Source: Hypericibacter terrae
GTDB taxonomy: Bacteria; Pseudomonadota; Alphaproteobacteria; Dongiales; Dongiaceae
Assembly (NCBI RefSeq): GCF_008728855.1
Contig: NZ_CP042906.1
Span: 992,001 to 1,056,000 of the forward strand
DNA length: 64,000 nucleotides
Direction: 5' to 3'
The notes under the pieces are model-generated. The model was not told the DNA's origin and searched no databases. It was given only the letters and a program-made list of their open reading frames with translations. Positions within the stretch are counted from its first letter, which is position 1; each line of letters begins with the position of its first letter. Shown piece after piece: positions 1 through 64,000 of this stretch. The position numbers were made by a program, and so were the translations under genes.

Positions 1-80
1 CGCACGCCGGCGGCCACGGCCTCGGCCATCGCCTCGATATGGCCGTAGGCGCTGTAATAGAGCACCAGAACTTTCGTCAT
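1..80 (-). CDS. wrbA: NAD(P)H:quinone oxidoreductase WrbA, N-terminal part
   Basis: Only the first 26 codons lie in the window; the rest runs off the left edge. The reverse strand reads MTKVLVLYYSAYGHIEAMAE, which is the flavodoxin-like N-terminus typical of WrbA, with the FMN-phosphate loop around S-x-Y-G-H. WrbA enzymes are cytoplasmic FMN proteins that reduce quinones by two electrons. An AAGGAG ribosome site lies about 10 bases before the ATG. The gene is divergent from a LysR-type regulator, a common arrangement in which the regulator controls the reductase. The family call is based on the short N-terminus only. Confidence 0.8.
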   Translation of the reverse strand, partial: MTKVLVLYYSAYGHIEAMAEAVAAGV

Positions 81-388
81 CTTGTGGACTCCTTGAAACG
101 GACGAGGGCTGCCGCAGACCTTCCTGCGAAGCGAGCCTCGGCGGATGAAGAGTGAAACGAGACAGCGGCGGGAAGCTTGTCGGATCCCTTCGTGAGGATT
201 CGTCTCCCGCCCGAAACGGCCCTTCGGGCCTGGGCAGACGCGCCAGCCCTCTCGTTCGGGAGCAGACCCTGGTCCACCACCGTCCAGAGGCCGAAGCTTA
301 GGCCTCGCCTGATTCGTGACGAATAGGGCGATTTGTGAAAGGATATTTTCTAATTTGTGAACAATGATCCCGAAACGGAGTGACGACC
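81..388. other. wrbA / LysR intergenic region
   Basis: This 308-base divergent gap holds no convincing gene. The wrbA-proximal part contains the perfect hairpin GGCCC-TTC-GGGCC at 218-230, enclosed by weaker CGTCT/AGACG arms at 201-240, so the wrbA leader may be structured. The LysR-proximal part is AT-richer and carries the operator-like repeats listed separately. Both promoters must lie here, but no convincing -35/-10 pair was identified. Confidence 0.5.
312..361. promoter_or_regulatory. Operator-like array upstream of the LysR gene
   Basis: The perfect palindrome ATTCGTGACGAAT (312-324) is followed by two exact direct repeats of ATTTGTGAA at 331-339 and 353-361. The repeat starts are 19 and 22 bases apart, about two helical turns, so all three units would face the same side of the DNA. 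This fits a LysR-type array with a recognition site and adjacent activation sites. That the neighbouring LysR protein binds here is inference. Confidence 0.5.
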
Positions 389-1300
389 TTGGACCGCCTG
401 GAAACCCTGCGTGTCTTCCGGAAAGTCGCCGACCGCCAGAGCTTCTCCGCGGCGGCGCGCGAGCTCGGCCTTTCCAACGCCGGGGTCAGCAAACATATCG
501 CCCGGCTCGAGGCCGATCTGGGCGCGCGCCTCATCGACCGCACCACCCGGCGCATGAGCCTGACCGAGGCGGGCCGCGCCTATTTCGATCGCTGCGTGCG
601 GATTCTCGACGATCTGGCCGAGGCCGACCAGGCGGTCGGCCGCCTCACCGCGGCGCCGCGCGGGCTGTTGCGCGTGACGGCCCCGGCCTCGTTCGGCGTG
701 CCCTATCTCTCGCGGCTGCTGCCGGAATTCATGGCGCGCCATCCGGAGCTCTCGGTCGATCTCTCCTTCAACGACCGCTTCGTCGATCTGGTGGAGGAGG
801 GCATCGATCTGGCGGTGCGCATCCGCACCGATCTCCCGGATTCGCAGTTGGTGGTCCGCCGCCTGGCGCCGGTCGAGCGCATCCTCTGCGCGTCACCGTC
901 CTATCTCGCGCGGCGCGGGGAGCCCCGGCATCCGCGCGAGCTCGGCGCGCATGACTGCATCGTCTATACGCTCTCGACCACGCCCGGCGAATGGCGTTTC
1001 CAGGGACCCGACGGCCAGACCGCCGTGCCGATCAACGGGCGGTTTCGCTGCAACAATGGCCAGGCGATGCTGGCGGCGGCCGAGGCCGGGATCGGCATCG
1101 CCAACTCGCCGATCTTCTCGGTCGCGGCCGCTCTGCGCGCCGGTCGCGTCAGGCGGCTCCTGCCCGACTGGCAGCCGCCGCCCCATGCGCTCTATCTCGT
1201 CTATCCGCCCGGGCGCCATCTCTCGCCGAAGGTCAGGGCCTTCGCCGACTTCCTGGCCGAGCGCTTCACGCCGCCGGTCGAATGGGATGCGGTGAGCTAG
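389..1300 (+). CDS. LysR-family transcriptional regulator
   Basis: The 303-residue protein starts MDRLETLRVFRKVADRQSFS and has a LysR helix-turn-helix over residues 1-60 (SFSAAARELGLSNAGVSKHI) and a substrate-binding-like effector domain over about 88-295. I chose the TTG at 389 because GGAG lies 8 bases upstream. A GTG at 380 overlaps that same GGAG and would add three residues. The length is normal for the family. It is divergent from wrbA and so probably controls wrbA and itself. The inducer is unknown, though quinones or electrophiles are plausible for such pairs. Confidence 0.9.
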   Translation: MDRLETLRVFRKVADRQSFSAAARELGLSNAGVSKHIARLEADLGARLIDRTTRRMSLTEAGRAYFDRCVRILDDLAEADQAVGRLTAAPRGLLRVTAPASFGVPYLSRLLPEFMARHPELSVDLSFNDRFVDLVEEGIDLAVRIRTDLPDSQLVVRRLAPVERILCASPSYLARRGEPRHPRELGAHDCIVYTLSTTPGEWRFQGPDGQTAVPINGRFRCNNGQAMLAAAEAGIGIANSPIFSVAAALRAGRVRRLLPDWQPPPHALYLVYPPGRHLSPKVRAFADFLAERFTPPVEWDAVS

Positions 1301-1323
1301 CGGGACGAAGTCAACGCCGCCCC

Positions 1324-1779
1324 CTAGTGCGGGCAAGTGCCTTCGACTTCCCAGGACATGACGAAGGTGTCGCGCAGCGCATGCGCCAGCTTGTAGGCGG
1401 CGCTCTGCGCGGGCGTCAGATTGGTCAGATCCTTGTCGATCGTCCGGGCGAGCTGGATCATCGATTCTTCGACATTGGGACATTCGACCATGCTGAGCTC
1501 GGCCACATAGAGCTCGCGGAACCGCGTCCGGGCCTTGTCGATATCCTCGTCCGTCTCGACCTCGGGATTGGCCAGCACGGCGGCCGCATGGACCGCTTCC
1601 AGATAGAATTTCTGGCGCAGCTCGAGGAACGGCTTGGCCAGCTCCAGCTTGCGGGTTTCGGCTTCCTTGACGCGGGCCTCGGCCTCGCTCTTCTGGGCCG
1701 CGGACAGACTCCAGATGCTGATGACCACGCCCACCACGACGCTGATCACCGTCACCAGCTTCGAGATTGTCTCGAGCAT
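1324..1779 (-). CDS. Small membrane-anchored protein of unknown function
   Basis: The 151-residue protein begins with one hydrophobic segment (residues 5-25, KLVTVISVVVGVVISIW). It is followed by a charged, helical, probably coiled-coil stretch (about 30-60) and an acidic soluble domain ending in EVEGTCPH. The ATG at 1779 has GGGGAG 7 bases upstream; longer readings extend into the neighbouring gene and have no ribosome site. I do not recognise a family. It lies downstream of the MoxR/DUF58/DUF4159 genes on the same strand, 73 bases after them, and may be co-transcribed. Confidence 0.7.
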   Translation of the reverse strand: MLETISKLVTVISVVVGVVISIWSLSAAQKSEAEARVKEAETRKLELAKPFLELRQKFYLEAVHAAAVLANPEVETDEDIDKARTRFRELYVAELSMVECPNVEESMIQLARTIDKDLTNLTPAQSAAYKLAHALRDTFVMSWEVEGTCPH

Positions 1780-1852
1780 TCGCGATCTCCCCACCCCTGC
1801 GTCGTCGGAACGCTCACTATAGAACGAAGGACCGGATCGAGGGAGAAAAGTC

Positions 1853-3937
1853 CTACTGTCCTTCGCGCCGCCAGGCGGCGAGCGTGGTGCCGATGCCCAG
1901 CAGCAACAGCAGCCACACGGGCAGCAGCGGCAGCTCGGTGCCGCCGGTGACGATGAAGTCGCCATTGCGCCGCAGGCCCAGCCAGCCGCTGCCGGCGGCG
2001 GTGCGGTCGGGCGCGACGCCGCGGACCTGCGGGACATTGTCGCCGCCGGCATCGAGCCGGAACACGCCACCACCGGTCAGCTCGCTCACGGGTTTCAGCA
2101 GGTCGGGCGTGGCGCGCAGGTCCGACATCTCCTTCGAATTGAGCGCGCCCATGGCGGCGAAGGCCTGGCGTGTGCCGTCCGTGATGCGATAGAGCCCGTT
2201 CTCCTCGACATTCAGCTGCCCGACCGCGCGGCCGTCGCCCTTGTCGTCGATCGGGACATCGAAGGTCGCGCCCGAGGGCGCGGTGACGGTCACGGATTTC
2301 GGCTGCGCCGAGAGGCTGCGCCGCGTCACGGTCAGATGGCCGTCGATGATGGCGGCCTTGAGATCCTCTTCCTCGAGCTCGGGCTCCTTCATCAGCCAAT
2401 GCGCCACGCGGCGCAGCAGCTCGGCCTGCGGGCCGCCGCCTTCATAGCCGCGCGACCAGAGCCAGATCTCGTCGGAAAGCAGTTGCGCCACGCGGCCTTT
2501 GCCGACACGCGAGAGCACCAGTAAGGGGTCGCCCTGGATGCCGGTCATGACGGCCGCACCCCCCGGCTGGGTCGTGGCCGCGACCTGCCGGAACCAGCGG
2601 CCCCAGGTCGGCGGGTTGCTGTCGCCGCCGGGCAGGCCCGCCGTGACCGGATGGCGCCGGCCGATGTCGCTGATGACGGGCTTGAAGCCCTGCTCGAGAA
2701 CTTCGCCCGTGGGGGCGGCCGGGAAGATGCGGCCGAGCGGCGAATCATAGAGGCTGTAGGCGCCGGCATAGGAGCTGCCGGCGGCATCCAGGAGCGCGCC
2801 GCCATTCTCGACGAAATGCGCGATGTTCTCGAGATAGGCGCGCGGCAGCACGCCGCGGCGCTGATAGCGGTCGAAGATGACGAGATCGAACTCGTCGAGC
2901 TTGACCTCGAACAATTCGCGGATCGGGAAGGCGATCAGCGACAGCTCGTTGATCGGCGTGCCGTCCTGTTTTTCCGGCGGGCGCAGAATGGTGAAATGCA
3001 CCAGATCGACGCCGGGATCGGATTTGAGCAGGTTGCGCCAGGTTCGCTCGCCCGGATGTGGCTCGCCCGAGACCAGCAGGACCCGAAGCCGGTCGCGCAC
3101 GCCGTTGACGGTGATGAAGGCGCTGTTGTTGGCGAGCGTCAGCTCCTGGGGGCCGGCCTCCGCCTTGATCTCGAACAGCGTCTCGCCCGCATGCTGCAGA
3201 TCGAGCGAAAGGTTGGTGTCCTGGCCGGTCGGCACGAAGACGGGCTGGAGCGCCTCGCCGTCGCGGGTGATGTCCACGCGCACGCGGCCTGCGGGCGGCC
3301 CTTGCGGGAGATCGTCGACGCGGATGGTGAACTCGACCTTCTGACCGACGATGCCGTAGCTCGGCAGCTTCGGCACCGTCAGGCGGCGGTCGCCCTCGTT
3401 CTCGCGGCCGGTCAGCAGCAGATGCACGGGCGCGTCGATGCCGAGCGTCTTGGGATCCTCCGGCAGGTCATGGATCTCGCCGTCCGACAGCAGCACGACG
3501 CCGGCAAGCCGCGAGGGCGGCAGGTCGGCGACCGCATCCTTGACCGCCGTCATCAGTTCGGTGCCGTTGTCGGCCTCGCTGCGGGCGGGCTTGACCCGCA
3601 CCACGCGCAGCTCGAGGCCGGGGATCGCGCGCAGCCGCTTCTCGATCTCCGGTGCGGCCGCCGCGATCTGCTCGGGCCGCGGCGCGATCTGCTCGCTCGA
3701 GGATTCGTCGATCGCCAGCACCGCGACATCGTCGATCATGCGGCGCTCTTCCTTGACCGCCGAGGGATTGACCAGGGCGCCCAGCAGCACCAGCAGCGCC
3801 AGGACGCGCCAGGAGGTCCCGCGCGCACGCCGCCACAGGCAGAGCGCGATCAGCAGCGCGGCCACGACCGCGGCGCCCGCGATCAGCCACCAGGGCAGCA
3901 GCGGCGCAAAGGCGATGCTCCAATGGCCGGCGGTCAT
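1853..3937 (-). CDS. vWA/GATase-like membrane protein of the MoxR-DUF58-DUF4159 unit
   Basis: The 694-residue protein has two N-terminal membrane segments (about 15-35 and 42-58) and one near the C-terminus (about 665-685). The part in between resembles a von Willebrand A domain with an intact DxSxS-type motif (DESSS near residue 76) and the LLSDGE strand. It is followed from about residue 290 by a glutamine-amidotransferase-like fold (VIFDRYQRRG, FVENGGALLD). No catalytic Cys triad is evident. It is the last large gene of a moxR-DUF58-DUF4159 cluster, where vWA-like membrane proteins usually work with MoxR chaperone ATPases in envelope assembly or metal insertion. The substrate is unknown. 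Confidence 0.8.
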   Translation of the reverse strand: MTAGHWSIAFAPLLPWWLIAGAAVVAALLIALCLWRRARGTSWRVLALLVLLGALVNPSAVKEERRMIDDVAVLAIDESSSEQIAPRPEQIAAAAPEIEKRLRAIPGLELRVVRVKPARSEADNGTELMTAVKDAVADLPPSRLAGVVLLSDGEIHDLPEDPKTLGIDAPVHLLLTGRENEGDRRLTVPKLPSYGIVGQKVEFTIRVDDLPQGPPAGRVRVDITRDGEALQPVFVPTGQDTNLSLDLQHAGETLFEIKAEAGPQELTLANNSAFITVNGVRDRLRVLLVSGEPHPGERTWRNLLKSDPGVDLVHFTILRPPEKQDGTPINELSLIAFPIRELFEVKLDEFDLVIFDRYQRRGVLPRAYLENIAHFVENGGALLDAAGSSYAGAYSLYDSPLGRIFPAAPTGEVLEQGFKPVISDIGRRHPVTAGLPGGDSNPPTWGRWFRQVAATTQPGGAAVMTGIQGDPLLVLSRVGKGRVAQLLSDEIWLWSRGYEGGGPQAELLRRVAHWLMKEPELEEEDLKAAIIDGHLTVTRRSLSAQPKSVTVTAPSGATFDVPIDDKGDGRAVGQLNVEENGLYRITDGTRQAFAAMGALNSKEMSDLRATPDLLKPVSELTGGGVFRLDAGGDNVPQVRGVAPDRTAAGSGWLGLRRNGDFIVTGGTELPLLPVWLLLLLGIGTTLAAWRREGQ

Positions 3938-3975
3938 GGAGCGGGCCCTTTATCAACAGCCGCATCGCGCGGTGT

Positions 3976-4141
3976 CCCCCCTCCCCCTACCCCCTCCCGC
4001 AAGGGGAGGGGGCGAGGAGAAAACCACGGCTCGCCTTTCATGGAGAAAGTGCCGCTGCTGATAAAAGAGAGGGGGCGTGAACAAAACCACGGCCCCTCCC
4101 CTTGCGGGAGGGGCGGCGAGCGCAGCGAGCGGGGAGGGGAG
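3976..4141. repeat. Inverted pair of C-rich palindromic repeats
   Basis: The arm at 3976-4014 carries CTCCCGCAAGGGGAG. A reverse-complement arm follows at 4091-4141 (CTCCCCTTGCGGGAG) with a variant outer end. The arms are about 75 bases apart between two genes of the same operon. The same repeat recurs at 17370, 21484, 29951 and 43098. Each core can also fold on itself. Confidence 0.85.
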
Positions 4142-4163
4142 CCGCAGACGTGGTGCCCGATCC

Positions 4164-6869
4164 TCATTGCCCCAGCCTCTCGAGGATCGCCGGCACATGG
4201 ACCTGGTCCGACTTGTAATTGCCGGTCAGCGCATACATCACGATGTTGACGCCGAAGCGGTAGGCCATCTCGCGCTGGCGCTGGCCGCCGGGGACGGTGG
4301 CGTAGAGCGGCTGGCCGGATTCGTCGACGGCCCAGGCGGCGGCCCAGTCGTTGCTGCCGACCACGACCGAGGAGACGCCGTCATTGGAGCGGCCCTGGCC
4401 TTCCTCGACCCAGAGCGTGCCGCTGGCCCAGCGTCCCGGGAACTGCTGCAGCAGGTAGAAGGCCTTGGTCAGCACATGGTCCTGCGGCACCTGGATCAGC
4501 CGCGTGATGTCGATGCCGCGCGCGACGCGGTTGAAATTGGCGAAGCCGCTGGCGCCGCCGTCGCGCGTGTCGAACAGGATCAGCCCGCCATTCTTGAGAT
4601 AGTCGTTGACCCGGCGCAGCGCCGTGTCCGACATCGCGACCTCGCCGTTGGATATCGGCCAGTAGATCAGCGGGAAGAAGGCGAGCTCGTCCCGCGCGGG
4701 ATTGATCGCCACCGGCTCGCCGACATCGATCGCGGTGCGCTGGCGCAGGACCAGCGAGAGGCCGAGCAGCCCCGCCTTGCTGGCGCGGTCGATCTCGTCG
4801 TCGCCGCTGCTGACATAGGCGAGACGGGTCTGCTGCGTGTCGCCCAGCGCATTGTCGTCATTGTCCTTGGCCTGCGCCGGGGTCGCGGCGAGACCGCCGG
4901 CAAGCGCGAGCAGCAGGAGGGCGCCGGCCACGGCGGCGCGGCCGGGCAGGAGCCCGCGCAGCGCGAGCGAGATTACCAGATCGATCAGGAACAGCGCGAG
5001 CGCGGCCGCCAGCAGCCAGGGCTTGAAGTCGAAGGTGGCGCCGACGCTGGTGCTTTCCACGGTCACACCCTCCGGCCAGGCCTGGATCGCCTGCCAGCCG
5101 ATCAGGCCGGTGCCGAGATTGAGCGCGCGCTGCGTCGCCTCGCTGCCATAGAAGCCCGGCGGATGATCGGGACCGATCAGGCCCTTGTCGAAGACCTCGG
5201 GACCGGCGGCGGTCGCGAGCGGTGCGGGCGCGCCGAGCCGGCCGAAGCCGTCGAGCGTGCGGTAGGGCGGGAGCGTGCCGTTCGCCTCGCTGCCGGCGAC
5301 GCCTTCGCTCAGGGCCAGGATCTTCTGCAGCATCTGCACGAAGAGCCCCGACAAGGCGAGGTTGGACCAGTCGGCATTGGCACTGGTATGGACCAGCACG
5401 AGCCAGCCGCGACCCGAGCGCGCGGCGGTGACGAGCGGCGTGCCGTCGGTGAGCCGCGCCCAGGTCTTGTCGCCGAGCGAGAGCTCCGGCTCCGCCAGCA
5501 CCTGGCGGAAGACGCGCACATCGTCAGGGACCGTAAGGCCGGCGAAGGGCGAGGTCGGCGCGAAGGGCGCGATCTGCGCCGGCTGTTCCCAGGTGAGGGC
5601 GCCGCCCAGCGTGCGCCCGCCGCTGCGCAGGCGCACCGGAAGGAGCGTGTCGTCGGTGTTCTCCGCCAGTCGCGGGCCGGCGAAGCGTAGCAGCAGCCCG
5701 CCATTCTCGACCCAATGCTGCAGCGCGTCGGTCTCCTCGGCGGTGAGCCTGCCGATATCGACCATCGCCAGCATCGAGAGCCCGCCCTGGATCAGGCTGG
5801 GGATCGTGCCCTCGCGCAGGTCCGTGCCAGGCCCGAGCGCGCGGCGCAAGTAATAGAGCTCGCTCAGCAGCGTCTCCTCGCGCCCCGTATCGGCGCCGGC
5901 GACGAGACCCACGGGGCGGCGGCGCCATTGCGCGTCGACCAGGAAGGTCGAGCCGGCGGAGGCCTCGTTGGCGACCGAGATCGTGGCGATGCGGTTGCGC
6001 AGCTCGACCGGCAGCTTGATCTGAGGATTGGCCTCGGTCGCGCCGGCCTCGAAGGTCGCGGGCTGGCGCGCGACCAGCTGGCCCTGGCGGTCGCTCGCCA
6101 TCAGCTCGACGGTTCGCGCCGGCCCCGCCGCGGGGCGCAGCAGATGCAGCGTCATCGCCTCGCTGTTGTTCTCGGGCGGACGCTGCAGCAAGGCGCGCGC
6201 GCTGTCAGGCGCCGCAATGACTGTCAGCGAACCGAACTTCGCCAGCCTTTCGCCGAGCTGCTTGTCGGCGCCATCGGGATCGGCGATGCCGTCGCTGGCC
6301 CAGAACACGCTGGCCTCGGCGAAGGGCGCCTTGTCGAGCGCGGCCAGGGTCGCCTTGCGATCCGTCGGCCAGGGCTGCGGCTCGACCCGGCCCAGCGCCT
6401 GGCGCGCCTCGGCCGCGGGCATCGGGCCCTGGATCTGCGGCTTCGCGCCGTCCGCACCCGGCGCCGTCGCGATCAGCGCCGCCATGCGGCCCTCGCGCTC
6501 GGCCTGGCGCAGGCGATCGGCCAGCGTCGCCTCCTGCTCGTTCCAATGGGCGGCCGCGGCCCAGCCATTATCGACCACCAGCAGCAGCGGCCCGTCGCCC
6601 GCGAGCGCCTTGCGCGCATCCTCAAGCGGATGGGCGAGGGCGACGATGATGAGGGCCGCGATCACGAGGCGCAGCAGCAGCAGCCACCAGGGCGTGCGAT
6701 AGGGCGTTTCCTCCGGCGGGCGCAGTCCGAACAGCAGGCGGATCGCCGGAAAGATCTGCCGCTTGGGGGCCGGCGGCATCAGCCGCAGCAGCCACCACAG
6801 GACTGGCAAGGCCAGCAGCGCCACCAGCACCCAGGGGGCCGCGAAGCTGAGATCGGCCAGCCCCATCAT
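4164..6869 (-). CDS. BatA-type N-terminus / DUF4159 membrane protein
   Basis: The 901-residue protein starts with the BatA-like N-terminal membrane segment (LSFAAPWVLVALLALPVLWW). It has a second membrane segment near 60-80, a large periplasmic part, further hydrophobic segments near 610-660, and a C-terminal DUF4159 domain from about residue 690 (LAYVSSGDDEIDRA, FFPLIYWPI). The vWA-like region near residue 100 reads DNGWA where a MIDAS motif would be DxSxS, so metal binding looks lost there. Its start overlaps the end of the DUF58 gene (ATGATGA). Such genes co-occur with moxR and DUF58 in alphaproteobacteria; the cargo of the complex is not known. Confidence 0.9.
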   Translation of the reverse strand: MMGLADLSFAAPWVLVALLALPVLWWLLRLMPPAPKRQIFPAIRLLFGLRPPEETPYRTPWWLLLLRLVIAALIIVALAHPLEDARKALAGDGPLLLVVDNGWAAAAHWNEQEATLADRLRQAEREGRMAALIATAPGADGAKPQIQGPMPAAEARQALGRVEPQPWPTDRKATLAALDKAPFAEASVFWASDGIADPDGADKQLGERLAKFGSLTVIAAPDSARALLQRPPENNSEAMTLHLLRPAAGPARTVELMASDRQGQLVARQPATFEAGATEANPQIKLPVELRNRIATISVANEASAGSTFLVDAQWRRRPVGLVAGADTGREETLLSELYYLRRALGPGTDLREGTIPSLIQGGLSMLAMVDIGRLTAEETDALQHWVENGGLLLRFAGPRLAENTDDTLLPVRLRSGGRTLGGALTWEQPAQIAPFAPTSPFAGLTVPDDVRVFRQVLAEPELSLGDKTWARLTDGTPLVTAARSGRGWLVLVHTSANADWSNLALSGLFVQMLQKILALSEGVAGSEANGTLPPYRTLDGFGRLGAPAPLATAAGPEVFDKGLIGPDHPPGFYGSEATQRALNLGTGLIGWQAIQAWPEGVTVESTSVGATFDFKPWLLAAALALFLIDLVISLALRGLLPGRAAVAGALLLLALAGGLAATPAQAKDNDDNALGDTQQTRLAYVSSGDDEIDRASKAGLLGLSLVLRQRTAIDVGEPVAINPARDELAFFPLIYWPISNGEVAMSDTALRRVNDYLKNGGLILFDTRDGGASGFANFNRVARGIDITRLIQVPQDHVLTKAFYLLQQFPGRWASGTLWVEEGQGRSNDGVSSVVVGSNDWAAAWAVDESGQPLYATVPGGQRQREMAYRFGVNIVMYALTGNYKSDQVHVPAILERLGQ

Positions 6870-7783
6870 CGGATCCTGACCTCGGACCGCTCGCCGAGCC
6901 GGCGATAGAGCGCCAGCAAGGCGGATTCGGGCGAACGGTCGGTGGTGGTGAGCGCGTAGCTCCAGCCCAGCGTGCGGGCCAAGGCCGCCATGCCGTCGAG
7001 CTGCGCCTGCAGCCGTTCGGCATAGGCCTGGCGGATCGCCTCGACCCGGCCGATCAGCGCATCGCCCTCCCGCTCGGTGCCCTCGAAGCGGATGCGGCCG
7101 GTGAACGGCAGCGACTGCTCGGCGGGATCGAGCAACTGGAGGATATGGCCATGCGGCTGATATTCGGCGAGCCGCTTGAAGCGCGTTTCAAGCGTCGCCA
7201 GCGGCGAGAGGAAATCGCCGACCAGCACCAGCTCGGCATGGCGCGGCAGCCGCAGATCGGGCGGCAGGCTCTGGTCCTCGGGATGATGCTGCAGCAGCAG
7301 CGCCAGCCGCTCGAGGCCGCGATGGCCGGTGAAAGGCGGCGCGCCTTCGCCCAGGAGGGCGACGCGCTCGCCGGCATCGAGCAGGAGTGCCGCGAGCGCG
7401 AGCGTCACCAGGTCGGCGCGCTCGATCTTCTCCGGCAGATTGCGGCCCGAGCGCCAGCGCATCGAGGCCGAGGCGTCGCGCCACAGATAGATCGTCTGCG
7501 CCGCGGCCCATTCGCTCTCGCGCACGAACACCGGATCAGCCTTGGCCGACTGGCGCCAGTCGATGCGGCCCACCGGATCGCCCGGCTGATAGCGGCGGAA
7601 CTGCCAGAAGGTGTCGCCGGGGCCGACGCGGCGGCGGCCATGCACGCCCTGCTCGACGGTGGCGGCGATGCGTTCGGCCTGCACCAGAAGCGGCGGCAGG
7701 GCGGCCGCCATGGACTGGGCGCGCTCGCGCAAACCCGCTTCGTTCGAAGTCGGCCTGCCGCGAATTTTGGCGCCGAACGCCAT
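6866..7783 (-). CDS. DUF58 domain-containing protein
   Basis: The 305-residue soluble protein carries the DUF58 signature around residues 55-85 (PGDPVGRIDWRQSAKADPVF), the hallmark of this vWA-related family. It then has a vWA-like fold with GDFLSP in the position of a metal-site strand. DUF58 proteins are encoded next to MoxR AAA+ ATPases and are thought to present substrates to them or to recruit them to membrane vWA partners. The gene lies 38 bases downstream of moxR and overlaps the DUF4159 gene by 4 bases, so translational coupling is likely. Confidence 0.93.
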   Translation of the reverse strand: MAFGAKIRGRPTSNEAGLRERAQSMAAALPPLLVQAERIAATVEQGVHGRRRVGPGDTFWQFRRYQPGDPVGRIDWRQSAKADPVFVRESEWAAAQTIYLWRDASASMRWRSGRNLPEKIERADLVTLALAALLLDAGERVALLGEGAPPFTGHRGLERLALLLQHHPEDQSLPPDLRLPRHAELVLVGDFLSPLATLETRFKRLAEYQPHGHILQLLDPAEQSLPFTGRIRFEGTEREGDALIGRVEAIRQAYAERLQAQLDGMAALARTLGWSYALTTTDRSPESALLALYRRLGERSEVRIR

Positions 7784-7821
7784 GCCTGCTCCCTCTGCCG
7801 CCGCGCTCGCTTGCGTTCGCC

Positions 7822-8826
<1,005 letters not shown>

Positions 8827-8897
8827 CGTCGGCTGCTCCTTGAATGGTTCGGGGGCATGGATCGGACGGGCGTCGATCGAACAGGCCAAGCCATCCT

Positions 8898-9458
8898 ATG
8901 ACTGCAGGCAAGCTGTCGGAAGGCACTCTTTCGTTACCTTCTTCGTCGCCCGGCCCGGGAAGGGAGCCGCAGCAATGCGGCGAATTTGCGATTCGGATCG
9001 GGCGGGACGGCACCTGGTATTATCTGAACTCCCCGATCGGCCGGAAACCGCTGGTCAAGCTGTTCTCCACCGTGCTGCGCCGCGAGCCGGACGGGGATTA
9101 CTGGCTCGTCACGCCCTATGAGCGGGGGCGGATCGAGGTCGAGGATGTGCCCTTCGTCGCGGTCGAGGTCACGGCCGAGGGCGCCGGACCCGCCCAGCGC
9201 CTGCGTTTCCGGACCAATCTCGACGACGAGGTGGTGGCCGACAAGGACCACCCGATCCGCGTGCTGCAACAGCCTGGGACCGGCGAGCCCACTCCCTATA
9301 TCATGGTACGGGACGGGCTCGAGGCAAGACTGACTCGGCCGGTCTTCTATGAGCTGGTGGAACTGGGCGAGAGCCGTCATGAGGACGGCGAAGAGCAGCT
9401 GGGCGTATGGAGCAGCGGACAATTCTTTCTTCTGGGACGGACCGACGCGGAAGCCTGA
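8898..9458 (+). CDS. DUF1285 domain-containing protein
   Basis: The 186-residue protein reads RIGRDGTWYYLNSPIGRKPL near residue 33 and IEVEDVPFVAVEV near residue 75, both characteristic of DUF1285. The family has a beta-rich fold and no established function. The ATG at 8898 lies 71 bases from the divergent moxR start, so the gap contains both promoters. It overlaps the downstream NUDIX gene by 52 bases in another frame, which suggests coupled expression. DUF1285-NUDIX-cca is a conserved order in related alphaproteobacteria as I recall it. Confidence 0.85.
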   Translation: MTAGKLSEGTLSLPSSSPGPGREPQQCGEFAIRIGRDGTWYYLNSPIGRKPLVKLFSTVLRREPDGDYWLVTPYERGRIEVEDVPFVAVEVTAEGAGPAQRLRFRTNLDDEVVADKDHPIRVLQQPGTGEPTPYIMVRDGLEARLTRPVFYELVELGESRHEDGEEQLGVWSSGQFFLLGRTDAEA

Positions 9459-10105
9459 GCCCCGCCGCCATTCGCGATGCCTTGACGGCGAAGCCGCCCG
9501 GCGTGCGCCGCGCGCCGCGCGGGCCCGTGGCGCTGGAGCTGCCGGACGAGACGCGCGGCGACCACGATCTCAACCCCGACATGATGCCGAAGCTGCCGCT
9601 GACGGCGGCGGCCGTGCTGGTGCCGCTGGTGCTGCGGATGGAAGGGCTCACCATTCTCCTGACCCAGCGCACCGAGCATCTGGCCGAACATGCGGGCCAG
9701 GTCGCCTTTCCGGGCGGTCGCGTCGATCCCGAGGATGCCGATGCGATCGCGGCCGCGCTGCGCGAGGCCGAGGAAGAGATCGGGCTGGCACGCCGGCTGG
9801 TCGAGCCGATCGGGCAGCTCGACACTTATGTGACGCGCACCGGTTATGAGGTGACCCCGGTGGTGGGATTGGTGCAGCCGCGTTTCGATCTGGTGCTCAA
9901 TCCGCTCGAGGTCGCCGACGCCTTCGAGTTGCCGCTGGCCTATCTGCTGGACGCAGCCAATCGCCGGATGGAGAGCAGGGTCTATAACGGCGTCGAGCGG
10001 CATTTCTGGACGGTGCCGTGGCAGAACCGCTTCATCTGGGGCGCCACCGCCGGGATGCTGGTCAATCTGGCCGAGATCCTGGCGCCGCGGGCCGGCGCCT
10101 CATGA
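9407..10105 (+). CDS. NUDIX hydrolase, CoA pyrophosphatase type
   Basis: The 232-residue protein has a full Nudix box at about residues 103-125 (GGRVDPEDADAIAAALREAE then EEIGL). It is preceded by the LLTQRTEHLAEHAGQVAFPG segment that marks the UPF0035 / CoA-pyrophosphatase (NudL-like) subgroup. Such enzymes cleave CoA and its derivatives to phosphopantetheine and 3',5'-ADP. The N-terminus overlaps the DUF1285 gene, and a start further inside is possible. The stop codon overlaps the next start as ATGA. Confidence 0.9.
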   Translation: MEQRTILSSGTDRRGSLSPAAIRDALTAKPPGVRRAPRGPVALELPDETRGDHDLNPDMMPKLPLTAAAVLVPLVLRMEGLTILLTQRTEHLAEHAGQVAFPGGRVDPEDADAIAAALREAEEEIGLARRLVEPIGQLDTYVTRTGYEVTPVVGLVQPRFDLVLNPLEVADAFELPLAYLLDAANRRMESRVYNGVERHFWTVPWQNRFIWGATAGMLVNLAEILAPRAGAS

Positions 10106-10380
10106 GACGCTTCCTCGAGATCCTGATCCCGCTGCTGCTGCCGACGCTGATCTATTTTCTCTATCTTGCGATCGCCCGCCGCCGGGCCCAGGCCACCGGT
10201 GCGGCACCGACCCTCGTCTTCAAGGACATGCCCTGGAGCTGGCTCGCCGGCGCCGGGGTCGCTCTGCTCGCCGTGACCCTGGCGGCCTCGGCCTTGTTCG
10301 GCGGCGCCGCGCCCGGAAGCCACTATCAGCCGCCCAGCCTCGAGAACGGGCAGATCAACCAGGGCGGATTCTCGAATTGA
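10102..10380 (+). CDS. Small two-helix membrane protein (possible DUF6111)
   Basis: The 92-residue protein has one membrane helix at about residues 3-22 (FLEILIPLLLPTLIYFLYLA) and a second at about 46-66 (WLAGAGVALLAVTLAASAL), with a polar tail ending QINQGGFSN. The ATG overlaps the NUDIX stop (ATGA), fixing the start. It lies between the NUDIX hydrolase and cca, a position where a small DUF6111-type protein is often found. That family assignment is from memory and only tentative. No function is known. Confidence 0.75.
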   Translation: MRRFLEILIPLLLPTLIYFLYLAIARRRAQATGAAPTLVFKDMPWSWLAGAGVALLAVTLAASALFGGAAPGSHYQPPSLENGQINQGGFSN

Positions 10381-10403
10381 TGCGGGCGTATCAAGAAAAA
10401 CCA

Positions 10404-10432
10404 TCCCCTCTCCCAACTTTTGGGGGAGGGGA
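10404..10432. terminator. Hairpin of the C-rich repeat type, possible terminator
   Basis: CCCCTCTCCCA and TGGGGGAGGGG flank a short CTTT loop and pair with one G-T mismatch. The stem is followed within about 5 bases by an AT-rich TTAGATTTTT. It could end the upstream NUDIX/small-membrane-protein transcript, or be a degenerate member of the C-rich repeat family. Confidence 0.5.
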
Positions 10433-10467
10433 TTAGATTTTTGATTTCAATGTCGAAGGGAATTTTG

Positions 10468-11694
10468 ATGACAGACCGGCGCCTGACGCCGCAGCCCTGG
10501 ATGACGCAGCCGCGTACGCAGGCCGTGATCGCCGCCTTGAGCGCGGACGAGGCGGAGGTGCGGTTCGTCGGCGGCTGCGTGCGCGACGCGATTCTCGGCC
10601 GCAAGATCAAGGATATCGATCTGGCGACACCCGATTCGCCCGAGACGGTGATCGCGCTGCTGAAGGGTGCTGGCATTCGCGCGATTCCGACGGGCATCGA
10701 GCACGGCACGATCACGGCCGTCATGGAGGGCCATCCCTTCGAGGTGACGACCCTGCGCCGCGACGTCGAGACAGACGGGCGCCATGCCAAGGTCGAGTTC
10801 ACGGACAATTGGCGGGAAGACGCCGCGCGGCGCGATCTCACCTTCAACGCCATGTCGCTCTCGCCCGACGGCACGCTGCATGATTATTTCGGCGGCTATG
10901 ACGATCTTCAGGCGGGCCGGGTGCGGTTCGTCGGCGATCCGGCGATGCGCATCAAGGAAGATGTGCTGCGGCTGTTGCGTTTCTTCCGCTTCTTCGCGCA
11001 TTACGGCAAGCCGCCGCCCGATGCCGAGGCGCTGGCCGCCTGCCGGTTCGCGGCGCCGCAATTGTCGACGCTCTCCGGCGAACGGCTCCAGGCCGAGACC
11101 CTGAAGCTGCTGGCGGCGGGCAATCCCGCACCCGTGGTGGCGCTGATGCAGGATCAGCATGTGCTGACGCATCTGCTGCCGGAAGCGCAGAGCGTCGCCA
11201 AGCTCGCGGCGCTGGTCATGATCGAACGCGCTCTCGGGCGCGAGTTCGATCCGCTGCTGCGGCTGGCGGCGCTGATCGAGGGCGGGCCGGAGAGCGCGCG
11301 CGCGGTCGCCTGGCGGCTTCGGTTGTCGAATGCCGATCGCGACCGGATGATCGCGGCGCTCGAGGCGCCGCCGCTCTCGCCCTCGCTCGACGGCAAGGCC
11401 TGCCGCCTCGCGCTCTATCGCCTGGGCTGGGAGACCTTCCGCGACTGCGTGCTGTTGAGCTGGGCGGCGAGCGGCGACATGCCGGACGCGCCGCAATGGC
11501 GGGGACTGCTCGCCCTCAGCGAGAACCCGCCGCCGGCCTTTCCGCTGCAGGGCCGCGATCTCCTGACGCTCGGCGTGCCCGCCGGCCGTCGCGTCGGCGA
11601 GCTCTTGAAGGAAGTCGAAGCCTGGTGGATCGCGGGCGACTTCCGCGCGGATCGGAAGGCGTGCCTGGAAGAGGCGAAGAAGAGGGCCTCTTAG
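10468..11694 (+). CDS. cca: CCA tRNA nucleotidyltransferase
   Basis: The 408-residue protein carries the class II nucleotidyltransferase head with the motif RFVGGCVRDAILGR then DIDLAT near residues 28-50, and RRDLTFNAMS near residue 122. It adds or repairs the 3'-CCA end of tRNAs, or is a poly(A) polymerase of the same family. The ATG at 10468 has AAGGGA 7 bases upstream; ATGs at 10420 and 10450 lie in the repeat-rich leader and lack ribosome sites. An IS30-family element begins only about 35 bases after its stop. Confidence 0.93.
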   Translation: MTDRRLTPQPWMTQPRTQAVIAALSADEAEVRFVGGCVRDAILGRKIKDIDLATPDSPETVIALLKGAGIRAIPTGIEHGTITAVMEGHPFEVTTLRRDVETDGRHAKVEFTDNWREDAARRDLTFNAMSLSPDGTLHDYFGGYDDLQAGRVRFVGDPAMRIKEDVLRLLRFFRFFAHYGKPPPDAEALAACRFAAPQLSTLSGERLQAETLKLLAAGNPAPVVALMQDQHVLTHLLPEAQSVAKLAALVMIERALGREFDPLLRLAALIEGGPESARAVAWRLRLSNADRDRMIAALEAPPLSPSLDGKACRLALYRLGWETFRDCVLLSWAASGDMPDAPQWRGLLALSENPPPAFPLQGRDLLTLGVPAGRRVGELLKEVEAWWIAGDFRADRKACLEEAKKRAS

Positions 11695-11728
11695 TCATCC
11701 CGGCGAAAGAGTCGCCGCAACTCCTCTC

Positions 11729-12793
11729 GTCATCCCCGCGAAAGCGGGGAGATGGATTCACACTCCAAGTGCAACACTTGGCTGCAGAAGATTTCAGCGG
11801 GGCTGTGCCAGTCAAGGCATTTGCGCGGGGTGTTGTTGTAGGCGCGGACCAGATTTGAGAGTTGGCGTGTGGTGAGGGTGTCGAGGTTGGTTTTTCTGGG
11901 GATGTTGCGGCGCAATCGCCCGATGGCGTTTTCGACGCCCCCTTTCTGCCAGGGAGCATAGGGGTCGCAGAAGAAGGTCTGGATATCGAGGCGGTGGAGC
12001 TCGTAGTGACGGGCGAACTCGGTGCCATTGTCGAAGGTGATGGTCTGGCGCAGGGATTGGGGCAGAGGCCCGAGCAAGCTGGCGATAGCGTCGGCGATCG
12101 GCTCGGCATGCTTGCCGTTGGACCGGCCGACGATGAGCAGGCGGGAGGATCGCTCATGCAAGGCGAGGAGGGCCTGGCCGTAGCGGGTGAACATCATGAG
12201 ATCGGCTTCCCAGTTGCCGGCGACCGAACGGTCCCCGACGGCGGCGGGTCTTTCTGCAATGGAAACACGATCTTGGATGTGCAGGGCCGAGCTGCCGCCC
12301 TTGCGGCCGCGGCGGCCGCGTTTGCTCTTGGCGCGGGGCAGGTAATGGCGCCAGCGATAGTCCTTGTGGCGGGTGATCTGGGCCTGGATGAAGCGGTAGA
12401 TGCTCTCCGGGCTGATGACGTGCCGGCCCTGCTGGCGTTCGAGCCAGCCGCAGACCTGCTCGGGCGACCAGCCTTTCTTCAGGCCGTCGAGGACTTGCCG
12501 GCGCAACTTGGCGTCACGTTCCAGACGCGAGCCTCGCCAGCGCCGGGCCCGGGTCTGCTGCTGGGCGTAGACGGCCCGATAGCCGATCTGACGGCCGGTG
12601 TTTCGCTTCAGCTCCCGAGAAATCGTCGATGCTGGGCGATCCAGAGCTGCAGCGATCTGGCGGATCGAGTGGTCTTTGGCCTGAAGGCTGGCAAGGATGG
12701 CGCGCTCTTCGGCCGAGAGCTGAGTGTATTTTGTTCCCATGGCAACACCCTAATCTGGTGTTGCACTTCGTTTGAAAATTCAGCGGACCCAAC
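11729..12793. mobile_element. IS30-family insertion sequence, copy 1
   Basis: This roughly 1.05-kb element matches the segment 18577-19641 without any difference that I can find. The ends contain the inverted motif AAGTGCAACAC (11767-11777) and GTGTTGCACTT (12758-12768), within longer imperfect inverted repeats. The stated limits are those of the shared sequence and include part of a REP-like arm at the left (CATCCCCGCGAAAGCGGGGA at 11731-11750). The matching right arm of the REP element lies outside at 12824-12845. The true IS ends are probably near 11754 and 12787. It separates cca from hemF. Confidence 0.9.
11730..12740 (-). CDS. IS30-family transposase (copy 1)
   Basis: The 336-residue protein begins with a helix-turn-helix (residues about 8-45, LSAEERAILASLQAKDHSIR). 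It has the IS30 DDE catalytic core: WEADLMM (first Asp), FDNGTEF (second Asp) and ENAIGRLRRNIPRK (Glu). The last residues SPLSRG and the TGA stop are read from the REP-like repeat that flanks the IS, not from the IS itself. The protein is identical to the one at 18578-19588, so the element looks intact and recently active. Confidence 0.95.
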   Translation of the reverse strand: MGTKYTQLSAEERAILASLQAKDHSIRQIAAALDRPASTISRELKRNTGRQIGYRAVYAQQQTRARRWRGSRLERDAKLRRQVLDGLKKGWSPEQVCGWLERQQGRHVISPESIYRFIQAQITRHKDYRWRHYLPRAKSKRGRRGRKGGSSALHIQDRVSIAERPAAVGDRSVAGNWEADLMMFTRYGQALLALHERSSRLLIVGRSNGKHAEPIADAIASLLGPLPQSLRQTITFDNGTEFARHYELHRLDIQTFFCDPYAPWQKGGVENAIGRLRRNIPRKTNLDTLTTRQLSNLVRAYNNTPRKCLDWHSPAEIFCSQVLHLECESISPLSRG

Positions 12794-12823
12794 TTTCAGC
12801 TTGGTGCGCTGGATCGAGTTGGT

Positions 12824-12845
12824 TCCCCGCTTTCGCGGGGATGAC
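12824..12845. repeat. Right arm of the REP-like element split by IS copy 1
   Basis: CCCCGCTTTCGCGGGG with a following ATGAC mirrors the left arm at 11729-11750. Together they are the two hairpins of one bipartite element, with the IS between them. The loop-side GCTGGATCGAGTTGG (12809-12823) is shared with the flank of copy 2. Confidence 0.8.
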
Positions 12846-12855
12846 AGCGGGGGAG

Positions 12856-13752
12856 TTACGGCCAGATCACCTCGGGCGGCAGCGACATGAGAATCGCTTC
12901 CGTGTTGCCGCCGGTCTTGAGGCCGAAGGTGGTGCCGCGGTCGTAGAGCAGGTTGAACTCGGCATAGCGGCCGCGGCGGATGAGCTGGTGGCGGCGCTGC
13001 TCGGGCGTCCAGGGCTGGTTCAGGTGGCGCCGCACGATCGCGGGATAGACCTCGAGGAAGGCCAGCCCCACATCGCGGGTGAAGGCGAAGTCCTTCTCCC
13101 AATCGCCGCTGTCGAGATTGTCGTAGAAGATGCCGCCGACGCCGCGCGGCTCGTTCCGGTGCGGCAGGTAGAAATAGCGGTCGCACCATTCCTTGAATTT
13201 CTCGTAGTAGCGGTCGTCATGCTTGTCGCAGGCGGCCTTGAACGCGGCGTGGAAGCTTGCCGTGTCGGCATCGTCGGGAAACATCGGCGTCAGGTCGGCG
13301 CCGCCGCCGAACCAGCCTTTGCTGGTCACGATATGGCGCGTGTTCATATGCACGGCGGGCACCAGCGGCGAGCGCATATGGGCCACCAGGCTGATGCCGC
13401 TGGCCCAGAAGCGTCCGTCCTCGCCGGCACCCGGAATCTGCTTGCGGAACTCCTCGGAGAAGACGCCTTCGACGGTCGAGACATTGACGCCGACCTTCTC
13501 GAAGACACGGCCGCGCATCACCGACATGACGCCGCCGCCGCCGTCGCCCGTCTCGGAATCGGGCCGGGTCCAGGCGCTGCGCTCGAAACGGCCGGCCGGC
13601 ATCTCCGCGTGGGTTCCGGTCAGCTCGTCTTCGAGCCGCTCGAACTCGGCGCAGATCCGGTCGCGCAGTTCCTGGAACCAGGCGGCGGCGCGCGATTGCC
13701 GGGATGACATCGAACTCATGAGTTGCTGGGGCTCTCTGACGACAACGGACAT
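12856..13752 (-). CDS. hemF: Oxygen-dependent coproporphyrinogen III oxidase
   Basis: The 298-residue protein shows the HemF signature regions [19 protein letters not shown] (near 90), [20 protein letters not shown] (near 125), [10 protein letters not shown] and [19 protein letters not shown] near the C-terminus. The enzyme uses O2 to decarboxylate two propionates of coproporphyrinogen III in haem synthesis. The ATG at 13752 lacks a clear ribosome site; ATGs at 13719 and 13710 are alternatives, and the conserved part starts near [10 protein letters not shown]. It lies between an IS30 copy and trmL. Confidence 0.96.
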
Positions 13753-13827
13753 GGTGCTGCGTTCGGGGCCGCGAGGGCAAGCGACCCCTTCTCCCTTTTG
13801 GGTGGCGATATCGGCTTTCTGACGGAT

Positions 13828-14277
13828 TCAGCCGGGCCAGGCGTTGATTTGCCTCAATGCTTCGCCCAGGGCCAAGGCGGCGGCGAGGGCGATATTGAGC
13901 GAGCGCATCTCCGGCTGCATCGGGATCCGGAGGCGGATATCGGCGGCCTCGTGGATGGCGGCCGGGACCCCGGCGCTTTCGCGGCCGAGCAACAGGGTGT
14001 CGCTCGATTCGAAGGCGAAGGCGGGCAGGGCGTGGTCGCCGGCCGTGGTCAGGAGGACGATCCGCCCGGTCCTCGCCGCCTGGAACGAGGCCCAGTTTTC
14101 ATGGCGACGGATCTCGACCCGGTCGAGATAGTCCATGCCGGATCGCCGCATCCTGCGGTCATCGAAGGGGAATCCGAAGGGCTCTATCAGATCGACGGCG
14201 ACGCCGAGACAGGCCGCCAGGCGGAGAATGGCGCCGGTGTTCTGCGGGATGTCGGGCTCATAGAGGGCGAGGCGCAT
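13828..14277 (-). CDS. trmL: tRNA (cytidine(34)-2'-O)-methyltransferase
   Basis: The 149-residue protein has the compact SPOUT fold of TrmL: MRLALYEPDIPQNTGAILRL at the N-terminus and the knot region LLLGRESAGVP then RIPMQPEMRSLNIALAAALA. It methylates the 2'-OH of the wobble nucleotide in some tRNA-Leu species. AGGGA lies 7 bases before the ATG. It is upstream of hemF on the same strand, 75 bases apart, and divergent from petA. Confidence 0.93.
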   Translation of the reverse strand: MRLALYEPDIPQNTGAILRLAACLGVAVDLIEPFGFPFDDRRMRRSGMDYLDRVEIRRHENWASFQAARTGRIVLLTTAGDHALPAFAFESSDTLLLGRESAGVPAAIHEAADIRLRIPMQPEMRSLNIALAAALALGEALRQINAWPG

Positions 14278-14631
14278 CGAATGTCCCTGGAGGGCGAAGC
14301 CGCGAGGTCGTGGCGCGACCGGGCTCGGGCGCGGTCGCCGATCTGTTCCGGATGCGGCATCTGGCCGGGCCCCGGAGCGCTAGGCAAACCCCCGAAATTC
14401 GACTATACCGCTTGCCGTCGAAGGGGTTAGCGGCTCCCGATTTATGCGGCGGATTGTCGCAAGAGAGCCGAAGACCGCTTCGTCGGCAGAGTGTTATAAG
14501 GGCGCGCGAGCCCACCTGGATAATGCCTTGCGGGGAGGGAACGGACCGTCGGTCCTGATCGGTCCTGCGCTGCAAGGAGCTTCTTGATCCGGGCCTCGGG
14601 CGTGGGGCGCGACCAAAGGAGTAAGAGAGAG
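14278..14631. other. trmL / petABC divergent intergenic region
   Basis: This 354-base gap holds no gene that I can support. It must carry the promoters for trmL and the bc1 operon. A TTATAA at 14493-14498 is a possible -10 for petA, without a matching -35. The last 50 bases contain the AAAGGAG ribosome site for petA. Short in-frame readings upstream of petA are leader sequence. Confidence 0.4.
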
Positions 14632-15219
14632 ATGGCGGAAAGCCTTCAGGCCAGCGTGGGCGCGGGGCATGGCCCCGGCGCGCATGGCGAGGGGACACGG
14701 CGTGACTTCCTCTTCCTGGCCACAGGTGCGGTGACCGCCGTCGGCGTCGCCTCGCTCGTCTGGCCCTTCATCGATCAGATGAATCCATCGGCCGACACGC
14801 TGGCGCTCTCCACCACCGAGATCGACATCAGCCATGTCGAAGTCGGCCAGGCGATCACCGTGCTCTGGCGCGGCAAGCCGGTCTTCGTGCGCCACCGCAC
14901 GCCGGAAGAGATCAAGGAAGCCGAGGACGTCAACATCAAGGAACTGCGCGATCCGCAGACCGATCAGCAGCGCGTGCAGAAGCCGGAATGGCTGGTCATG
15001 GTCGGCGTCTGCACCCATCTGGGCTGCGTGCCGCTGGGCCAGAAGCCGACCGATCCCAAGGGCGAGTTCGGCGGCTGGTTCTGCCCCTGCCACGGCTCGC
15101 AATACGACACCTCCGGCCGCATCCGGAAGGGCCCCGCGCCGCGCAATCTCGAGATCCCGGCCTACATCTTCGAGACCGACACCACTCTCCTGGTTGGGGC
15201 GGAGGCCAAGAAGTCGTGA
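14632..15219 (+). CDS. petA: Ubiquinol-cytochrome c reductase Rieske iron-sulfur subunit
   Basis: The 195-residue protein has a twin-arginine segment ([12 protein letters not shown], residues about 23-34) that also serves as its membrane anchor. The Rieske 2Fe-2S ligands are in CTHLGC and CPCHGSQYD. It passes electrons from ubiquinol to cytochrome c1 on the periplasmic side. The ATG at 14632 has AAAGGAG 10 bases upstream. It is the first gene of petABC, and its stop overlaps the petB start as GTGA. Confidence 0.97.
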
Positions 15220-16505
15220 GCACGCCAAAGTTCAAGAACCCGATCGTCCGCTGGATCGATTACCGGCTGCCGATATTCAGCTTCCTCGACCACGAGATGC
15301 ATGAATATCCGACGCCGAAGAATCTGAGCTACTGGTGGAACTTCGGCTCGCTCGCCGGCCTCATGCTGGTGGTCATGATCGTCAGCGGCATCATCCTGGC
15401 GATGCACTACACCCCGCACGTCACGCTCGCCTTCAACAGCGTCGAGCACATCATGCGCGACGTGAATTACGGCTGGCTGCTCCGCTACATCCATATGAAC
15501 GGGGCGTCGATGTTCTTCATCGTCGTCTATGTCCATATCTTCCGCGGGCTCTATTACGGATCCTACAAGAAGCCGCGCGAGCTCCTGTGGATGATCGGTG
15601 TCGTCATCCTGCTGCTGATGATGGCGACCGCCTTCATGGGCTATGTGCTGCCGTGGGGCCAGATGAGCTTCTGGGGCGCCACCGTCATCACCAACCTGTT
15701 CTCGGCCCTGCCGATCGTCGGCAAGTACATCGTGACCTGGCTGTGGGGCGGCTTCTCGGTCGACAACCCGACCCTCAACCGCTTCTTCTCGCTGCACTAC
15801 CTGCTGCCCTTCGCGATCCTGGGCGTGGTGGTCCTGCATGTGCTGGCGCTCCACAAGCACGGCTCGAACAACCCGCTCGGCATCGACACCAAGGGCCCGC
15901 AGGACAGCATCCCCTTCCACCCCTACTACACGGTGAAGGACTATTTCGGCGTCGGCGTGTTCCTGATCTTCTACGCCGCGCTGGTGTTCTTCAGCCCGAA
16001 CTTCTTCGGCGAGCCGGACAACTACATCCCGGCCAACCCGATGGCGACGCCCACGCATATCGTGCCGGAATGGTACTTCCTGCCCTTCTACGCGATCCTG
16101 CGCGCGGTGCCGGACATCTGGTTCATCGAAGCCAAGCTCGGCGGCGTGCTGGCGATGTTCTCGGCCATCCTGGTGCTGTTCGTGCTGCCCTGGCTCGATC
16201 ATTCGCCGGTGCGCAGCGCCCGCTTCCGTCCGACCTACAAATGGTTCTTCTGGATCCATCTGGCGGACTGCCTGGTGCTGGGCTGGGTCGGCGCGAATTC
16301 GCCCGACGCCAGCTTCCATGGCGTGCCGTTCCTGATCATCGGCCGCATCGCGACCGCCTGGTACTTCATCCACTTCCTGATCGTGCTGCCGCTCCTGGGC
16401 TTCTTCGAAAAACCGAAGCCTTTGCCCACGAGCATCAGCGAGCCCGTGCTCAAAGGCGGCGGCAAGCTCGCCGGCGCCACTACCAAGCCGATGGAGAAGG
16501 CATGA
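15216..16505 (+). CDS. petB: Cytochrome b of the bc1 complex
   Basis: The 429-residue multi-spanning protein has the cytochrome b hallmarks: [20 protein letters not shown] with haem-ligand histidines, a second haem-binding helix with [16 protein letters not shown], and the Qo-site PEWY motif ([12 protein letters not shown]). The length is normal for unsplit bacterial cytochrome b. The GTG at 15216 overlaps the petA stop by 4 bases. A much longer reading from 14988 is only open frame through petA. The stop overlaps the petC ATG. Confidence 0.97.
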
Positions 16506-17278
16506 TGCGTCGCAACGCGCTCCTGGCCTTCGCCACCGCGGCCCTGGTCGCCTCCGGCCTCGCCGTCACGACCGCCCGCGCGGCGGAAAGCGAGCATTCG
16601 CTCGAGCATCAGCGCTGGTCCTTCGACGGGCTGTTCGGCACCATCGACCAGGCGGCCGCGCAGCGCGGCTTCCAGGTCTATAAGGAAGTCTGCGCGGCCT
16701 GCCACTCGCTGTCGCTGGTCGCCTATCGCAATCTGGGTGCCATCGGCATCGGCGAGGACCAGATCAAGGCGATCGCAGCGCAGTACAATGTGATGGACGG
16801 TCCCAACGACGCGGGCGACATGTTCGAGCGGCCGGCCAAGCCCTCGGACAAGTTCGTCGCTCCCTTCGCCAACGCGAACGCGGCGCGCGCCGCCAACAAC
16901 GGCGCCCTGCCGCCCGACCTCTCGCTCATCGTCAAGGCGCGCGAAGGCGGGCCCGACTATGTCTATGGCGTCCTCACCGGCTTCGTCCCGCCGCCGGCGG
17001 GCGTGACGGTGCCGGACGGCATGTATTACAACGCCGCCTTCCCGGGCCACCAGATCGCGATGCCGCCGCCGCTCTCCGATGGTTCCGTCACCTATGCCGA
17101 CGGCACGGAGGCGAGCGTCCATCAGGAGGCGCATGACGTCGTCACCTTCCTCGAATGGACCGCCGAGCCGGAGCTCGACGCCCGCAAGAAAATGGGCGTG
17201 AAGGTGATCCTGTTCCTGATCGTGCTGACCGGCCTCGCTTACGCCGTGAAGCGCAAGGTCTGGAAGGATATTCACTGA
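16502..17278 (+). CDS. petC: Cytochrome c1 of the bc1 complex
   Basis: The 258-residue protein has a cleavable signal peptide (residues 1-27, ending TARAAES) and the haem c attachment motif CAACH near residue 63. The probable axial methionine lies in [10 protein letters not shown] near residue 185. A C-terminal membrane anchor ([21 protein letters not shown]) follows. It carries electrons from the Rieske centre to soluble or membrane cytochrome c. Start ATG at 16502 or 16505 cannot be told apart. A strong terminator follows, so the operon ends here. Confidence 0.97.
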
Positions 17279-17302
17279 CCGACTGATCGCGGTTCTCGAT
17301 TG

Positions 17303-17345
17303 AAGGCCGGGCGCGAAGCGATGCTTCGCCCCGGCCTTTTTCTTT
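17303..17345 (+). terminator. Rho-independent terminator after petABC
   Basis: AGGCCGGG and CCCGGCCT, with inner GCGAAGC/GCTTCGC arms, form a long GC-rich stem around an AT loop, followed by TTTTTCTTTT. It lies 25 bases after the petC stop. Confidence 0.9.
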
Positions 17346-17369
17346 TGCTGACACAGCGCGTTTGCGGCA

Positions 17370-17406
17370 CCCCTCCCCCTACCCCCTCCCGCAAGGGGAG
17401 GGGGCG
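17370..17406. repeat. C-rich palindromic repeat, single arm
   Basis: This is one copy of the CTCCCGCAAGGGGAG repeat with the usual outer CCCCTCCCCCTAC. No inverted partner is present. The following 60 bases share fragments such as GAAGCGATCAT with the region after the repeat at 21572. Confidence 0.8.
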
Positions 17407-17505
17407 TGGATGGCGTAGCTCTCGATTGGAGCTTTGAAGTAGAGCGAAGCGATCATGTTAACTTGAGGGGTATTCATAGAATGTGATCGTGAAAGGCTTT
17501 CTCCC

Positions 17506-18357
17506 ATGACCCCACCCGCCCTCTCCGGTATCGACCACACCCTCGTCGGCGTGCGCGATCTCGACGCGGCGCGCGAGCGCTGGGCGCGGCTGGGATTTAC
17601 GGTGACGCCGCGCGGCCGGCATATCGGCTGGGGCACGGCCAATTACTGCGTGATGCTGGAGCGCGGCTATATCGAGCTCCTGGGCATCCTCGATCCGGGC
17701 CAATTCACCAACAATCTCGACAAATTTCTCGAGACCCGGGAAGGGCTGATGGGTCTCGCCTTCGCCAGCGACGATCCGGCCGCGACCAAGGCGCGGCTCG
17801 AGGCGCTGGGGCTTCATCCCGACGGTCCCAAGGATCTGAAGCGCTATCTCGAGCTGCCCGAGGGCGACGTGCTGCCCGAGTTCCGGCTGCTGTTCCTGCC
17901 CAAGGCCGAGACGCCCGATCTCTCGGCCTTCGTCTGCTGCCATCTGACGCCGGGGCTGGTGCGCCGCCCCGCCTGGCTCGACCATGACAATGGCGCGGTC
18001 GCGCTGCGCGGAATCACGGTCATCAGCGACGCGCCCGACAAGAGTGCCTCCGGCTATCGCGCCTATTTCGGCGAGACGGCGGTGCGCGCGATTCCGGGTG
18101 GTGCGGAGGTGGCTTGCGGCCCCGAAAGCCTGCGCTTCGTCACCCGCGAAGGCTTCGCCGCGCTCTATCCGGGCCAGGGCGCCTGGCCGCCCTTTCCAGC
18201 CCCCTTGCCGGCCGCGATGACGGTCACGGTGCGCGAGCCGTCGCGGACCATGACCCACCTCTGGAACCGCGCCATCCGTGCCGACCGCGACGGCGACCGA
18301 ATCTGGGTCGGGCCGTCCGAAGCGAACGGGCTGGTGCTGGAGTTCGTGAAGGCGTAA
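17506..18357 (+). CDS. VOC-family (glyoxalase-like) protein
   Basis: The 283-residue protein opens with GIDHTLVGVRDLDAARERWA and a second segment around GLMGLAFASDDPAATKARLE, a pattern of the vicinal-oxygen-chelate Glyoxalase_3-like group. The C-terminal half (LVFEF-type end, ANGLVLEFVKA) completes the paired beta-alpha-beta units. These proteins bind a divalent metal, but the substrate cannot be inferred. It is followed 17 bases later by a small gene on the same strand. Confidence 0.8.
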   Translation: MTPPALSGIDHTLVGVRDLDAARERWARLGFTVTPRGRHIGWGTANYCVMLERGYIELLGILDPGQFTNNLDKFLETREGLMGLAFASDDPAATKARLEALGLHPDGPKDLKRYLELPEGDVLPEFRLLFLPKAETPDLSAFVCCHLTPGLVRRPAWLDHDNGAVALRGITVISDAPDKSASGYRAYFGETAVRAIPGGAEVACGPESLRFVTREGFAALYPGQGAWPPFPAPLPAAMTVTVREPSRTMTHLWNRAIRADRDGDRIWVGPSEANGLVLEFVKA

Positions 18358-18374
18358 GCGCAAGGGGAAGGGTG

Positions 18375-18557
18375 ATGAGCGAGATCAGCGACGTTCATAA
18401 ATTGGCCGGCGATGAGATCATGGTCTGGATGGACCGGCCGGGCGGCCCGATCTGCATCAAGACGGTCAATAGCCATAATGATCCTGTCGAGATGGCCGAG
18501 CACGAGGCGGAAGAGCTTGTCGAGGTGCTGCAGAAGCTGATCGCGAAGTGCCGCTGA
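18375..18557 (+). CDS. Small conserved-looking protein, 60 residues
   Basis: The 60-residue acidic protein starts MSEISDVHKLAGDEIMVWMD and ends in a helix with AEHEAEELVEVLQKLIAKCR. An AAGGGGAAGGG purine run precedes the ATG at 18375. The composition and third-position GC match the neighbours, so it is likely real. I do not recognise the family. It is probably co-transcribed with the VOC gene. Its stop lies 20 bases before the shared sequence of IS30 copy 2. Confidence 0.65.
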   Translation: MSEISDVHKLAGDEIMVWMDRPGGPICIKTVNSHNDPVEMAEHEAEELVEVLQKLIAKCR

Positions 18558-18576
18558 CCCTCCACCGCTCCCCAAT

Positions 18577-19641
18577 GTCATCCCCGCGAAAGCGGGGAGA
18601 TGGATTCACACTCCAAGTGCAACACTTGGCTGCAGAAGATTTCAGCGGGGCTGTGCCAGTCAAGGCATTTGCGCGGGGTGTTGTTGTAGGCGCGGACCAG
18701 ATTTGAGAGTTGGCGTGTGGTGAGGGTGTCGAGGTTGGTTTTTCTGGGGATGTTGCGGCGCAATCGCCCGATGGCGTTTTCGACGCCCCCTTTCTGCCAG
18801 GGAGCATAGGGGTCGCAGAAGAAGGTCTGGATATCGAGGCGGTGGAGCTCGTAGTGACGGGCGAACTCGGTGCCATTGTCGAAGGTGATGGTCTGGCGCA
18901 GGGATTGGGGCAGAGGCCCGAGCAAGCTGGCGATAGCGTCGGCGATCGGCTCGGCATGCTTGCCGTTGGACCGGCCGACGATGAGCAGGCGGGAGGATCG
19001 CTCATGCAAGGCGAGGAGGGCCTGGCCGTAGCGGGTGAACATCATGAGATCGGCTTCCCAGTTGCCGGCGACCGAACGGTCCCCGACGGCGGCGGGTCTT
19101 TCTGCAATGGAAACACGATCTTGGATGTGCAGGGCCGAGCTGCCGCCCTTGCGGCCGCGGCGGCCGCGTTTGCTCTTGGCGCGGGGCAGGTAATGGCGCC
19201 AGCGATAGTCCTTGTGGCGGGTGATCTGGGCCTGGATGAAGCGGTAGATGCTCTCCGGGCTGATGACGTGCCGGCCCTGCTGGCGTTCGAGCCAGCCGCA
19301 GACCTGCTCGGGCGACCAGCCTTTCTTCAGGCCGTCGAGGACTTGCCGGCGCAACTTGGCGTCACGTTCCAGACGCGAGCCTCGCCAGCGCCGGGCCCGG
19401 GTCTGCTGCTGGGCGTAGACGGCCCGATAGCCGATCTGACGGCCGGTGTTTCGCTTCAGCTCCCGAGAAATCGTCGATGCTGGGCGATCCAGAGCTGCAG
19501 CGATCTGGCGGATCGAGTGGTCTTTGGCCTGAAGGCTGGCAAGGATGGCGCGCTCTTCGGCCGAGAGCTGAGTGTATTTTGTTCCCATGGCAACACCCTA
19601 ATCTGGTGTTGCACTTCGTTTGAAAATTCAGCGGACCCAAC
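18577..19641. mobile_element. IS30-family insertion sequence, copy 2
   Basis: This is the second copy of the element at 11729-12793, in the same orientation and identical as far as I can read. It again sits between the left arm (18577-18598) and right arm (19671-19693) of a REP-like element. The sequence between the IS right end and the right arm differs from copy 1, so these are two independent insertions into two repeat copies rather than one large duplication. Confidence 0.9.
18578..19588 (-). CDS. IS30-family transposase (copy 2)
   Basis: The 336-residue transposase is identical to that of copy 1, with the same helix-turn-helix, the WEADL / FDNGTEF / ENAIGRLRR catalytic core, and the same C-terminal SPLSRG plus stop supplied by the REP arm. 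A complete reading frame with both ends present suggests the element is functional. Confidence 0.95.
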   Translation of the reverse strand: MGTKYTQLSAEERAILASLQAKDHSIRQIAAALDRPASTISRELKRNTGRQIGYRAVYAQQQTRARRWRGSRLERDAKLRRQVLDGLKKGWSPEQVCGWLERQQGRHVISPESIYRFIQAQITRHKDYRWRHYLPRAKSKRGRRGRKGGSSALHIQDRVSIAERPAAVGDRSVAGNWEADLMMFTRYGQALLALHERSSRLLIVGRSNGKHAEPIADAIASLLGPLPQSLRQTITFDNGTEFARHYELHRLDIQTFFCDPYAPWQKGGVENAIGRLRRNIPRKTNLDTLTTRQLSNLVRAYNNTPRKCLDWHSPAEIFCSQVLHLECESISPLSRG

Positions 19642-19670
19642 CCTCCACCGACACCGCTGGATCGAGTTGG

Positions 19671-19693
19671 GCCCCCGCTTTCGCGGGGGTGAC
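19671..19693. repeat. Right arm of the REP-like element split by IS copy 2
   Basis: CCCCCGCTTTCGCGGGGGTGAC pairs with the left arm at 18577-18598. The flanking GCTGGATCGAGTTGG (19657-19671) is shared with the right flank of copy 1. Confidence 0.75.
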
Positions 19694-19750
19694 AACCAAG
19701 CGAGGGTGACAATCAAGCGGCGACGACAACCAGTTTGTGAGTGGCGAATC

Positions 19751-20167
19751 TCACGCCACTCTGATCGTCCCGTCTCTTCCGATCGTCACCTCCGCCCCAT
19801 CGGCCAGCGCCGCCTGTTGCTCGCGCGGGACCACCAGGACCGGGATCGAGCCGTAATTCATCTCGCGGGCGACCACGACGCCGAGGCCGAGGATCGCGTC
19901 GGGCTCGGCGACGACGAGGGCGGCCGGCGCGAGGCGCTTGGCCATCAGCTCCAGCATGATGTAGCTCGAGGAGGAGGAGCCGATCATGCCGGGCAGCACC
20001 AGCACGCGGCCCTTGAGCTCGGCCTGGTGGTTGGGATGGCGCGGGTCGCTGATCCGTCCCGTGACCGGATCGACGCCGCCCCAGAAGCTGATCGGCTTTG
20101 CGAGCTTGAGCACGCGGCCGCGCGCCTCACCTTCGACCTGGATCTTGCTGTCGAGCACCGCGGTCAT
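19751..20167 (-). CDS. Aconitase X small (swivel) subunit, DUF126
   Basis: The 138-residue protein carries the DUF126 / AcnX swivelling domain: ISFWGGVDPVTGRISDPRHP near 22-41, then LPGMIGSSSSSYIMLELM near 55-72 with the serine-rich substrate loop. In proteobacteria the two-subunit AcnX enzymes characterised so far are cis-3-hydroxy-L-proline dehydratases; archaeal ones dehydrate mevalonate 5-phosphate. The ATG overlaps the stop of the large subunit (ATGA), so the two are translated together. No other hydroxyproline genes are adjacent, so the substrate is inference. Confidence 0.88.
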   Translation of the reverse strand: MTAVLDSKIQVEGEARGRVLKLAKPISFWGGVDPVTGRISDPRHPNHQAELKGRVLVLPGMIGSSSSSYIMLELMAKRLAPAALVVAEPDAILGLGVVVAREMNYGSIPVLVVPREQQAALADGAEVTIGRDGTIRVA

Positions 20168-21414
20168 GACCACAAACCCTCGTCGCGGCTGACGCGGCCT
20201 TCGATCGCGGATTTCACGCAATCGGCGAGGCTGCCATAGACCACCTCGTAGCCGGTGTTGGCCGGGGTGTAATGCGCGAACTTGCCCGAGTTGGTCATGA
20301 GCACGCCGCTCCGGCTCGGCAGGATCGGCGCCACCACGACGCAGGTGTCGGCCACCACCGTCACCCCGGCCTGCTGGAGGGGCTTCAGGCGCCGCCGCCG
20401 CTCGAGCTCGGCCACCACATGGCGGCCGGTGCAGACGAAGAAGGGCAGCTTCACATGGCGCCCGTCGATCAGATCCTCCAGCGCCTCGAACTCCTCCAGC
20501 GAGAAATGCGGGCTGCCCAGTGCCACTGCATCGATCCGCTCGCCCTTGACGGTCGAGAGTCGGTCGCGCGCAGTGCGCAGCATGGCGGCATCGAGCCGGA
20601 TGGTCTTTTCTGGCGGTTGGTTACCCAGCGCCGCCGCGGCCGTGGGCGCTTCGGGTGTCACGCCCGCCACATGGAACAGGCCGACGGCCCCACTGGAAGC
20701 GGCGGCTGCCCCCAGCGCCTTGAGCTGGTCCTCGCTGGTGAAGGGCGGGAGCCCCTCGATCACGCCGATGGCATTGCCGATCTCGGCGCCATACCAGGCG
20801 CCCAGCACCGGATAGAACACGTCGCTGGCCTTGAGCGCGTGCGAGAGAGCCGAGGTATCGACCAGGATCGTGGCGCGGCGCTTCTCGGCGCGATGGAGGC
20901 CGTAATCGGGCGCGCGCGCGACGATCGCGCAGCAGATGTCGAGGAAATCGCCATAGCGGTTGGTGCGGGCCCCCAGCACCGAGTTGCAGAAGGCGACCGC
21001 GTTGCTTTCGCCCCAGGCCACCTGCTCGCCGAATTTGGGCCGGTGTCCCGCCTGATAGGGCGAGCAGGTCCAGGTCGGCCAGCAGCCCATCGCCTCATAG
21101 GCCTTCATCAGCCGCAGCGCCATCTCGTGGCGGTGGGGATCGGCCTTGACCGTCGCGGGCGTGATGAGATCGAGCCCGCCGACATTCATGGTCGAGGGGA
21201 TCGCCACGCGGGCCCCTTCGCCGACCAGCCGCTCGGCGAAATGGACGCCGCTGTCGCCGTGATAGAGGCCGCCATCGATATGGGAGGAGGTCACGCGGAT
21301 GAGCCGCTCGGCGCCCAGCATCGCGCCCATCTCGGCCAGGATGCGCATCGACATGGCGGCGGCATCGCTGCCGGCGGCAATGGCTCGTTCTTCGTCGGTC
21401 AGTCGGACAGGCAT
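20164..21414 (-). CDS. Aconitase X large (catalytic) subunit, DUF521
   Basis: The 416-residue protein starts MPVRLTDEERAIAAG and shows the AcnX catalytic region: SSHIDGGLYHGD, IPSTMNVGGLDL, CSPYQAGHRPKFGEQVAWGE and SNAVAFCNSVLGARTNRYGD. The cysteines in CSPYQ and FCNSVLG are candidate Fe-S or metal ligands. The frame is open to 21648, but the extra part encodes the C-rich repeat and has no ribosome site, so I use the ATG at 21414. It forms one unit with the DUF126 gene. Confidence 0.9.
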   Translation of the reverse strand: MPVRLTDEERAIAAGSDAAAMSMRILAEMGAMLGAERLIRVTSSHIDGGLYHGDSGVHFAERLVGEGARVAIPSTMNVGGLDLITPATVKADPHRHEMALRLMKAYEAMGCWPTWTCSPYQAGHRPKFGEQVAWGESNAVAFCNSVLGARTNRYGDFLDICCAIVARAPDYGLHRAEKRRATILVDTSALSHALKASDVFYPVLGAWYGAEIGNAIGVIEGLPPFTSEDQLKALGAAAASSGAVGLFHVAGVTPEAPTAAAALGNQPPEKTIRLDAAMLRTARDRLSTVKGERIDAVALGSPHFSLEEFEALEDLIDGRHVKLPFFVCTGRHVVAELERRRRLKPLQQAGVTVVADTCVVVAPILPSRSGVLMTNSGKFAHYTPANTGYEVVYGSLADCVKSAIEGRVSRDEGLWS

Positions 21415-21483
21415 GGGACCCGCACTCGCAGAAGGGGGGCCGATCTTAGCGGCGCGGGGCGGGGCTGTCGCGGCGGAAGGAAA

Positions 21484-21572
21484 CCCTCCCCCCAACCCCC
21501 TCCCGCAAGGGGAGGGGGCTAGAAAAATTGGACCACGCCCCCTCCCCTTGCGGGAGGGGGTAGGGGGAGGGG
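21484..21572. repeat. Inverted pair of C-rich palindromic repeats
   Basis: The arms 21484-21519 (CTCCCGCAAGGGGAG) and 21536-21572 (CTCCCCTTGCGGGAG) face each other across a spacer of only about 16 bases, the shortest in the window. The whole can fold into one long hairpin. It lies upstream of the AcnX gene. Confidence 0.85.
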
Positions 21573-21644
21573 TGTCGCAGGACCATTGGTCATGTCGAAT
21601 GACAATCGCGCTCAAAGTTTCGAAATCGATCGAAGCGATCATAC

Positions 21645-21690
21645 CCAAAAGTCGAAGCCCTCCCTCCTGCCATCGGCAGAAGAGAGGGCT
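21645..21690 (-). terminator. Terminator downstream of the GST gene
   Basis: On the minus strand AGCCCTCTCTTCTGCC and GGCAGGAGGGAGGGCT form a long stem with a GATT-like loop, followed by a short CTTTTGGG tract. It lies 39 bases after the GST stop. Confidence 0.7.
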
Positions 21691-21728
21691 GAGAGTCGGG
21701 AAGTCCGGCGTTCGGCTTTAGAAAACGC

Positions 21729-22334
21729 TTACACCAATCCCTCGGCCTTGAGCGCGGCCTGGACGGCGGGGCGCTTGCCGACGCGCTCGCGGAAGGCGTT
21801 CAGGTTCTTGTAGGGCGTCATGTCGACATCGGCATGCGCCGACCAGTTGGTGATGGTGAAGAGATAGGCGTCGGCTGCCGTGAAGCTCTTGCCCATCAGA
21901 AAGTCGTTGGTCGAAAAATGCTTGTCGAGCAGCGCGAACCGGTCGCCCAGCTTCTTCTTCACGATCGCCTTGAAGGAGTCGGGCGTGGCAGGGTTCCAGA
22001 GCGGCCCGAAACCCTTATGGACCTCGGTGGCGATGAAATTGAGCCATTCCTGCTCGCGATAGCGGTCGAGCGTGCCGGCCGGCGGGATCAGCTTCGCATC
22101 CGGCTTCTGGTCGGCGATGTACTGCAACAGAACCGCCACCTCGGTCATGATCTGGCCGTTGTCGAGCTGGACCGTCGGCACATAGCCCTTCGGATTGATC
22201 TTGGAGAAGTCCTCGCCCTTCTCGGTCTTCTTCGTGCCGAGATCCACCTTCACGATGTCGGCGGGAAGACCGGCCTCGCGGATCATGATGTGGGGAGCCA
22301 GCGAGCAGGCGCCGGGGCTGTAATAGAGCTTCAT
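21729..22334 (-). CDS. Glutathione S-transferase, beta-like
   Basis: The 201-residue protein starts MKLYYSPGACSLAPHIMIRE, where SPGACS holds the cysteine characteristic of bacterial beta-class GSTs. The thioredoxin-like domain ends near residue 80 (GYVPTVQLDNGQIMTE is the cis-Pro and glutathione-binding strand). An all-helical C-terminal domain follows. It conjugates or reduces electrophiles with glutathione. The ATG at 22334 was chosen over the longer open frame because of the conserved N-terminus. It is divergent from the small gene at 22546. Confidence 0.92.
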   Translation of the reverse strand: MKLYYSPGACSLAPHIMIREAGLPADIVKVDLGTKKTEKGEDFSKINPKGYVPTVQLDNGQIMTEVAVLLQYIADQKPDAKLIPPAGTLDRYREQEWLNFIATEVHKGFGPLWNPATPDSFKAIVKKKLGDRFALLDKHFSTNDFLMGKSFTAADAYLFTITNWSAHADVDMTPYKNLNAFRERVGKRPAVQAALKAEGLV

Positions 22335-22545
22335 GGGGAACCTCTTCGGTCTGGGGAATGTCGTGGCGCCCCTGGTATGTCGGGTTCGGACGCGTTCCGC
22401 AAGACGGCACCTTCCCGAAACGCGGTCACTGCGAGGTGACCGTATTTGACGGAACGCCCGGGAAGCGGCAAGCATGATGCCACGTCATTGCGGAGCCATG
22501 GCCCGTTCAACGGTTTGTCACAGGATATGTCGGAAGATGGCCGCC

Positions 22546-22893
22546 ATGAGCGAGCCCGATACCCCATCCGATGAGGTCCAGGCGGCGTCCGCCGATGCCC
22601 TGGCCGCCGCCTTGGCGCCGAAGTTTCCGCAGCTCCAGGCGCTGCTGGCGGCGGATCCCGGGCAGGCTCGGGGCGATCTGCTGCCCTATCTCCTGCTGGC
22701 CGAGCTCTACCGCTGGCTGACCGAGCAGGCCACGGCCGGCGCGGACGATGCGGAAACGCAGGCGGTCGTCCAGCTCTGCGGCGAGCTGTTCGCCATGACC
22801 TTCGAGCATGATCCGCTGGGCGCCGCGTTCGCCAGCGAGATCATCGATTCCATGCTGGATGCGACGCGGGGACGGCCCCGCACCGAATCATGA
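22546..22893 (+). CDS. Small acidic helical protein, partner of the SUKH gene
   Basis: The 115-residue protein is acidic and mostly helical (LQALLAADPGQARGDLLPYL, then AVVQLCGELFAMTFEHDP). I do not recognise the family with certainty. It resembles the small helical proteins often found beside SMI1/KNR4 genes. GGAAG precedes the ATG at 22546; an in-frame ATG at 22537 adds three residues. Its stop lies 11 bases before the start of the SUKH gene, so the two are co-translated. Confidence 0.65.
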   Translation: MSEPDTPSDEVQAASADALAAALAPKFPQLQALLAADPGQARGDLLPYLLLAELYRWLTEQATAGADDAETQAVVQLCGELFAMTFEHDPLGAAFASEIIDSMLDATRGRPRTES

Positions 22894-22903
22894 AGGAATG
22901 CTC

Positions 22904-23371
22904 ATGAGCCTGAAGGATTTCGAAACGGCGATGCGGCTGATCGAGGAAAACGAGGATCAGGCGGATTTCGTCGGCCCCCGCGACGCGGCGCTGGTCGACA
23001 AGGCGGAGAAGGCGCTGGGGATCAAATTTCCGCCCAGCTATCGCCAGTTCCTGCTGCGGCTGGGAGCCGGCAGCTTCGGCGCTCTCGAGATCTACGGCGT
23101 GATCGACGACGAATGGGAGGGCTCCTCGGTTCCGGATGCCGTCTGGTACACGCTCAGCGAACGCGACGAATACGATCTGCCGAAGCATCTGCTGGTCATC
23201 GCCGCCGCCGGAGACGGGCCGCTCTATTGCCTCAAGCTCGGCCAGGAGAAGGAACCGCCGGTGATCTTCTACTCGCCGGGCCTCGAGGAAGAGGAGCAGG
23301 ACTCCGAGATCGCCGCGGCGGATTTCGGGGCCTTCCTGCTGGAAGGCGTGCGCGACGAGCTGGATGCGTAA
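22904..23371 (+). CDS. SMI1/KNR4 (SUKH) family protein
   Basis: The 155-residue protein has the SUKH core: VDKAEKALGIKFPPSYRQFL near residues 36-55, GAGSFGALEIYGV near 60, and a C-terminal DFGAFLLEGV. SUKH proteins are widespread immunity proteins against nuclease and other polymorphic toxins, but many stand alone. AAGGA lies 7 bases before the ATG at 22904. No toxin with an export signal is seen nearby, so an orphan immunity role is one possibility only. Confidence 0.85.
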   Translation: MSLKDFETAMRLIEENEDQADFVGPRDAALVDKAEKALGIKFPPSYRQFLLRLGAGSFGALEIYGVIDDEWEGSSVPDAVWYTLSERDEYDLPKHLLVIAAAGDGPLYCLKLGQEKEPPVIFYSPGLEEEEQDSEIAAADFGAFLLEGVRDELDA

Positions 23372-23690
23372 CCTGAATTGACGCCGCCGCCGTTCCGGGG
23401 CAGTGACCGACGGCCGGCGGCAGGATCCCTCTGTCCCGCTCGGGGTTTTTCCGGAGGGACGGGCTCCCGGCGCGCCGATTCAGGGGCCGTCCCCTTCTTT
23501 TCCCGGGAACCTTCGTCCGCTTAACCCATTATGAGCGGGTCCGTGTCATGGTTAACGGACTTTGATCCTGGGAGCCGCCGGGTCTCGGACGCGCCGGGCC
23601 CGGACGCCCTTCCAACCAGCCTTGCCTCGGTCGCCGATGGGATTTGCGTTCCCGGATCTCGACCTGCGGTAGCGGAGAGACCGGACTTCC
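23372..23690. other. Intergenic region upstream of the histidine kinase
   Basis: This 319-base gap has no gene that I can support. It contains GC-rich inverted stretches near 23430-23460 and the two CtrA-like half-sites listed separately. The promoter of the histidine kinase is presumably at or after 23521. Confidence 0.4.
23521..23555. promoter_or_regulatory. Possible CtrA-type half-sites
   Basis: TTAACCCAT (23521-23529) and ATGGTTAA (23548-23555, the exact complement of TTAACCAT) are inverted 27 bases apart, upstream of a PleC/DivJ-like kinase. TTAACCAT is the known CtrA half-site in alphaproteobacteria. Spacing differs from the classical TTAA-N7-TTAA, so this is only suggestive. Confidence 0.3.
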
Positions 23691-25418
23691 ATGTCGCCTG
23701 CCGACGGCCCCCAGCCGACCCCTCCTCAGGACCGGATCTGGACCCGCCCCCGTTGGGGTGCGGGCACGGTGGTTCCCATTCTGGCGGCGGTCTCCTTCGC
23801 CTCGATCCTGGCGATGGGCGTGCTGTTCGCCGTCACCACCCATAGCGACACGCTGCATCGCGCCGAAAACGAGTGCCAGCGCATGGCGGCGGTCGCCGCC
23901 GTGCATGTCGGCCGCATCGCCGAAGAATCCGGCCGGAGCCTGCGGGTGATCGCGCAATGGATCGAGCGCAACCCCGGCGCGCCGCTCGACTCTCCCGATC
24001 TGATCGCCCTCGCCGACGTGCTCAATATCGATCCGGGCCAGACGCGCGCCATCGCCGTCGTCGATTCCACCGGCCAGGCTGTGATGCTCGATAGCGCCAG
24101 GGCGGGTCTTGCCTTTGATGTCTCCGCCCGGTCTTTTTTTCCGGTCGCGCGCGACGGTCCGGAAGGCACCCTGCTGTTCGCCCCACCGGTACGGAACCTC
24201 GACACGAATGAGCTGACGGTTCCCGCGCTCTACAAGATCGCCGTGCAAGGGCGGGAGCTGGTGATCGCCACAGCGTTCTCCGTGGGCCGGGTGCAGGATC
24301 TGATGACGTCGCTCCTGGCCGACTATCACGGCAGCCTGTTGCTGAAGAGCGGCGACAGGGTGCTCGTCGGGGCCATCGAGAATGGATCCGACGAGGGGAC
24401 GGAGAAGGTCGCGTCGGAGGCCCTCCTGGGAGGGCCGTCGGCCGGGGCGCCATCGTCGCCGGATCAGATCGCCTGCAGCAGGCCCGTCGTCGGCACCTCG
24501 CTGCTGGTCGAAGCCCGGCTGGACCGGCAAGCTCTGTTTCTTCGCTGGGACAAGATCGTGCTCGCCTCCTCGGCCTTGATGCTGGTGGTCCTGGCGCTGG
24601 TGGTGTTCCTCTCGATCGAGTTGGGCTCGTTCTATCGGCGCCTGCGGTCGAGCGAGGACAGCCTGCGCGATTCGCTGGCCCACGCGAACGAGGCCAACCA
24701 GGCCAAGACGATGTTCCTCGCCAACATGAGTCATGAGCTGCGCACGCCCTTGAATGCCATCATCGGCTTCTCGGAGCTGATCGAGCGCCAGGCCTTCGGG
24801 CCCATCTCCGACCGGTATCGCGGCTATGTCACCGACATCCTGCAGTCGGGCCGCCATCTCCTGAGCATCGTCAACCAGCTGCTCGACATGGCGTCGATCG
24901 AGGCCAACAAGGATCGGCTCGACCGGCGGCCGATGGACCCCAGGGCGGCAATCGAGAGCGCCGTCGCCATGCTTCGCGGGACGGCGCAATCCTCCGGCGT
25001 CGCGATCGAGCTCGAGACCGGCGGCCTGCCGGCGCGGATGGTCTGCAACGAGCGGGCCTTCCGGCAGATCGTGGCCAATCTCGTCTCGAACGCGGTGAAG
25101 TTCTCGCCGCAAGGCAGCGCCGTGCGGGTCGGGGGCCTCGCCGACGGGCCCGACTTCATCATGCTGACCGTCGCCGACCAGGGCATCGGCATGGCGCCTT
25201 CGGACCGGGCCAAGCTCTTCACGCCCTTCTGGCGTGGCGAGAATGTCTGGACCCGCCGCAGCGACGGGATCGGCCTCGGCCTCGCCCTCACCCGGCGGCT
25301 GATCGAAGGGCTGGGCGGGCGCATCGAGGTCGAGAGCGAGGCCGGCAAGGGGAGCCGCTTCACCGTGCGGCTGCCGGTGAGCCCGCCGGCCGCGAGCGGG
25401 AAGTCCGCTGCCGCGTGA
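23691..25418 (+). CDS. Membrane sensor histidine kinase, PleC/DivJ-like
   Basis: The 575-residue protein has a membrane helix at about 27-48, a periplasmic sensor region to about 285 that resembles a Cache-type double domain (AIAVVDSTGQAVMLDSA), and a second membrane helix near 290-312. A short coiled coil leads to the HisKA H-box (FLANMSHELRTPLNAIIGF, His near 348). The HATPase domain has N, G1 and G2 boxes (NLVSNAVKF, DQGIGM, GIGLGLALTRRL). This core is the type found in PleC, DivJ and PdhS. No response regulator is adjacent. Confidence 0.9.
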   Translation: MSPADGPQPTPPQDRIWTRPRWGAGTVVPILAAVSFASILAMGVLFAVTTHSDTLHRAENECQRMAAVAAVHVGRIAEESGRSLRVIAQWIERNPGAPLDSPDLIALADVLNIDPGQTRAIAVVDSTGQAVMLDSARAGLAFDVSARSFFPVARDGPEGTLLFAPPVRNLDTNELTVPALYKIAVQGRELVIATAFSVGRVQDLMTSLLADYHGSLLLKSGDRVLVGAIENGSDEGTEKVASEALLGGPSAGAPSSPDQIACSRPVVGTSLLVEARLDRQALFLRWDKIVLASSALMLVVLALVVFLSIELGSFYRRLRSSEDSLRDSLAHANEANQAKTMFLANMSHELRTPLNAIIGFSELIERQAFGPISDRYRGYVTDILQSGRHLLSIVNQLLDMASIEANKDRLDRRPMDPRAAIESAVAMLRGTAQSSGVAIELETGGLPARMVCNERAFRQIVANLVSNAVKFSPQGSAVRVGGLADGPDFIMLTVADQGIGMAPSDRAKLFTPFWRGENVWTRRSDGIGLGLALTRRLIEGLGGRIEVESEAGKGSRFTVRLPVSPPAASGKSAAA

Positions 25419-25523
25419 TGTTGCACTCCCGCGATCAGGCGCCGCCGGACACGCGACAAAATCTCCGAATGAATTGACGCAAACCGTCTTGTCCGCCTGC
25501 CGTCGCTATGGCCAACTTCGGCC

Positions 25524-25937
25524 ATGGGCGGATGGATCTCCTTCCAAGGTCGACGGCGGCGCAGGACGGGTCTGACTCTGTTCCTGGCCCTGGCGCTGTT
25601 CTGCCAGACGCTCCTGTCGGCTGCGGCCGGCGTCGCCATGGAGATCGCGGCCACGGACATGGCCGCGGGCATGCCCGGGCATTGCGCCATGCAGGGCGAG
25701 CCGGCGAAGCCCGGGGCGCCTCCCGCGCATCACCATCAGGAATGCCCTCTCTGCGTCAGCGGCGCCTGCCCGATGGGCGGGGCGGTGTCGTTGCCGCCAA
25801 CGACCGGCCCGCGCCTCGATCTTGCCGGTGCCGCCGCGACGGCATACCGCTGCTCGGGATTCTTCGCCGACCGCCCGCCCAGCTCGCTTCTCTATCCCTC
25901 GGACATCGCCTCGCAAGCGCCGCCGCTTCGGGCCTGA
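25524..25937 (+). CDS. Secreted Cys/His-rich DUF2946-like protein
   Basis: The 137-residue protein has a basic N-terminus and signal peptide (GLTLFLALALFCQTLLSAAA). A mature part follows with HHHQECPLCVSGACPMGG, where clustered His and Cys could bind a metal. Small DUF2946-like proteins with this layout sit beside PepSY or TonB-receptor genes. The start ATG lies in the 3' arm of a perfect hairpin (ATGGCC-AACTTC-GGCCAT, 25508-25525). It precedes the PepSY gene by 69 bases. Confidence 0.7.
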   Translation: MGGWISFQGRRRRRTGLTLFLALALFCQTLLSAAAGVAMEIAATDMAAGMPGHCAMQGEPAKPGAPPAHHHQECPLCVSGACPMGGAVSLPPTTGPRLDLAGAAATAYRCSGFFADRPPSSLLYPSDIASQAPPLRA

Positions 25938-26006
25938 CGCCCGGACAGCCACCGCCTGCTTTGCAATCGATCGTCCCCGGCCCTCGTCCGGAGGCGTCGT
26001 TCCTCC

Positions 26007-27374
26007 ATGGGAAGATTCATGTCCAGCTTCGCTCCCGCGGCATCTGACGCCGCGCCGCCCGCTTCCTCGCTCTATCGCGCCGTCTGGCGCTGGCATTTCT
26101 ACGCCGGCCTGCTGGTGCTGCCTTTTCTGATCCTGCTGGCCGTGACCGGCGGCCTCTATCTCTTCAAGGATGAGATCAATGGCCTGATCTATCGGAATTA
26201 CCTGACCGTGGCGCCGGCCGATAAGGCGCCTTTGGCCGCTAGCGAACTGATCGCCAAGGCGACCGGGGCCGTTCCGGGCGATCCCGTGCGCTACGTGCCG
26301 GCGGCGACGGCGGCATCGTCGGTCGAGGTCGGCGTGGCGACGGCGGATCGCGGCACGGTCTCGGTCTATGTCGATCCTTATGATGGACGGGTGCTGGGCT
26401 CGATCGCGGACAGTGCGAAGCTGATGCCCATCCTCAAGAAGATCCACAGCCTGGAATATTTCGGCTGGGTCCCGAACCGCATCATCGAGATCGTCGCCGG
26501 CTGGGCCATCGTGCTGGTTATCACCGGCGTCTATCTCTGGTGGCCGCGCAGACGCAGGGGCGGCGTCTGGGCGCCGCGACTCAAGCCCGGCGGCCGCGTG
26601 CTCTGGCGCGATCTCCATGCCGTGACCGGCCTCTATATCGGCGTGCTGATCCTCTTCATGGCGGCCACCGGCATGCCCTGGTCTGGCTTCTGGGGCGCCA
26701 AGCTCAACAGCTTCATCGCCAGCAACGGCCTGGGTTATCCGCCGGAGTTCTGGGAGAGCGTGCCCAAGTCGCAGCTGCCGATGGGCCATGAGATGCATCA
26801 GGTCAATTGGAGCCTGGAGAACGAGCCGATGCCGGCCTCCACGGAAACAGGGGCCACGTCCATCGGTATCGACAAGGCGCTCGGGACCTTCGCCGGGCTC
26901 GGGCTCGCCAAGGGCTATGTCGTGGATCTGCCGAGCGGGCCGGAGGGCGTCTATTCGGCCTCGCTCTTTCCGGACCAGGCCGAGAACGAGCGCGTGATCC
27001 ATCTCGATCAATATTCCGGCAAGCCGCTGTTCGACGGTGGCTTCTACGAGCTGGGCGCGGGCGCCCAGGCGATCGAGTGGGGCATCAGCGTGCATCAGGG
27101 CCAGGAGTTCGGCCGCGCCAACCAGCTGGTGATGGCGGCGACCTGTGTCGCGATCGTGCTGATGGCGGTCTCGGCCGTCGTGATGTGGTGGAAGCGACGG
27201 CCGAAGGGCTCGCTTGGCGCGCCGCGCATTCCGGAGAACTACAAGATCGCCAAGGGCGTGCTCGTGATCGCCGCCGCCATCGGCATCCTGTTCCCCTTGG
27301 TGGGCGCGTCGCTGCTGGCGATGCTGGCGATCGACCGGCTCCTGCCGGCTCGATGGCGTGAAAAGCTCGCCTGA
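26007..27374 (+). CDS. PepSY-associated membrane protein, probable iron/siderophore reductase
   Basis: The 455-residue protein has the architecture of PepSY_TM proteins. A first helix at about 27-50 (FYAGLLVLPFLILLAVTGGL) is followed by a periplasmic PepSY domain and paired helices near 155-178 and 205-228 ending WPRRRR and TGMPWSGFWG. A second periplasmic part and two C-terminal helices (about 370-395 and 412-440) complete it. Such proteins reduce ferric siderophores or other metal complexes at the inner membrane. An in-frame ATG at 26019 is an alternative start. Confidence 0.88.
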   Translation: MGRFMSSFAPAASDAAPPASSLYRAVWRWHFYAGLLVLPFLILLAVTGGLYLFKDEINGLIYRNYLTVAPADKAPLAASELIAKATGAVPGDPVRYVPAATAASSVEVGVATADRGTVSVYVDPYDGRVLGSIADSAKLMPILKKIHSLEYFGWVPNRIIEIVAGWAIVLVITGVYLWWPRRRRGGVWAPRLKPGGRVLWRDLHAVTGLYIGVLILFMAATGMPWSGFWGAKLNSFIASNGLGYPPEFWESVPKSQLPMGHEMHQVNWSLENEPMPASTETGATSIGIDKALGTFAGLGLAKGYVVDLPSGPEGVYSASLFPDQAENERVIHLDQYSGKPLFDGGFYELGAGAQAIEWGISVHQGQEFGRANQLVMAATCVAIVLMAVSAVVMWWKRRPKGSLGAPRIPENYKIAKGVLVIAAAIGILFPLVGASLLAMLAIDRLLPARWREKLA

Positions 27375-27386
27375 CTCTGAGTCGAG

Positions 27387-27414
27387 GCCGGTGGACGCTG
27401 CGGCGTCCGCCGGC
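27387..27414 (+). terminator. Hairpin after the PepSY gene
   Basis: GCCGGTGGACGC and GCGTCCGCCGGC form a 12-base stem with one G-T pair around TGCG, 13 bases after the stop. The following tract is only TTCATT, so it may be a weak or Rho-assisted terminator. Confidence 0.5.
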
Positions 27415-27477
27415 TTCATTGATGGCAGCCGAGAACAGCCTTAGGCTGCAGACTGCTACCCAGAGGAGGGCAGGCGC

Positions 27478-27990
27478 ATGTGGCCGTTCAATCGTAAGAA
27501 GCCGGGCGCCGAGGAGGGGCTGCGCAACCTTGCGTCCTATGTCTCCTTTGAGGCGGTGAAGGCGCTCGCCAGCGGTTCGAGCGGAGCCGCCCTGTTCGAG
27601 AGCGGCGAGATTCCGTTCGTCCTGCTGCAGGTTCGTGACGACAAGGCGGAGGATGTTGGACCGCGTCTCGCCCGGGCGATGACCAAGGTTCGCGATTCGG
27701 GCGGCATGATCCACATGATGTCGTCACTCATGCTCGTCTTCTTCGGCTTCCCGCGCAGCGCATGGGCATCGGTGCCCGAACGGCCCTCGATCGAGAATGG
27801 GCGGCGCTTGTCCGCCGCTCTGCTGCAGGAGCTCGGCGCCGATGCGAAAATTCTCTACGGAACGGCCACGGGCCTTGTCGGCAATCTCGGTGGGCCGCAC
27901 TATATGCATTATGCAGCTGCGATCCCGGGCTTTGGAGCGTTGACGGCCAAACTGGTGCAGATCGAATTCGGTCGGGCTGAGGCGATATAG
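27478..27990 (+). CDS. Uncharacterised protein, 170 residues
   Basis: The protein begins MWPFNRKKPGAEEGLRNLAS and contains a hydrophobic stretch (about 77-95, MIHMMSSLMLVFFGFPRSAW) and a glycine-rich C-terminal half. GAGGAGGGC precedes the ATG. No family is recognised. It lies 23 bases upstream of the DUF4265 gene, probably in one operon. The first 28 residues are charged and soluble, so it is not obviously secreted. Confidence 0.65.
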   Translation: MWPFNRKKPGAEEGLRNLASYVSFEAVKALASGSSGAALFESGEIPFVLLQVRDDKAEDVGPRLARAMTKVRDSGGMIHMMSSLMLVFFGFPRSAWASVPERPSIENGRRLSAALLQELGADAKILYGTATGLVGNLGGPHYMHYAAAIPGFGALTAKLVQIEFGRAEAI

Positions 27991-28012
27991 TGTCGGAGCA
28001 GGAGAGCCAGCC

Positions 28013-28780
28013 GTGACGCAACCCTCGCCCATCCCCTGGCACCAGAAGGCCTATGTCTGTGTCCATATCTTCGAGGATACGCGGCCGGTGCTGCTCGTCA
28101 GCCGGAATGGCGGCGCCTGGTCTCTTCTCTGCGGGCATGGGCACGACGATATTATGCTCGGCGCGAAAGTCGTTGGCATCGGCCATATCCTGGATCGCGA
28201 TCCGACGATCCTGCCGCTGCTGGACCTCCCGGCGGGTTGGGAGGCCGAGCGCGAGACACCGACGGGAGATTGGGTTCGACGACCGCCGCCGGAGTCGGAA
28301 TCGCTGCCGCCCGAGGCGGTGGCGGTGAATGAATCGGTCAAGATCCGGTTCACTCTCGAAAAGGACGAGGACGGCTATCCGCCCTTCACCTCCGAGAGAC
28401 TCTGGGCCCGCAAGCTCGGTGAAGATCTCTATGAGATCGACAACATCCCCTTTTTCGTGCGCGACCTCAGCCTGGGGGACAGGGTTTCCGCTGAAGCCGC
28501 AGAGGCGGGAGTTTTCGTCTTTCGGGGAATGGGCGAGCGCTCCTCGAATAGTACCATCCGCGTCTTCGTCATTCGCGAAGAGGTCCGGCCGACGCTCTTC
28601 GGCGAGATCGAGAAATCCGGGGCCGAGTACGAGCTCGGCGCGGTCCCGGACATGGTCGCCATCAATATCCCCGTCAATTCCGACGTTGCGGGGCTGCTGC
28701 GCTATCTCGACCAAGCGTCGCGGGAGAAATCGTTGGAGTACGAAGAAGCGGCGCCGAGATACGCCCTGCCGGTCAATTGA
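28013..28780 (+). CDS. Protein with C-terminal DUF4265 domain
   Basis: The 255-residue protein has two parts. Residues 1-95 form a small domain with HQKAYVCVHIFEDTRPVLLV and CGHGHDD. Residues about 105-245 match DUF4265 (IRFTLEKDEDGYPPFTSERLW, then YEIDNIPFFVRDLSLGDRVS). DUF4265 proteins are often found in loci that also hold immunity or stress genes, but no function is established. It is co-directional with the 27478 gene and convergent with ychF. Confidence 0.75.
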   Translation: MTQPSPIPWHQKAYVCVHIFEDTRPVLLVSRNGGAWSLLCGHGHDDIMLGAKVVGIGHILDRDPTILPLLDLPAGWEAERETPTGDWVRRPPPESESLPPEAVAVNESVKIRFTLEKDEDGYPPFTSERLWARKLGEDLYEIDNIPFFVRDLSLGDRVSAEAAEAGVFVFRGMGERSSNSTIRVFVIREEVRPTLFGEIEKSGAEYELGAVPDMVAINIPVNSDVAGLLRYLDQASREKSLEYEEAAPRYALPVN

Positions 28781-28810
28781 TCGACTGCGACCGGCGGAGC
28801 TCCCCGGCGA

Positions 28811-29905
28811 CTAGACGTTGAACCGGAAGTGGAAGATGTCGCCGTCCTTGACGACATAGTCCTTGCCTTCCGCGCGCATCAGGCCTTTTTCCTTCGCGCC
28901 TTGCTCGCCGTTGCAGGCGACGTAATCGTCATAGGCGATGGTCTCGCCGCGGATGAAGCCGCGCTCGAAATCGGTATGGATGACGCCGGCGGCCTGGGGC
29001 GCCTTCGCGCCGCGATAGACCGTCCAGGCCCGCGCTTCCTTCGGTCCCACCGTGAAGAAGGTGAGGAGGTCGAGGAGCTTGTAACCGGCGCGGATGACAC
29101 GGGCGAGGCCGGGCTCGGTCAGGCCGAGGCTCGCCAGGAACTCCTGCTTCTCCGAAGGCTCGAGTTGCGCCACCTCGGCTTCGATCGCGGCCGAGATCAC
29201 CACCGTCTCGGCGCCCACGGATTTGGCCATCGCGGCGACCTTGGCCGAGAAGGCATTGCCTTCTGCGGCAGAGCCCTCGTCGACATTGCAGACATAGAGA
29301 ACCGGCTTCGAGGTCAGGAGCTGCAACTGCTTGAAGGTGGTTTCATGCTCCTTGGCGATCGTCGCCGTGCGGGCGGGCTTGCCGGCGCGCAAGGCGACGA
29401 GGGCAGGCTCGGCCGCGTCGACCAACGCTTTGGCTTCCTTGTCGCCGCCCTTGGCCTTCTTGAGGGCGCTGTCATAGCGCTTCTCCAGGCTTTCCAGGTC
29501 GGCCAGCATCAGCTCGGTCTCGACGATCTCGGCGTCGCGGATCGGATCGACACTGCCCTCGACATGCGTCACCTCGCCTTCGAAGCAGCGCAGCACATGC
29601 ACGATCGCGTCGACCTGGCGGATATTGCCGAGGAACTGGTTGCCCAGCCCTTCGCCCTTGCTCGCCCCCTTCACCAGGCCGGCGATGTCGACGAACTCGA
29701 GCTGGGTCGGAATGATCTTGCCCGAGCCCGCGATCTTCGCCAGCACCTCGAGGCGCGGGTCGGGGACCGAGACGCGGCCGACATTGGGCTCGATCGTGCA
29801 GAAGGGATAGTTCGCGGCTTCCGCGGCCTGGGTCGCGGTCAGCGCGTTGAAGAGCGTCGATTTGCCGACATTGGGCAGGCCGACGATGCCGCAGGTAAAG
29901 CCCAT
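28811..29905 (-). CDS. ychF: Redox-regulated ATPase YchF (Obg family)
   Basis: The 364-residue protein has G1 ([14 protein letters not shown]), G3 ([14 protein letters not shown]) and a G4-like NVDEG motif where ATP-specific YchF carries a changed NKxD. The C-terminal TGS-like domain (FHFRFNV) is complete. YchF binds ribosomes and hydrolyses ATP in preference to GTP. The stop lies 31 bases from the convergent DUF4265 gene. Upstream, an inverted repeat pair separates it from pth. Confidence 0.95.
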
Positions 29906-29950
29906 GGAACTTGGATCCGTTGGTTCGATTGGTGACAGGGAGCGGTATCA

Positions 29951-30091
29951 CCCCTCCCCCTACCCCCTCCCGCAAGGGGAGGGGGCGAGATTATTGCTGG
30001 TTCTCGCTTCCCTGAGAGAAGCCCGCAAGCAAGAGAGGCCTATCGACATTTCCACGCCCCCTCCCCTTGCGGGAAGGGGTAGGGGGAGGGG
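29951..30091. repeat. Inverted pair of C-rich palindromic repeats
   Basis: The arms 29951-29988 and 30055-30091 carry CTCCCGCAAGGGGAG and its complement (the second has one extra A, GGGAAGGGG). They are separated by about 66 bases between ychF and pth on the same strand. Confidence 0.85.
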
Positions 30092-30105
30092 AGTGCAGGG
30101 CGCGA

Positions 30106-30771
30106 TTACGACGTCTTGCCGTCCGTGTCCTTCTCGTCTTTCTCCGCCTCTCCGTCCTTCGCCTTCTTCTCTTTCGGCGGGCGGCGGACCGGCGGGTTCA
30201 GCGTGACGTTCACCTTGTTCAGGAAGTTGTTCGGTTCGCCCTTCGCCAGGTCACGCAGCAACAGCGGCATGGCGTCGGCGACGGCGAAACAGAACTTCTC
30301 CACCACCGGCCGCTCCTCGGCCGAGAAATCCGACAGCACATGGCGGCGCACCAGATCGGGATGGCCCGGATGGTCCACGCCCATGCGCACCCGCCAATAA
30401 TCCGGTCCGATCGCGCCGTCGATCGACCGCAGGCCGTTATGGCCGGCGGCACCGCCGCCGCGCTTCACCCGGATCTTGCCGAACACCAGCTCGATCTCGT
30501 CATGGAAGACGAGGATGTCCGCCGGATCGATCTTGAAGAAGCCGGAGGCCGCCGCGACCGAGCGGCCGGAATCGTTCATGTAGGTGAGGGGACGCAAGGC
30601 CAGCACCCGCTCGCCGGCGATCTCCCCTTCCTGGAAGGATCCGTCGAACCGGCTCTTCGGCGCCGAGAAGCCATGGCGGTGGCTGATCGCAGCCACCGCC
30701 ATGAAGCCGATATTGTGCCGGTTCGCGGCGTAAGAGGGGCCCGGATTGCCGAGCCCGACCAGCAATCGCAT
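30106..30771 (-). CDS. pth: Peptidyl-tRNA hydrolase
   Basis: The 221-residue protein starts MRLLVGLGNPGPSYAANRHN, with the catalytic His of the N-R-H-N motif near residue 19. It also has TYMNDSGRS and HDEIELVFGKIRVKRGGGAAGHNGLRSI. It frees peptides from drop-off peptidyl-tRNA. The last about 35 residues form a charged Lys/Asp-rich tail beyond the folded domain. It lies 27 bases after rplY and is probably co-transcribed with it. Confidence 0.96.
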   Translation of the reverse strand: MRLLVGLGNPGPSYAANRHNIGFMAVAAISHRHGFSAPKSRFDGSFQEGEIAGERVLALRPLTYMNDSGRSVAAASGFFKIDPADILVFHDEIELVFGKIRVKRGGGAAGHNGLRSIDGAIGPDYWRVRMGVDHPGHPDLVRRHVLSDFSAEERPVVEKFCFAVADAMPLLLRDLAKGEPNNFLNKVNVTLNPPVRRPPKEKKAKDGEAEKDEKDTDGKTS

Positions 30772-30798
30772 CGGGCAGGGAACTCCGGACCTCGGGTC

Positions 30799-31605
30799 TT
30801 ACTTCTTCTTGTCGCCGCCAGCCGGCTTCGCAGCCGCTGCCGGTTTGGCACCCGCCGCCGGCTTGGCACCGGCCGCCGGAGCCGCACCCGCTGCGGGCTT
30901 CGCGCCCGCGGCCGGACCGGCCGTACCGGGCGCCGCACCCGCACCAGCACCCGCCGCCGGAGCCGCACCTTCGGCCACGACCGGAGCCGCCGCCGCTGCC
31001 GCTGCCGCCGCTGCGGCTTCCTGGGCCTCGATCTTCTGCGCCGTCGGCGCCGCGATCGAAGCGACCGTGAAGTCGCGCTCGGTGATGGTCGGACGGATGC
31101 CCGCCGGCAGCTTCACCATGCTGATATGCACGGAGTCGCCGATGTCGAGACCGTCCATATCGACCTCGATATAGGGCGGGATGTTGTCCGCGTCGCAGAT
31201 GAACTCGATCTCGTGCCGGACGATGTTCAGCACGCCGCCGCGCTTGATGCCCGGAGCGGTGGTCTCGTTCTTGAACTTCACCGGGATCTGCACGCGCACC
31301 TTGGTGCCGGCGCCGACCCGCAGGAAGTCCGCATGGAGCGGACGGTCCGTCACGGGATCGAACTGCACGTCGCGCGGCAGCACGCGGATCTTCTTCGAGT
31401 TGAGCTCCAGATCGAACAGCGTCGCGTAGAACGCCTTCTTCTGCAGCTCGCGCGAGAGGTCGAGCGGGGCGATGCTCACCAGTTGCGGGGTTTCCTTATT
31501 GCCGTAGATCACGGCAGGCACCCGGCCATCACGCCGGGTGGCGCGGGCGGCCCCCTTTCCGGCCCGCTCCCTCGCTTCAACGCGAAGGGTATGTACGTCG
31601 GTCAT
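30799..31605 (-). CDS. rplY: 50S ribosomal protein L25 / Ctc, long form
   Basis: The 268-residue protein has the 5S-rRNA-binding L25 domain (1-95; VEARERAGKGAARATRRDGR, VPAVIYGNKETP) and the TL5/Ctc beta domain to about 195. The last about 70 residues are a low-complexity Ala/Pro/Gly tail with repeats such as AAGAKPAAGAKPAA, ending GGDKKK. AAAGGAG lies before the ATG. The prs-rplY-pth order is common. The tail is longer than in many relatives, and its repeats probably vary in number. Confidence 0.95.
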   Translation of the reverse strand: MTDVHTLRVEARERAGKGAARATRRDGRVPAVIYGNKETPQLVSIAPLDLSRELQKKAFYATLFDLELNSKKIRVLPRDVQFDPVTDRPLHADFLRVGAGTKVRVQIPVKFKNETTAPGIKRGGVLNIVRHEIEFICDADNIPPYIEVDMDGLDIGDSVHISMVKLPAGIRPTITERDFTVASIAAPTAQKIEAQEAAAAAAAAAAAPVVAEGAAPAAGAGAGAAPGTAGPAAGAKPAAGAAPAAGAKPAAGAKPAAAAKPAGGDKKK

Positions 31606-31707
31606 GGGTATAACTCCTTTTTCCTGACCAATCCCGTCGACCTCCAGGGGTGTCGCCGGGCCTCCATCGTCCTCGGGTCACCTGACCCGCGGACGCCGTA
31701 AAAAAAC

Positions 31708-32640
<933 letters not shown>

Positions 32641-32947
32641 TGCTTACACCCGAATGCGCCCGCGGGCGCCCGAACCAGGGCAGAACCCGCACCCTGCCCC
32701 CCGCGAAGGCGGCCGGAGAGTATCAATCCGTCATAGGGCTGTAAACGAAATTGGCCGGCTGCGACAAATTCACAGAAACATAAAAAATATCAATGCGATA
32801 AGCGCGAATCCGGCGAGCATCAGAAGGTAGGGCATTGGCGCCGTTACCCAGTCATTCCCGCGAAAGCGGGAACCCATGCCAATCCAACGCTTGGAACCCA
32901 CCATGGACCCCCGCTTTGCGCGGGGGTGACGGGCATAAGAATGCCCG
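32641..32947. other. Region between prs and the M24 peptidase
   Basis: This 307-base gap holds no gene. Its first part is a proline-codon-like C-rich leader, followed by an AT-rich stretch at about 32745-32800 that may hold the prs promoter. The rest is an intact REP-like element (next entry). Confidence 0.5.
32851..32930. repeat. Intact bipartite REP-like element
   Basis: The left arm TCATTCCCGCGAAAGCGGGA (32852-32871) and right arm CCCCCGCTTTGCGCGGGGGTGAC (32908-32930) each form a hairpin and are separated by about 36 bases. This is the uninterrupted form of the element that both IS30 copies split. Confidence 0.8.
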
Positions 32948-34099
32948 TCACTTCACCACCAGATCCACCGGCATCCGCGACAGCGCCTCGCAGCCCTGCT
33001 CGGTGACCAGCACCGTCTGGCCGTTGGTCATGGCGACGCCCTTGGCGCTGTCGAAGATGATGATGTGGATGAAAAAGACCTGGCCCGGCACAGCGGGCTC
33101 CGGATTGCCGTGATAGAACATCGGCCAATCCATCCAGTTGGGCGCGAAGGTGGTGCCGAGGCTGTAGCCGGTGGCGTTCATCCGGTTCTCGCGATGGCCA
33201 TGGGCGTCGCAGACCCGCGCATAGGCGTCGAACACCTCGCCGATCGGCCGGCCCGGCTTGAGCGCCGTCTTGCAGGCCTCGAGCGCTTCGACCGCGACCT
33301 TGTGCATCTCGAGCTGTCCCGGCAGCGGCTCGCCGATCGGGATCGTGCGCATGAGGCAGGCATGGTAGTGGCGATAGACGCCGGCGAATTCGAGCGTGAG
33401 CTGGTCCTTGGGGTCGAGCTTCCGCCGGCCGGTGAAATAGCGGCAGAGCAGCGCGTCGCGCCCCGAGCCGATGATGAACTCGTTGGCCGGGTCGTCGCCG
33501 CCGCCGCGCAGGATGACGCCCTGCATCGCCGCCAGGATGTCGCCCTCAAAGGCGCCGGGGCCGGCGGTGCGATGGGCTTCCTCGAGCGCCCGGTCGGCGA
33601 GTTCGGCCGCCTGGCGCACATAGACGATCTCGGCCGGGCTCTTCACCAGGCGCAGGCGGCTGACCAGGTCGGAGGCGTCCTCGAGCTTGCAGAAATCCTC
33701 GAGCGCCGCATTGAGGCGCATCGCGTTGCGCCCCGTCAGGCCATAGGCCTCGTATTCGACGCCGAGGCGTTTGTTGTGGAGATGGAGCTCGGCCAGCATC
33801 GCCTTGAGCTCGAGCGCAGGCGAGGCTTCGGGGCCGTCGACCCAGATGCGGATATCGTCGATCACCGAGGTGTGCTGGGCCTGGCGCAGATCGGGCGCGC
33901 GGGTCAGCAGGAAGAAGCGGCCATCGGCGCCGAGATAGAGGCACTGGAAGAAGACATAGCCGAAGGTGTCGTAGCCGGTCAGATAGAACATGCTCTCCTG
34001 GCGGAAGATCAGCAGCCCGTCGAGGCCGCGCGCCTGCAGCATCGCCACGGCGCGGGCGCGCCGGCCGGCCAGTTCTTCGGATGTGAAATGCAGTGCCAT
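32948..34099 (-). CDS. M24 (Xaa-Pro / creatinase-like) metallopeptidase
   Basis: The 383-residue protein has a creatinase-type N-terminal domain (RRARAVAMLQARGLDGLLIF) and a pita-bread C-terminal domain from about residue 155. Several canonical metal ligands look altered: the position of the first Asp reads LEFAGVYRHYHACLMRT rather than D-x-G. The fold is clear, but peptidase activity is uncertain. Relatives hydrolyse Xaa-Pro peptides, creatine or N-acetyl-diaminobutyrate. GAGG lies 7 bases before the ATG. It is downstream of pgeF on the same strand. Confidence 0.85.
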   Translation of the reverse strand: MALHFTSEELAGRRARAVAMLQARGLDGLLIFRQESMFYLTGYDTFGYVFFQCLYLGADGRFFLLTRAPDLRQAQHTSVIDDIRIWVDGPEASPALELKAMLAELHLHNKRLGVEYEAYGLTGRNAMRLNAALEDFCKLEDASDLVSRLRLVKSPAEIVYVRQAAELADRALEEAHRTAGPGAFEGDILAAMQGVILRGGGDDPANEFIIGSGRDALLCRYFTGRRKLDPKDQLTLEFAGVYRHYHACLMRTIPIGEPLPGQLEMHKVAVEALEACKTALKPGRPIGEVFDAYARVCDAHGHRENRMNATGYSLGTTFAPNWMDWPMFYHGNPEPAVPGQVFFIHIIIFDSAKGVAMTNGQTVLVTEQGCEALSRMPVDLVVK

Positions 34100-34154
34100 G
34101 ACGGTTCCTCGGATTCGAAATGAAGGGGCCCGGGATCGGAGCCGGTGCCCGGGC

Positions 34155-34922
34155 TCAGGGCTCCAGGCAGATCAGCGAGAGCAGCCGCCCGTAATCCTTC
34201 CGGCCTTCGAGCGTGGTGCGGCGATAGCTGAAGAAGCGGTCGGCCTCGGCGCAGGTGTCGCAATAGGCGAGGTTCACCCGCTTGACGCCGGCGGCGCCCA
34301 GCCGCGAGGCGACATAACTCGGCAGGTCGAAGAGATAATGGCCGGCGCGGCGCGAGGGCGCGAAATAGTCCTCGTTCTGCGGATTCTGCGCCAGGAAGGG
34401 CGCTGGAAATTCCGGACCGACCTCGTAGGAGCGCTGGGCGATGCAGGGGCCGATGCCGGCGACAACATGGTCGACCTTGGCGCCGAGCTTGACCATGAGG
34501 TCGAGCGTGGCCTCGACCACGCCGCCGATGGCGCCCCGCCAGCCGGCATGGGCGGCGCCCACGATGCGCGCTTGCGGATCGGCCATCAGCACCGGGGCGC
34601 AGTCGGCGGTGAGGATGCCGAGCGCGATGCCCGGCCGGTCGGTCACCATCGCGTCGACCTGCGGCGCCTCCTCGCGTTTCCAGGCGGTGGTGACATGGAC
34701 CGCCTTGGCGCTGTGGACCTGGTAGCAGGTGACGAGCGGCAGCCCTTGCAGCTCGGCCTGCGACAAGGCGCGGTTGCGGTTTTCGGTCACGCGCTCGGGA
34801 TCGTCGCCCGAGCCATAGCCGCAATTGAGCGACGCATAGAGACCCTCGCTGACGCCGCCCAGCCGCGTCATGAAGCCGTGACGCACAGCGTCGAGATCGT
34901 TGAGGCGGCCCAGCGTGATCAT
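34155..34922 (-). CDS. pgeF: Multicopper oxidase-like/purine nucleosidase YfiH family (PgeF)
   Basis: The 255-residue protein has the DUF152/YlmD motifs: RHGFMTRLGGVSEGLYASLN, CYQVHSAKAVHV with a zinc-ligand His, TADCAPVLMAD, GAAHAGWRGAIGGVVEATL and GPCIAQRSYEVG. The family clears mis-incorporated L-Ser-containing muropeptide precursors and has purine nucleoside phosphorylase activity. The ATG at 34922 replaces a longer reading that overlaps the upstream methyltransferase. The 26-base gap to that gene suggests an operon lgt-midA-pgeF. Confidence 0.93.
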   Translation of the reverse strand: MITLGRLNDLDAVRHGFMTRLGGVSEGLYASLNCGYGSGDDPERVTENRNRALSQAELQGLPLVTCYQVHSAKAVHVTTAWKREEAPQVDAMVTDRPGIALGILTADCAPVLMADPQARIVGAAHAGWRGAIGGVVEATLDLMVKLGAKVDHVVAGIGPCIAQRSYEVGPEFPAPFLAQNPQNEDYFAPSRRAGHYLFDLPSYVASRLGAAGVKRVNLAYCDTCAEADRFFSYRRTTLEGRKDYGRLLSLICLEP

Positions 34923-34948
34923 GGGGAGCGTTCCAAGCCTCGTGAGAA

Positions 34949-36055
34949 TCAGTCGGCGGTCGCCGGGAATCCGGCGGGCGCGGGGCCCTGGGGCGCCGTC
35001 AGCGCCAGCGCCTGGAACAAGGTGCCCATTTCCCGCGGATCGAGCAAGCGGGCGAGGGCGCGTTCGACGCCGGCACGGGCGGCGGCATCCGCATCGCGGG
35101 TCAGGCGTTGGGCCCGAAGCCGGATGCCGAGCGCCTCCAGAAAGGCGCCCTGCGTCATGGGGCCGTGCGCCCGCGCGCCGCGCTCCCGGGCGGCGCGGCC
35201 GAGGCCCCCGAAATCCACATGCGCGCTGAGATCCACCCGGCCCGGCTCCAGCAGCAGATTGTCGATGCGGCGGTGGCCTTGGACCGCCTGCAGGCTCCAG
35301 CCTTGTCCCTCGCCATGGCCGTAATCCACCAGCAGCGCCGCACCGCCCTGCTGCGCCAGCCGGCGGCCGATCTCGCCGGCAACGGCGAGACCCTGCGGCG
35401 AAATCTCGGCCAGCGTTCCGACCGGCGCCCGGCGGGTCTCGTCGTCCAGCAGCCCGATCTGCGGTCCCGCCGGGATCAATGTCCAAGCCAGGCCGGCATC
35501 GACCGCCGGCTCGATCACGGCGCGCTCGCGCCAGCCTTCGCGGGTGCGCTCGAACTGATGCACCGGCAGCGCGTCGAAGAACTCGTTGGCGAGGAGGAGC
35601 AACGGCCCCTCGGGCAGATCCGCCAGCGTCTCATGCCATTGCGGCGGGGCGATCTGCCCGGCGAAGGGCACCAGGGCTTCGGCCTGGCGCTGGCGCAGCA
35701 CCGGACTCGCCTCGACGAGGTGCAACCGCAGCGCTTTGTGAAAGGCGGGCCGCAGCCGCGTCGCGCGCAGCGCGTCGGCGATGAGCGTGCCGCGGCCGGG
35801 CCCCAGTTCCGCCAGCAGGACAGGATCGGGCGCGCCCATGCGCTCCCAATAGTCGAGACACCAGAGGCCGAGGAGCTCGCCGAACATCTGGCTGATCTCG
35901 GGGGCGGTCACGAAATCGCCCGCGGCCCCCAGCGCCGGCCGACTACGGTAATAGCCATGTTCGGGATGAAGCAGCGCCTCCTGCATGAAGGCGGCGACCG
36001 TCATCGGTCCGGTCAGGCGAAGGCGGCGGCGGAGATGAGTCTCGAGCGGTGTCAT
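34949..36055 (-). CDS. SAM-dependent methyltransferase, MidA/NDUFAF7 family
   Basis: The 368-residue protein (from MTPLETHLRRRL) has the family N-terminal HPEHGYYRSRPALGAAGDFV and TAPEISQMFGELLG. The SAM-binding ELGPGRGTLIADALRATRL follows, then LANEFFDALPVHQF. The mitochondrial homologue dimethylates an arginine of a complex I subunit. An in-frame GTG at 36082 would add nine residues. It lies 35 bases after lgt and is probably co-transcribed. Confidence 0.92.
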   Translation of the reverse strand: MTPLETHLRRRLRLTGPMTVAAFMQEALLHPEHGYYRSRPALGAAGDFVTAPEISQMFGELLGLWCLDYWERMGAPDPVLLAELGPGRGTLIADALRATRLRPAFHKALRLHLVEASPVLRQRQAEALVPFAGQIAPPQWHETLADLPEGPLLLLANEFFDALPVHQFERTREGWRERAVIEPAVDAGLAWTLIPAGPQIGLLDDETRRAPVGTLAEISPQGLAVAGEIGRRLAQQGGAALLVDYGHGEGQGWSLQAVQGHRRIDNLLLEPGRVDLSAHVDFGGLGRAARERGARAHGPMTQGAFLEALGIRLRAQRLTRDADAAARAGVERALARLLDPREMGTLFQALALTAPQGPAPAGFPATAD

Positions 36056-36089
36056 CGCCTCTGTCCGGTCGCGTTCCGGCACGCGTGCC

Positions 36090-36887
36090 TCATTGCGGCG
36101 CGGGCTTGGCCCGCCAGATGAAGATCAGCCCCATGACGATCATCGGCAAGGACAGCAGCTGGCCCATGGTGGTGTGCATCGCGAGAAATCCGAGCTGCGG
36201 ATCCGGCTCGCGGAAGAACTCCACCAGAAAGCGCGACAGCCCGTAACCGGTAAGGAACACACCGGAGAGCAGCCCCAGCTTGCCGCGCGCCGGCGTGAAG
36301 CGGGCGAGGAACAGCAGGATCAGGAACAGCACGACGCCCTCGAGCGCCGCCTCATAGAGCTGGCTCGGATGGCGCGGCTCCGGTCCGCCGCGATCGAACA
36401 CCAGGGCCCAGGGCACGTCGCTGACGCGACCGAACAGCTCGCCATTGTTGTAGTTGGCGAGCCGGCCGAAGAAGAGGCCGATCGGCGTCGCGCAGGCGAT
36501 CACGTCGGCCAGCGCGAAGAAGGGCAGGCCGCGGCTGCGGGCGAACAGAATCATCGCCAGGATCACGCCGACGAGGCCGCCATGGAACGACATGCCGCCC
36601 TGCCAGACCATGAAGATCTTGAGCGGCTCGGCGAGATATTCCGCGCCGTTGTAGAAGAGGACATAGCCGACGCGTCCGCCGAGGATGACGCCGAGCACGG
36701 CCCAGACCAGGAAATCGTCGAACAGGCCGCGGCCCAGCGGCATCGGCGGCAGGCTGCCGAGCCAGACGCAGTAGCGCCAGCCGGCGAGCAGTCCCAGCAC
36801 GTAGGCGAGCGCGTACCAGCGGATCGCGAAGGGACCGATCTGCAGCAGGACCGGATCCAGATGAGGATAGAGAGTCGCGAACAGCAT
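36090..36887 (-). CDS. lgt: Prolipoprotein diacylglyceryl transferase
   Basis: The 265-residue protein has about seven membrane helices and the Lgt signature GRLANYNNGELFGR (near 141-154) plus YNGAEY and HPSQLYEA motifs. It transfers diacylglycerol from phosphatidylglycerol to the lipobox cysteine of prelipoproteins at the inner membrane. The ATG at 36887 starts MLFATLYPHLDPVLLQIGPF; the longer open frame upstream has no ribosome site. It is the first gene of the lgt-midA-pgeF group. Confidence 0.96.
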   Translation of the reverse strand: MLFATLYPHLDPVLLQIGPFAIRWYALAYVLGLLAGWRYCVWLGSLPPMPLGRGLFDDFLVWAVLGVILGGRVGYVLFYNGAEYLAEPLKIFMVWQGGMSFHGGLVGVILAMILFARSRGLPFFALADVIACATPIGLFFGRLANYNNGELFGRVSDVPWALVFDRGGPEPRHPSQLYEAALEGVVLFLILLFLARFTPARGKLGLLSGVFLTGYGLSRFLVEFFREPDPQLGFLAMHTTMGQLLSLPMIVMGLIFIWRAKPAPQ

Positions 36888-37037
36888 GGGATGGCCTGAC
36901 GCCGTTAAGGGTCCTCGCAAGTTATAGGTGCTGGCCCGCGGTCGCGGCAAGCGTCCCCCGGTTTCACCCTTGGCGCCGATCCCCTTTCGCCGCCACAATC
37001 CCGGGGCGGCCGCGGCGCGGCGATCTCAGGAAGGGGC

Positions 37038-38258
37038 ATGGCCATGGACGGAATGAAACGCGCGGCGATGTGGGGCCTGGCGCTGACATGGCTGCTCCTC
37101 GGCGTCGGCCTGCCTGCGCATGCCGAGGAATTTCCGGTCGGCGACAAGGGCAGCATGTGGGCCGATCCCTATCTCATCGGCTCCTATCGCCATATGGGCG
37201 ACATCTACGCCTCGCGGCGCGTGCCGCGTGCCGGGCCGGTCTCCGAACTCCCGGCCGGCGAGCCTCTGACGATCGACAGCTTTCCGGTCGGCGGCGTGGC
37301 GATGAATCTCGAGGATTACGTCGCCCGCGCGCGCACCACGGGCCTGATCGCGCTGAAGGACGGCAAGATCGTGCTCGAGCGCTACTGGCATGGGGCCGAC
37401 GCGACATCGCGCTTCGCGTCCTGGTCGATGGCGAAGTCCTTCGTTTCCACGCTCGTGGGCTTCGCCATCGGCGACGGGCTGATCAAGAATGTCGAAGATC
37501 CCGTCACCGACTATCTGCCCGAGCTCAAGGACAGCGGTTACGACGGCGTGCCGATCAAGGCGATCCTCCAGATGTCGTCCGGCGTCGCGTTCAACGAGGA
37601 TTACGAGAACAGCGCATCCGACGCGCTGATCATGTGGAATGCGGTGCTGCAATATAACAAGCGGACCCTGAGCGACTTCGCCGTCAAGTCGAAGCGCGAC
37701 CTCGCGCCCTATGCGAAGTTCAACTACAAGGGCCTCGATACCGTCGTGCTGGGCATGCTGGTCGAACGGGTCACGGGCAAGAATCTCGCGACCGATCTCG
37801 CGGAGAAGATCTGGGGTCCGCTCGGCATGGAGGACGATGCCAGCTGGCTCCTCGAGGATCGCAGCGACAGGGCGCTCGAAGCCCCCTTCTGCTGTCTCAA
37901 TGCGCGGTTGCGCGATTATGCGCGCTTCGGCCAGTTCATGCTCCAGGGCGGCGCCTGGAACGGAAAGCAGCTCCTGCCGGCGAGCTGGGTCGCCGAGGCG
38001 ACGCAGCCGGATCGAAGCCAGGTGGCGTTCGGGCAGCTCTATCCCGGCAGCTCGCTCGGCTATCAATATCAATGGTGGGTCCTCGAGGGTCCCGACCGCG
38101 CCTTTGCCGCCGAGGGCGTCAATGGCCAGTTCATCTATGTGAATCCCGCCAGGCAACTGGTGATCGTCATGACCAATGTCTGGCCCCGATTCTGGGATAA
38201 CCGCCTGGCAAAGGAGAGCTTCGCCCTGTTCGACGCGATCGGGGCCGCTGCGCCATAA
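37038..38258 (+). CDS. Periplasmic beta-lactamase-fold serine hydrolase
   Basis: The 406-residue protein has a signal peptide ending near AHAEEF (residue about 29) and the class C / NylB-like catalytic motifs: SMAKSF (S-x-x-K, near 130), a Tyr motif in FNYKGLDTVVLG, and C-terminal GVNGQFIYV. Relatives include 6-aminohexanoate-dimer hydrolases, esterases and D-aminopeptidases, so the substrate is not determined. It is divergent from lgt with a 150-base gap and stands alone. Confidence 0.88.
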   Translation: MAMDGMKRAAMWGLALTWLLLGVGLPAHAEEFPVGDKGSMWADPYLIGSYRHMGDIYASRRVPRAGPVSELPAGEPLTIDSFPVGGVAMNLEDYVARARTTGLIALKDGKIVLERYWHGADATSRFASWSMAKSFVSTLVGFAIGDGLIKNVEDPVTDYLPELKDSGYDGVPIKAILQMSSGVAFNEDYENSASDALIMWNAVLQYNKRTLSDFAVKSKRDLAPYAKFNYKGLDTVVLGMLVERVTGKNLATDLAEKIWGPLGMEDDASWLLEDRSDRALEAPFCCLNARLRDYARFGQFMLQGGAWNGKQLLPASWVAEATQPDRSQVAFGQLYPGSSLGYQYQWWVLEGPDRAFAAEGVNGQFIYVNPARQLVIVMTNVWPRFWDNRLAKESFALFDAIGAAAP

Positions 38259-38405
38259 CCACGCGGCGCGCCGAGTCGAATCGAGTTCCTGGCGGAATCC
38301 CGCCGATCCTCGCCTTCTAGGTGAAACTACTCACGCGGCTTATGCTTAGGCACCGGTCCAAACGGACTTGTTCTGCAACGCGAGCCGTATAACATCGTCG
38401 CCGCC

Positions 38406-38744
38406 ATGAGCCAGAACGCCGACAGCAGGAGCCTTCGCGTGCAAACCCAAAATCGGTTCCTCGATGACCTCGCCAAAGTGGCGGCGAGTGCACTGGGGGG
38501 CATGAGTTCGATGCGCCAGGAGATCGAAGGGCGGATCCGCGAGCAGTTCGCGCGTCTGCTGTCCGGCATGGAACTCGTGAACCGCGAGGAATTCGATGCG
38601 GTGAAAGCGATGGCGGCCGAGGCGCGGATGGACCAGGAGCGGCTGCGCAGCCGCCTGGCCCAGCTCGAGGCCGAACTCGCCAAGGCGCGCGAAGATGCCA
38701 AGGCGGCTTCTCCCTCGACGCCCGCTTCGACCCCACCGGCCTGA
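38406..38744 (+). CDS. ubiK: Ubiquinone biosynthesis accessory factor UbiK
   Basis: The 112-residue protein has the BMFP/YqiC pattern: RFLDDLAKVAASALGG amphipathic helix, LLSGMELVNREEFDAVKAMA, and a C-terminal coiled coil (RLRSRLAQLEAELAKARED) with an Ala/Pro tail. UbiK trimers help UbiJ and the Ubi complex in aerobic ubiquinone synthesis and bind lipids. This fits the bc1-based respiration encoded earlier in the window. Confidence 0.9.
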   Translation: MSQNADSRSLRVQTQNRFLDDLAKVAASALGGMSSMRQEIEGRIREQFARLLSGMELVNREEFDAVKAMAAEARMDQERLRSRLAQLEAELAKAREDAKAASPSTPASTPPA

Positions 38745-39112
38745 CGCGACCCGCCTCCTTCCCTCTGCGCGCTCCGGTCGTCCGCGAGGGAGCGGTCTCC
38801 CTCCTGTGCCGTTGCGGAAATGTGACGTGGGAAGCTCCCGGGACCAGTTGTCCACAGGGAGTGCCGGAGCCCTGGGGCGATTTCCCCTTTATCCCATCAG
38901 ATAGCAGTTGCGCCCGGAGTCCTGATTTGGCACGCTAAATCTGGTGGGTAGATTGAGCTGTCATTCTACATATCGGGGCCACCACAAGACCTACCCGGAT
39001 GTCCCGTCGCCCGGAAACTGCGCGCCCAGCGCATTTCGATCCGACCAGGGCCATTCCGTCACCGCCTACGTCTCGGTGCCCCGAGGCCGGCTCTTGGCAA
39101 GGAGGGCGCCTG
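38745..39112. other. Intergenic region between ubiK and the YbjN-like gene
   Basis: This 368-base gap holds no supported gene, although readings upstream of 39113 are open. It contains a single DnaA-box-like TTGTCCACA (38848-38856) with no clustering. The promoter of the ybjN-proC-ybaK group probably lies near the AT-richer 38925-38985. Confidence 0.4.
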
Positions 39113-39616
39113 ATGGCGACAGCCAGGTTTGAGCGGACCGAGCCCCGGCATAACCCCCTCGATATCCTCGAAGAACTGGTCAGCGCCAACGAATGGCGTT
39201 TCGACCGGAATGCCGACGAGGAAATGGTGGTGGAGTTGCCGGGTCGCTGGTGCGATTTCCGTATGTTCTTCGTCTGGCACGAAGATCTGGAAGCGGTTTA
39301 CTTCTCCTGCACGTTCGATCTCCGGGTTCCGGCGCATAAACGCAGCGCCGTCGCCGAACTGCTCGCCCTCATCAACGAAAAGCTCTGGCTCGGCCATTTC
39401 GACGTCTGTTCCGACGAGCTGGTGCCGATGTTCCGTCACACGGTCCTCCTCCGTGGCGCCGGGGGCGTAAGCCCGGAACAGCTCGAAGACCTGGTCGATA
39501 TCGCGATCAGTGAATGCGAGCGCTTCTATCCTGCCTTTCAGTTCCTGCTGTGGGGTGGCCGCAAGCCCGATCAGGCGATCGAGGCGGCGCTTCTCGACAC
39601 GGTCGGCGAGGCCTGA
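39113..39616 (+). CDS. YbjN domain-containing protein
   Basis: The 167-residue protein has the YbjN fold: NPLDILEELVSANEWRFDRN, VELPGRWCDFRMFFVW, LALINEKLWLGHFDVCSDE and a final DLVDIAISECERFYPAFQFL. YbjN-like proteins act as chaperone-like or sensory folds without a fixed role. AAGGAGG lies 8 bases before the ATG at 39113. In alphaproteobacteria the gene is regularly found directly upstream of proC, as here (70 bases). Confidence 0.85.
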   Translation: MATARFERTEPRHNPLDILEELVSANEWRFDRNADEEMVVELPGRWCDFRMFFVWHEDLEAVYFSCTFDLRVPAHKRSAVAELLALINEKLWLGHFDVCSDELVPMFRHTVLLRGAGGVSPEQLEDLVDIAISECERFYPAFQFLLWGGRKPDQAIEAALLDTVGEA

Positions 39617-39685
39617 TAAGCCGCCGTCCCCGAGGTTCGGCCGATCACCGGCCGGACCTCGGCGGATCTGAAGGAGGGGTTTCCC

Positions 39686-40501
39686 ATGCGCGATCTCGAG
39701 GGACCGCTGCTGCTGGTCGGCTGCGGCAAGATGGGCGGCGCCATGCTCGCGGGCTGGCTGGGTCGCGGTCTGGATCCGGCCGAGGCCCATGTCGTCGAGC
39801 CCAACAAGGCGGCGCTGGGCGAGTTTGCGGGCCAGGTGCGCCATCACGTCGATTTCTCCAGCCTGCCGGCGGTGCTGACGCCCCGCGTCGTGGTGCTGGC
39901 GGTGAAGCCGCAGATGATGGCCTCGGCCCTGCCGGGCTGCCGGCGTTTCGTCGGGCCCAAGACGCTGTTCCTGTCGATCGCCGCCGGCAAGACCATCGCC
40001 TATTTCGAGCGCGAGCTGGGCCCCGGGCCCCTGGTGCGCGCCATGCCCAACACCCCGGCCGCCATTGCCCGGGGCATCTCGGTCGCGGTCGCCAATGCGG
40101 GCGTCACCGCGGATCAGAAGGAGCAGGCCGACCTGCTGCTGAAAGCCGTGGGCGAGGTCGCCTGGGTCGAGCAGGAAGCCCTGATCGACCCGGTCACGGC
40201 GCTTTCCGGCGGGGGGCCGGCCTATGTCTTCCTGCTGATGGAATATCTGGCCGAAGCCGGGGCGGCCTCCGGACTGCCGCTCGAGCTCGCCCGGCGGCTG
40301 GCCCGGGTAACAGTCTCGGGCGCCGGCGAGCTGGCGCGGCAGAGCGCCGAGTCGGTCGAGCAATTGCGCCAGAACGTGACCAGCCCCGCCGGTACGACGC
40401 TCGAGGCGCTCAAGGTGCTGATGGCGGATGACGGCTTGAAGCCGCTCCTGACCAAGGCGATCGCCGCGGCGACGCGCCGGTCGCGCGAACTCGCCAGCTG
40501 A
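39686..40501 (+). CDS. proC: Pyrroline-5-carboxylate reductase
   Basis: The 271-residue protein has the N-terminal NAD(P)-binding motif LLLVGCGKMGGAMLAGWLGR and the conserved C-terminal ALSGGGPAYVFLLMEYLAEA. The ProC signature follows near TSPAGTTLEALKVL. It performs the last step of proline synthesis. AAGGAGG lies upstream of the ATG. It is followed after 12 bases by the YbaK gene. Confidence 0.96.
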   Translation: MRDLEGPLLLVGCGKMGGAMLAGWLGRGLDPAEAHVVEPNKAALGEFAGQVRHHVDFSSLPAVLTPRVVVLAVKPQMMASALPGCRRFVGPKTLFLSIAAGKTIAYFERELGPGPLVRAMPNTPAAIARGISVAVANAGVTADQKEQADLLLKAVGEVAWVEQEALIDPVTALSGGGPAYVFLLMEYLAEAGAASGLPLELARRLARVTVSGAGELARQSAESVEQLRQNVTSPAGTTLEALKVLMADDGLKPLLTKAIAAATRRSRELAS

Positions 40502-40513
40502 ACGGAGGCCGCG

Positions 40514-41005
40514 ATGTCGGGTTTGCATCCGAGCGCCCAACGCGTCCAGGCCCTGCTGCGCGCCGCCGGCCATAGCGGCGAGGTGGTCGAGTTCGCCGAA
40601 ACCACGCGGACCTCGGCCGAAGCGGCGGCGGCCATCGGCTGCGACGTGGCGCAGATCGCGAAATCCCTGATCTTCCGCGCCCGCCCCTCGGACCGGCCGG
40701 TCCTGGTGATCGCGTCCGGCCGCAACCGCGTGAACGAGAAGCTCGTGGTGCAGCAGCTGGTGGCCAAGGGGCTCGGCGAAGGGCTTGCTCGCGCCGATGC
40801 GGATTTCGTGCGCGACAAGACGGGCTTTGCCATCGGCGGCGTGGCGCCGATCGGCCATGCCACCCCGCCCATCATCTTCATCGACCGCGATCTCCTCGGT
40901 TATCCCGGAATCTGGGCCGCCGCCGGCACGCCCCATGCGGTCTTCCAGCTGACGCCCGAGGAACTGGTGCGGATGACCGGGGGCGAGGTCATCGCCGTCC
41001 TCTGA
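40514..41005 (+). CDS. YbaK/EbsC-type aminoacyl-tRNA deacylase
   Basis: The 163-residue protein is a single editing-domain protein: TSAEAAAAIGCDVAQIAKSL with the conserved Lys, GFAIGGVAPIGHA, FIDRDLLGYPGIWAAAGTP and VFQLTPEELVRMTGG. It trans-edits mischarged tRNAs such as Cys-tRNA-Pro or Ala-tRNA-Pro, a plausible link to neighbouring proC. GGAGG precedes the ATG by 5 bases. Confidence 0.92.
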   Translation: MSGLHPSAQRVQALLRAAGHSGEVVEFAETTRTSAEAAAAIGCDVAQIAKSLIFRARPSDRPVLVIASGRNRVNEKLVVQQLVAKGLGEGLARADADFVRDKTGFAIGGVAPIGHATPPIIFIDRDLLGYPGIWAAAGTPHAVFQLTPEELVRMTGGEVIAVL

Positions 41006-41103
41006 GCCTGCCCGGACGGGTGGTCTTTGGGGGGCCGCCTTTCGATGCCGGCTTCGGCGCCCTACATTGATAGGCAGCAGCTTCGGCACGGGACGCGAGA
41101 ACC

Positions 41104-41808
41104 ATGGCACGCAGGGCGAAGGCACGGCGCGGAGGCGGCAAGGCGGAAACCGGGACAGCGGGAACGCGGGCCAGAGCGGGCCGCAGGCCCCGTCCCAGGG
41201 CCGCGAAGCCTTACGACTCGGGCGTTACCGGCGGCGATTCGGTCGAGGAAGCAGCCGTGGCCGCTGCCCTGGCCCTGGCCGAGCGCCAGCCTTGGACCCG
41301 GGTCGCCCTGGGCGATATTGCCGAGGAAGCAGGCCTGCCGTTGGCCGTATTGATGCAGGTGTTTCCGTCGAAGACCGCGATTCTGGCCGCCTTTCAGCGC
41401 GGAATCGACCGGGCCGTGCTGGGGGCCGGGGAAGTCGGGGAGGGCAGCCCGCGGGACCGGCTGTTCGAGTTGCTGATGCGCCGGCTCGAGGCGCTGGCGC
41501 CCCATCGCAAGGCGCTGGCCTCGATCGCCGCCGCCGCACCCCATGATCCGGTCGGCGTCCTTTGCGGCTGGGGCCGCCTGCTGCATTCCATGAGCACGAC
41601 GCTCGCGCTCGCGGGCCTCTCGGCGGACGGGTTGCGGGGCCTGATCCGGGTCAAGGGACTGGCGGGAATTTACGGCTCGGTTCTGCCTGTGTTCCTGCGG
41701 GACGAGAGCGACGATCTCACGCGGACCATGGCGGCGCTCGATGGCCGGTTGCAGCGCATCGAGAGTGTCATGAATTGGATCCGGGGCCGGATCAAACCGG
41801 AAACATGA
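41104..41808 (+). CDS. TetR-family transcriptional regulator next to phaP
   Basis: The 234-residue protein has a basic N-terminal tail (1-40, rich in Arg/Ala) and a TetR helix-turn-helix at about 60-95 (ALGDIAEEAGLPLAVLMQVF). A helical ligand domain follows that ends in RLQRIESVMNWIRGRI. The stop codon lies inside the palindrome AACATGAAATTCATGTT (41802-41818). The order tetR-phasin is common in Rhodospirillales. Targets could be phaP or itself. The phaP operators described below look like PhaR sites, so this TetR protein need not be their binder. Confidence 0.85.
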   Translation: MARRAKARRGGGKAETGTAGTRARAGRRPRPRAAKPYDSGVTGGDSVEEAAVAAALALAERQPWTRVALGDIAEEAGLPLAVLMQVFPSKTAILAAFQRGIDRAVLGAGEVGEGSPRDRLFELLMRRLEALAPHRKALASIAAAAPHDPVGVLCGWGRLLHSMSTTLALAGLSADGLRGLIRVKGLAGIYGSVLPVFLRDESDDLTRTMAALDGRLQRIESVMNWIRGRIKPET

Positions 41809-41818
41809 AATTCATGTT
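41802..41818. promoter_or_regulatory. Perfect palindrome at the end of tetR
   Basis: AACATGAA-A-TTCATGTT is a perfect 8+1+8 palindrome that overlaps the tetR stop and lies 50 bases upstream of the -35 of phaP. It may be a TetR-type operator. Part of it can also pair with AATTTCAT at 41836-41843. Confidence 0.4.
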
Positions 41819-41845
41819 ATTGAAACACAACGTGTAATTTCATTT

Positions 41846-41909
41846 TTGTTGCACTGCAAAATAACCCTTGACGGAGCGCGGCCAGCTCCCATATTGTGCA
41901 GTGCAACAA
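41846..41909 (+). promoter_or_regulatory. phaP promoter with a pair of PhaR-like operators
   Basis: The 13-base TGCAGTGCAACAA occurs at 41897-41909 and, inverted, at 41846-41858, an exact match. Between them lie TTGACG (41868-41873) as -35 and, 18 bases on, TATTGT (41892-41897) as -10, which overlaps the second site. PhaR, the repressor of polyhydroxyalkanoate genes, is known to bind TGC-rich sites of this kind at phasin promoters. That PhaR acts here is inference, and its gene is not in the window. Confidence 0.6.
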
Positions 41910-41967
41910 AGAGATTTCGGTACCGGTCCTCAACCGGGCCGCACCCCCAGATATGCGGAGAGCAACC

Positions 41968-42477
41968 ATGGCCAAGGCGCAAAACACTGTGTTCGACTAT
42001 GAGTTCCCCAAGCTGCCCGATTTCACGCAGCTCCAGCAGGATTACAGCCGCTATTTCGGTGACTTCAGCAAGATGTTCACCAACGGCAAGTTCCCGGGCT
42101 TCGACATCGAGGCGGCCATGACCTTCCAGCGCAAGAACATCGAAGCGCTGACGCAGGTCAACCAGGCGGCCCTCGAGAGCGTCCAGTCGCTCGCGAAGCG
42201 CCAGTCCGAGATCGCCCGCGAAGCGGTCGAGACCTATTCGAAGTTCGCCAAGGAAATCGGCGCCGTCAGCGTCGAGGACCGCTTTGCGAAGCAGGCCCAG
42301 GCCGCGAAGGAAATCTTCGAGCAGGCCGTGACCAACCTGAACGAGCTGCGCGAGATCGCGCAGAAGTCGCAGGACAAGGTGGCGACCCTGATCAGCAAGC
42401 GCGTGAGCGACAATCTCGATGAGGTCAAGTCGGCCCTCCAGCCGAAGACCGTCTCGAACGGTGCCGCGAAGAACTAA
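41968..42477 (+). CDS. phaP: Phasin, PHA granule-associated protein
   Basis: The 169-residue helical, coiled-coil-rich protein starts MAKAQNTVFDYEFPKLPDFT. It has the phasin_2-type pattern FQRKNIEALTQVNQAALESV and AREAVETYSKFAKEIGAVSV. Phasins coat polyhydroxyalkanoate granules and control their size. GGAG lies 8 bases before the ATG at 41968. It is monocistronic, ending in a strong terminator. The presence of phaP implies PHA storage in this organism. Confidence 0.92.
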   Translation: MAKAQNTVFDYEFPKLPDFTQLQQDYSRYFGDFSKMFTNGKFPGFDIEAAMTFQRKNIEALTQVNQAALESVQSLAKRQSEIAREAVETYSKFAKEIGAVSVEDRFAKQAQAAKEIFEQAVTNLNELREIAQKSQDKVATLISKRVSDNLDEVKSALQPKTVSNGAAKN

Positions 42478-42505
42478 CACCGATTAGACAGTCGGTTTCC
42501 TCCCC

Positions 42506-42543
42506 AGGCCGTTTCGCCGCAAGGCGAAACGGCCTTTCTTTTT
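42506..42543 (+). terminator. Rho-independent terminator after phaP
   Basis: AGGCCGTTTCGCC and GGCGAAACGGCCT form a 13-base perfect stem with a GCAA loop, followed by TTCTTTTT. It lies 28 bases after the phaP stop. Confidence 0.93.
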
Positions 42544-42690
42544 GATTCGCGGGCGGAGCCGGCCTCGTTTCGTTTGCGGGGCGCGAGACGGCCTCTCGCA
42601 TGCGCCGCTTCGCCGAATGGGCACGGGGGCGATATGTTCCTATGGTCTTGCGGGCCGAGAGCCCGATAGGAACCGAAGGGGTCCGATGCG

Positions 42691-43065
42691 ATGACCGAAT
42701 CCAAAAAGCCGGCGGTACCGCCTCTGCGCGCCAGCATCACCTATGACGATTTCGACCGGGTCGATATCCGCGTCGGCACCATCGTCGCCGTCGATCCCTA
42801 TCCCGAGGCGCGGCGGCCCGCCTTCAAGCTGCAGGTCGATTTCGGTCCCGAGATCGGCACGCGGAAGACATCCGCGCAGATCACCAAGCATTATCACCCG
42901 CACAGCCTCGTCGGCCGCCAGGTCGCCGCGGTGGTGAATTTCCCGCCCAAGCAGATCGGCAAGTTCCTGTCCGAGGTGCTGGTGCTGGGGTTTCCCGATC
43001 CCGACGGCGAGGTGGTGCTGATCAGTCCGGAGCGGCCGGTGCCGAATGGCGGGAAGCTGTATTGA
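42691..43065 (+). CDS. csaA: tRNA-binding CsaA-like protein
   Basis: The 124-residue protein is a stand-alone OB-fold tRNA-binding domain: FDRVDIRVGTIVAVDPYPEA near 21-40, LVGRQVAAVVNFPPKQIG and SEVLVLGFPDPDGEVVLISP. The dimeric CsaA family binds tRNA and was described as an export-related chaperone in Bacillus. The length is close to that family. Followed by a C-rich repeat pair. Confidence 0.88.
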   Translation: MTESKKPAVPPLRASITYDDFDRVDIRVGTIVAVDPYPEARRPAFKLQVDFGPEIGTRKTSAQITKHYHPHSLVGRQVAAVVNFPPKQIGKFLSEVLVLGFPDPDGEVVLISPERPVPNGGKLY

Positions 43066-43097
43066 GTCTCGCGCGGCGCTCACCTCATCGGTAGCCA

Positions 43098-43220
43098 CCC
43101 CTCCCCCTACCCCCTCCCGCAAGGGGAGGGGGCTTGGTTCTATCTTTCTGCTGCGACGCGAATCGCTCGATTGGAAATATTCACGCCCCCTCCCCTTGCG
43201 GGAGGGGGTAGGGGGAGGGG
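43098..43220. repeat. Inverted pair of C-rich palindromic repeats
   Basis: The arms 43098-43133 and 43185-43220 carry CTCCCGCAAGGGGAG and its complement with full outer TAGGGGGAGGGG. The spacer is about 51 bases. The pair sits between the convergent csaA and histidine kinase genes, where it could stop transcription from both sides. Confidence 0.85.
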
Positions 43221-43235
43221 TGCTGCTTCAGGCTG

Positions 43236-44603
43236 TTACACCGGCAACCTCAGCAGCGCCCTCAGCCCGCCCATGGGCGAGCGATCGAGCGTGAGCTCGC
43301 CGCCGTGGCTGCGCATCACGTCGCGGGCGATGGTGAGGCCGAGGCCGGCGCCGCCGGTTTCGCGGTTGCGCGAGTTCTCGAGCCGGAAGAAGGGGCGGAA
43401 CACCTCTTCGCGCATATCCTCCGGAATGCCCGGGCCGTCGTCGTCGACCGCGATCTCGATGGCCGCTCCCACATAATCGGCGGTGATGGTGACGCGGCGC
43501 GCATGGCGGCGCGCATTGGCGATGAGATTGTCGAGGCAGCGCCGGATCGCGTCGGGCCGGATCGAGACCGGCATCGGCCCCTCGACCTTGAGCTCCACCG
43601 GCTGGCCGGCGCGCGCGGCTCCGTTGGCGACCTCGCGCAGCAACTGCGCCAGATCCACCGGCTCGGGCTTGGCCGTGCTGTCGCCGCGCGCGAAGGCGAG
43701 ATAGCCCTCGACCATCTTCGCCATCTCGGCGACGTCGGCGCGCAACTCGTTGACCTCCGCGCTCTCCGGCATCATGGCGAGCTCGAGCTTCATCCGCGTC
43801 AGGGGCGTGCGCAGATCGTGGCTGACGCCGGCCAGCATCTCGGTGCGCTGCTGGATCTGGCGCTGGATGCGGGCCCGCATCAGGTTGAAGGCGGCCCCCG
43901 CCTGGCGCACCTCTTCCGCGCCCCGGAGCTTGAAATCCGGCACGTCGTGACCCTTGCCGAAGGCGTCGGCCGCCAGCGCCAGCCGCCGGATCGGATGCAT
44001 TTGCGCGCGCATGAAGAAGGTCGCGGCGCCGAACAGCACCAGCGAGGTGCCGACCATCCACAGGATGAAGACATAGGTGGTCGAGCTGAACAGCCGCTTG
44101 CGCGGCGCGATCACGCGCAGCACGCCGTCGGGCAGCTGCACATAGACCTCGACCAGGTTCTTGAGCGAACGGCTGTCGATCAGGAACGGGCGCTGCACGC
44201 GGGCGTTCAGCGCATTGGCGAGCTTCTGGTCGGTCGACATCTGCTGCACCAGGATCGGCTCGTTCGGAAGCACCGCGCCGGGCAGCAGCTCGGCATCGAT
44301 CAGCATCTTGTCGTGGGCGATCTGGAAGATGCGGGGATATTCGTCCGGTCCCTTCGCCATCTGCATCATCTCGATGATGGCGCCGATATCGCCGCCCACA
44401 CCATAGGCGAGCTGGCGGGTCACGGTGTCCCAATGGTCGTCATAGAAGACCCAGGTGGCGATCACCTGCAGCAGGATCAGCGGCGTCACGATGATCATGA
44501 CGGCGCGGCCGAACAGCGAGCGCGGCAGCACCGCGTTCCACAGCCGCGCGAAATCGCGATCGGGCTTGCGGGACTTTTCGGCGGGGAAGGTCGAGGTCAC
44601 CAT
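43236..44603 (-). CDS. EnvZ-type sensor histidine kinase
   Basis: The 455-residue protein has a membrane helix at about 32-52 (AVMIIVTPLILLQVIATWVF), a periplasmic domain to about 170, and a second helix (VFILWMVGTSLVLFGAATFF). A HAMP domain, an H-box (LAGVSHDLRTPLTRMKLEL) and an HATPase domain (NLIANARRHA, DDDGPGIP, GGAGLGLTIARDV) follow. The SHDLRTPLTR pattern is that of EnvZ. It starts 3 bases after the response regulator gene, forming an OmpR/EnvZ-like pair. Confidence 0.93.
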   Translation of the reverse strand: MVTSTFPAEKSRKPDRDFARLWNAVLPRSLFGRAVMIIVTPLILLQVIATWVFYDDHWDTVTRQLAYGVGGDIGAIIEMMQMAKGPDEYPRIFQIAHDKMLIDAELLPGAVLPNEPILVQQMSTDQKLANALNARVQRPFLIDSRSLKNLVEVYVQLPDGVLRVIAPRKRLFSSTTYVFILWMVGTSLVLFGAATFFMRAQMHPIRRLALAADAFGKGHDVPDFKLRGAEEVRQAGAAFNLMRARIQRQIQQRTEMLAGVSHDLRTPLTRMKLELAMMPESAEVNELRADVAEMAKMVEGYLAFARGDSTAKPEPVDLAQLLREVANGAARAGQPVELKVEGPMPVSIRPDAIRRCLDNLIANARRHARRVTITADYVGAAIEIAVDDDGPGIPEDMREEVFRPFFRLENSRNRETGGAGLGLTIARDVMRSHGGELTLDRSPMGGLRALLRLPV

Positions 44604-44606
44604 GGC

Positions 44607-45299
44607 TCAGTCCAGCCGCAGCATATAGCCGCGTCCCCGCACCGTATGGAGATAGCGGGGAAAGCGCGGATCGGGCTCGATCTTGCGGCGCAGGCGCGTG
44701 ATCTGCACGTCGACCGCGCGTCCGCTGCCTTCGGCCGAGGGCTGCTGCGACAGCTCCTCGCGACTGACGGCCTCGCCGGCGCGCTGCGCCAGGGCCGCCA
44801 GCAGCTCGGCCTCGGCCGTGGTCAGCCGGATCTCCTCCTGGCCGCGCTTCAGCTCGCGCCGGTCGAGATCGAAGGCGTGGGGGCCGAAGCGCAGCAGCCG
44901 GCGCGGGGCGGCCTGCGCCTGGGCGTCGCGGCTGCGGCGCAACACGTTCTGGATGCGCAGCACCAGCTCGCGCGGCTCGAAGGGTTTCGCCAGATAGTCG
45001 TCGGCGCCCTGCTCGAGGCCGGCGATGCGATGCTGCGCCTCGCTCATCGCTGTCAGGAGCAGGATCGGCACGTTGCTCTCCTGGCGCAGGGATTGGGTCA
45101 GCTCCAGCCCGCTCTCGCCCGGCATCATGATGTCGCAGACGATCAGGTCGAAGGCGAGCCCGGCCAGCCGCTCGCGCGCCTGCCTGGCGTCGGCTGCGGC
45201 GGTCACGCGAAAGCCCTTGTCGGCGAGGTATTTGCGGAGCAGCTCGCGCAGCCGGTTGTCGTCGTCCACGACGAGGATGTGGGGCGCTTCGGCGGTCAT
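44607..45299 (-). CDS. OmpR-type response regulator
   Basis: The 230-residue protein has a receiver domain (ILVVDDDNRLRELL, phosphoacceptor Asp in LIVCDIMMPGESG near residue 55, Lys in DDYLAKPFEPREL). The winged-helix DNA-binding domain has LTTAEAELLAAL and VDVQITRLRRKIE then GRGYML. It is upstream of and tightly linked to the EnvZ-type kinase. The signal and targets cannot be read from this window; osmotic or envelope control is the usual role. Confidence 0.93.
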   Translation of the reverse strand: MTAEAPHILVVDDDNRLRELLRKYLADKGFRVTAAADARQARERLAGLAFDLIVCDIMMPGESGLELTQSLRQESNVPILLLTAMSEAQHRIAGLEQGADDYLAKPFEPRELVLRIQNVLRRSRDAQAQAAPRRLLRFGPHAFDLDRRELKRGQEEIRLTTAEAELLAALAQRAGEAVSREELSQQPSAEGSGRAVDVQITRLRRKIEPDPRFPRYLHTVRGRGYMLRLD

Positions 45300-45376
45300 T
45301 GCCCCGGGATTATAGGCCGGCGCTCCCGGCCCCGGCCAGCCGGGCGAGCCTTGCCCCGGAGGGCCCGATCCGCCGG

Positions 45377-45871
45377 TCAGGGCTGCCGGCGCGGCAGCGC
45401 CAGGGCGGCACGGTCTTCTTCATTGATGAGGCCCAGCAGCACCTTGCGGAAGCCTTCGACCGCATCGGCGCCGGCGCTGCGATAGGCCGCCGCGATCAGC
45501 GAACGCTGGCGCTCGGAGAGGCGGCGCTCCAGTTCGGCGCCCTTCTCGGTCAATTCCAGCAGGCGCTGCCGGCGATCGCGTTCGCCGGGGCGCTGGCTCA
45601 CGAAACCCTGCTCCACCAGGGCACCCAGCACGCGGGACAGCGACTGCTTGGTGATCTTGAGGATGGCCAGCAATTCCGACACGGTCATGCCGGGTTTGCG
45701 GCCGACGAAATAGATGACGCGGTGATGGGCCCGGCCGAAGCCGAACTCCTCCAGCATCGCATCCGCCACGAAGGTAAAATCGCGGTAGGCGTAGAACAGG
45801 AGCTCCATGCCTTGGCGAAGATCCTCTTCGCGCAAAAACAAAGGGTTGGCAGGCGGGCGAGGGTCAACCAT
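45377..45871 (-). CDS. MarR-family transcriptional regulator
   Basis: The 164-residue protein has a MarR winged helix-turn-helix at about 60-115 (MTVSELLAILKITKQSLSRV, with the wing VEQGFVSQRPGERDRR) and long dimerisation helices at both ends. It is divergent from ilvE, a conserved pair in alphaproteobacteria. A palindrome in the shared promoter (45901-45914) is its probable operator. Ligand unknown. Confidence 0.92.
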   Translation of the reverse strand: MVDPRPPANPLFLREEDLRQGMELLFYAYRDFTFVADAMLEEFGFGRAHHRVIYFVGRKPGMTVSELLAILKITKQSLSRVLGALVEQGFVSQRPGERDRRQRLLELTEKGAELERRLSERQRSLIAAAYRSAGADAVEGFRKVLLGLINEEDRAALALPRRQP

Positions 45872-45900
45872 GGCGCACAGCGGAACGGGTTTACGTCAGG

Positions 45901-45934
45901 AATATTGACATATTTCCAGGTTTTCGTCTAAAAG
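45901..45934 (+). promoter_or_regulatory. ilvE promoter with MarR-type operator
   Basis: AATAT-TGAC-ATATT (45901-45914) is an inverted repeat 30 bases from the marR start. It contains a consensus TTGACA (45905-45910), with TAAAAG 18 bases later as a weak -10. A second -10-like TATTAT lies at 45953. Binding of MarR here would block the ilvE promoter and repress marR. Confidence 0.5.
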
Positions 45935-46107
45935 CGATCGGGACAGTGCTGCTATTATAGTGCGCCGGTTCAGGCCGCACCGCGCCAAAAAAAATCAAGG
46001 CTCGAAGGGGTCCCCGCAGGACGGCGGGAGCCCCGGTCTGGATCCCGCGGACAGGTTGATCGACCAGGCGCTCACCCGGCGCCCTTCAAAGAGAGGTTTC
46101 TACGGTC

Positions 46108-47007
46108 ATGAGTGTTCTCCCCTTCGACGATCGCGACGGTGTCATCTGGTTCGATGGCAAGCTGGTGCCCTGGCGCGAGGCGAAGATCCATGTCCTCACC
46201 CACGCGCTGCACTACGCCTCCTGCGTCTTCGAGGGCGAGCGCGCCTATGGCGGGCAGGTCTTCAAGCTGACCGAGCATAGCGAGCGGCTGGTGAAGTCCG
46301 CCGACATTCTGGGCTTCAAGATCCCCTACAGCGCCGCCGAGATCGACGCCGCCACCAACCAGGTGCTGAAGGCGATGAACCTGCAGGACGCCTATGTGCG
46401 CCCCGTGGCCTGGCGCGGCAGCGAGATGATGGGCGTCTCCGCCCAGCAGAGCAAAATCCACCTCGCCATCGCGGTGTGGGAATGGCCCTCCTATTTCTCG
46501 CCCGAGCTGCGCGAGAAGGGCATCAAGATCCAGTGGTCGAAATGGCGCCGCCCGGCGCCGGACACGGCCCCGACATCGAGCAAGGCGGCCGGCCTCTACA
46601 TGATCTGCACGCTGTCGAAGCATGAGGCCGAGCGCAACGGCTATGCCGACGCGCTGATGCTGGATTATCGCGGCCAGATCGCCGAATGCACCGGGGCCAA
46701 CGTGTTCCTCGTCATCAATGGCGAGATCCACACGCCCAAGCCCGATTGCTTCCTCGACGGCATCACAAGGCGTACCGCGATCGAGCTGGCGCGCCGGCGC
46801 GGGATCAAGGTGGTGGAACGCGCGATCTTCCCGGACGATCTGAAGAAGGCCCAGGAGTTCTTCATCACGGGCACCGCGGCCGAGGTCACGCCGGTGGGCG
46901 AGATTGCCGAGCATAAGTTCACGGTCGGCGCCGTCACCCGCCAGATGATGGCGGACTACAGCGCCGAGGTGCGCAAGCCCGCGAGCCAGCGCAGCGCCGC
47001 CGAATAA
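46108..47007 (+). CDS. ilvE: Branched-chain amino acid aminotransferase
   Basis: The 299-residue class IV PLP aminotransferase has GVIWFDGKLVPWREAKIHVL at the N-terminus and HYASCVFEGERAY. The catalytic Lys is in SSKAAGLYMICTLSK near 152-160, and AECTGANVFLV and LDGITRRTAIELARR follow. It interconverts Leu, Ile and Val with their keto acids. The leader of about 150 bases is C-rich with no attenuator that I can identify. A terminator follows. Confidence 0.95.
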   Translation: MSVLPFDDRDGVIWFDGKLVPWREAKIHVLTHALHYASCVFEGERAYGGQVFKLTEHSERLVKSADILGFKIPYSAAEIDAATNQVLKAMNLQDAYVRPVAWRGSEMMGVSAQQSKIHLAIAVWEWPSYFSPELREKGIKIQWSKWRRPAPDTAPTSSKAAGLYMICTLSKHEAERNGYADALMLDYRGQIAECTGANVFLVINGEIHTPKPDCFLDGITRRTAIELARRRGIKVVERAIFPDDLKKAQEFFITGTAAEVTPVGEIAEHKFTVGAVTRQMMADYSAEVRKPASQRSAAE

Positions 47008-47029
47008 CCCCACCGACGCTTCGGAGACG

Positions 47030-47065
47030 AAAGGGCCGCGCTCCCGGGAGGGACGCGGCCCTTTT
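47030..47065 (+). terminator. Rho-independent terminator after ilvE
   Basis: GGGCCGCG and CGCGGCCC form the base of a stem that continues into CTCCCGGGAG, followed by TTTT. It lies about 23 bases after the stop. Confidence 0.85.
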
Positions 47066-47215
47066 CGATTCCTGCCAGGGCCGGATTGCGTTCCCGTCAG
47101 GTCGATCGAGCGGGTTTCATTCTAGTGGCGGGCTCGGCGAACGCCCTATAACCCCAGAACTCGTCATGAGGGTGAGCTCGTACCGACGGGATCACCCGAC
47201 ACAAGGGGGTCACAA

Positions 47216-47986
47216 ATGTCGGAGGAAGAGAAAGCACTGCCGTCGCGCCGGGAGCTGCTGATCGGCGGCGCTGCCATCATCGCTGCGACGGCGGCATCCA
47301 CCGTGTCGGGCACGGCGGTCGCGGCGGAGACGCCAGGCCTGCAGTTTCAGAAAACCGACACCGCGGTGGTGTTCATCGACCCGCAGAACGACGTGCTGAG
47401 CGAGAAGGGCGCGAATTGGGGCGCCGTCGGTGCCAGCGTGACCGAGAATCGCACGGTCGAGAACATGGAGCGGATCTTCAAGGCGGCGAAGGCCAAAGGA
47501 TATGAAGTGTTCATATCGCCGCATTATTTCTATCCCACCGACAGCGGCTGGAAGTTCAACGGGCCGCTGGAGCGCGACGAGTTCCGGACGCACACCTTTG
47601 CCCGAAGCGGCCCGCTCACTCTGGCGGGTTTCCCCAATTCGGGCGCGGACTGGCTGGATCGCTTCAAGCCCTATATCGAAGATGGAAAGACGGTCATCGT
47701 CAGTCCGCACAAGGTCTGGGGCCCGCAGACCAACGATCTGGTCCTGCAGTTGCGCAAGCGGCGGATCGGCAAGATCATCCTCGGCGGGATGCTGGCGAAC
47801 ATCTGCGTGGAATCGCATCTGCGCGAGCTCCTCGAGCAGGGCTTCGAGATTGCGGTGGTGAAGGACGCCACCGCCGGTCCCCGCCATCCCGAATGGGGCG
47901 ACGGCTATCAGGCGGCGATGATCAATTACCGCTTCCTCGCCCATGCCGTGCTCACGACCGACGAAGCGATCGCGGGCATGGGGTAG
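47216..47986 (+). CDS. Tat-exported isochorismatase-family cysteine hydrolase
   Basis: The 256-residue protein has a twin-arginine signal (SRRELLIGGAAIIAATAAST) cleaved near VAAETP. The mature isochorismatase-like domain has the triad: Asp in VVFIDPQND, Lys in SPHKVWGP and Cys in ANICVESHLREL. The cofactor-free enzymes of this family hydrolyse amides or ureas such as nicotinamide, N-carbamoylsarcosine or biuret. Tat export is unusual for the family. AAGGGGG precedes the ATG. Confidence 0.9.
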   Translation: MSEEEKALPSRRELLIGGAAIIAATAASTVSGTAVAAETPGLQFQKTDTAVVFIDPQNDVLSEKGANWGAVGASVTENRTVENMERIFKAAKAKGYEVFISPHYFYPTDSGWKFNGPLERDEFRTHTFARSGPLTLAGFPNSGADWLDRFKPYIEDGKTVIVSPHKVWGPQTNDLVLQLRKRRIGKIILGGMLANICVESHLRELLEQGFEIAVVKDATAGPRHPEWGDGYQAAMINYRFLAHAVLTTDEAIAGMG

Positions 47987-48110
47987 GAAAGCCCACAAGC
48001 CAACGCTTCTCAGCCGAACGTCCCAGAACGCCCACCCCAGGCCAAGGGCGGCGTTCCAACAGAGAAACGACCCATTCGCTTGTTTTTCTCGCACGAGAAG
48101 TCGCGAGCCG

Positions 48111-48128
48111 ATATGCTTGACGGCATAT
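48111..48128. promoter_or_regulatory. Palindrome upstream of the TauE gene
   Basis: ATATGC-TTGACG-GCATAT is a perfect 6+6+6 palindrome that begins 37 bases before the ATG and holds a -35-like TTGACG in its centre. It may be the operator of an unlinked regulator, for example of the ArsR type. No regulator gene is adjacent. Confidence 0.4.
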
Positions 48129-48147
48129 ATCGTTCGCGAGACGAAAC

Positions 48148-48966
48148 ATGCGCACGGCGCTCGGTTGCCCCTACGCTCAGAGGGCCTTTGCTTATTCGGC
48201 GCCGATCGGCGCTCTCGCCGGCCTGATCGGGCTCGGCGGCGGCGAGTTTCGCCTGCCGGTGCTGATGCACGTCATCGGCTTTCCGGCGAAGGCGTCGATC
48301 CCGCTCAACCTGATCGTCAGTCTGACCACACTGGCGGCGGCCCTGCTGTTTCGCAGCCATGTCGTGCCGGCTGGCGCCCTGGAACAGCATCTGCCGGAGA
48401 TCGTCGGGTTGATGGTCGGCGGCATGATCAGCGCCTTTTGGGGCGCGGGGTTGGTCCAGCGTTTGAAGAGCGGACGCTTGATCGCTGCCATTGCGATCCT
48501 TCTGGCGGCGTTGGGCGGGCTTCTGTTGATCGAGGTTCTCTTCCCCTTTCAGCCGGTCGATCTTCCTGGCGGCCTCCTACTACGCCTTCCGCTCGCTATG
48601 CTGTTGGGTCTCGGTATCGGGCTGGTGAGCAGTCTCTTGGGCGTGGCTGGCGGTGAGCTTTTGATTCCAAGCCTGATGTTCGTCTTTGGCGCAGACATTA
48701 AAACTGCGGGGACCGCGAGCCTGATAATCTCTCTCGCGATCGTCGCGATCGGAATCTGGCGCTACGGGCGGCTCGGTGCGATCCCGCGCGGACGCGGTCC
48801 GCAGCGCATCACGATTGCGATGGGATTGGGCTCGATCCTCGGCAGCCTCATCGGCGGATTGGCCGCCGCCGCCGCGCCGGTGTTGGCCCTCAAGATCCTG
48901 CTTGCGCTGGTGCTGCTTGCGGCCGCCGCAAAAACCCTTTGGGAACGGTCGTCCGCTCGGGGCTGA
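48148..48966 (+). CDS. TauE/SafE-family sulfite/anion exporter
   Basis: The 272-residue protein has about eight membrane helices in two related halves. Each half holds a TauE signature (GLIGLGGGEFRLPVLM near 27-42 and SLLGVAGGELLIPSLM near 160-175). The family exports sulfite, sulfoacetate or other organosulfur anions. No ribosome site is obvious before the ATG at 48148. Its stop lies 10 bases before the convergent amidase fragment. Confidence 0.88.
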   Translation: MRTALGCPYAQRAFAYSAPIGALAGLIGLGGGEFRLPVLMHVIGFPAKASIPLNLIVSLTTLAAALLFRSHVVPAGALEQHLPEIVGLMVGGMISAFWGAGLVQRLKSGRLIAAIAILLAALGGLLLIEVLFPFQPVDLPGGLLLRLPLAMLLGLGIGLVSSLLGVAGGELLIPSLMFVFGADIKTAGTASLIISLAIVAIGIWRYGRLGAIPRGRGPQRITIAMGLGSILGSLIGGLAAAAAPVLALKILLALVLLAAAAKTLWERSSARG

Positions 48967-48976
48967 ACGCGAGGTC

Positions 48977-49100
48977 TCAGAGCTTCGGCCGGCGGTCGTC
49001 GCTGTCATACATCGGCCGCAACCGCTCATAGGCGCTGGCGGCGCGGAACATCGCGACATCGTCATAGGGGCGGCCGACGATCTGCCGGCCCGATAGCACG
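48977..49100 (-). pseudogene. Duplicated 3' end of the amidase gene
   Basis: The segment encodes QIVGRPYDDVAMFRAASAYE and the following RLRPMYDSDDRRPKL, the last 36 or so residues of the neighbouring amidase, with its own stop. 48981-49100 aligns without gaps to 49344-49463, with about 10 differences in 120 positions counted by eye. It has no start of its own and is separated from the intact gene by the 79-residue gene. Confidence 0.9.
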
Positions 49101-49103
49101 TAC

Positions 49104-49343
49104 CTAGGTTTCAGGGCTGGAGTTGCCAAGCCACTCGACCCGGCCTCGTGCGTCTCGTTCCGCATCGATCGCGGAAGCAAAGAGCGATGCCGTGTACTTT
49201 CGAAGCCTGATCCAGGCCATTTCGAGCGGCTCGTCGCTGAATCTTTCTTCCTCGAAGCCGTAAGTTCCGTCGTCACGCCGAAAAATAATCACCCGGCGCT
49301 TCCCATCGCGGTCGTAGATCGTATTGATGGTGTTCTCGCTCAC
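49104..49343 (-). CDS. Small uncharacterised protein between amidase repeats
   Basis: The 79-residue protein reads MSENTINTIYDRDGKRRVII, then RRDDGTYGFEEERFSDEPLE and ends near RDARGRVEWLGNSSPET. The DGTYGFEEER and ARGRVEWL motifs recall a small orphan family scattered in alphaproteobacteria, from memory and without a known role. The GTG start overlaps the amidase stop (GTGA), so it is translationally coupled. It is enclosed by the direct repeats of the amidase 3' end. Confidence 0.7.
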   Translation of the reverse strand: MSENTINTIYDRDGKRRVIIFRRDDGTYGFEEERFSDEPLEMAWIRLRKYTASLFASAIDAERDARGRVEWLGNSSPET

Positions 49344-50767
49344 AGCTTCGGCCGGCGGTCGTCGCTGTCATACATCGGCCGCAGCCGCTCATAGGCGCTC
49401 GCGGCGCGGAACACGGCGACATCGTCATAGGGACGCCCGACGATCTGCAGGCCCGTCGGCACGCCCGACTTGGCGAAGCCCGAGGGCACGTTCATGACCG
49501 GACAGCGGCTCATGGCATTGAAGGGCGGCGTCATGCACCAGTCGAGATAGCCGTCGATCTTGACGCCGTTGATCTTCATGCCCGGATCGCCGAGATCGGC
49601 GTCGGCCTTGATCGCCGGCAGGGCCAGGGTCGGGCAGATCAGCAGGTCGTAGGTCTGGAACAGCGCGCCCAGCTTCTCATACATGGCGCTCTCGATCTCC
49701 ATGCCCTCGACGAAATCGACCAGCGTCGTCTTCTTGGCGCGGCGCGCGAACTCGCGGGTATAGGGCATCATCTTGCGGCCATGCTCGGGGATCAGGCGCG
49801 AGACCCAGGCGCCGAAGAGGCCGGAGAGATGGGCCCAGGTGGCGCGATTCACGTCCTTGGTCCAGCCGATCTTGACCTCTTCCACCTTGGCGCCGAGGTC
49901 GCGCAGGGCGGCCGCCGCGGCCTTGGTGTTGGCCACGACCTCGCTGTCGACCTCGTAGAAATCGAGATCGACCGAGAGCGCGATGCGCCAGCCCTTGATG
50001 CCTTCGAACTTGTCGGGGATGCGCAGCTTCGGGCGCACCGGCACGATGTCGCGCGGATGCGGGCCCGACATGACGTTCTGCAGCATCGCCACGTCCGAGA
50101 CCGAGCGGGCCATGGGGCCGGCATGGTTGTACCAGTCGAGATTGAAGGGGCCGGAATCGGGATTGCGGCCATAGGGCGGCTTGAAACCATAGACGCCGCA
50201 GGCGGAAGCCGGGATGCGGATCGAGCCGCCGATGTCGGAGCCATTGGCGAGCGTGGTGGTGCCGGCCGCGAGCGAGGCACCGGCGCCGCCCGACGAGCCG
50301 CCCGAGGTGTAATAGAGATTCCAGGGCGTGCGGGTCGTGCCCCAGAGCTTGGTGTGGGTGATCGGCGCGCAGGAGAATTCGGGCGCGCAGGAGCGCGCCA
50401 GCATGATGGCGCCCGCCTTGAAGATCAGCTCCGCCGGCGGCGCCGTGACCGTGTCGACATTGTCCTTGAACACCAGCGAGCCGAAGGTGGTGCGCTCGCC
50501 CTTGATGGTGGTCTCGTCCTTGATGACGATCGCAAGGCCCTCGAGCGGCCGGGTGCGGCCGTCGGTGCGCATATATTTCGCCTCGGCCTTCTTGGCCTGG
50601 TCGATGGCGCGGTCATAGAAGGTATAGGTAAAAGCATTGACCTTGCTCTCGACTCGCTCGGCGCGCTCCACCAGCGCCCGCACCAGCTCCACCGGCGACA
50701 GCTTTTTGGTCTTGAAGCGCCGTACCGCTTCGGTCGCGGACAGATAGCAAAGATCGAGATCCGTCAT
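49340..50767 (-). CDS. Amidase of the amidase-signature family
   Basis: The 475-residue protein has the Ser-cisSer-Lys triad region: the Lys in AIVIKDETTIKGERTTFGS near 82, the glycine-serine loop YTSGGSSGGAGASLAAG, and the nucleophile in NGSDIGGSIRIPASACG near 180. Family members hydrolyse many amides, so the substrate is unknown. The ATG at 50767 starts MTDLDLCYLSATEAVRRF. The 3' end is duplicated downstream. Its neighbour on the upstream side is moaE, 140 bases away. Confidence 0.93.
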   Translation of the reverse strand: MTDLDLCYLSATEAVRRFKTKKLSPVELVRALVERAERVESKVNAFTYTFYDRAIDQAKKAEAKYMRTDGRTRPLEGLAIVIKDETTIKGERTTFGSLVFKDNVDTVTAPPAELIFKAGAIMLARSCAPEFSCAPITHTKLWGTTRTPWNLYYTSGGSSGGAGASLAAGTTTLANGSDIGGSIRIPASACGVYGFKPPYGRNPDSGPFNLDWYNHAGPMARSVSDVAMLQNVMSGPHPRDIVPVRPKLRIPDKFEGIKGWRIALSVDLDFYEVDSEVVANTKAAAAALRDLGAKVEEVKIGWTKDVNRATWAHLSGLFGAWVSRLIPEHGRKMMPYTREFARRAKKTTLVDFVEGMEIESAMYEKLGALFQTYDLLICPTLALPAIKADADLGDPGMKINGVKIDGYLDWCMTPPFNAMSRCPVMNVPSGFAKSGVPTGLQIVGRPYDDVAVFRAASAYERLRPMYDSDDRRPKL

Positions 50768-50907
50768 GCCGTATCCCCTGGATTTTTCACGGCGCGTTGA
50801 CCGCGCCGACAAGATTGGATTCGGTCATAGCACAGGGAACGCCGGTCACCCAAGCGGGTTGCGGACTCAGGGAAAACCAGGAGCAGGCAGAAGAAGAACG
50901 CGCGGGA

Positions 50908-51354
50908 CTAGAGCCAGCGCTTCTTCGCGGTGTCGTCGCTGTCGCGCGCGCTCACCCATTCGCCGCCGTCGGGAGTCTCTTCGAGCTTCCAGAAAGGCGC
51001 GTCGGTCTTGAGCCAGTCGATCAGGAACTGGCAGCTCTCGAGCGCGGCCGCGCGATGGGCCGAGGCGGTGATCACCAGCACGATCCGGTCGCCGGGTTCG
51101 AGCCGGCCATAGCGATGAATGACGAGGCTGCCCTGGAGCGCCCATCGCCGATGCGCTTCGGTCTCGATCTCGCCGAGCTTCTTCTCGGTCATGCCGGGAT
51201 AATGCTCGAGCGTCATGGCGCCGATCGGCTTGTCGCCCGCCATGTCGCGCACGAGCCCGACGAAGCAAGCAAGCCCTCCGATGTCGTGGCGGCCGCGCGT
51301 CAGCGTCGCCATCTCGGCGCCGGGATCGAAATCTTCGCGTTGGACACGGATCAT
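50908..51354 (-). CDS. moaE: Molybdopterin synthase catalytic subunit
   Basis: The 148-residue protein has DIGGLACFVGLVRDMAGDKP, the catalytic-site region MTLEHYPGMTEKKLGEIE, HRYGRLEPGDRIVLVIT and the Lys-containing LKTDAPFWKLEETPDGGEW. It inserts two dithiolene sulfurs from MoaD into precursor Z. It lies 12 bases downstream of moaD. Confidence 0.95.
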   Translation of the reverse strand: MIRVQREDFDPGAEMATLTRGRHDIGGLACFVGLVRDMAGDKPIGAMTLEHYPGMTEKKLGEIETEAHRRWALQGSLVIHRYGRLEPGDRIVLVITASAHRAAALESCQFLIDWLKTDAPFWKLEETPDGGEWVSARDSDDTAKKRWL

Positions 51355-51366
51355 GGCAGCGTCCGC

Positions 51367-51618
51367 TCAGCCGCCGGTGACGGGCGGGAACAGGGCGACC
51401 TCGTCGTTGGCCGCGACCGGATGGTCGAAATCGACATAGTCTTGATTGACCGCGACGCGCACCAGCTTCCGGTCGGCCAGCGCCGCGCGATAGCCGGGGC
51501 CGCGCTGGGCCAGCCAATCGACCAGGGCCCCCACCGTCTTGACCTCGGCGGGCGGCGCCAATTCCTCTTCGCCGCAGCCGATCCGGGCGCGGAACAAGGC
51601 AAAATAGAGCAGTTTCAT
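51367..51618 (-). CDS. moaD: Molybdopterin synthase sulfur-carrier subunit
   Basis: The 83-residue ubiquitin-like protein starts MKLLYFALFRARIGCGEEEL and ends in the Gly-Gly tail FPPVTGG required for thiocarboxylation by MoeB. It donates sulfur within the MoaD/MoaE synthase. Followed by moaE. Confidence 0.95.
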   Translation of the reverse strand: MKLLYFALFRARIGCGEEELAPPAEVKTVGALVDWLAQRGPGYRAALADRKLVRVAVNQDYVDFDHPVAANDEVALFPPVTGG

Positions 51619-51664
51619 GAGGCCAGATTAGCCCCTCGGCCCCGGCGCGACCAGTCTCTGAGGA

Positions 51665-51964
51665 TCAGGGCTCGTCGTCCTCGTCCGCCGCCGCGGGCAG
51701 GGCGCGGTAGTTCTGGCGAATAGCCTCAGCGCCGGCGGGGTCAAAGCTGCGGTCCATCCAGCGGCCGGTGGCGGCAAGCCAGAGGCCCGAGCGATTCGCC
51801 CGTTCGATCGTCGCGCCGGGGCGGACCCGTTTCGAGACCGTGACGTGGCGAATGACGGGAGCGGAGACGGCCGGAAGCGAGATCGTGGGGAGCGGCATGG
51901 CATGGCCGGCCTCGTTCTGGTCGTCGGCGAAGCTCGGCAACAGGGAGGGGCTATGATCGGTCAT
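51665..51964 (-). CDS. Uncharacterised acidic protein, 99 residues
   Basis: The protein starts MTDHSPSLLPSFADDQNEAG and ends in an acidic AAADEDDEP tail. A middle part with RHVTVSKRVRPGATIERANR and LWLAATGRWMDR looks folded. AGGAG lies 8 bases before the ATG. No family is recognised. It lies 46 bases upstream of moaD. Confidence 0.6.
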   Translation of the reverse strand: MTDHSPSLLPSFADDQNEAGHAMPLPTISLPAVSAPVIRHVTVSKRVRPGATIERANRSGLWLAATGRWMDRSFDPAGAEAIRQNYRALPAAADEDDEP

Positions 51965-52228
51965 CGGCGCACTCCTGCCTCGGTGTTGTTCGCGTCCTTC
52001 CGGTGGAGATCGGCCCGATGGGATCGAAGTCCGATGGATCCAAGGGGCAGCGGAAGGAACGCGGTCGTCATCGATAGGGCGTCCCCATTCAACTGCGGAT
52101 CGATGGCCGGAATGTGGCAGTGCTGCCGATCTCAGGTGATTTCTCTGTGATGATGCGAGGGCGGTGCGTTACGCGATCGTCACGCTGCCGCAGTGCAGCA
52201 TCGGTGCGACAGCGAGCCGGGCCGCGTC

Positions 52229-53353
52229 TCACGCGTAACCGAAGACGCTCGCCACGGTGGCGGTTCGTTCACGAACGGTCCCGACTTCGGCCGGCGAAAA
52301 TTTCAGCCGGTAATAATCCGGCTTGCGCAGTCGCTCCTCCGCCTGGCGCAGCAGCGCATCGTCGGGCTCGAGATCCGCATGCGTCAGGATGCCGCCAACC
52401 GTTTCCCGCGGCGCCGCCACGAGATCCTCGTAGCGGACGATCAGGATCGCGCTCGCCAGCGCGTCGTCGGTCTCGATCTCCTTGGCCATCAGCCCATAGA
52501 GCTCGGCCCATTGCAGGGCCCAGCCTTCCGCCTCGCAGCCGGCCTGCCACAGCGCCCGGATCTCCGCGGTCGCGTCGGCATTGCCGCAATGGATCGGCCG
52601 GCGATCGAGCCCGAACTCGAAATGGCCGGCGCGGGCCAGATGCCGCCTGGCGGCCGGGTAGCGCGTCTGCGCGTCGCAGAACAGCCGATGCTGTTTCATC
52701 AACGAGGCCACATGCCAGAGCGGCTCGCGGATCGGCACGACGAAGCGCGCGTCGGGAAAGAGCTTCAGCAGATAGCCATGGCGCGTGCTGTCGTAATTGG
52801 CCTTGGCGAGATAGCGGGGCCGGTCGCGCACCAGCATCAGCTTGCGCAAATGGTCGCGCAGGAAGTTCTCGAAGGCGGGCTCGTCGACGCGCGCATCCAG
52901 CAGGGCCGAACGCGCCGCGTCATGGAGATCGGGAAAGAAGGCCATCCAGGCCGGCTCTTCGAAGGCTTCCGGGCTGTCCGAGGTCACCATGATTCCGTCG
53001 TGATGGGCCCGCTCCGCCGGCGTCTCCGCCTTCAGCGGCATGAATCCCAGGAGGCGGTTCCAGAGATAGGGAGTCAGCACCGGCGGGAAATCGCGATAGC
53101 GGTGGCTGGCGAGCTGCGGGTGCGAGGCCAGAAGCTCGAGCAGCATGGTCGAGCCGCTGCGGGCGAGGCCGGTGATCCAGACCGGGGCGGTGATCGGCTG
53201 GCGATCCAGCCGGTCGCGCAGCAGGCGGCTTTCCCAGCCTGCGGCGGCGCGCATCACGGCGCTGCGCTGGCACAGGACGGTGCCGAGCGCATCCATCCAC
53301 CCCGCCACCTTGAAGCTGGCGAGGCGGTCGCCCGCGGCCGGGCGATCGCTCAT
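52229..53353 (-). CDS. Cytosolic PAPS-dependent sulfotransferase
   Basis: The 374-residue protein has the 5'-phosphosulfate-binding P-loop WITGLARSGSTMLLELLASH (near 70-89) and the 3'-phosphate motif RFVVPIREPLWHVASLMKQH. It resembles the Sulfotransfer_3 group, with long insertions. It transfers sulfate from PAPS to a hydroxyl or amine; the acceptor is unknown. The ATG overlaps the stop of the upstream membrane-protein gene (ATGA). It ends the four-gene cluster that begins at 55859. Confidence 0.85.
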   Translation of the reverse strand: MSDRPAAGDRLASFKVAGWMDALGTVLCQRSAVMRAAAGWESRLLRDRLDRQPITAPVWITGLARSGSTMLLELLASHPQLASHRYRDFPPVLTPYLWNRLLGFMPLKAETPAERAHHDGIMVTSDSPEAFEEPAWMAFFPDLHDAARSALLDARVDEPAFENFLRDHLRKLMLVRDRPRYLAKANYDSTRHGYLLKLFPDARFVVPIREPLWHVASLMKQHRLFCDAQTRYPAARRHLARAGHFEFGLDRRPIHCGNADATAEIRALWQAGCEAEGWALQWAELYGLMAKEIETDDALASAILIVRYEDLVAAPRETVGGILTHADLEPDDALLRQAEERLRKPDYYRLKFSPAEVGTVRERTATVASVFGYA

Positions 53354-54090
53354 GCGATCCGCCAGACGCGCTTGATGGCCAGGGAAGCGCTCAGCATGAC
53401 CGCGAAGAACAGCGGCTCCCAGCCGCGCAGCCAGGCGGGTCCCATCCGCAGCATTTCCTGGGCCGGCAGTGCGATCTCGACACGGTCGACGGCGCTGTCG
53501 GCGGGAAGATAGCCCGCGGGATTGCCGACCAGCGCGTGCCACCAGCGCCGCTTCTCCACGACCGGCACCGGCTTCGGCAAGGGAATCGAGGTCGCGACCG
53601 CGCCGCTGGGGTCGCGCAGCAGGAGGCGATGCTGTTCGGGCCGCATCGCCTGATGCGGCACGACCGAGAGTTCCGCGGCGACACCGGCGGCGGCGGGCGA
53701 GGCGGCCACGTCCACCGCGGTGTCATTGTCAGGGAAGCGGTAGCCATAGCTGGTCGAGAGCCAGGCCAGCAGGGCGAGGATCGGCAGCATCGCCAGCAGC
53801 ACACCCGGCAGCACCAGCCCGATGCGCCGCAGGGCCGTCTTCAGCAGGTTGCGGATCAGCGGCCAGGCCTCGGCGAACTCGCCGTCATAGCCGTCGAGCG
53901 CGCGGCGCGCGGCCAGCGCGTCGCTCTGCGCCCGGACGATCCGGGCTTGCGGCGAGGCGAAGCGATAGATCGCCATCGAGAGCGCGGCCGCGATCATCGC
54001 CCAGAGCGCCAGACGACCGGGGGCCGGCAGCGCCTGCATCATCTGGTCGAGCCAGCCGAAGGCCAGTCCCGGCCAATCGAGCGCGCCCAT
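53350..54090 (-). CDS. Three-helix membrane protein resembling EMC3/YidC-like insertases
   Basis: The 246-residue protein has helix 1 near 28-46 and a basic, coiled-coil cytoplasmic stretch with ARIVRAQSDALAARRALDGY. Helix 2 is near 92-112 (GLVLPGVLLAMLPILALLAW). A soluble region of about 110 residues, probably periplasmic, and a C-terminal helix near 228-243 complete it. The helix / coiled-coil / LP-rich helix order recalls DUF106/EMC3 and other Oxa1-type proteins. This is inference from layout only. It overlaps the sulfotransferase gene, and GGAGG lies before its ATG. Confidence 0.7.
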   Translation of the reverse strand: MGALDWPGLAFGWLDQMMQALPAPGRLALWAMIAAALSMAIYRFASPQARIVRAQSDALAARRALDGYDGEFAEAWPLIRNLLKTALRRIGLVLPGVLLAMLPILALLAWLSTSYGYRFPDNDTAVDVAASPAAAGVAAELSVVPHQAMRPEQHRLLLRDPSGAVATSIPLPKPVPVVEKRRWWHALVGNPAGYLPADSAVDRVEIALPAQEMLRMGPAWLRGWEPLFFAVMLSASLAIKRVWRIA

Positions 54091-54117
54091 GAGCGACTCC
54101 TCCGTCCAATGTGACGA

Positions 54118-54387
54118 TCAGCGGTGCTGGGGGGTGCGGCGAACCTCCGACCCGGCAATGACGGTCGGGCGGGGATCGGATTGTGCGTCCGGTTTGCGGC
54201 GGCGCTTCAGCCAGCGCCGGACCGGCCAGGCCACGACGAATCCGATGGCGGCGAAGAGGGCGAGGAGCAGGCCCCAGAGCGCGCCCAGCAGGCTGAGGCC
54301 CGCGCCGGGGCCGACATAAGCGAAGGCGGGCTGGGCGAGGGTCGCAGCCCCGAGGATGACCGCGACGGCGACGATAAGCTTGTTCAT
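54118..54387 (-). CDS. Small secreted or membrane protein with AYVGPGAG motif
   Basis: The 89-residue protein has a signal-like N-terminus (KLIVAVAVILGAATLAQPAF) and the motif AYVGPGAGLSLLG leading directly into a second helix (ALWGLLLALFAAIGFVVAWP) and a basic WPVRRWLKRRRKP tail. AAGGAG lies 7 bases before the ATG at 54387; a TTG at 54393 is less likely. It is within the sulfotransferase/arylsulfotransferase cluster. Similar small AYVGPGAG proteins occur beside envelope polysaccharide or sulfatase genes, from memory only. Confidence 0.75.
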   Translation of the reverse strand: MNKLIVAVAVILGAATLAQPAFAYVGPGAGLSLLGALWGLLLALFAAIGFVVAWPVRRWLKRRRKPDAQSDPRPTVIAGSEVRRTPQHR

Positions 54388-54437
54388 TCCCAATCTCCTT
54401 GCTTGATCAGTTTCTCTTGAGCCGTACGGTTCCCCTT

Positions 54438-55859
54438 CTATTGCGGCGCGAGCCAGCCGCCGACCTGGTCGGCCGTGAAGCGCGCGCCCCCGGTGACGAT
54501 CGGAATGCGCCGGTCGGCAGATCCGCCCCGCACCGGATTCATGTATTCCCAGGCGATCTCGCCCTGCGCCGTGACTTCGACGAGACGGCCGCCGTCGGAT
54601 TCCGTGATCAGGCTGTTGCCATCGGGCAGGCGCTGCACGTTGGATCGCAGCACGCTCTCGAGCGGATGGCCTGCCGCGCCGTCATATTCCCAGGCGATGG
54701 TCATGTCGGCGGGATCGATTTCCAGCAGGCGCGAGCTGCCCAGCGGACCGACATTGCCGAGATTGTCGAACATCAGAAGATGGCCGTTCGCCAGCAGCGA
54801 CGGATCATGCTGTCCCAGCCAGGGCCCGCGCGCAGCCCAGACGAAGCGGCCCTGGCGCGGATCGAGCACCGCGAGCAGGCTTGCCTCGCGGAAGGAGAGC
54901 AGCACGTCGCCCGCCTGCCACGCGGCCGGCGCATCGGCGGCTTTCGCGTCGATGGGCTTGGCGGCGTTGGCATGGAGCGGATCCTGGCGGCCATAGTCGG
55001 ACAGGGCCGCGAGGAACTTGCGATAGGGCGAGGCCGCCATCGCGTCCAGGAGCGAGATCTTCTGCTCCACCTTTCCGTCGGGCGAGAGGACCACGAGGAA
55101 ATCCTCCAGCATCGGCGTCTCGAGCTGGGGCATGCTGCCGACCGGCTGGTCGCGGAGCCGGTGAGTGAGGGTATAGATCCGTCCGTCCGCGCCGACTTCG
55201 ACATCGTGATGGACGCGGTCGAGATATTTCCAGATGACCTTCGAATCCTTGGTCATCTTCACCAGCCCCAGGCCCCAGGGCGTATCGCCGACGCCGCTGT
55301 AGACGGCCAGGATATCGCCGTTGGGGAACAGATGGACCTTGTCGAAGCTGACGAAGCTGTCGGGCCGCGGCTTCGCCACGACCGAGCTCGAATCCCACAC
55401 CTGGCTGAAGGGCAGGCGCCATTCATGGACGATGCGGCCGTTCATATCGATCAGATAGGCGGCGGCATCGTGGCCGGAGCTGTAGAGCGTGAAGCCGGGG
55501 AAGGCCTTGCCGCTGTCGGCGACGGTCACGCCGCGCTGCTCGCTGCGCGCATCGGCCCAGAGATCGGTCTGCAGCGGCTCCTGGTAGTGAATCGCCTTGT
55601 CATAGAGCGCCATGCCGGCGCTGTAGGCGTCCTTCAGCAGGCCATAGGGCGGCAGCTTGTCCAGCACCACGTAGGCGCCGCCGACAAAGGCGAGAAAGCA
55701 GCAGCAGAGCGTGAAGATCATCGCGCCTGTCCGCGAAGGCTCCGCATCGGCCGGCGGCGCCGACAGGCGCAGCCTTTCTCCACCCCGATCCCGCCCGGTG
55801 CCGAAGGGCGGCGTCGGACCGAGAAGCGTCGGGTCGAGCTGGGGTCGTTCGAGGGACAT
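54438..55859 (-). CDS. Membrane-anchored arylsulfotransferase (ASST) family protein
   Basis: The 473-residue protein has one N-terminal membrane helix (47-67, AMIFTLCCCFLAFVGGAYVV) and a beta-propeller of ASST type. Blade motifs include RVHHDVEVGADGRIYTL, GQHDPSLLANGHLLMFDN, and SNVQRLPDGNSLITESDGG then LVEVTAQGEIAWEY. ASSTs move sulfate between phenolic donors and acceptors without PAPS, through a catalytic His; which His serves here is not settled. The propeller would be periplasmic. It is the first gene of the cluster. Confidence 0.85.
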   Translation of the reverse strand: MSLERPQLDPTLLGPTPPFGTGRDRGGERLRLSAPPADAEPSRTGAMIFTLCCCFLAFVGGAYVVLDKLPPYGLLKDAYSAGMALYDKAIHYQEPLQTDLWADARSEQRGVTVADSGKAFPGFTLYSSGHDAAAYLIDMNGRIVHEWRLPFSQVWDSSSVVAKPRPDSFVSFDKVHLFPNGDILAVYSGVGDTPWGLGLVKMTKDSKVIWKYLDRVHHDVEVGADGRIYTLTHRLRDQPVGSMPQLETPMLEDFLVVLSPDGKVEQKISLLDAMAASPYRKFLAALSDYGRQDPLHANAAKPIDAKAADAPAAWQAGDVLLSFREASLLAVLDPRQGRFVWAARGPWLGQHDPSLLANGHLLMFDNLGNVGPLGSSRLLEIDPADMTIAWEYDGAAGHPLESVLRSNVQRLPDGNSLITESDGGRLVEVTAQGEIAWEYMNPVRGGSADRRIPIVTGGARFTADQVGGWLAPQ

Positions 55860-56073
55860 GGATCAGCGATCCTGATCGGAACGAGACTGAATTCGATCGC
55901 TGCGGCCCGTTGTGATCAGCCGATAACCATCACTGTCCGAAGCGCATCCCCGCTTCGGTTTACGAACGCACAACATTCTCTTAAGGGCAAATATCGAGGC
56001 CGAGGGTGTTTCGCAACCCCTGCGATGTGGCGAGTTTGTGGCTCAGCCCGCTGCAACGGGCCGCATGGCCTGC

Positions 56074-56640
56074 TCAGGGGCGCTTTTCGGGCTTCGAGAA
56101 ATCGCCGCCGGCGCCCTCGATCATGCTGACGCCGGTCTCGCGCTGGTAGATCAGGAGATCGAGCGACGGCGCTTCGCCGGCGATTTCGGTGACCAGCGTG
56201 TGGGCCTGGCCGCGATGATGAGTCTGGTGATTGAAGAAATGAAGCAGCAGCGGTGCCAGTTCCTGCTCGAGTTCGGCCGGGCTGCGGGTGGAGCGGTAGC
56301 GGATCGTGGCGCCGAGTGCCGTGTCCGTCAAACCGCCCATATAGAGAATGATCCGACGGTCAAGCGTCTCCCGGGCCTGGCGCAGATCGGCGAGATCGTG
56401 ATGGACGATGACATCGAGCCCGGCCGGCGCCTCGCCCTCGCCGGTGAAGCGCCGCATCCAGATGAGATCGCCGACCAGAAGGTGATTGAAGGTGCCGTGC
56501 AGAGAGCCGAAGAAGGCGCCGCGATCGGCACGGTAATCGCGATCGGGAATCGTCGAGGCCGCGCCAAAGAGCCGCCGGTTGGCCCATTGATTGTAGGCGG
56601 CCATCATGGTGAAGAGCGGCTTGACCGGAGAGATCGTCAT
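56074..56640 (-). CDS. DinB-family protein
   Basis: The 188-residue protein is a four-helix bundle of the DinB superfamily. The likely metal ligands are His in LHGTFNHLLVGDLIW near 50-64 and the pair in HFFNHQTHHRGQAHTL near 132-147. Members act as thiol-dependent S-transferases or have unknown roles. The ATG overlaps the moeA stop by 4 bases. Confidence 0.9.
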   Translation of the reverse strand: MTISPVKPLFTMMAAYNQWANRRLFGAASTIPDRDYRADRGAFFGSLHGTFNHLLVGDLIWMRRFTGEGEAPAGLDVIVHHDLADLRQARETLDRRIILYMGGLTDTALGATIRYRSTRSPAELEQELAPLLLHFFNHQTHHRGQAHTLVTEIAGEAPSLDLLIYQRETGVSMIEGAGGDFSKPEKRP

Positions 56641-57923
56641 CGCAGATCGCTGAAGGGGAGGAAATCGATCAGGTCGCCCGGCGCCACCGCGGTCACTTCC
56701 TCGGCGATCTCGACCAGCCCCGTGGCCGTCGTCATCGAGGTGAGGATACCGGAGCCTTCGCGCTCGAAGCGCTGCACCGCTTGTTTTCCGGTCGCATCGG
56801 TCTCGATCCAGCCGCGCAGGAATTCGCGCCGGTCGCGCTTCTTGCGCAGGGAGAAGGCGGCGGGCAGGCGGTAGCGCACCGGCTCCAGATCCGTGGCCCC
56901 CATCAGCCCCAGGATCAAGGGCCGCGCGATCCGCAGATAAGTGACCATGGCGGCCACCGGATTCCCCGGCAGGCCGACGAAGGGGACCGCGCGTCCGCCC
57001 GCATCGATCTGGCCCAGGGCCACGGGCCGGCCGGGCTTGATTGCCAGGCGCCAGAAATGCAGCCGCCCCATTGTGGCGATCGCCGCCTTGATGTGATCTT
57101 CCTCGCCGGTCGAGACGCCGCCCGAGGTCAGCAGCAGATCGTGATCGCGTGCCGCGACCTGCAGCGCGAGCCGCACCGCGTCGGGCCGGTCCGGCAGGAT
57201 GCCGAGATCGCTGACCGAAGCACCGCTCTGGCGCAGCAGGGCGCCGAGGATATAGCGGTTGGAATCGTGGATCGTGCCGCTGCTCAGCGGCTGTCCCGGC
57301 TCCGCCAATTCGTCGCCGGTCGAGAACAGCGCCACCCGCAGCCGGGTCCGCAAGGCGAGCCGGGCCTGTCCCGCGGCCGCGGCGAGGCCGATCTCCTGGG
57401 GACGCAACCGGGTCCCGGCTTCGAGAATCTTGCGGCCGGCGGTGACGTCCTCGCCGCGCCGGCGCCGGTTCTGGCCGCGCTTGAGACCGGCACCAATCAC
57501 GACGCTGTCGCCCTCGACCCGGCACTCCTCCTGCATCGCCACCGTGTCGGGGCCGGACGTCCCGTCCGGGCCCGTCGGCATGGCGGCTCCCGTGAAGATG
57601 CGCACGGCGGTGCCGCGCGGCTGAGGATGGCTCAAGGGATGGCCGGCGGCGGCACGACCCGCGATCGGCAGGCGCGTCTCGCCGGGGGGACCGAGGTCTT
57701 CCGCATAGACCGCATAGCCATCCACGGCGGCATTGTCATGGCCGGGCACGTCGAATCCGGCGATGACATCGGCCGCCAGAATCCGGTCCTGCGCCGCTTC
57801 GAGCGGCAGCGTCTCGGTACCGACGACGCAGTGGACGCGCTGGCGCAGCAGCGCCAGGGCCGTCTCGAGCGGCATCAGCGGCTCGCTGTTGGAAAAGCAA
57901 TCGCGATCGAGCGACGGGGTCAT
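56637..57923 (-). CDS. moeA: Molybdopterin molybdenumtransferase
   Basis: The 428-residue protein has the MoeA domain order: N-terminal LALLRQRV and VIAGFDVPGHDNAAVDGYAV, the RIFTGAAMPTGPDGTSG region, GRVALFSTGDELAEPG, SGGVSTGEEDHI and the C-terminal beta barrel ending LIDFLPFSDLR. It inserts molybdate into molybdopterin. The ATG overlaps the mobB stop. The gene order pgsA-mobB-moeA-dinB is tightly overlapped. Confidence 0.94.
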   Translation of the reverse strand: MTPSLDRDCFSNSEPLMPLETALALLRQRVHCVVGTETLPLEAAQDRILAADVIAGFDVPGHDNAAVDGYAVYAEDLGPPGETRLPIAGRAAAGHPLSHPQPRGTAVRIFTGAAMPTGPDGTSGPDTVAMQEECRVEGDSVVIGAGLKRGQNRRRRGEDVTAGRKILEAGTRLRPQEIGLAAAAGQARLALRTRLRVALFSTGDELAEPGQPLSSGTIHDSNRYILGALLRQSGASVSDLGILPDRPDAVRLALQVAARDHDLLLTSGGVSTGEEDHIKAAIATMGRLHFWRLAIKPGRPVALGQIDAGGRAVPFVGLPGNPVAAMVTYLRIARPLILGLMGATDLEPVRYRLPAAFSLRKKRDRREFLRGWIETDATGKQAVQRFEREGSGILTSMTTATGLVEIAEEVTAVAPGDLIDFLPFSDLR

Positions 57924-58435
57924 CCGGCCGGTCGGCGCGCCGTCAGCCCGCAATAATCCAGGATGAAATCTGCGATCATCCGGGTGTCGTTCAGCGCCAG
58001 CACCGGCAGCGTCACCTCCGGCAGGGGGCCGTCGCTGGCGACCGCGACGATATGCGCATCCTCGGGATGGAGCAGGGGCTTGCCATTAGCCCGGCGATAG
58101 ACCTCGAGCTTGGGATGGGACTCGCGCTTGAAGCCCTCGATCAGCAGCAGATCGACCGGCGTCATCTGCCGCATCAGCTCGGCCGCGCTCGGTTCCGGCC
58201 CGCCGCGATTCTCATGCATCAGGGCCCAGCGATTGATCGAGGACACCACGACTTCCGTCGCTCCTGCCGAGCGATGGACATAGGAGTCCTTGCCGGGCTG
58301 GTCGATATCGAAGTTGTGATGGGCATGCTTCATGGTCGAAACCGTGAGGCCGCGCCCGATCAGCTCGGGCAGCAGGCGCATCATCAAGGTGGTCTTGCCG
58401 CTGCCGCTCCAGCCGGCGAGGCCCATCACTTTCAT
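57920..58435 (-). CDS. mobB: Molybdopterin-guanine dinucleotide biosynthesis protein B
   Basis: The 171-residue P-loop protein has GLAGWSGSGKTTLMMRLLPE at the N-terminus, TMKHAHHNFDIDQPGKDSYV and LLLIEGFKRESHPKLEVYRR. It binds GTP and helps attach GMP to the molybdenum cofactor. The start overlaps the pgsA stop and the stop overlaps moeA. Confidence 0.95.
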   Translation of the reverse strand: MKVMGLAGWSGSGKTTLMMRLLPELIGRGLTVSTMKHAHHNFDIDQPGKDSYVHRSAGATEVVVSSINRWALMHENRGGPEPSAAELMRQMTPVDLLLIEGFKRESHPKLEVYRRANGKPLLHPEDAHIVAVASDGPLPEVTLPVLALNDTRMIADFILDYCGLTARRPAG

Positions 58436-59004
58436 CGCGAGCCCTCGCCCTCGCTCTGCATATGGCGCAGGCCCGTGACCAGGTAATCATAGCCGGTGAC
58501 GAGCGTCAGCAGGGCCGCGACCCAGAACCCGATCTCGCCGATGAGGCGGATCGGCAGGGCGGCGGGGCCGGCATCGCCGAGGATCAGGAATCCCAGCGCC
58601 ACCATCTGCACCGTGGTCTTCCACTTGGCCAGCATCGAGACCGGCACGCCGACCCGCAGCTCGGCCAGGAATTCGCGCAGGCCCGAGACCAGGATCTCGC
58701 GGCACAGGATCACCACGCCGGCGAGCACGGTCCAGCCCGAGATATAGCCCAGCGCCGTCATCACCACGATGGCGGCGGCCACCAGCAGCTTGTCGGCGAT
58801 CGGGTCGAGGAAGCGGCCCAGCGCCGAGGTCTGGCTCCAGCTGCGCGCCAGATGGCCGTCGAAATAGTCGGTGATGCAGGCGACCGCATAGACCGCGCAG
58901 GCAGCCCAGCGCCAGACATCGCCCGGGAGATAGAGCAGCGCCACCAGGAGCGGGATGGCGACGATCCGCGAGAGTGTCAGAAGGTTGGGCAGGCTGGTGA
59001 TCAT
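58432..59004 (-). CDS. pgsA: CDP-diacylglycerol-glycerol-3-phosphate 3-phosphatidyltransferase
   Basis: The 190-residue membrane protein has the CDP-alcohol phosphotransferase motif with DYFDGHLAR, eight residues, then GRFLDPIADK near residues 43-69. Four to six helices are present. It makes phosphatidylglycerol-phosphate. In this clade it usually follows uvrC, as here (144 bases). Confidence 0.95.
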   Translation of the reverse strand: MITSLPNLLTLSRIVAIPLLVALLYLPGDVWRWAACAVYAVACITDYFDGHLARSWSQTSALGRFLDPIADKLLVAAAIVVMTALGYISGWTVLAGVVILCREILVSGLREFLAELRVGVPVSMLAKWKTTVQMVALGFLILGDAGPAALPIRLIGEIGFWVAALLTLVTGYDYLVTGLRHMQSEGEGSR

Positions 59005-59148
59005 GACGTTGAATCGACAAATTTATGACGGGAATTCCGAATCGCCCCGGCGGGGTCGGCGGGCGGGGGGAGTTTAGGGGCTGGCACCGGTTTTGTCATG
59101 GCCGCCCCGGCGCAGCCCTGAACCCTCCTGCGCGCGTCCCGGAACGCC

Positions 59149-61230
59149 TTATTGGCCGTGGAAATGGTCGTAAATCTTCTTGGCGACCGCTTCATTGATG
59201 CCGGCGACCTGGGTCAGGTCGGTCAGGCCAGCGCGCGCCACCGCCTGCGCCGATCCGAAATGCAGCAGGAGCGCCTTCTTGCGCTTGGCGCCGATGCCGG
59301 CGACCTCGTCCAGCAGCGAATGGCCGATCTGCTTCGACCGCTTGGCGCGATGGGTGCCGATGGCGAAGCGATGGGCCTCGTCGCGCAGACGCTGCAGGAA
59401 ATAGAGCACCGGATCCTTGGGCTCGAGGCTGAAGGGCGGCTTGCCCGGCATGAAGAACCGCTCGCGGCCGGCATCGCGGTCGGGACCTTTGGCAATCGCG
59501 ACAATCGCCACGTCGTCGATGCCGAGCTCGGCAAAGACCGCGAGCGCCGAATTGAGCTGCCCCTGGCCGCCATCGAGCATGACCAGGTCGGGCCAGGTCC
59601 CGCGCTCGCGCTCCGGATCTTCCCTCAGCGCCCGGGCGAAGCGGCGCTCCATCACCTCGCGCATCATGGCGTAATCGTCGCCGCCCGTGGGCGCCGGCAG
59701 CGCCGCCACCGCCTCGGCCGGCGTCGGCTCGCTCTCGAGCTGGAAGGCTGGCGAAGGTTCATGCAGCGTCGCGGGCGCGGCGGGCTCGGTCGAGGGCTTG
59801 GGCCGGTCCCTGCCGCCCTTCGGCCCGACGATCGCGAATTTGCGGTAGGCGTTTTTCATGAGGCCTTCGGGTCCGGCCACGATCATGGCGCCGTATGCAT
59901 GGCGGCCCTGGATATGGCTGTTGTCATAGACCTCGATGCGGTTCGGCGGCGCATCCAGGCCCAGCGCCTGGGCGACCCCGTCCAGCAGCTGGCGCTGGCT
60001 CGCATTCTCGGCCATGCGCCGGGCCAGGGCCTCGCGCGCATTGGCGAGCGCATGGTCGATCACGCGCCGCTTCGAGCCGCGCTGGGGCACCAGCAGCTCG
60101 ACTTTGCGGCCGGCCGACACGGTCAGCGCCTCCGCGAGCAGCTCTTCCTCGGCGGGCTTGTCGCTGAGCAGGATCAGCCGCGGCGGCGTCTTGTTCTCGT
60201 AGAACAGGCCGATGAAGGCCGCCAGCACCTCCTCGAGCGCCGTCTCGCGGTCATGCGACGGGTAATAGGCGCGGTTGCCATAGTTCGAGCCGGCGCGGAA
60301 GAAGAACACCTGAATGCAGGTCTGGCCGCCCGCCTGATGCGCGGCGATGACGTCGGCCTCGTCGATATCCTCGACATTGATGTCCTGGTGCGCCTGCACC
60401 TGGGCCAGCGCGCGGATACGGTCGCGCAGCTTGGCGGCGGTCTCGAAATCGAGCGCCTCGCTGGCGCCCTGCATGGCCAGGGCCAGGCGCTGCTGCACGG
60501 CGCGGCTCTGGCCGGACAGGAAATCATGGGCTTCCGCCACCAGCTCCGCATAGTCGGCCTGGTTGATCCGGCCGACGCAGGGCGCCGAGCAGCGCTTGAT
60601 CTGGTAGAGCAGGCAGGGCCGGGTCCGCGCGCTATAGACGCTGTCGGAGCAGGAGCGCAGCAGGAAGGCCCGCTGCAGCGCGGTCAAAGTGCGGTTGACC
60701 GCGCCTGCCGAGGCGAAGGGTCCGAAATACTCGCCCGGCCGCGAGCGTGCGCCCCGATGCTTGGTAATCTGCGGCGCCGGATGATCGGCTGTCACAAGGA
60801 TGTAAGGAAAGCTTTTGTCGTCGCGAAGCTGGACGTTGTAGCGGGGCCGCATCCGCTTCACGAGATTGCTCTCGAGCAGCAGCGCTTCCACCTCGGTGTG
60901 CGTCACCACCACTTCGAGGCTCTGTGTCTCGGCCACCATGCGCTTGAGGCGCATCGGCAGGCGGTCGGTCTGGGTGTAGGAGGTGACGCGACGCTTCAGG
61001 TTGCGCGCTTTGCCGACATAGAGCGCGTCGCCGGCGGCGTTCAGCATCCGGTAGACGCCGGGCGAGGAGGGCAGGGTCTTGAGATGGGCTTCGAGCAGCG
61101 CGACGCCTTCGGCGAGGCTGGGCGCTCGCGCGCGTCTGGGCGTCGGCGCAGCGGGATCGGCGGCTTCGCGCGCCAACGGGTTGCGTCCCGTTGCGGGGTC
61201 CGGCGTGTCGTCCGGGCGGTCAGGCTTCAT
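59149..61230 (-). CDS. uvrC: UvrABC system protein C
   Basis: The 693-residue protein has a GIY-YIG nuclease domain near 52-90 ([20 protein letters not shown]), the Cys-rich [15 protein letters not shown], a UVR motif ([16 protein letters not shown]) and the RNase H-like domain with [11 protein letters not shown]. The C-terminal HhH domain ([20 protein letters not shown]) completes it. It makes both incisions in nucleotide excision repair. The N-terminal 40 residues are a charged extension. An Ala/Pro linker near 480-520 lies in the nuclease region. Confidence 0.96.
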
Positions 61231-61669
61231 GGCGCCTGTCTCGGTCGGCGAGGTCCTCTGGCGAAGGAATCGCGCGGGAATCCTGGGGCGCTCTCAGATA
61301 TCCACGGAATCGGTGCATAACGCTGTTGATAATGGGGGCCGGCTTAGGGTTCGAGCCAGCGAATCCGTCCCTTTCACGTCATTGCCTATAAAATAGGCAT
61401 AAATCGTAACTGGTTGAAATCAAGCTACAAAAATAAATATTTGCATGAACTCTTGATGAAGGCCCGGCTCGGCCGCAGGCGCGGTTGCAAGCCCAATTTG
61501 CGCTCCCGCCCGCTGTGCACAACTCGGACCCCCGGAACCCCTGTCAAGCCTTTAACCAATAGTTCCGGCATTTCAAGGGGTTCAGCAGGGGCCTCGCATC
61601 CCGGAGTATGCAGATCCAAATATCCTGCGGGTTGTATTGGCGCTGCAGGTTAACGACCGGCGCCGCCGC
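61231..61669. other. uvrC / folB intergenic region with an AT-rich stretch
   Basis: This 439-base gap holds no supported gene. The part 61380-61445 is much AT-richer than its surroundings and contains the perfect palindrome TGCCTAT-AAA-ATAGGCA (61383-61399). It may hold the uvrC promoter. A TTCGAGCC segment near 61341 looks like a tRNA T-loop but lacks the matching stem. Confidence 0.4.
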
Positions 61670-62104
61670 TCAATGGCCCGGTCTGCGGCGCTCCACCTCG
61701 ATCCCGACGCTCAAGGCTTCGGGAAAAACATCGAGTTTTTCGATCCGCACTTTGGCATTCAGCACGCGGCGATCGGCAAAGCACATGTCGGCGATCCGCT
61801 CGCACAGCGTCTCGACCAGATTCACATGGCCGTTGCCGACCACATGACGGATTCCTGTCATCAATTCGCCATAACAGACCGTGTTCTCCAGCTCGTCATT
61901 GATCGGCCCATCAGCTTCCACCTCGAGCTCGAGATTGAGGCGGATCCGCTGGTTGGCGACCCGTTCATGTTGATGAACGCCGATCCGCGCCGACAGCACC
62001 AGGTCGCGGATGAAGAGGCGCATGGGAACGGGTTCGGACCGGCGCGCCGGGAACGCGCTCACCACCTTCTTCGTCGTCGCGCTCTTGGGCTTGGTGATGG
62101 CCAT
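61670..62104 (-). CDS. folB: Dihydroneopterin aldolase
   Basis: The 144-residue protein (from MAITKPKSATTKKV) has the FolB core MRLFIRDLVLSARIGVHQHE, RIRLNLELEVEADG, TVCYGELMTGIRHVVGNGHV and LVETLCERIADMCF. The C-terminal LDVFPEALSVGIEVERRRP includes the usual last strand. It splits dihydroneopterin to hydroxymethyl-dihydropterin in folate synthesis. The first 28 residues are a basic extension, and a start at 62155 cannot be excluded. Confidence 0.9.
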   Translation of the reverse strand: MAITKPKSATTKKVVSAFPARRSEPVPMRLFIRDLVLSARIGVHQHERVANQRIRLNLELEVEADGPINDELENTVCYGELMTGIRHVVGNGHVNLVETLCERIADMCFADRRVLNAKVRIEKLDVFPEALSVGIEVERRRPGH

Positions 62105-62250
62105 GGCGTTCGCCTTGTCTGTCAGAGAGATCGTCAATCGAAGAAGGTGCGCCAAGTCTCAAACCGGGCGCCGGGTCCTGTCAAAGTTGGGGAGCCGGCA
62201 GGGTCTCGGAAAGCCCCATGCCCGACGCTCGGAAACTGTAGCGCCGCCGC

Positions 62251-63030
62251 TCATTCTTGCGCAACAAAGCCGCGCGACGGCACGGCCCAGCCCAGATGCT
62301 CGCCGCCGTCCAGCGCGATCATCTGGCCGGTCATCGCCGGCGCCGCCAGGATGAAGCGGAGCGCCTCGCAGATTTCCTGAGGCGTGGTGCCGCGCCCCAG
62401 CGGCATGGCGGCGCATTGGCGCTCGAACTGCTCGGCGCTCTGGCGCGGGCTCGGCAAGGTCGGGCCCGGCCCGATGCCATTGACGCGAATCCGCGGTGCC
62501 AGGGCCAGCGCCAGGGTCCGCGTCAAGGTCCAGAGTCCCATCTTGCCGACCGTGTAGGAGAGGAAATAGGGCGTCGGCTTCCACACCCGCTGGTCCAGCA
62601 TGTTGACGATGTTGCCCGGAACGCCCGCCGGGAGCTGGCGCGCGAAGGCCTGGCAGAGCACCAGCGGCGCCCGCAGATTGGTCTCGATATGCGCGTCCCA
62701 GGATTCGCGCGTGGCCGTGTCGATCTTGTCCATCTCGAACAGCGAGGCGTTGTTGACCAGGAGCGAGAGCGGGCCCAGGGCCTTGGTCGCGCGTGGCAGC
62801 AGGCTCTCGACCTCGGCCTCGCGCTGCAGGTCGGCATGGAGCGCCACCGCGCGCCCGCCGCCGCGCTCGATCGTCTGCACCAGCGCCTCGGCCTCGGCCT
62901 GAGAGCTGTTGTAATGGATGGCCACGGCCCAGCCCTGCTGCACCAGGTCCTCGGCAATGGCGCGGCCGATGCGCTTGGCGGCGCCGGTTACGAGCGCAAC
63001 ACGAACGGGCGTGGGGGCGGATTTCGTCAT
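62251..63030 (-). CDS. Pteridine-reductase-like short-chain dehydrogenase
   Basis: The 259-residue SDR has the N-terminal VALVTGAAKRIGRAIAEDLV in which A-K-R-I-G matches the NADPH-arginine pattern of PTR1/FolM. NNAS is near 87-90. The active site is NMLDQRVW, with Asp in place of the usual Ser as in PTR1, and the YTVGK motif follows. FolM and PTR1 reduce dihydromonapterin, biopterin and dihydrofolate. Its neighbour folB supports a pterin role. The ATG at 63030 replaces a longer upstream TTG reading. Confidence 0.85.
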   Translation of the reverse strand: MTKSAPTPVRVALVTGAAKRIGRAIAEDLVQQGWAVAIHYNSSQAEAEALVQTIERGGGRAVALHADLQREAEVESLLPRATKALGPLSLLVNNASLFEMDKIDTATRESWDAHIETNLRAPLVLCQAFARQLPAGVPGNIVNMLDQRVWKPTPYFLSYTVGKMGLWTLTRTLALALAPRIRVNGIGPGPTLPSPRQSAEQFERQCAAMPLGRGTTPQEICEALRFILAAPAMTGQMIALDGGEHLGWAVPSRGFVAQE

Positions 63031-63259
63031 GGCCGGGAGAATGACCCGGGTCCCCGCCGGTGGCAACCCTGCAAACCCCTGATGGGACCGCGAGATTCGG
63101 GCCTGCCCCGCGACAAAACGATCATGGTATAAATCCTTCAGGGAGTGAGACGGTCGGGACGGGAGGCGACGGACGCGCCGCCGTCATGCCGAACGTCGGC
63201 GGGCCTCGATGTTCCGCGCCCTCGGGCCGCGGGAAAATTCTGCAGGAGGGTTTGGACGC

Positions 63260-63634
63260 ATGCGACGCGTGGCTTCACTGGCGCTAATCCTCATCCTTGC
63301 CGGCTGTGCCCAGTCCTACCAGCCGGTGGTGGATACCAAGGGTGTCGACAACGCCAAATATCAGCAGGATCTTTCGGAGTGCCGGCAATATGCCGAGCAG
63401 GTCAGTCCCGCGGGCGAAGCGGCGACGACGGGTTTGCTCGGGGCGGCGGGCGGTGCCGCGCTGGGAGCCATCGTCGGCGCCTTCTCCGGCGGTGCCGGAA
63501 CGGGTGCGGCCATCGGTGCCGCGACGGGCGGTGCGGTGGGCGCCGGTGCCGGCGGCGTCAGCGGCGTCAGCGAGCAGAAGCGCATCATCAACAACTGCCT
63601 GCGCGGGCGCGGCTACAACGTCTTGAACAGCTGA
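63260..63634 (+). CDS. Glycine-zipper lipoprotein
   Basis: The 124-residue protein has a lipoprotein signal with lipobox LILAGC (Cys near 16). It contains a Gly/Ala-rich zipper stretch at about 55-105 (GLLGAAGGAALGAIVGAFSG then repeats) and a C-terminal KRIINNCLRGRGYNVL. Such proteins are outer-membrane or periplasmic and may oligomerise through glycine zippers. GGAGG lies about 10 bases before the ATG. It stands alone. Confidence 0.85.
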   Translation: MRRVASLALILILAGCAQSYQPVVDTKGVDNAKYQQDLSECRQYAEQVSPAGEAATTGLLGAAGGAALGAIVGAFSGGAGTGAAIGAATGGAVGAGAGGVSGVSEQKRIINNCLRGRGYNVLNS

Positions 63635-63755
63635 CGTTCCGCCGGCGGTTTTGCTTGGGTCCGGCGAAACAATCCCTCGCTTGCCTTGGCCCCGGGCGCC
63701 GGCCCACGATGTCGAGCTTGCCGGATATCTTGCGCGCATCGAGAAGGAGCCGCCC

Positions 63756-64000
63756 ATGACCGAGACGCCCGCCAGGACCTGGCGCACCGACGGCGTGCAG
63801 GTCATCCCCGGTTCCTCGCTCGATCCGAACACCGCGCAGACGCCGGGCATGTCGCGCGCGACCGCGATCAATTTCGCGCGGGCCGGCGCGCAGAAGATCT
63901 GGGCCGGTACCGTCACCATCGCGCCCAACGCCAAGACCGGCGCACATCATCACGGCGCCCTCGAGAGCGTGATCTATGTGGTGCGCGGCCGTGCCCGCAT
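63756..64000 (+). CDS. Cupin-domain protein, truncated by the window edge
   Basis: The first 81 residues are present: MTETPARTWRTDGVQVIPGS and, near the end, the cupin motif 1 region TGAHHHGALESVIYVVRGRA, with the metal-binding His cluster and Glu. AAGGAG lies 6 bases before the ATG. The C-terminus lies beyond 64000. Substrate unknown. Confidence 0.85.
   Translation, partial: MTETPARTWRTDGVQVIPGSSLDPNTAQTPGMSRATAINFARAGAQKIWAGTVTIAPNAKTGAHHHGALESVIYVVRGRAR

Follow-up and report, generated by a model that had tools for sequence, protein, structure and literature searches.

A conserved four-gene unit of proteobacteria joins two sulfotransferases to an Oxa1-superfamily protein and may act as a two-compartment sulfuryl relay

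PAPS is cytosolic, and to our knowledge the sulfation of molecules outside the inner membrane of bacteria is poorly understood. The physiological setting of most arylsulfotransferases (ASSTs) has likewise been described as poorly understood (PMC13426309). A gene cluster of Hypericibacter terrae that encodes both a PAPS-type sulfotransferase and an ASST raises the question of whether sulfate transfer in the two compartments can be parts of one process. We analysed this cluster within a window of 64,000 nucleotides (positions 992,001 to 1,056,000 of NZ_CP042906.1), and coordinates below refer to that window.

As the initial annotation had described, four co-directional genes, all on the minus strand, occupy positions 52229-55859. 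The ASST gene (54438..55859, minus strand) encodes 473 aa and matches PF14269 (E 2.3e-26). It is separated by 50 bases from a gene whose translation gives a small AYVGPGAG membrane protein (54118..54387, minus strand; 89 aa from the ATG, with an in-frame TTG two codons upstream), and after another 27 bases follows the gene of a three-helix membrane protein of 246 aa, here called EMC3L (53350..54090, minus strand). The sulfotransferase gene (ST; 52229..53353, minus strand; 374 aa, PF13469 E 9.8e-21) comes last, and the sequence confirms the ATGA overlap (53350..53353, minus strand) between the EMC3L stop and the ST start. No promoter-like site was found at the unit, and terminator-like sites numbered 2 against 1.4 expected. 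An APS kinase is encoded in the H. terrae genome, and PAPS is therefore available. Molybdopterin genes flank the unit on both sides in the window; we took these as unrelated, no such cluster being prominent among the untagged ORFs of the other loci.

The grouping recurs far beyond this genome. A locus scan with two peptide patterns gave at least 70 EMC3L loci, several of them from close species (Thalassospira, Mesorhizobium, Stutzerimonas). Among 70 loci found through EMC3L alone, mostly from Alpha- and Gammaproteobacteria, 52 also held the other three families, 44 of them in this exact order, so that co-occurrence is wide and exceeds chance. Eleven of the 18 loci not holding all four carried an alkaline-phosphatase-superfamily enzyme (AP; PF01663) and no ASST, the AP of L090 being some 6.7 kb distant; either ASST or AP was present in 63/70. 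In 35 genomes with the small protein, ST was found at the same locus in 34 and ASST in 30; these genomes overlap with the 70 loci, hence the two samples are not independent. Five weaker small-protein matches (G844, G840, G685, G544 and G1091; E 4.7e-7 to 4.9e-5) were excluded from this count because they are members of an AY[VIL]DPG[ST]GS family; none has an ST or ASST by our models, and their inclusion would make the ST count 34/40. A phylum sample of 398 genomes contained EMC3L in 8, with the small protein no more than 2.2 kb away in all 8, and a class-level search (2/48 positive) added no genome to those already found. Recurrence on this scale rules out the chance adjacency of four ordinary genes.

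A larger operon was also considered and rejected. The largest cluster of untagged ORFs, in 30 loci, consists of shadow ORFs, as 37 of the 38 ORFs in it lie over a gene of the unit; with this set aside, 9 of the 70 loci was the most in which any other gene recurred, and the four genes therefore look self-contained. The next clusters reached at most 9 loci each, nearly all from Thalassospira, while a sulfatase/AP-type cluster was present in six AP-type loci. Two further clusters were present, one of 7 loci that overlaps the unit in part and one of 5 loci; among the ORF clusters of the 70 loci other than these two, no linked acceptor gene was found. Incomplete loci were also seen: L055 and L058 hold broken remnants, L093 has AP and EMC3L but neither the small protein nor ST over 16.7 kb, L180 has the small protein and ST but, over 14.2 kb, neither ASST nor EMC3L, and L175 lacks ASST in 8.9 kb. 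H. anticariensis FP35 also holds the unit (L054); the group studying this strain has reported sulfates in all of its halophile EPSs (PMC2953402), a link to the unit that amounts to a single correlation.

The ASST exceeds the curated cut-offs of two families (PF14269, 93.3 bits against 27; PF05935, 33.1 against 24.2). It carries a hydrophobic N-terminal helix at about residues 49-66, and its domain is predicted to be periplasmic. H217, H218, H296, N298, R324 and H351 are identical in 45/45 sequences of the alignment, drawn from loci that hold 71 well-covered ASST matches. The active-site residues of E. coli AssT considered here, Thr501 aside, are His252, His356, Asn358, Arg374 and His436, the last of which is transiently sulfated (PMC13426309). 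His351 aligns with His436 (3elq), in a weak alignment (E 0.32), while H217/H218, H296-x-N298 and R324 were matched by pattern alone to the other four. A single-sequence search of the PDB gave nothing significant. Judged from these alignments and patterns, the ASST keeps the active-site residues of the AssT type.

ST scores 75.4 bits against a PF13469 cut-off of 27 and shows no signal sequence. R65, T69, R209 and S217, of which we take R65/T69 and R209...S217 to be PAPS-site motifs, are identical in all 39 aligned sequences (the loci hold 70 well-covered ST matches). Among solved structures, the nearest in sequence are protein-tyrosine sulfotransferases (E 8.5e-11).

The third protein had been likened to EMC3 and YidC, and profile comparison bears out a relationship to the Oxa1 superfamily. 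A profile built from 62 of 77 EMC3L sequences (7 plus the 70, several identical) matched archaeal MJ0480 with E 1.1e-6; it scored 30.6 bits, against a maximum of 10.0 in 40 block shuffles of the profile and 5.2 when the sequence was reversed. With hhalign, E was 1.9e-4 at a probability of 48, and a smaller profile of 7 sequences reached E 0.19 only. EMC3L itself had no match in Pfam or NCBIfam, none of the 62 members matched PF01956 (EMC3_TMCO1) at E 5 or better, and PF02096 (YidC) matched two of them, at best with E 0.042. PF01956 had no match in the H. terrae genome either. An AF2 model from the 62 sequences (pLDDT 91.5, pTM 0.82) superseded a poor one from 7 sequences (pLDDT 74.7). Together with hydropathy, it gives a core of three helices, the first two joined by a cytosolic helical hairpin, as in MJ0480, EMC3, TMCO1 and GET1. 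Unlike these, EMC3L is bacterial, lies in a sulfotransferase operon and has a beta-rich domain of about 100 residues, predicted to be periplasmic, between helices 2 and 3. VIA ranked 7tut chain 8, presumably TMCO1, first (Z 10.3), an unrelated chain second (Z 7.7 over 51 residues) and WRB/GET1 (6so5 chain C) third (Z 7.4), values that helical models often obtain by chance; Foldseek returned nothing below E 0.1 for the good model. Net charges along the segments (-2.2, +2.5, -3.9, +0.9) suggest an N-out/C-in orientation. The conserved motifs are W-W, NPxG and GPxW. Lysine or arginine is kept at position 43 (82%) and position 88 (89%), R43 and R88 both lying at cytosolic ends, and no conserved mid-membrane charge like the groove arginine of YidC was found. 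On the profile evidence, EMC3L is a new, proteobacterial branch of the Oxa1 superfamily.

The initial annotation had left the small protein as either secreted or membrane bound; inspected by eye, it is better read as a signal peptide followed by one membrane helix. A signal-like stretch ending in A-F-A is followed by Tyr24 (codon at 54316-54318), a Gly-Pro-Gly motif, one hydrophobic helix and a basic tail. Y-x-GPG follows a signal-like stretch in 68/71 distinct homologous strings, and the tyrosine is kept in 34/34 loci of the genome samples. A nearly invariant tyrosine thus lies directly after a signal-peptidase-like A-x-A site.

Gene fusions tie the products together. AP is fused in frame to the N terminus of EMC3L in two loci (L082 and L093) and ST to its C terminus in another (L089), an arrangement that fits N-out/C-in. 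A further apparent AP-EMC3L fusion (L086) was rejected, its long ORF being another frame over a separate AP gene. Loci without EMC3L have another small membrane protein in the third slot (13/14), which is fused to ST in L167 and L178. Homology of these substitutes to EMC3L is not supported: with hhalign the short ones gave P 0.25, within the block shuffles, and for the long ones P was 0.012 in L121 and 0.053 in L125.

The idea of a sulfated carrier made inside, with its sulfate handed on outside, is consistent with the conserved active sites, the fusions and the charge-based topology, and we regard a two-compartment sulfuryl relay as the most likely reading of the unit, at about even odds. ST would sulfate a carrier from PAPS in the cytosol. 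EMC3L and the small protein would then bring the loaded carrier, or that portion of the small protein which serves as carrier, across the inner membrane by way of an Oxa1-type groove; insertases have been reported to scramble lipids (PMC10491306). The membrane-anchored ASST would take the sulfuryl group on His351 and transfer it to an envelope or extracellular acceptor, which may be a hydroxyl on a sugar of some surface polymer.

The tyrosine of the small protein is possibly the sulfuryl carrier. We regard a shuttle of this kind, in which tyrosine sulfate feeds ASST (or AP) through an EMC3L gate, as tentative and on the doubtful side. Signal peptidase would expose an N-terminal tyrosine, and the flexible Tyr-x-Gly-Pro-Gly tail would enter the EMC3L groove to be sulfated by ST from PAPS. 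The tail might then swing to the periplasmic side, where ASST would take over the aryl sulfate on His351 (or AP would do so) and sulfate a surface polymer. The Oxa1-type protein would in this case be a group-transfer gate and not an insertase.

A tyrosine shuttle has been described for transmembrane acyl relays. In the Dlt, Pat and Oat systems (DltB/DltX/DltD, PatA/PatB, OatA), a cytosolic donor, a membrane protein and an extracytoplasmic transferase serve an envelope polymer, the carrier being a tyrosine that belongs to a membrane microprotein or to a terminal peptide (PMC12148441). Those systems move acyl groups with an MBOAT or AT3 protein, whereas the unit would move sulfuryl with an Oxa1-type protein; the tyrosine of DltX is near the C terminus, and that of the unit is the predicted mature N terminus. 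The likeness is one of logic, and no homology is claimed. That no described system has this make-up, as first supposed, held for the unit as a whole: no account of it was found in titles and abstract openings on the Oxa1 superfamily with sulfotransferase or arylsulfotransferase clusters, and the literature search found no mention of AYVGPGAG. It did not hold for the chemistry, since a relay from a PAPS sulfotransferase to an ASST is known for caprazamycin, where Cpz8 makes a phenolic sulfate ester that is the donor for the ASST Cpz4 (PMC4257720). That pathway differs in belonging to a Streptomyces antibiotic and in using triketide pyrones as carrier, and the portion of the paper drawn on here mentions no EMC3L-like or other membrane passer and no AYVGPGAG protein (PMC4257720). 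E. coli AssT shares with the ASST of the unit its PAPS-independent periplasmic family and its active-site residues; its operon has the redox helpers DsbL/DsbI (PMC13426309), whereas the unit has a PAPS enzyme, the small protein, EMC3L and a membrane anchor on the ASST.

Could the four proteins form a complex without a relay? EMC3L might be a scaffold that anchors ST, or a dedicated insertase for the small protein, with ST acting on a membrane acceptor and ASST using its own exogenous aryl sulfates. Oxa1-superfamily insertases do have small partners (EMC6, GET2 and OPTI; PMC8675477, PMC9630114), and the ST fusions fit simple anchoring; we nevertheless hold this explanation to be unlikely, as the outer enzyme is kept or swapped for AP and not lost, and AP is itself fused to EMC3L in two loci. 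Two separate sulfations within one operon are less probable again; here ST would modify a substrate destined for export, either cytosolic or a lipid, and ASST would use imported phenol sulfates on another, periplasmic one. Urine has been suggested as the source of the natural substrates of E. coli AssT (PMC13426309), and related genomes also carry ASST paralogues that have none of the other three families nearby (within about 1.5 kb). One process is favoured instead by the fusions and by how regularly the small protein occurs with ST and with ASST.

The AP-type loci raise a different doubt. PF01663 is of the phosphodiesterase type, so that sulfate may not be the group transferred in every locus; it could be another group, such as phosphate or a phosphodiester, alone or beside sulfate, the folds of ST and ASST having drifted. 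The loci with AP and no ASST would agree with this, as would the AY[VIL]DPG[ST]GS sister family, found near phosphoenolpyruvate-mutase and glycerophosphotransferase-type genes, and a locus (L179) with two APs, one of them fused to an AYIGPGAG segment and, judged by eye, on the cytosolic side. Even there a PF13469 gene adjoins, and the aligned sequences show no variation at the PAPS-site residues or at those of the AssT-type active site. We rank this explanation as the least probable of those considered.

By joining a PAPS enzyme to a putative membrane passer and a sulfotransferase of the periplasm, the unit offers a concrete, testable answer to how sulfation outside the inner membrane may be achieved, and it would give ASSTs a physiological setting. 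It would also add a proteobacterial branch to the Oxa1 superfamily, whose task may not be protein insertion. Sulfated surface polymers are also of interest in materials and medicine. If the tyrosine shuttle were true, sulfation would have a transmembrane relay that parallels Dlt and Pat acylation.

In the 5.89 Mb, single-contig genome of Hypericibacter terrae, the unit consists of four consecutive minus-strand genes. These encode an arylsulfotransferase-family enzyme (ASST, 55859-54438; PF14269 and PF05935, both above cut-off), an 89-residue AYVGPGAG protein (the small protein, 54387-54118), a 246-residue EMC3/YidC-like membrane protein (EMC3L, 54090-53350) and a PAPS sulfotransferase (ST, 53353-52229; PF13469 above cut-off). 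The two middle proteins reached no Pfam or NCBIfam cut-off. An APS kinase is encoded in the genome and PAPS is therefore available. A search of one open-access library turned up no earlier description of this unit. Its surroundings are a molybdopterin neighbourhood (50908-51618 and 56637-58435): genes for MoaE and of the ThiS family flank it at one end and moeA/mobB at the other, and a DinB-family gene is directly upstream. A 125-base repeat (48976-49100 and 49339-49463; 91% identity, 363 bases apart) spans the 3' end of an amidase gene (PF01425) and is a partial duplication.

Genome contigs were scanned with a 7-sequence EMC3L profile. The 70 loci identified belong, judging from their record titles, mainly to Alpha- and Gammaproteobacteria, with one from Sumerlaeota. 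Of the 116 genomes in the relatives sample, seven encode EMC3L, every one of them from the family of H. terrae, as do 8 of 398 sampled across the phylum. Using iterated profiles, all four families were assigned at 52 of the 70 loci, a count that takes in a degraded copy in a gammaproteobacterial MAG (L058, 5960-8279), a locus with EMC3L and ST in one ORF (L089) and three loci from Mesorhizobium in which ASST comes at the end. Order and strand were kept in 44. A further 11 carry, without ASST, an alkaline-phosphatase-superfamily enzyme (AP) related to a PF01663 protein. Several of the remaining seven (L028, L029, L033, L038, L043, L046, L055) are truncated by contig ends; in L029 and L038 upstream sequence is present and holds no ASST, and L055 (7872-9058, Nitrococcus mobilis Nb-231) is a degraded copy whose intact EMC3L is flanked by ASST and ST remnants. 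Outside the unit no gene family occurred at more than nine of the 70 loci, shadow ORFs over the unit excepted, and most recurring neighbours reflect Thalassospira synteny.

A small-protein profile matched 15 of 398 genomes of the phylum, 16 of 369 of the class of genome G298 and 14 of 385 of the own class, 40 distinct genomes in total. Five weak matches belonged to another family and were excluded, leaving 35 loci, the window among them. ST was found by profile at 34, and at the 35th (L179) a PF13469 gene adjoins divergently. ASST was present at 30 (on the opposite strand in L160 and L162), AP at two of the five others, and EMC3L at 21. By eye, another predicted membrane protein lies between small protein and ST at 13 of the 14 loci lacking EMC3L; L180 has neither. 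In L121 and L125 this third-slot protein has 234-249 aa; nine loci encode a short version, mostly of 121-133 aa, and in L167 and L178 it is fused to the ST N terminus. Eleven aligned short ones share a D..K(E) motif; neither these nor the two long ones, each compared singly, showed demonstrable homology to EMC3L. Genome G004 belongs to the family of H. terrae and is probably the Dongia deserti record L036, with which it shares an identical small protein. It has a second, different unit on contig C21 (L025-L027), where several tandem ASST copies adjoin genes for a diverged ST, a short third-slot protein and a small protein with the motif AYIGPGVG.

A 62-sequence EMC3L profile matched MJ0480, an archaeal YidC-type protein, with an E-value of 1.1e-6 (next chain 0.26); with the 7-sequence profile MJ0480 was also the best match, but at 0.19 only. 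Its score was 30.6 bits, whereas none of 40 block-shuffled profiles exceeded 10.0 and the reversed MJ0480 sequence gave 5.2. With the MJ0480 stretch as query, YidC2 came next (E 0.022) and OXA1L lower in the list. The AlphaFold2 model (62 sequences; pLDDT 91.5, pTM 0.82) predicts helices at 8-17, 23-45, 48-66, 72-115 and 224-243, the last preceded by a beta-rich domain. Among 993 chains, VIA-align ranked first chain 8, presumably TMCO1, of the multipass translocon structure 7tut (Z 10.3, 4.2 A, 136 residues), followed by an unrelated chain (Z 7.7, 51 residues) and WRB/GET1 (Z 7.4). Since helical proteins can reach such Z-scores by chance, it is the sequence match that carries the claim of an Oxa1 relationship. 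Topology was predicted from charge and hydropathy, charge placing the N terminus and beta domain outside; in this domain W183, N190, P191 and G193 are identical in 62/62 sequences, and W184 and Y194 in 61/62.

In both enzymes the active-site residues are conserved. ASST residues H217, H218, H296, N298, R324 and H351 are identical in 45/45 aligned sequences. H351 aligned, at E 0.32, with His436 of AssT, the transiently sulfated residue according to excerpts of PMC13426309; a relative scoring better than AssT is the 'Sulfotransferase' 9kf4/9kf6 (E 1.2e-8). The PAPS-site residues of ST are invariant among aligned sequences; its nearest solved sequences, through three short motifs, are protein-tyrosine sulfotransferases.

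In the small protein, Tyr-x-Gly-Pro-Gly was flagged by script in 68 of 71 distinct strings and is readable in 69, the third unflagged string being a split match in L082; it is missing only in the degraded L058 and in L090 (YIGPAAG). Of these 69, 68 have Ala at -1 and 63 have it at -3. At 34 genome-sample loci, which share some records with the 71 strings, Tyr (position 0) and the preceding Ala are universal, Ala is at -3 in 31, Pro occupies +3 in 33, and Gly occupies +4 in 33. If signal peptidase cleaves after Ala, the mature protein would begin with Tyr. It is unusual for one residue to be fixed at +1. Among the amino acids, Tyr is the one that on sulfation yields an aryl sulfate, and aryl sulfates are what ASSTs use as donors.

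Since PAPS is cytosolic and ASST acts outside, something must ferry sulfate across the membrane. In the caprazamycin pathway a PAPS enzyme is able to supply an ASST via phenol sulfate (excerpts of PMC4257720). Partial accounts describe translocation of extracytoplasmic segments by YidC-type proteins (PMC8675477) and lipid scrambling by insertases (PMC10491306). EMC3L could accordingly be the passage through the membrane for a sulfated lipid or for the small protein's tail. Such a relay is the reading that we favour, with an evenly balanced chance of being right. In its boldest form the small protein's Tyr would be the shuttle, resembling Dlt and Pat acylation, where this part is played by a Tyr that belongs to a microprotein of the membrane or to a terminal peptide (excerpts of PMC12148441); this we consider rather improbable.

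The fusions are the best genomic hint that EMC3L stands between two reactions. AP and EMC3L share a single frame in L082 and L093, and EMC3L and ST in L089, so the signal-bearing AP joins the outer end and ST the inner end. L179 (2174-7302) encodes an AYIGPGAG segment fused to a PF01663 AP, a second such AP and an EMC3L recognised by hhalign (E 2e-8); by eye the fused enzyme is cytosol-facing and the second lipoprotein-like. Here AP enzymes may perform both relay reactions, though the PF13469 gene adjoins.

As for the acceptor, two units with a short third protein adjoin flippase-type and sugar-epimerase genes (L122) or lie near a carbamoyltransferase gene (L123), with glycosyltransferase-like neighbours by eye. 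Because of these genes, and because Cpz4 sulfates a sugar hydroxyl (PMC13426309, in excerpt), a surface glycan is plausible.

A sister small-protein family carries AY[VIL]DPG[ST]GS after a signal-like stretch. Profile models found no ASST or ST at its five loci: L169 (1717-1971), where two neighbours resemble other kinds of sulfotransferase by eye, one having no Pfam match; L170 (364-576), near a phosphoenolpyruvate mutase/cytidylyltransferase; L171 (3223-3588), near a CDP-glycerol glycerophosphotransferase-type gene; L172 (7030-7269); and L183 (5912-7189), fused to a longer protein. The terminal-Tyr logic may serve other groups too. Together with the AP variant, this family suggests that what related units move could be groups of a phosphate type.
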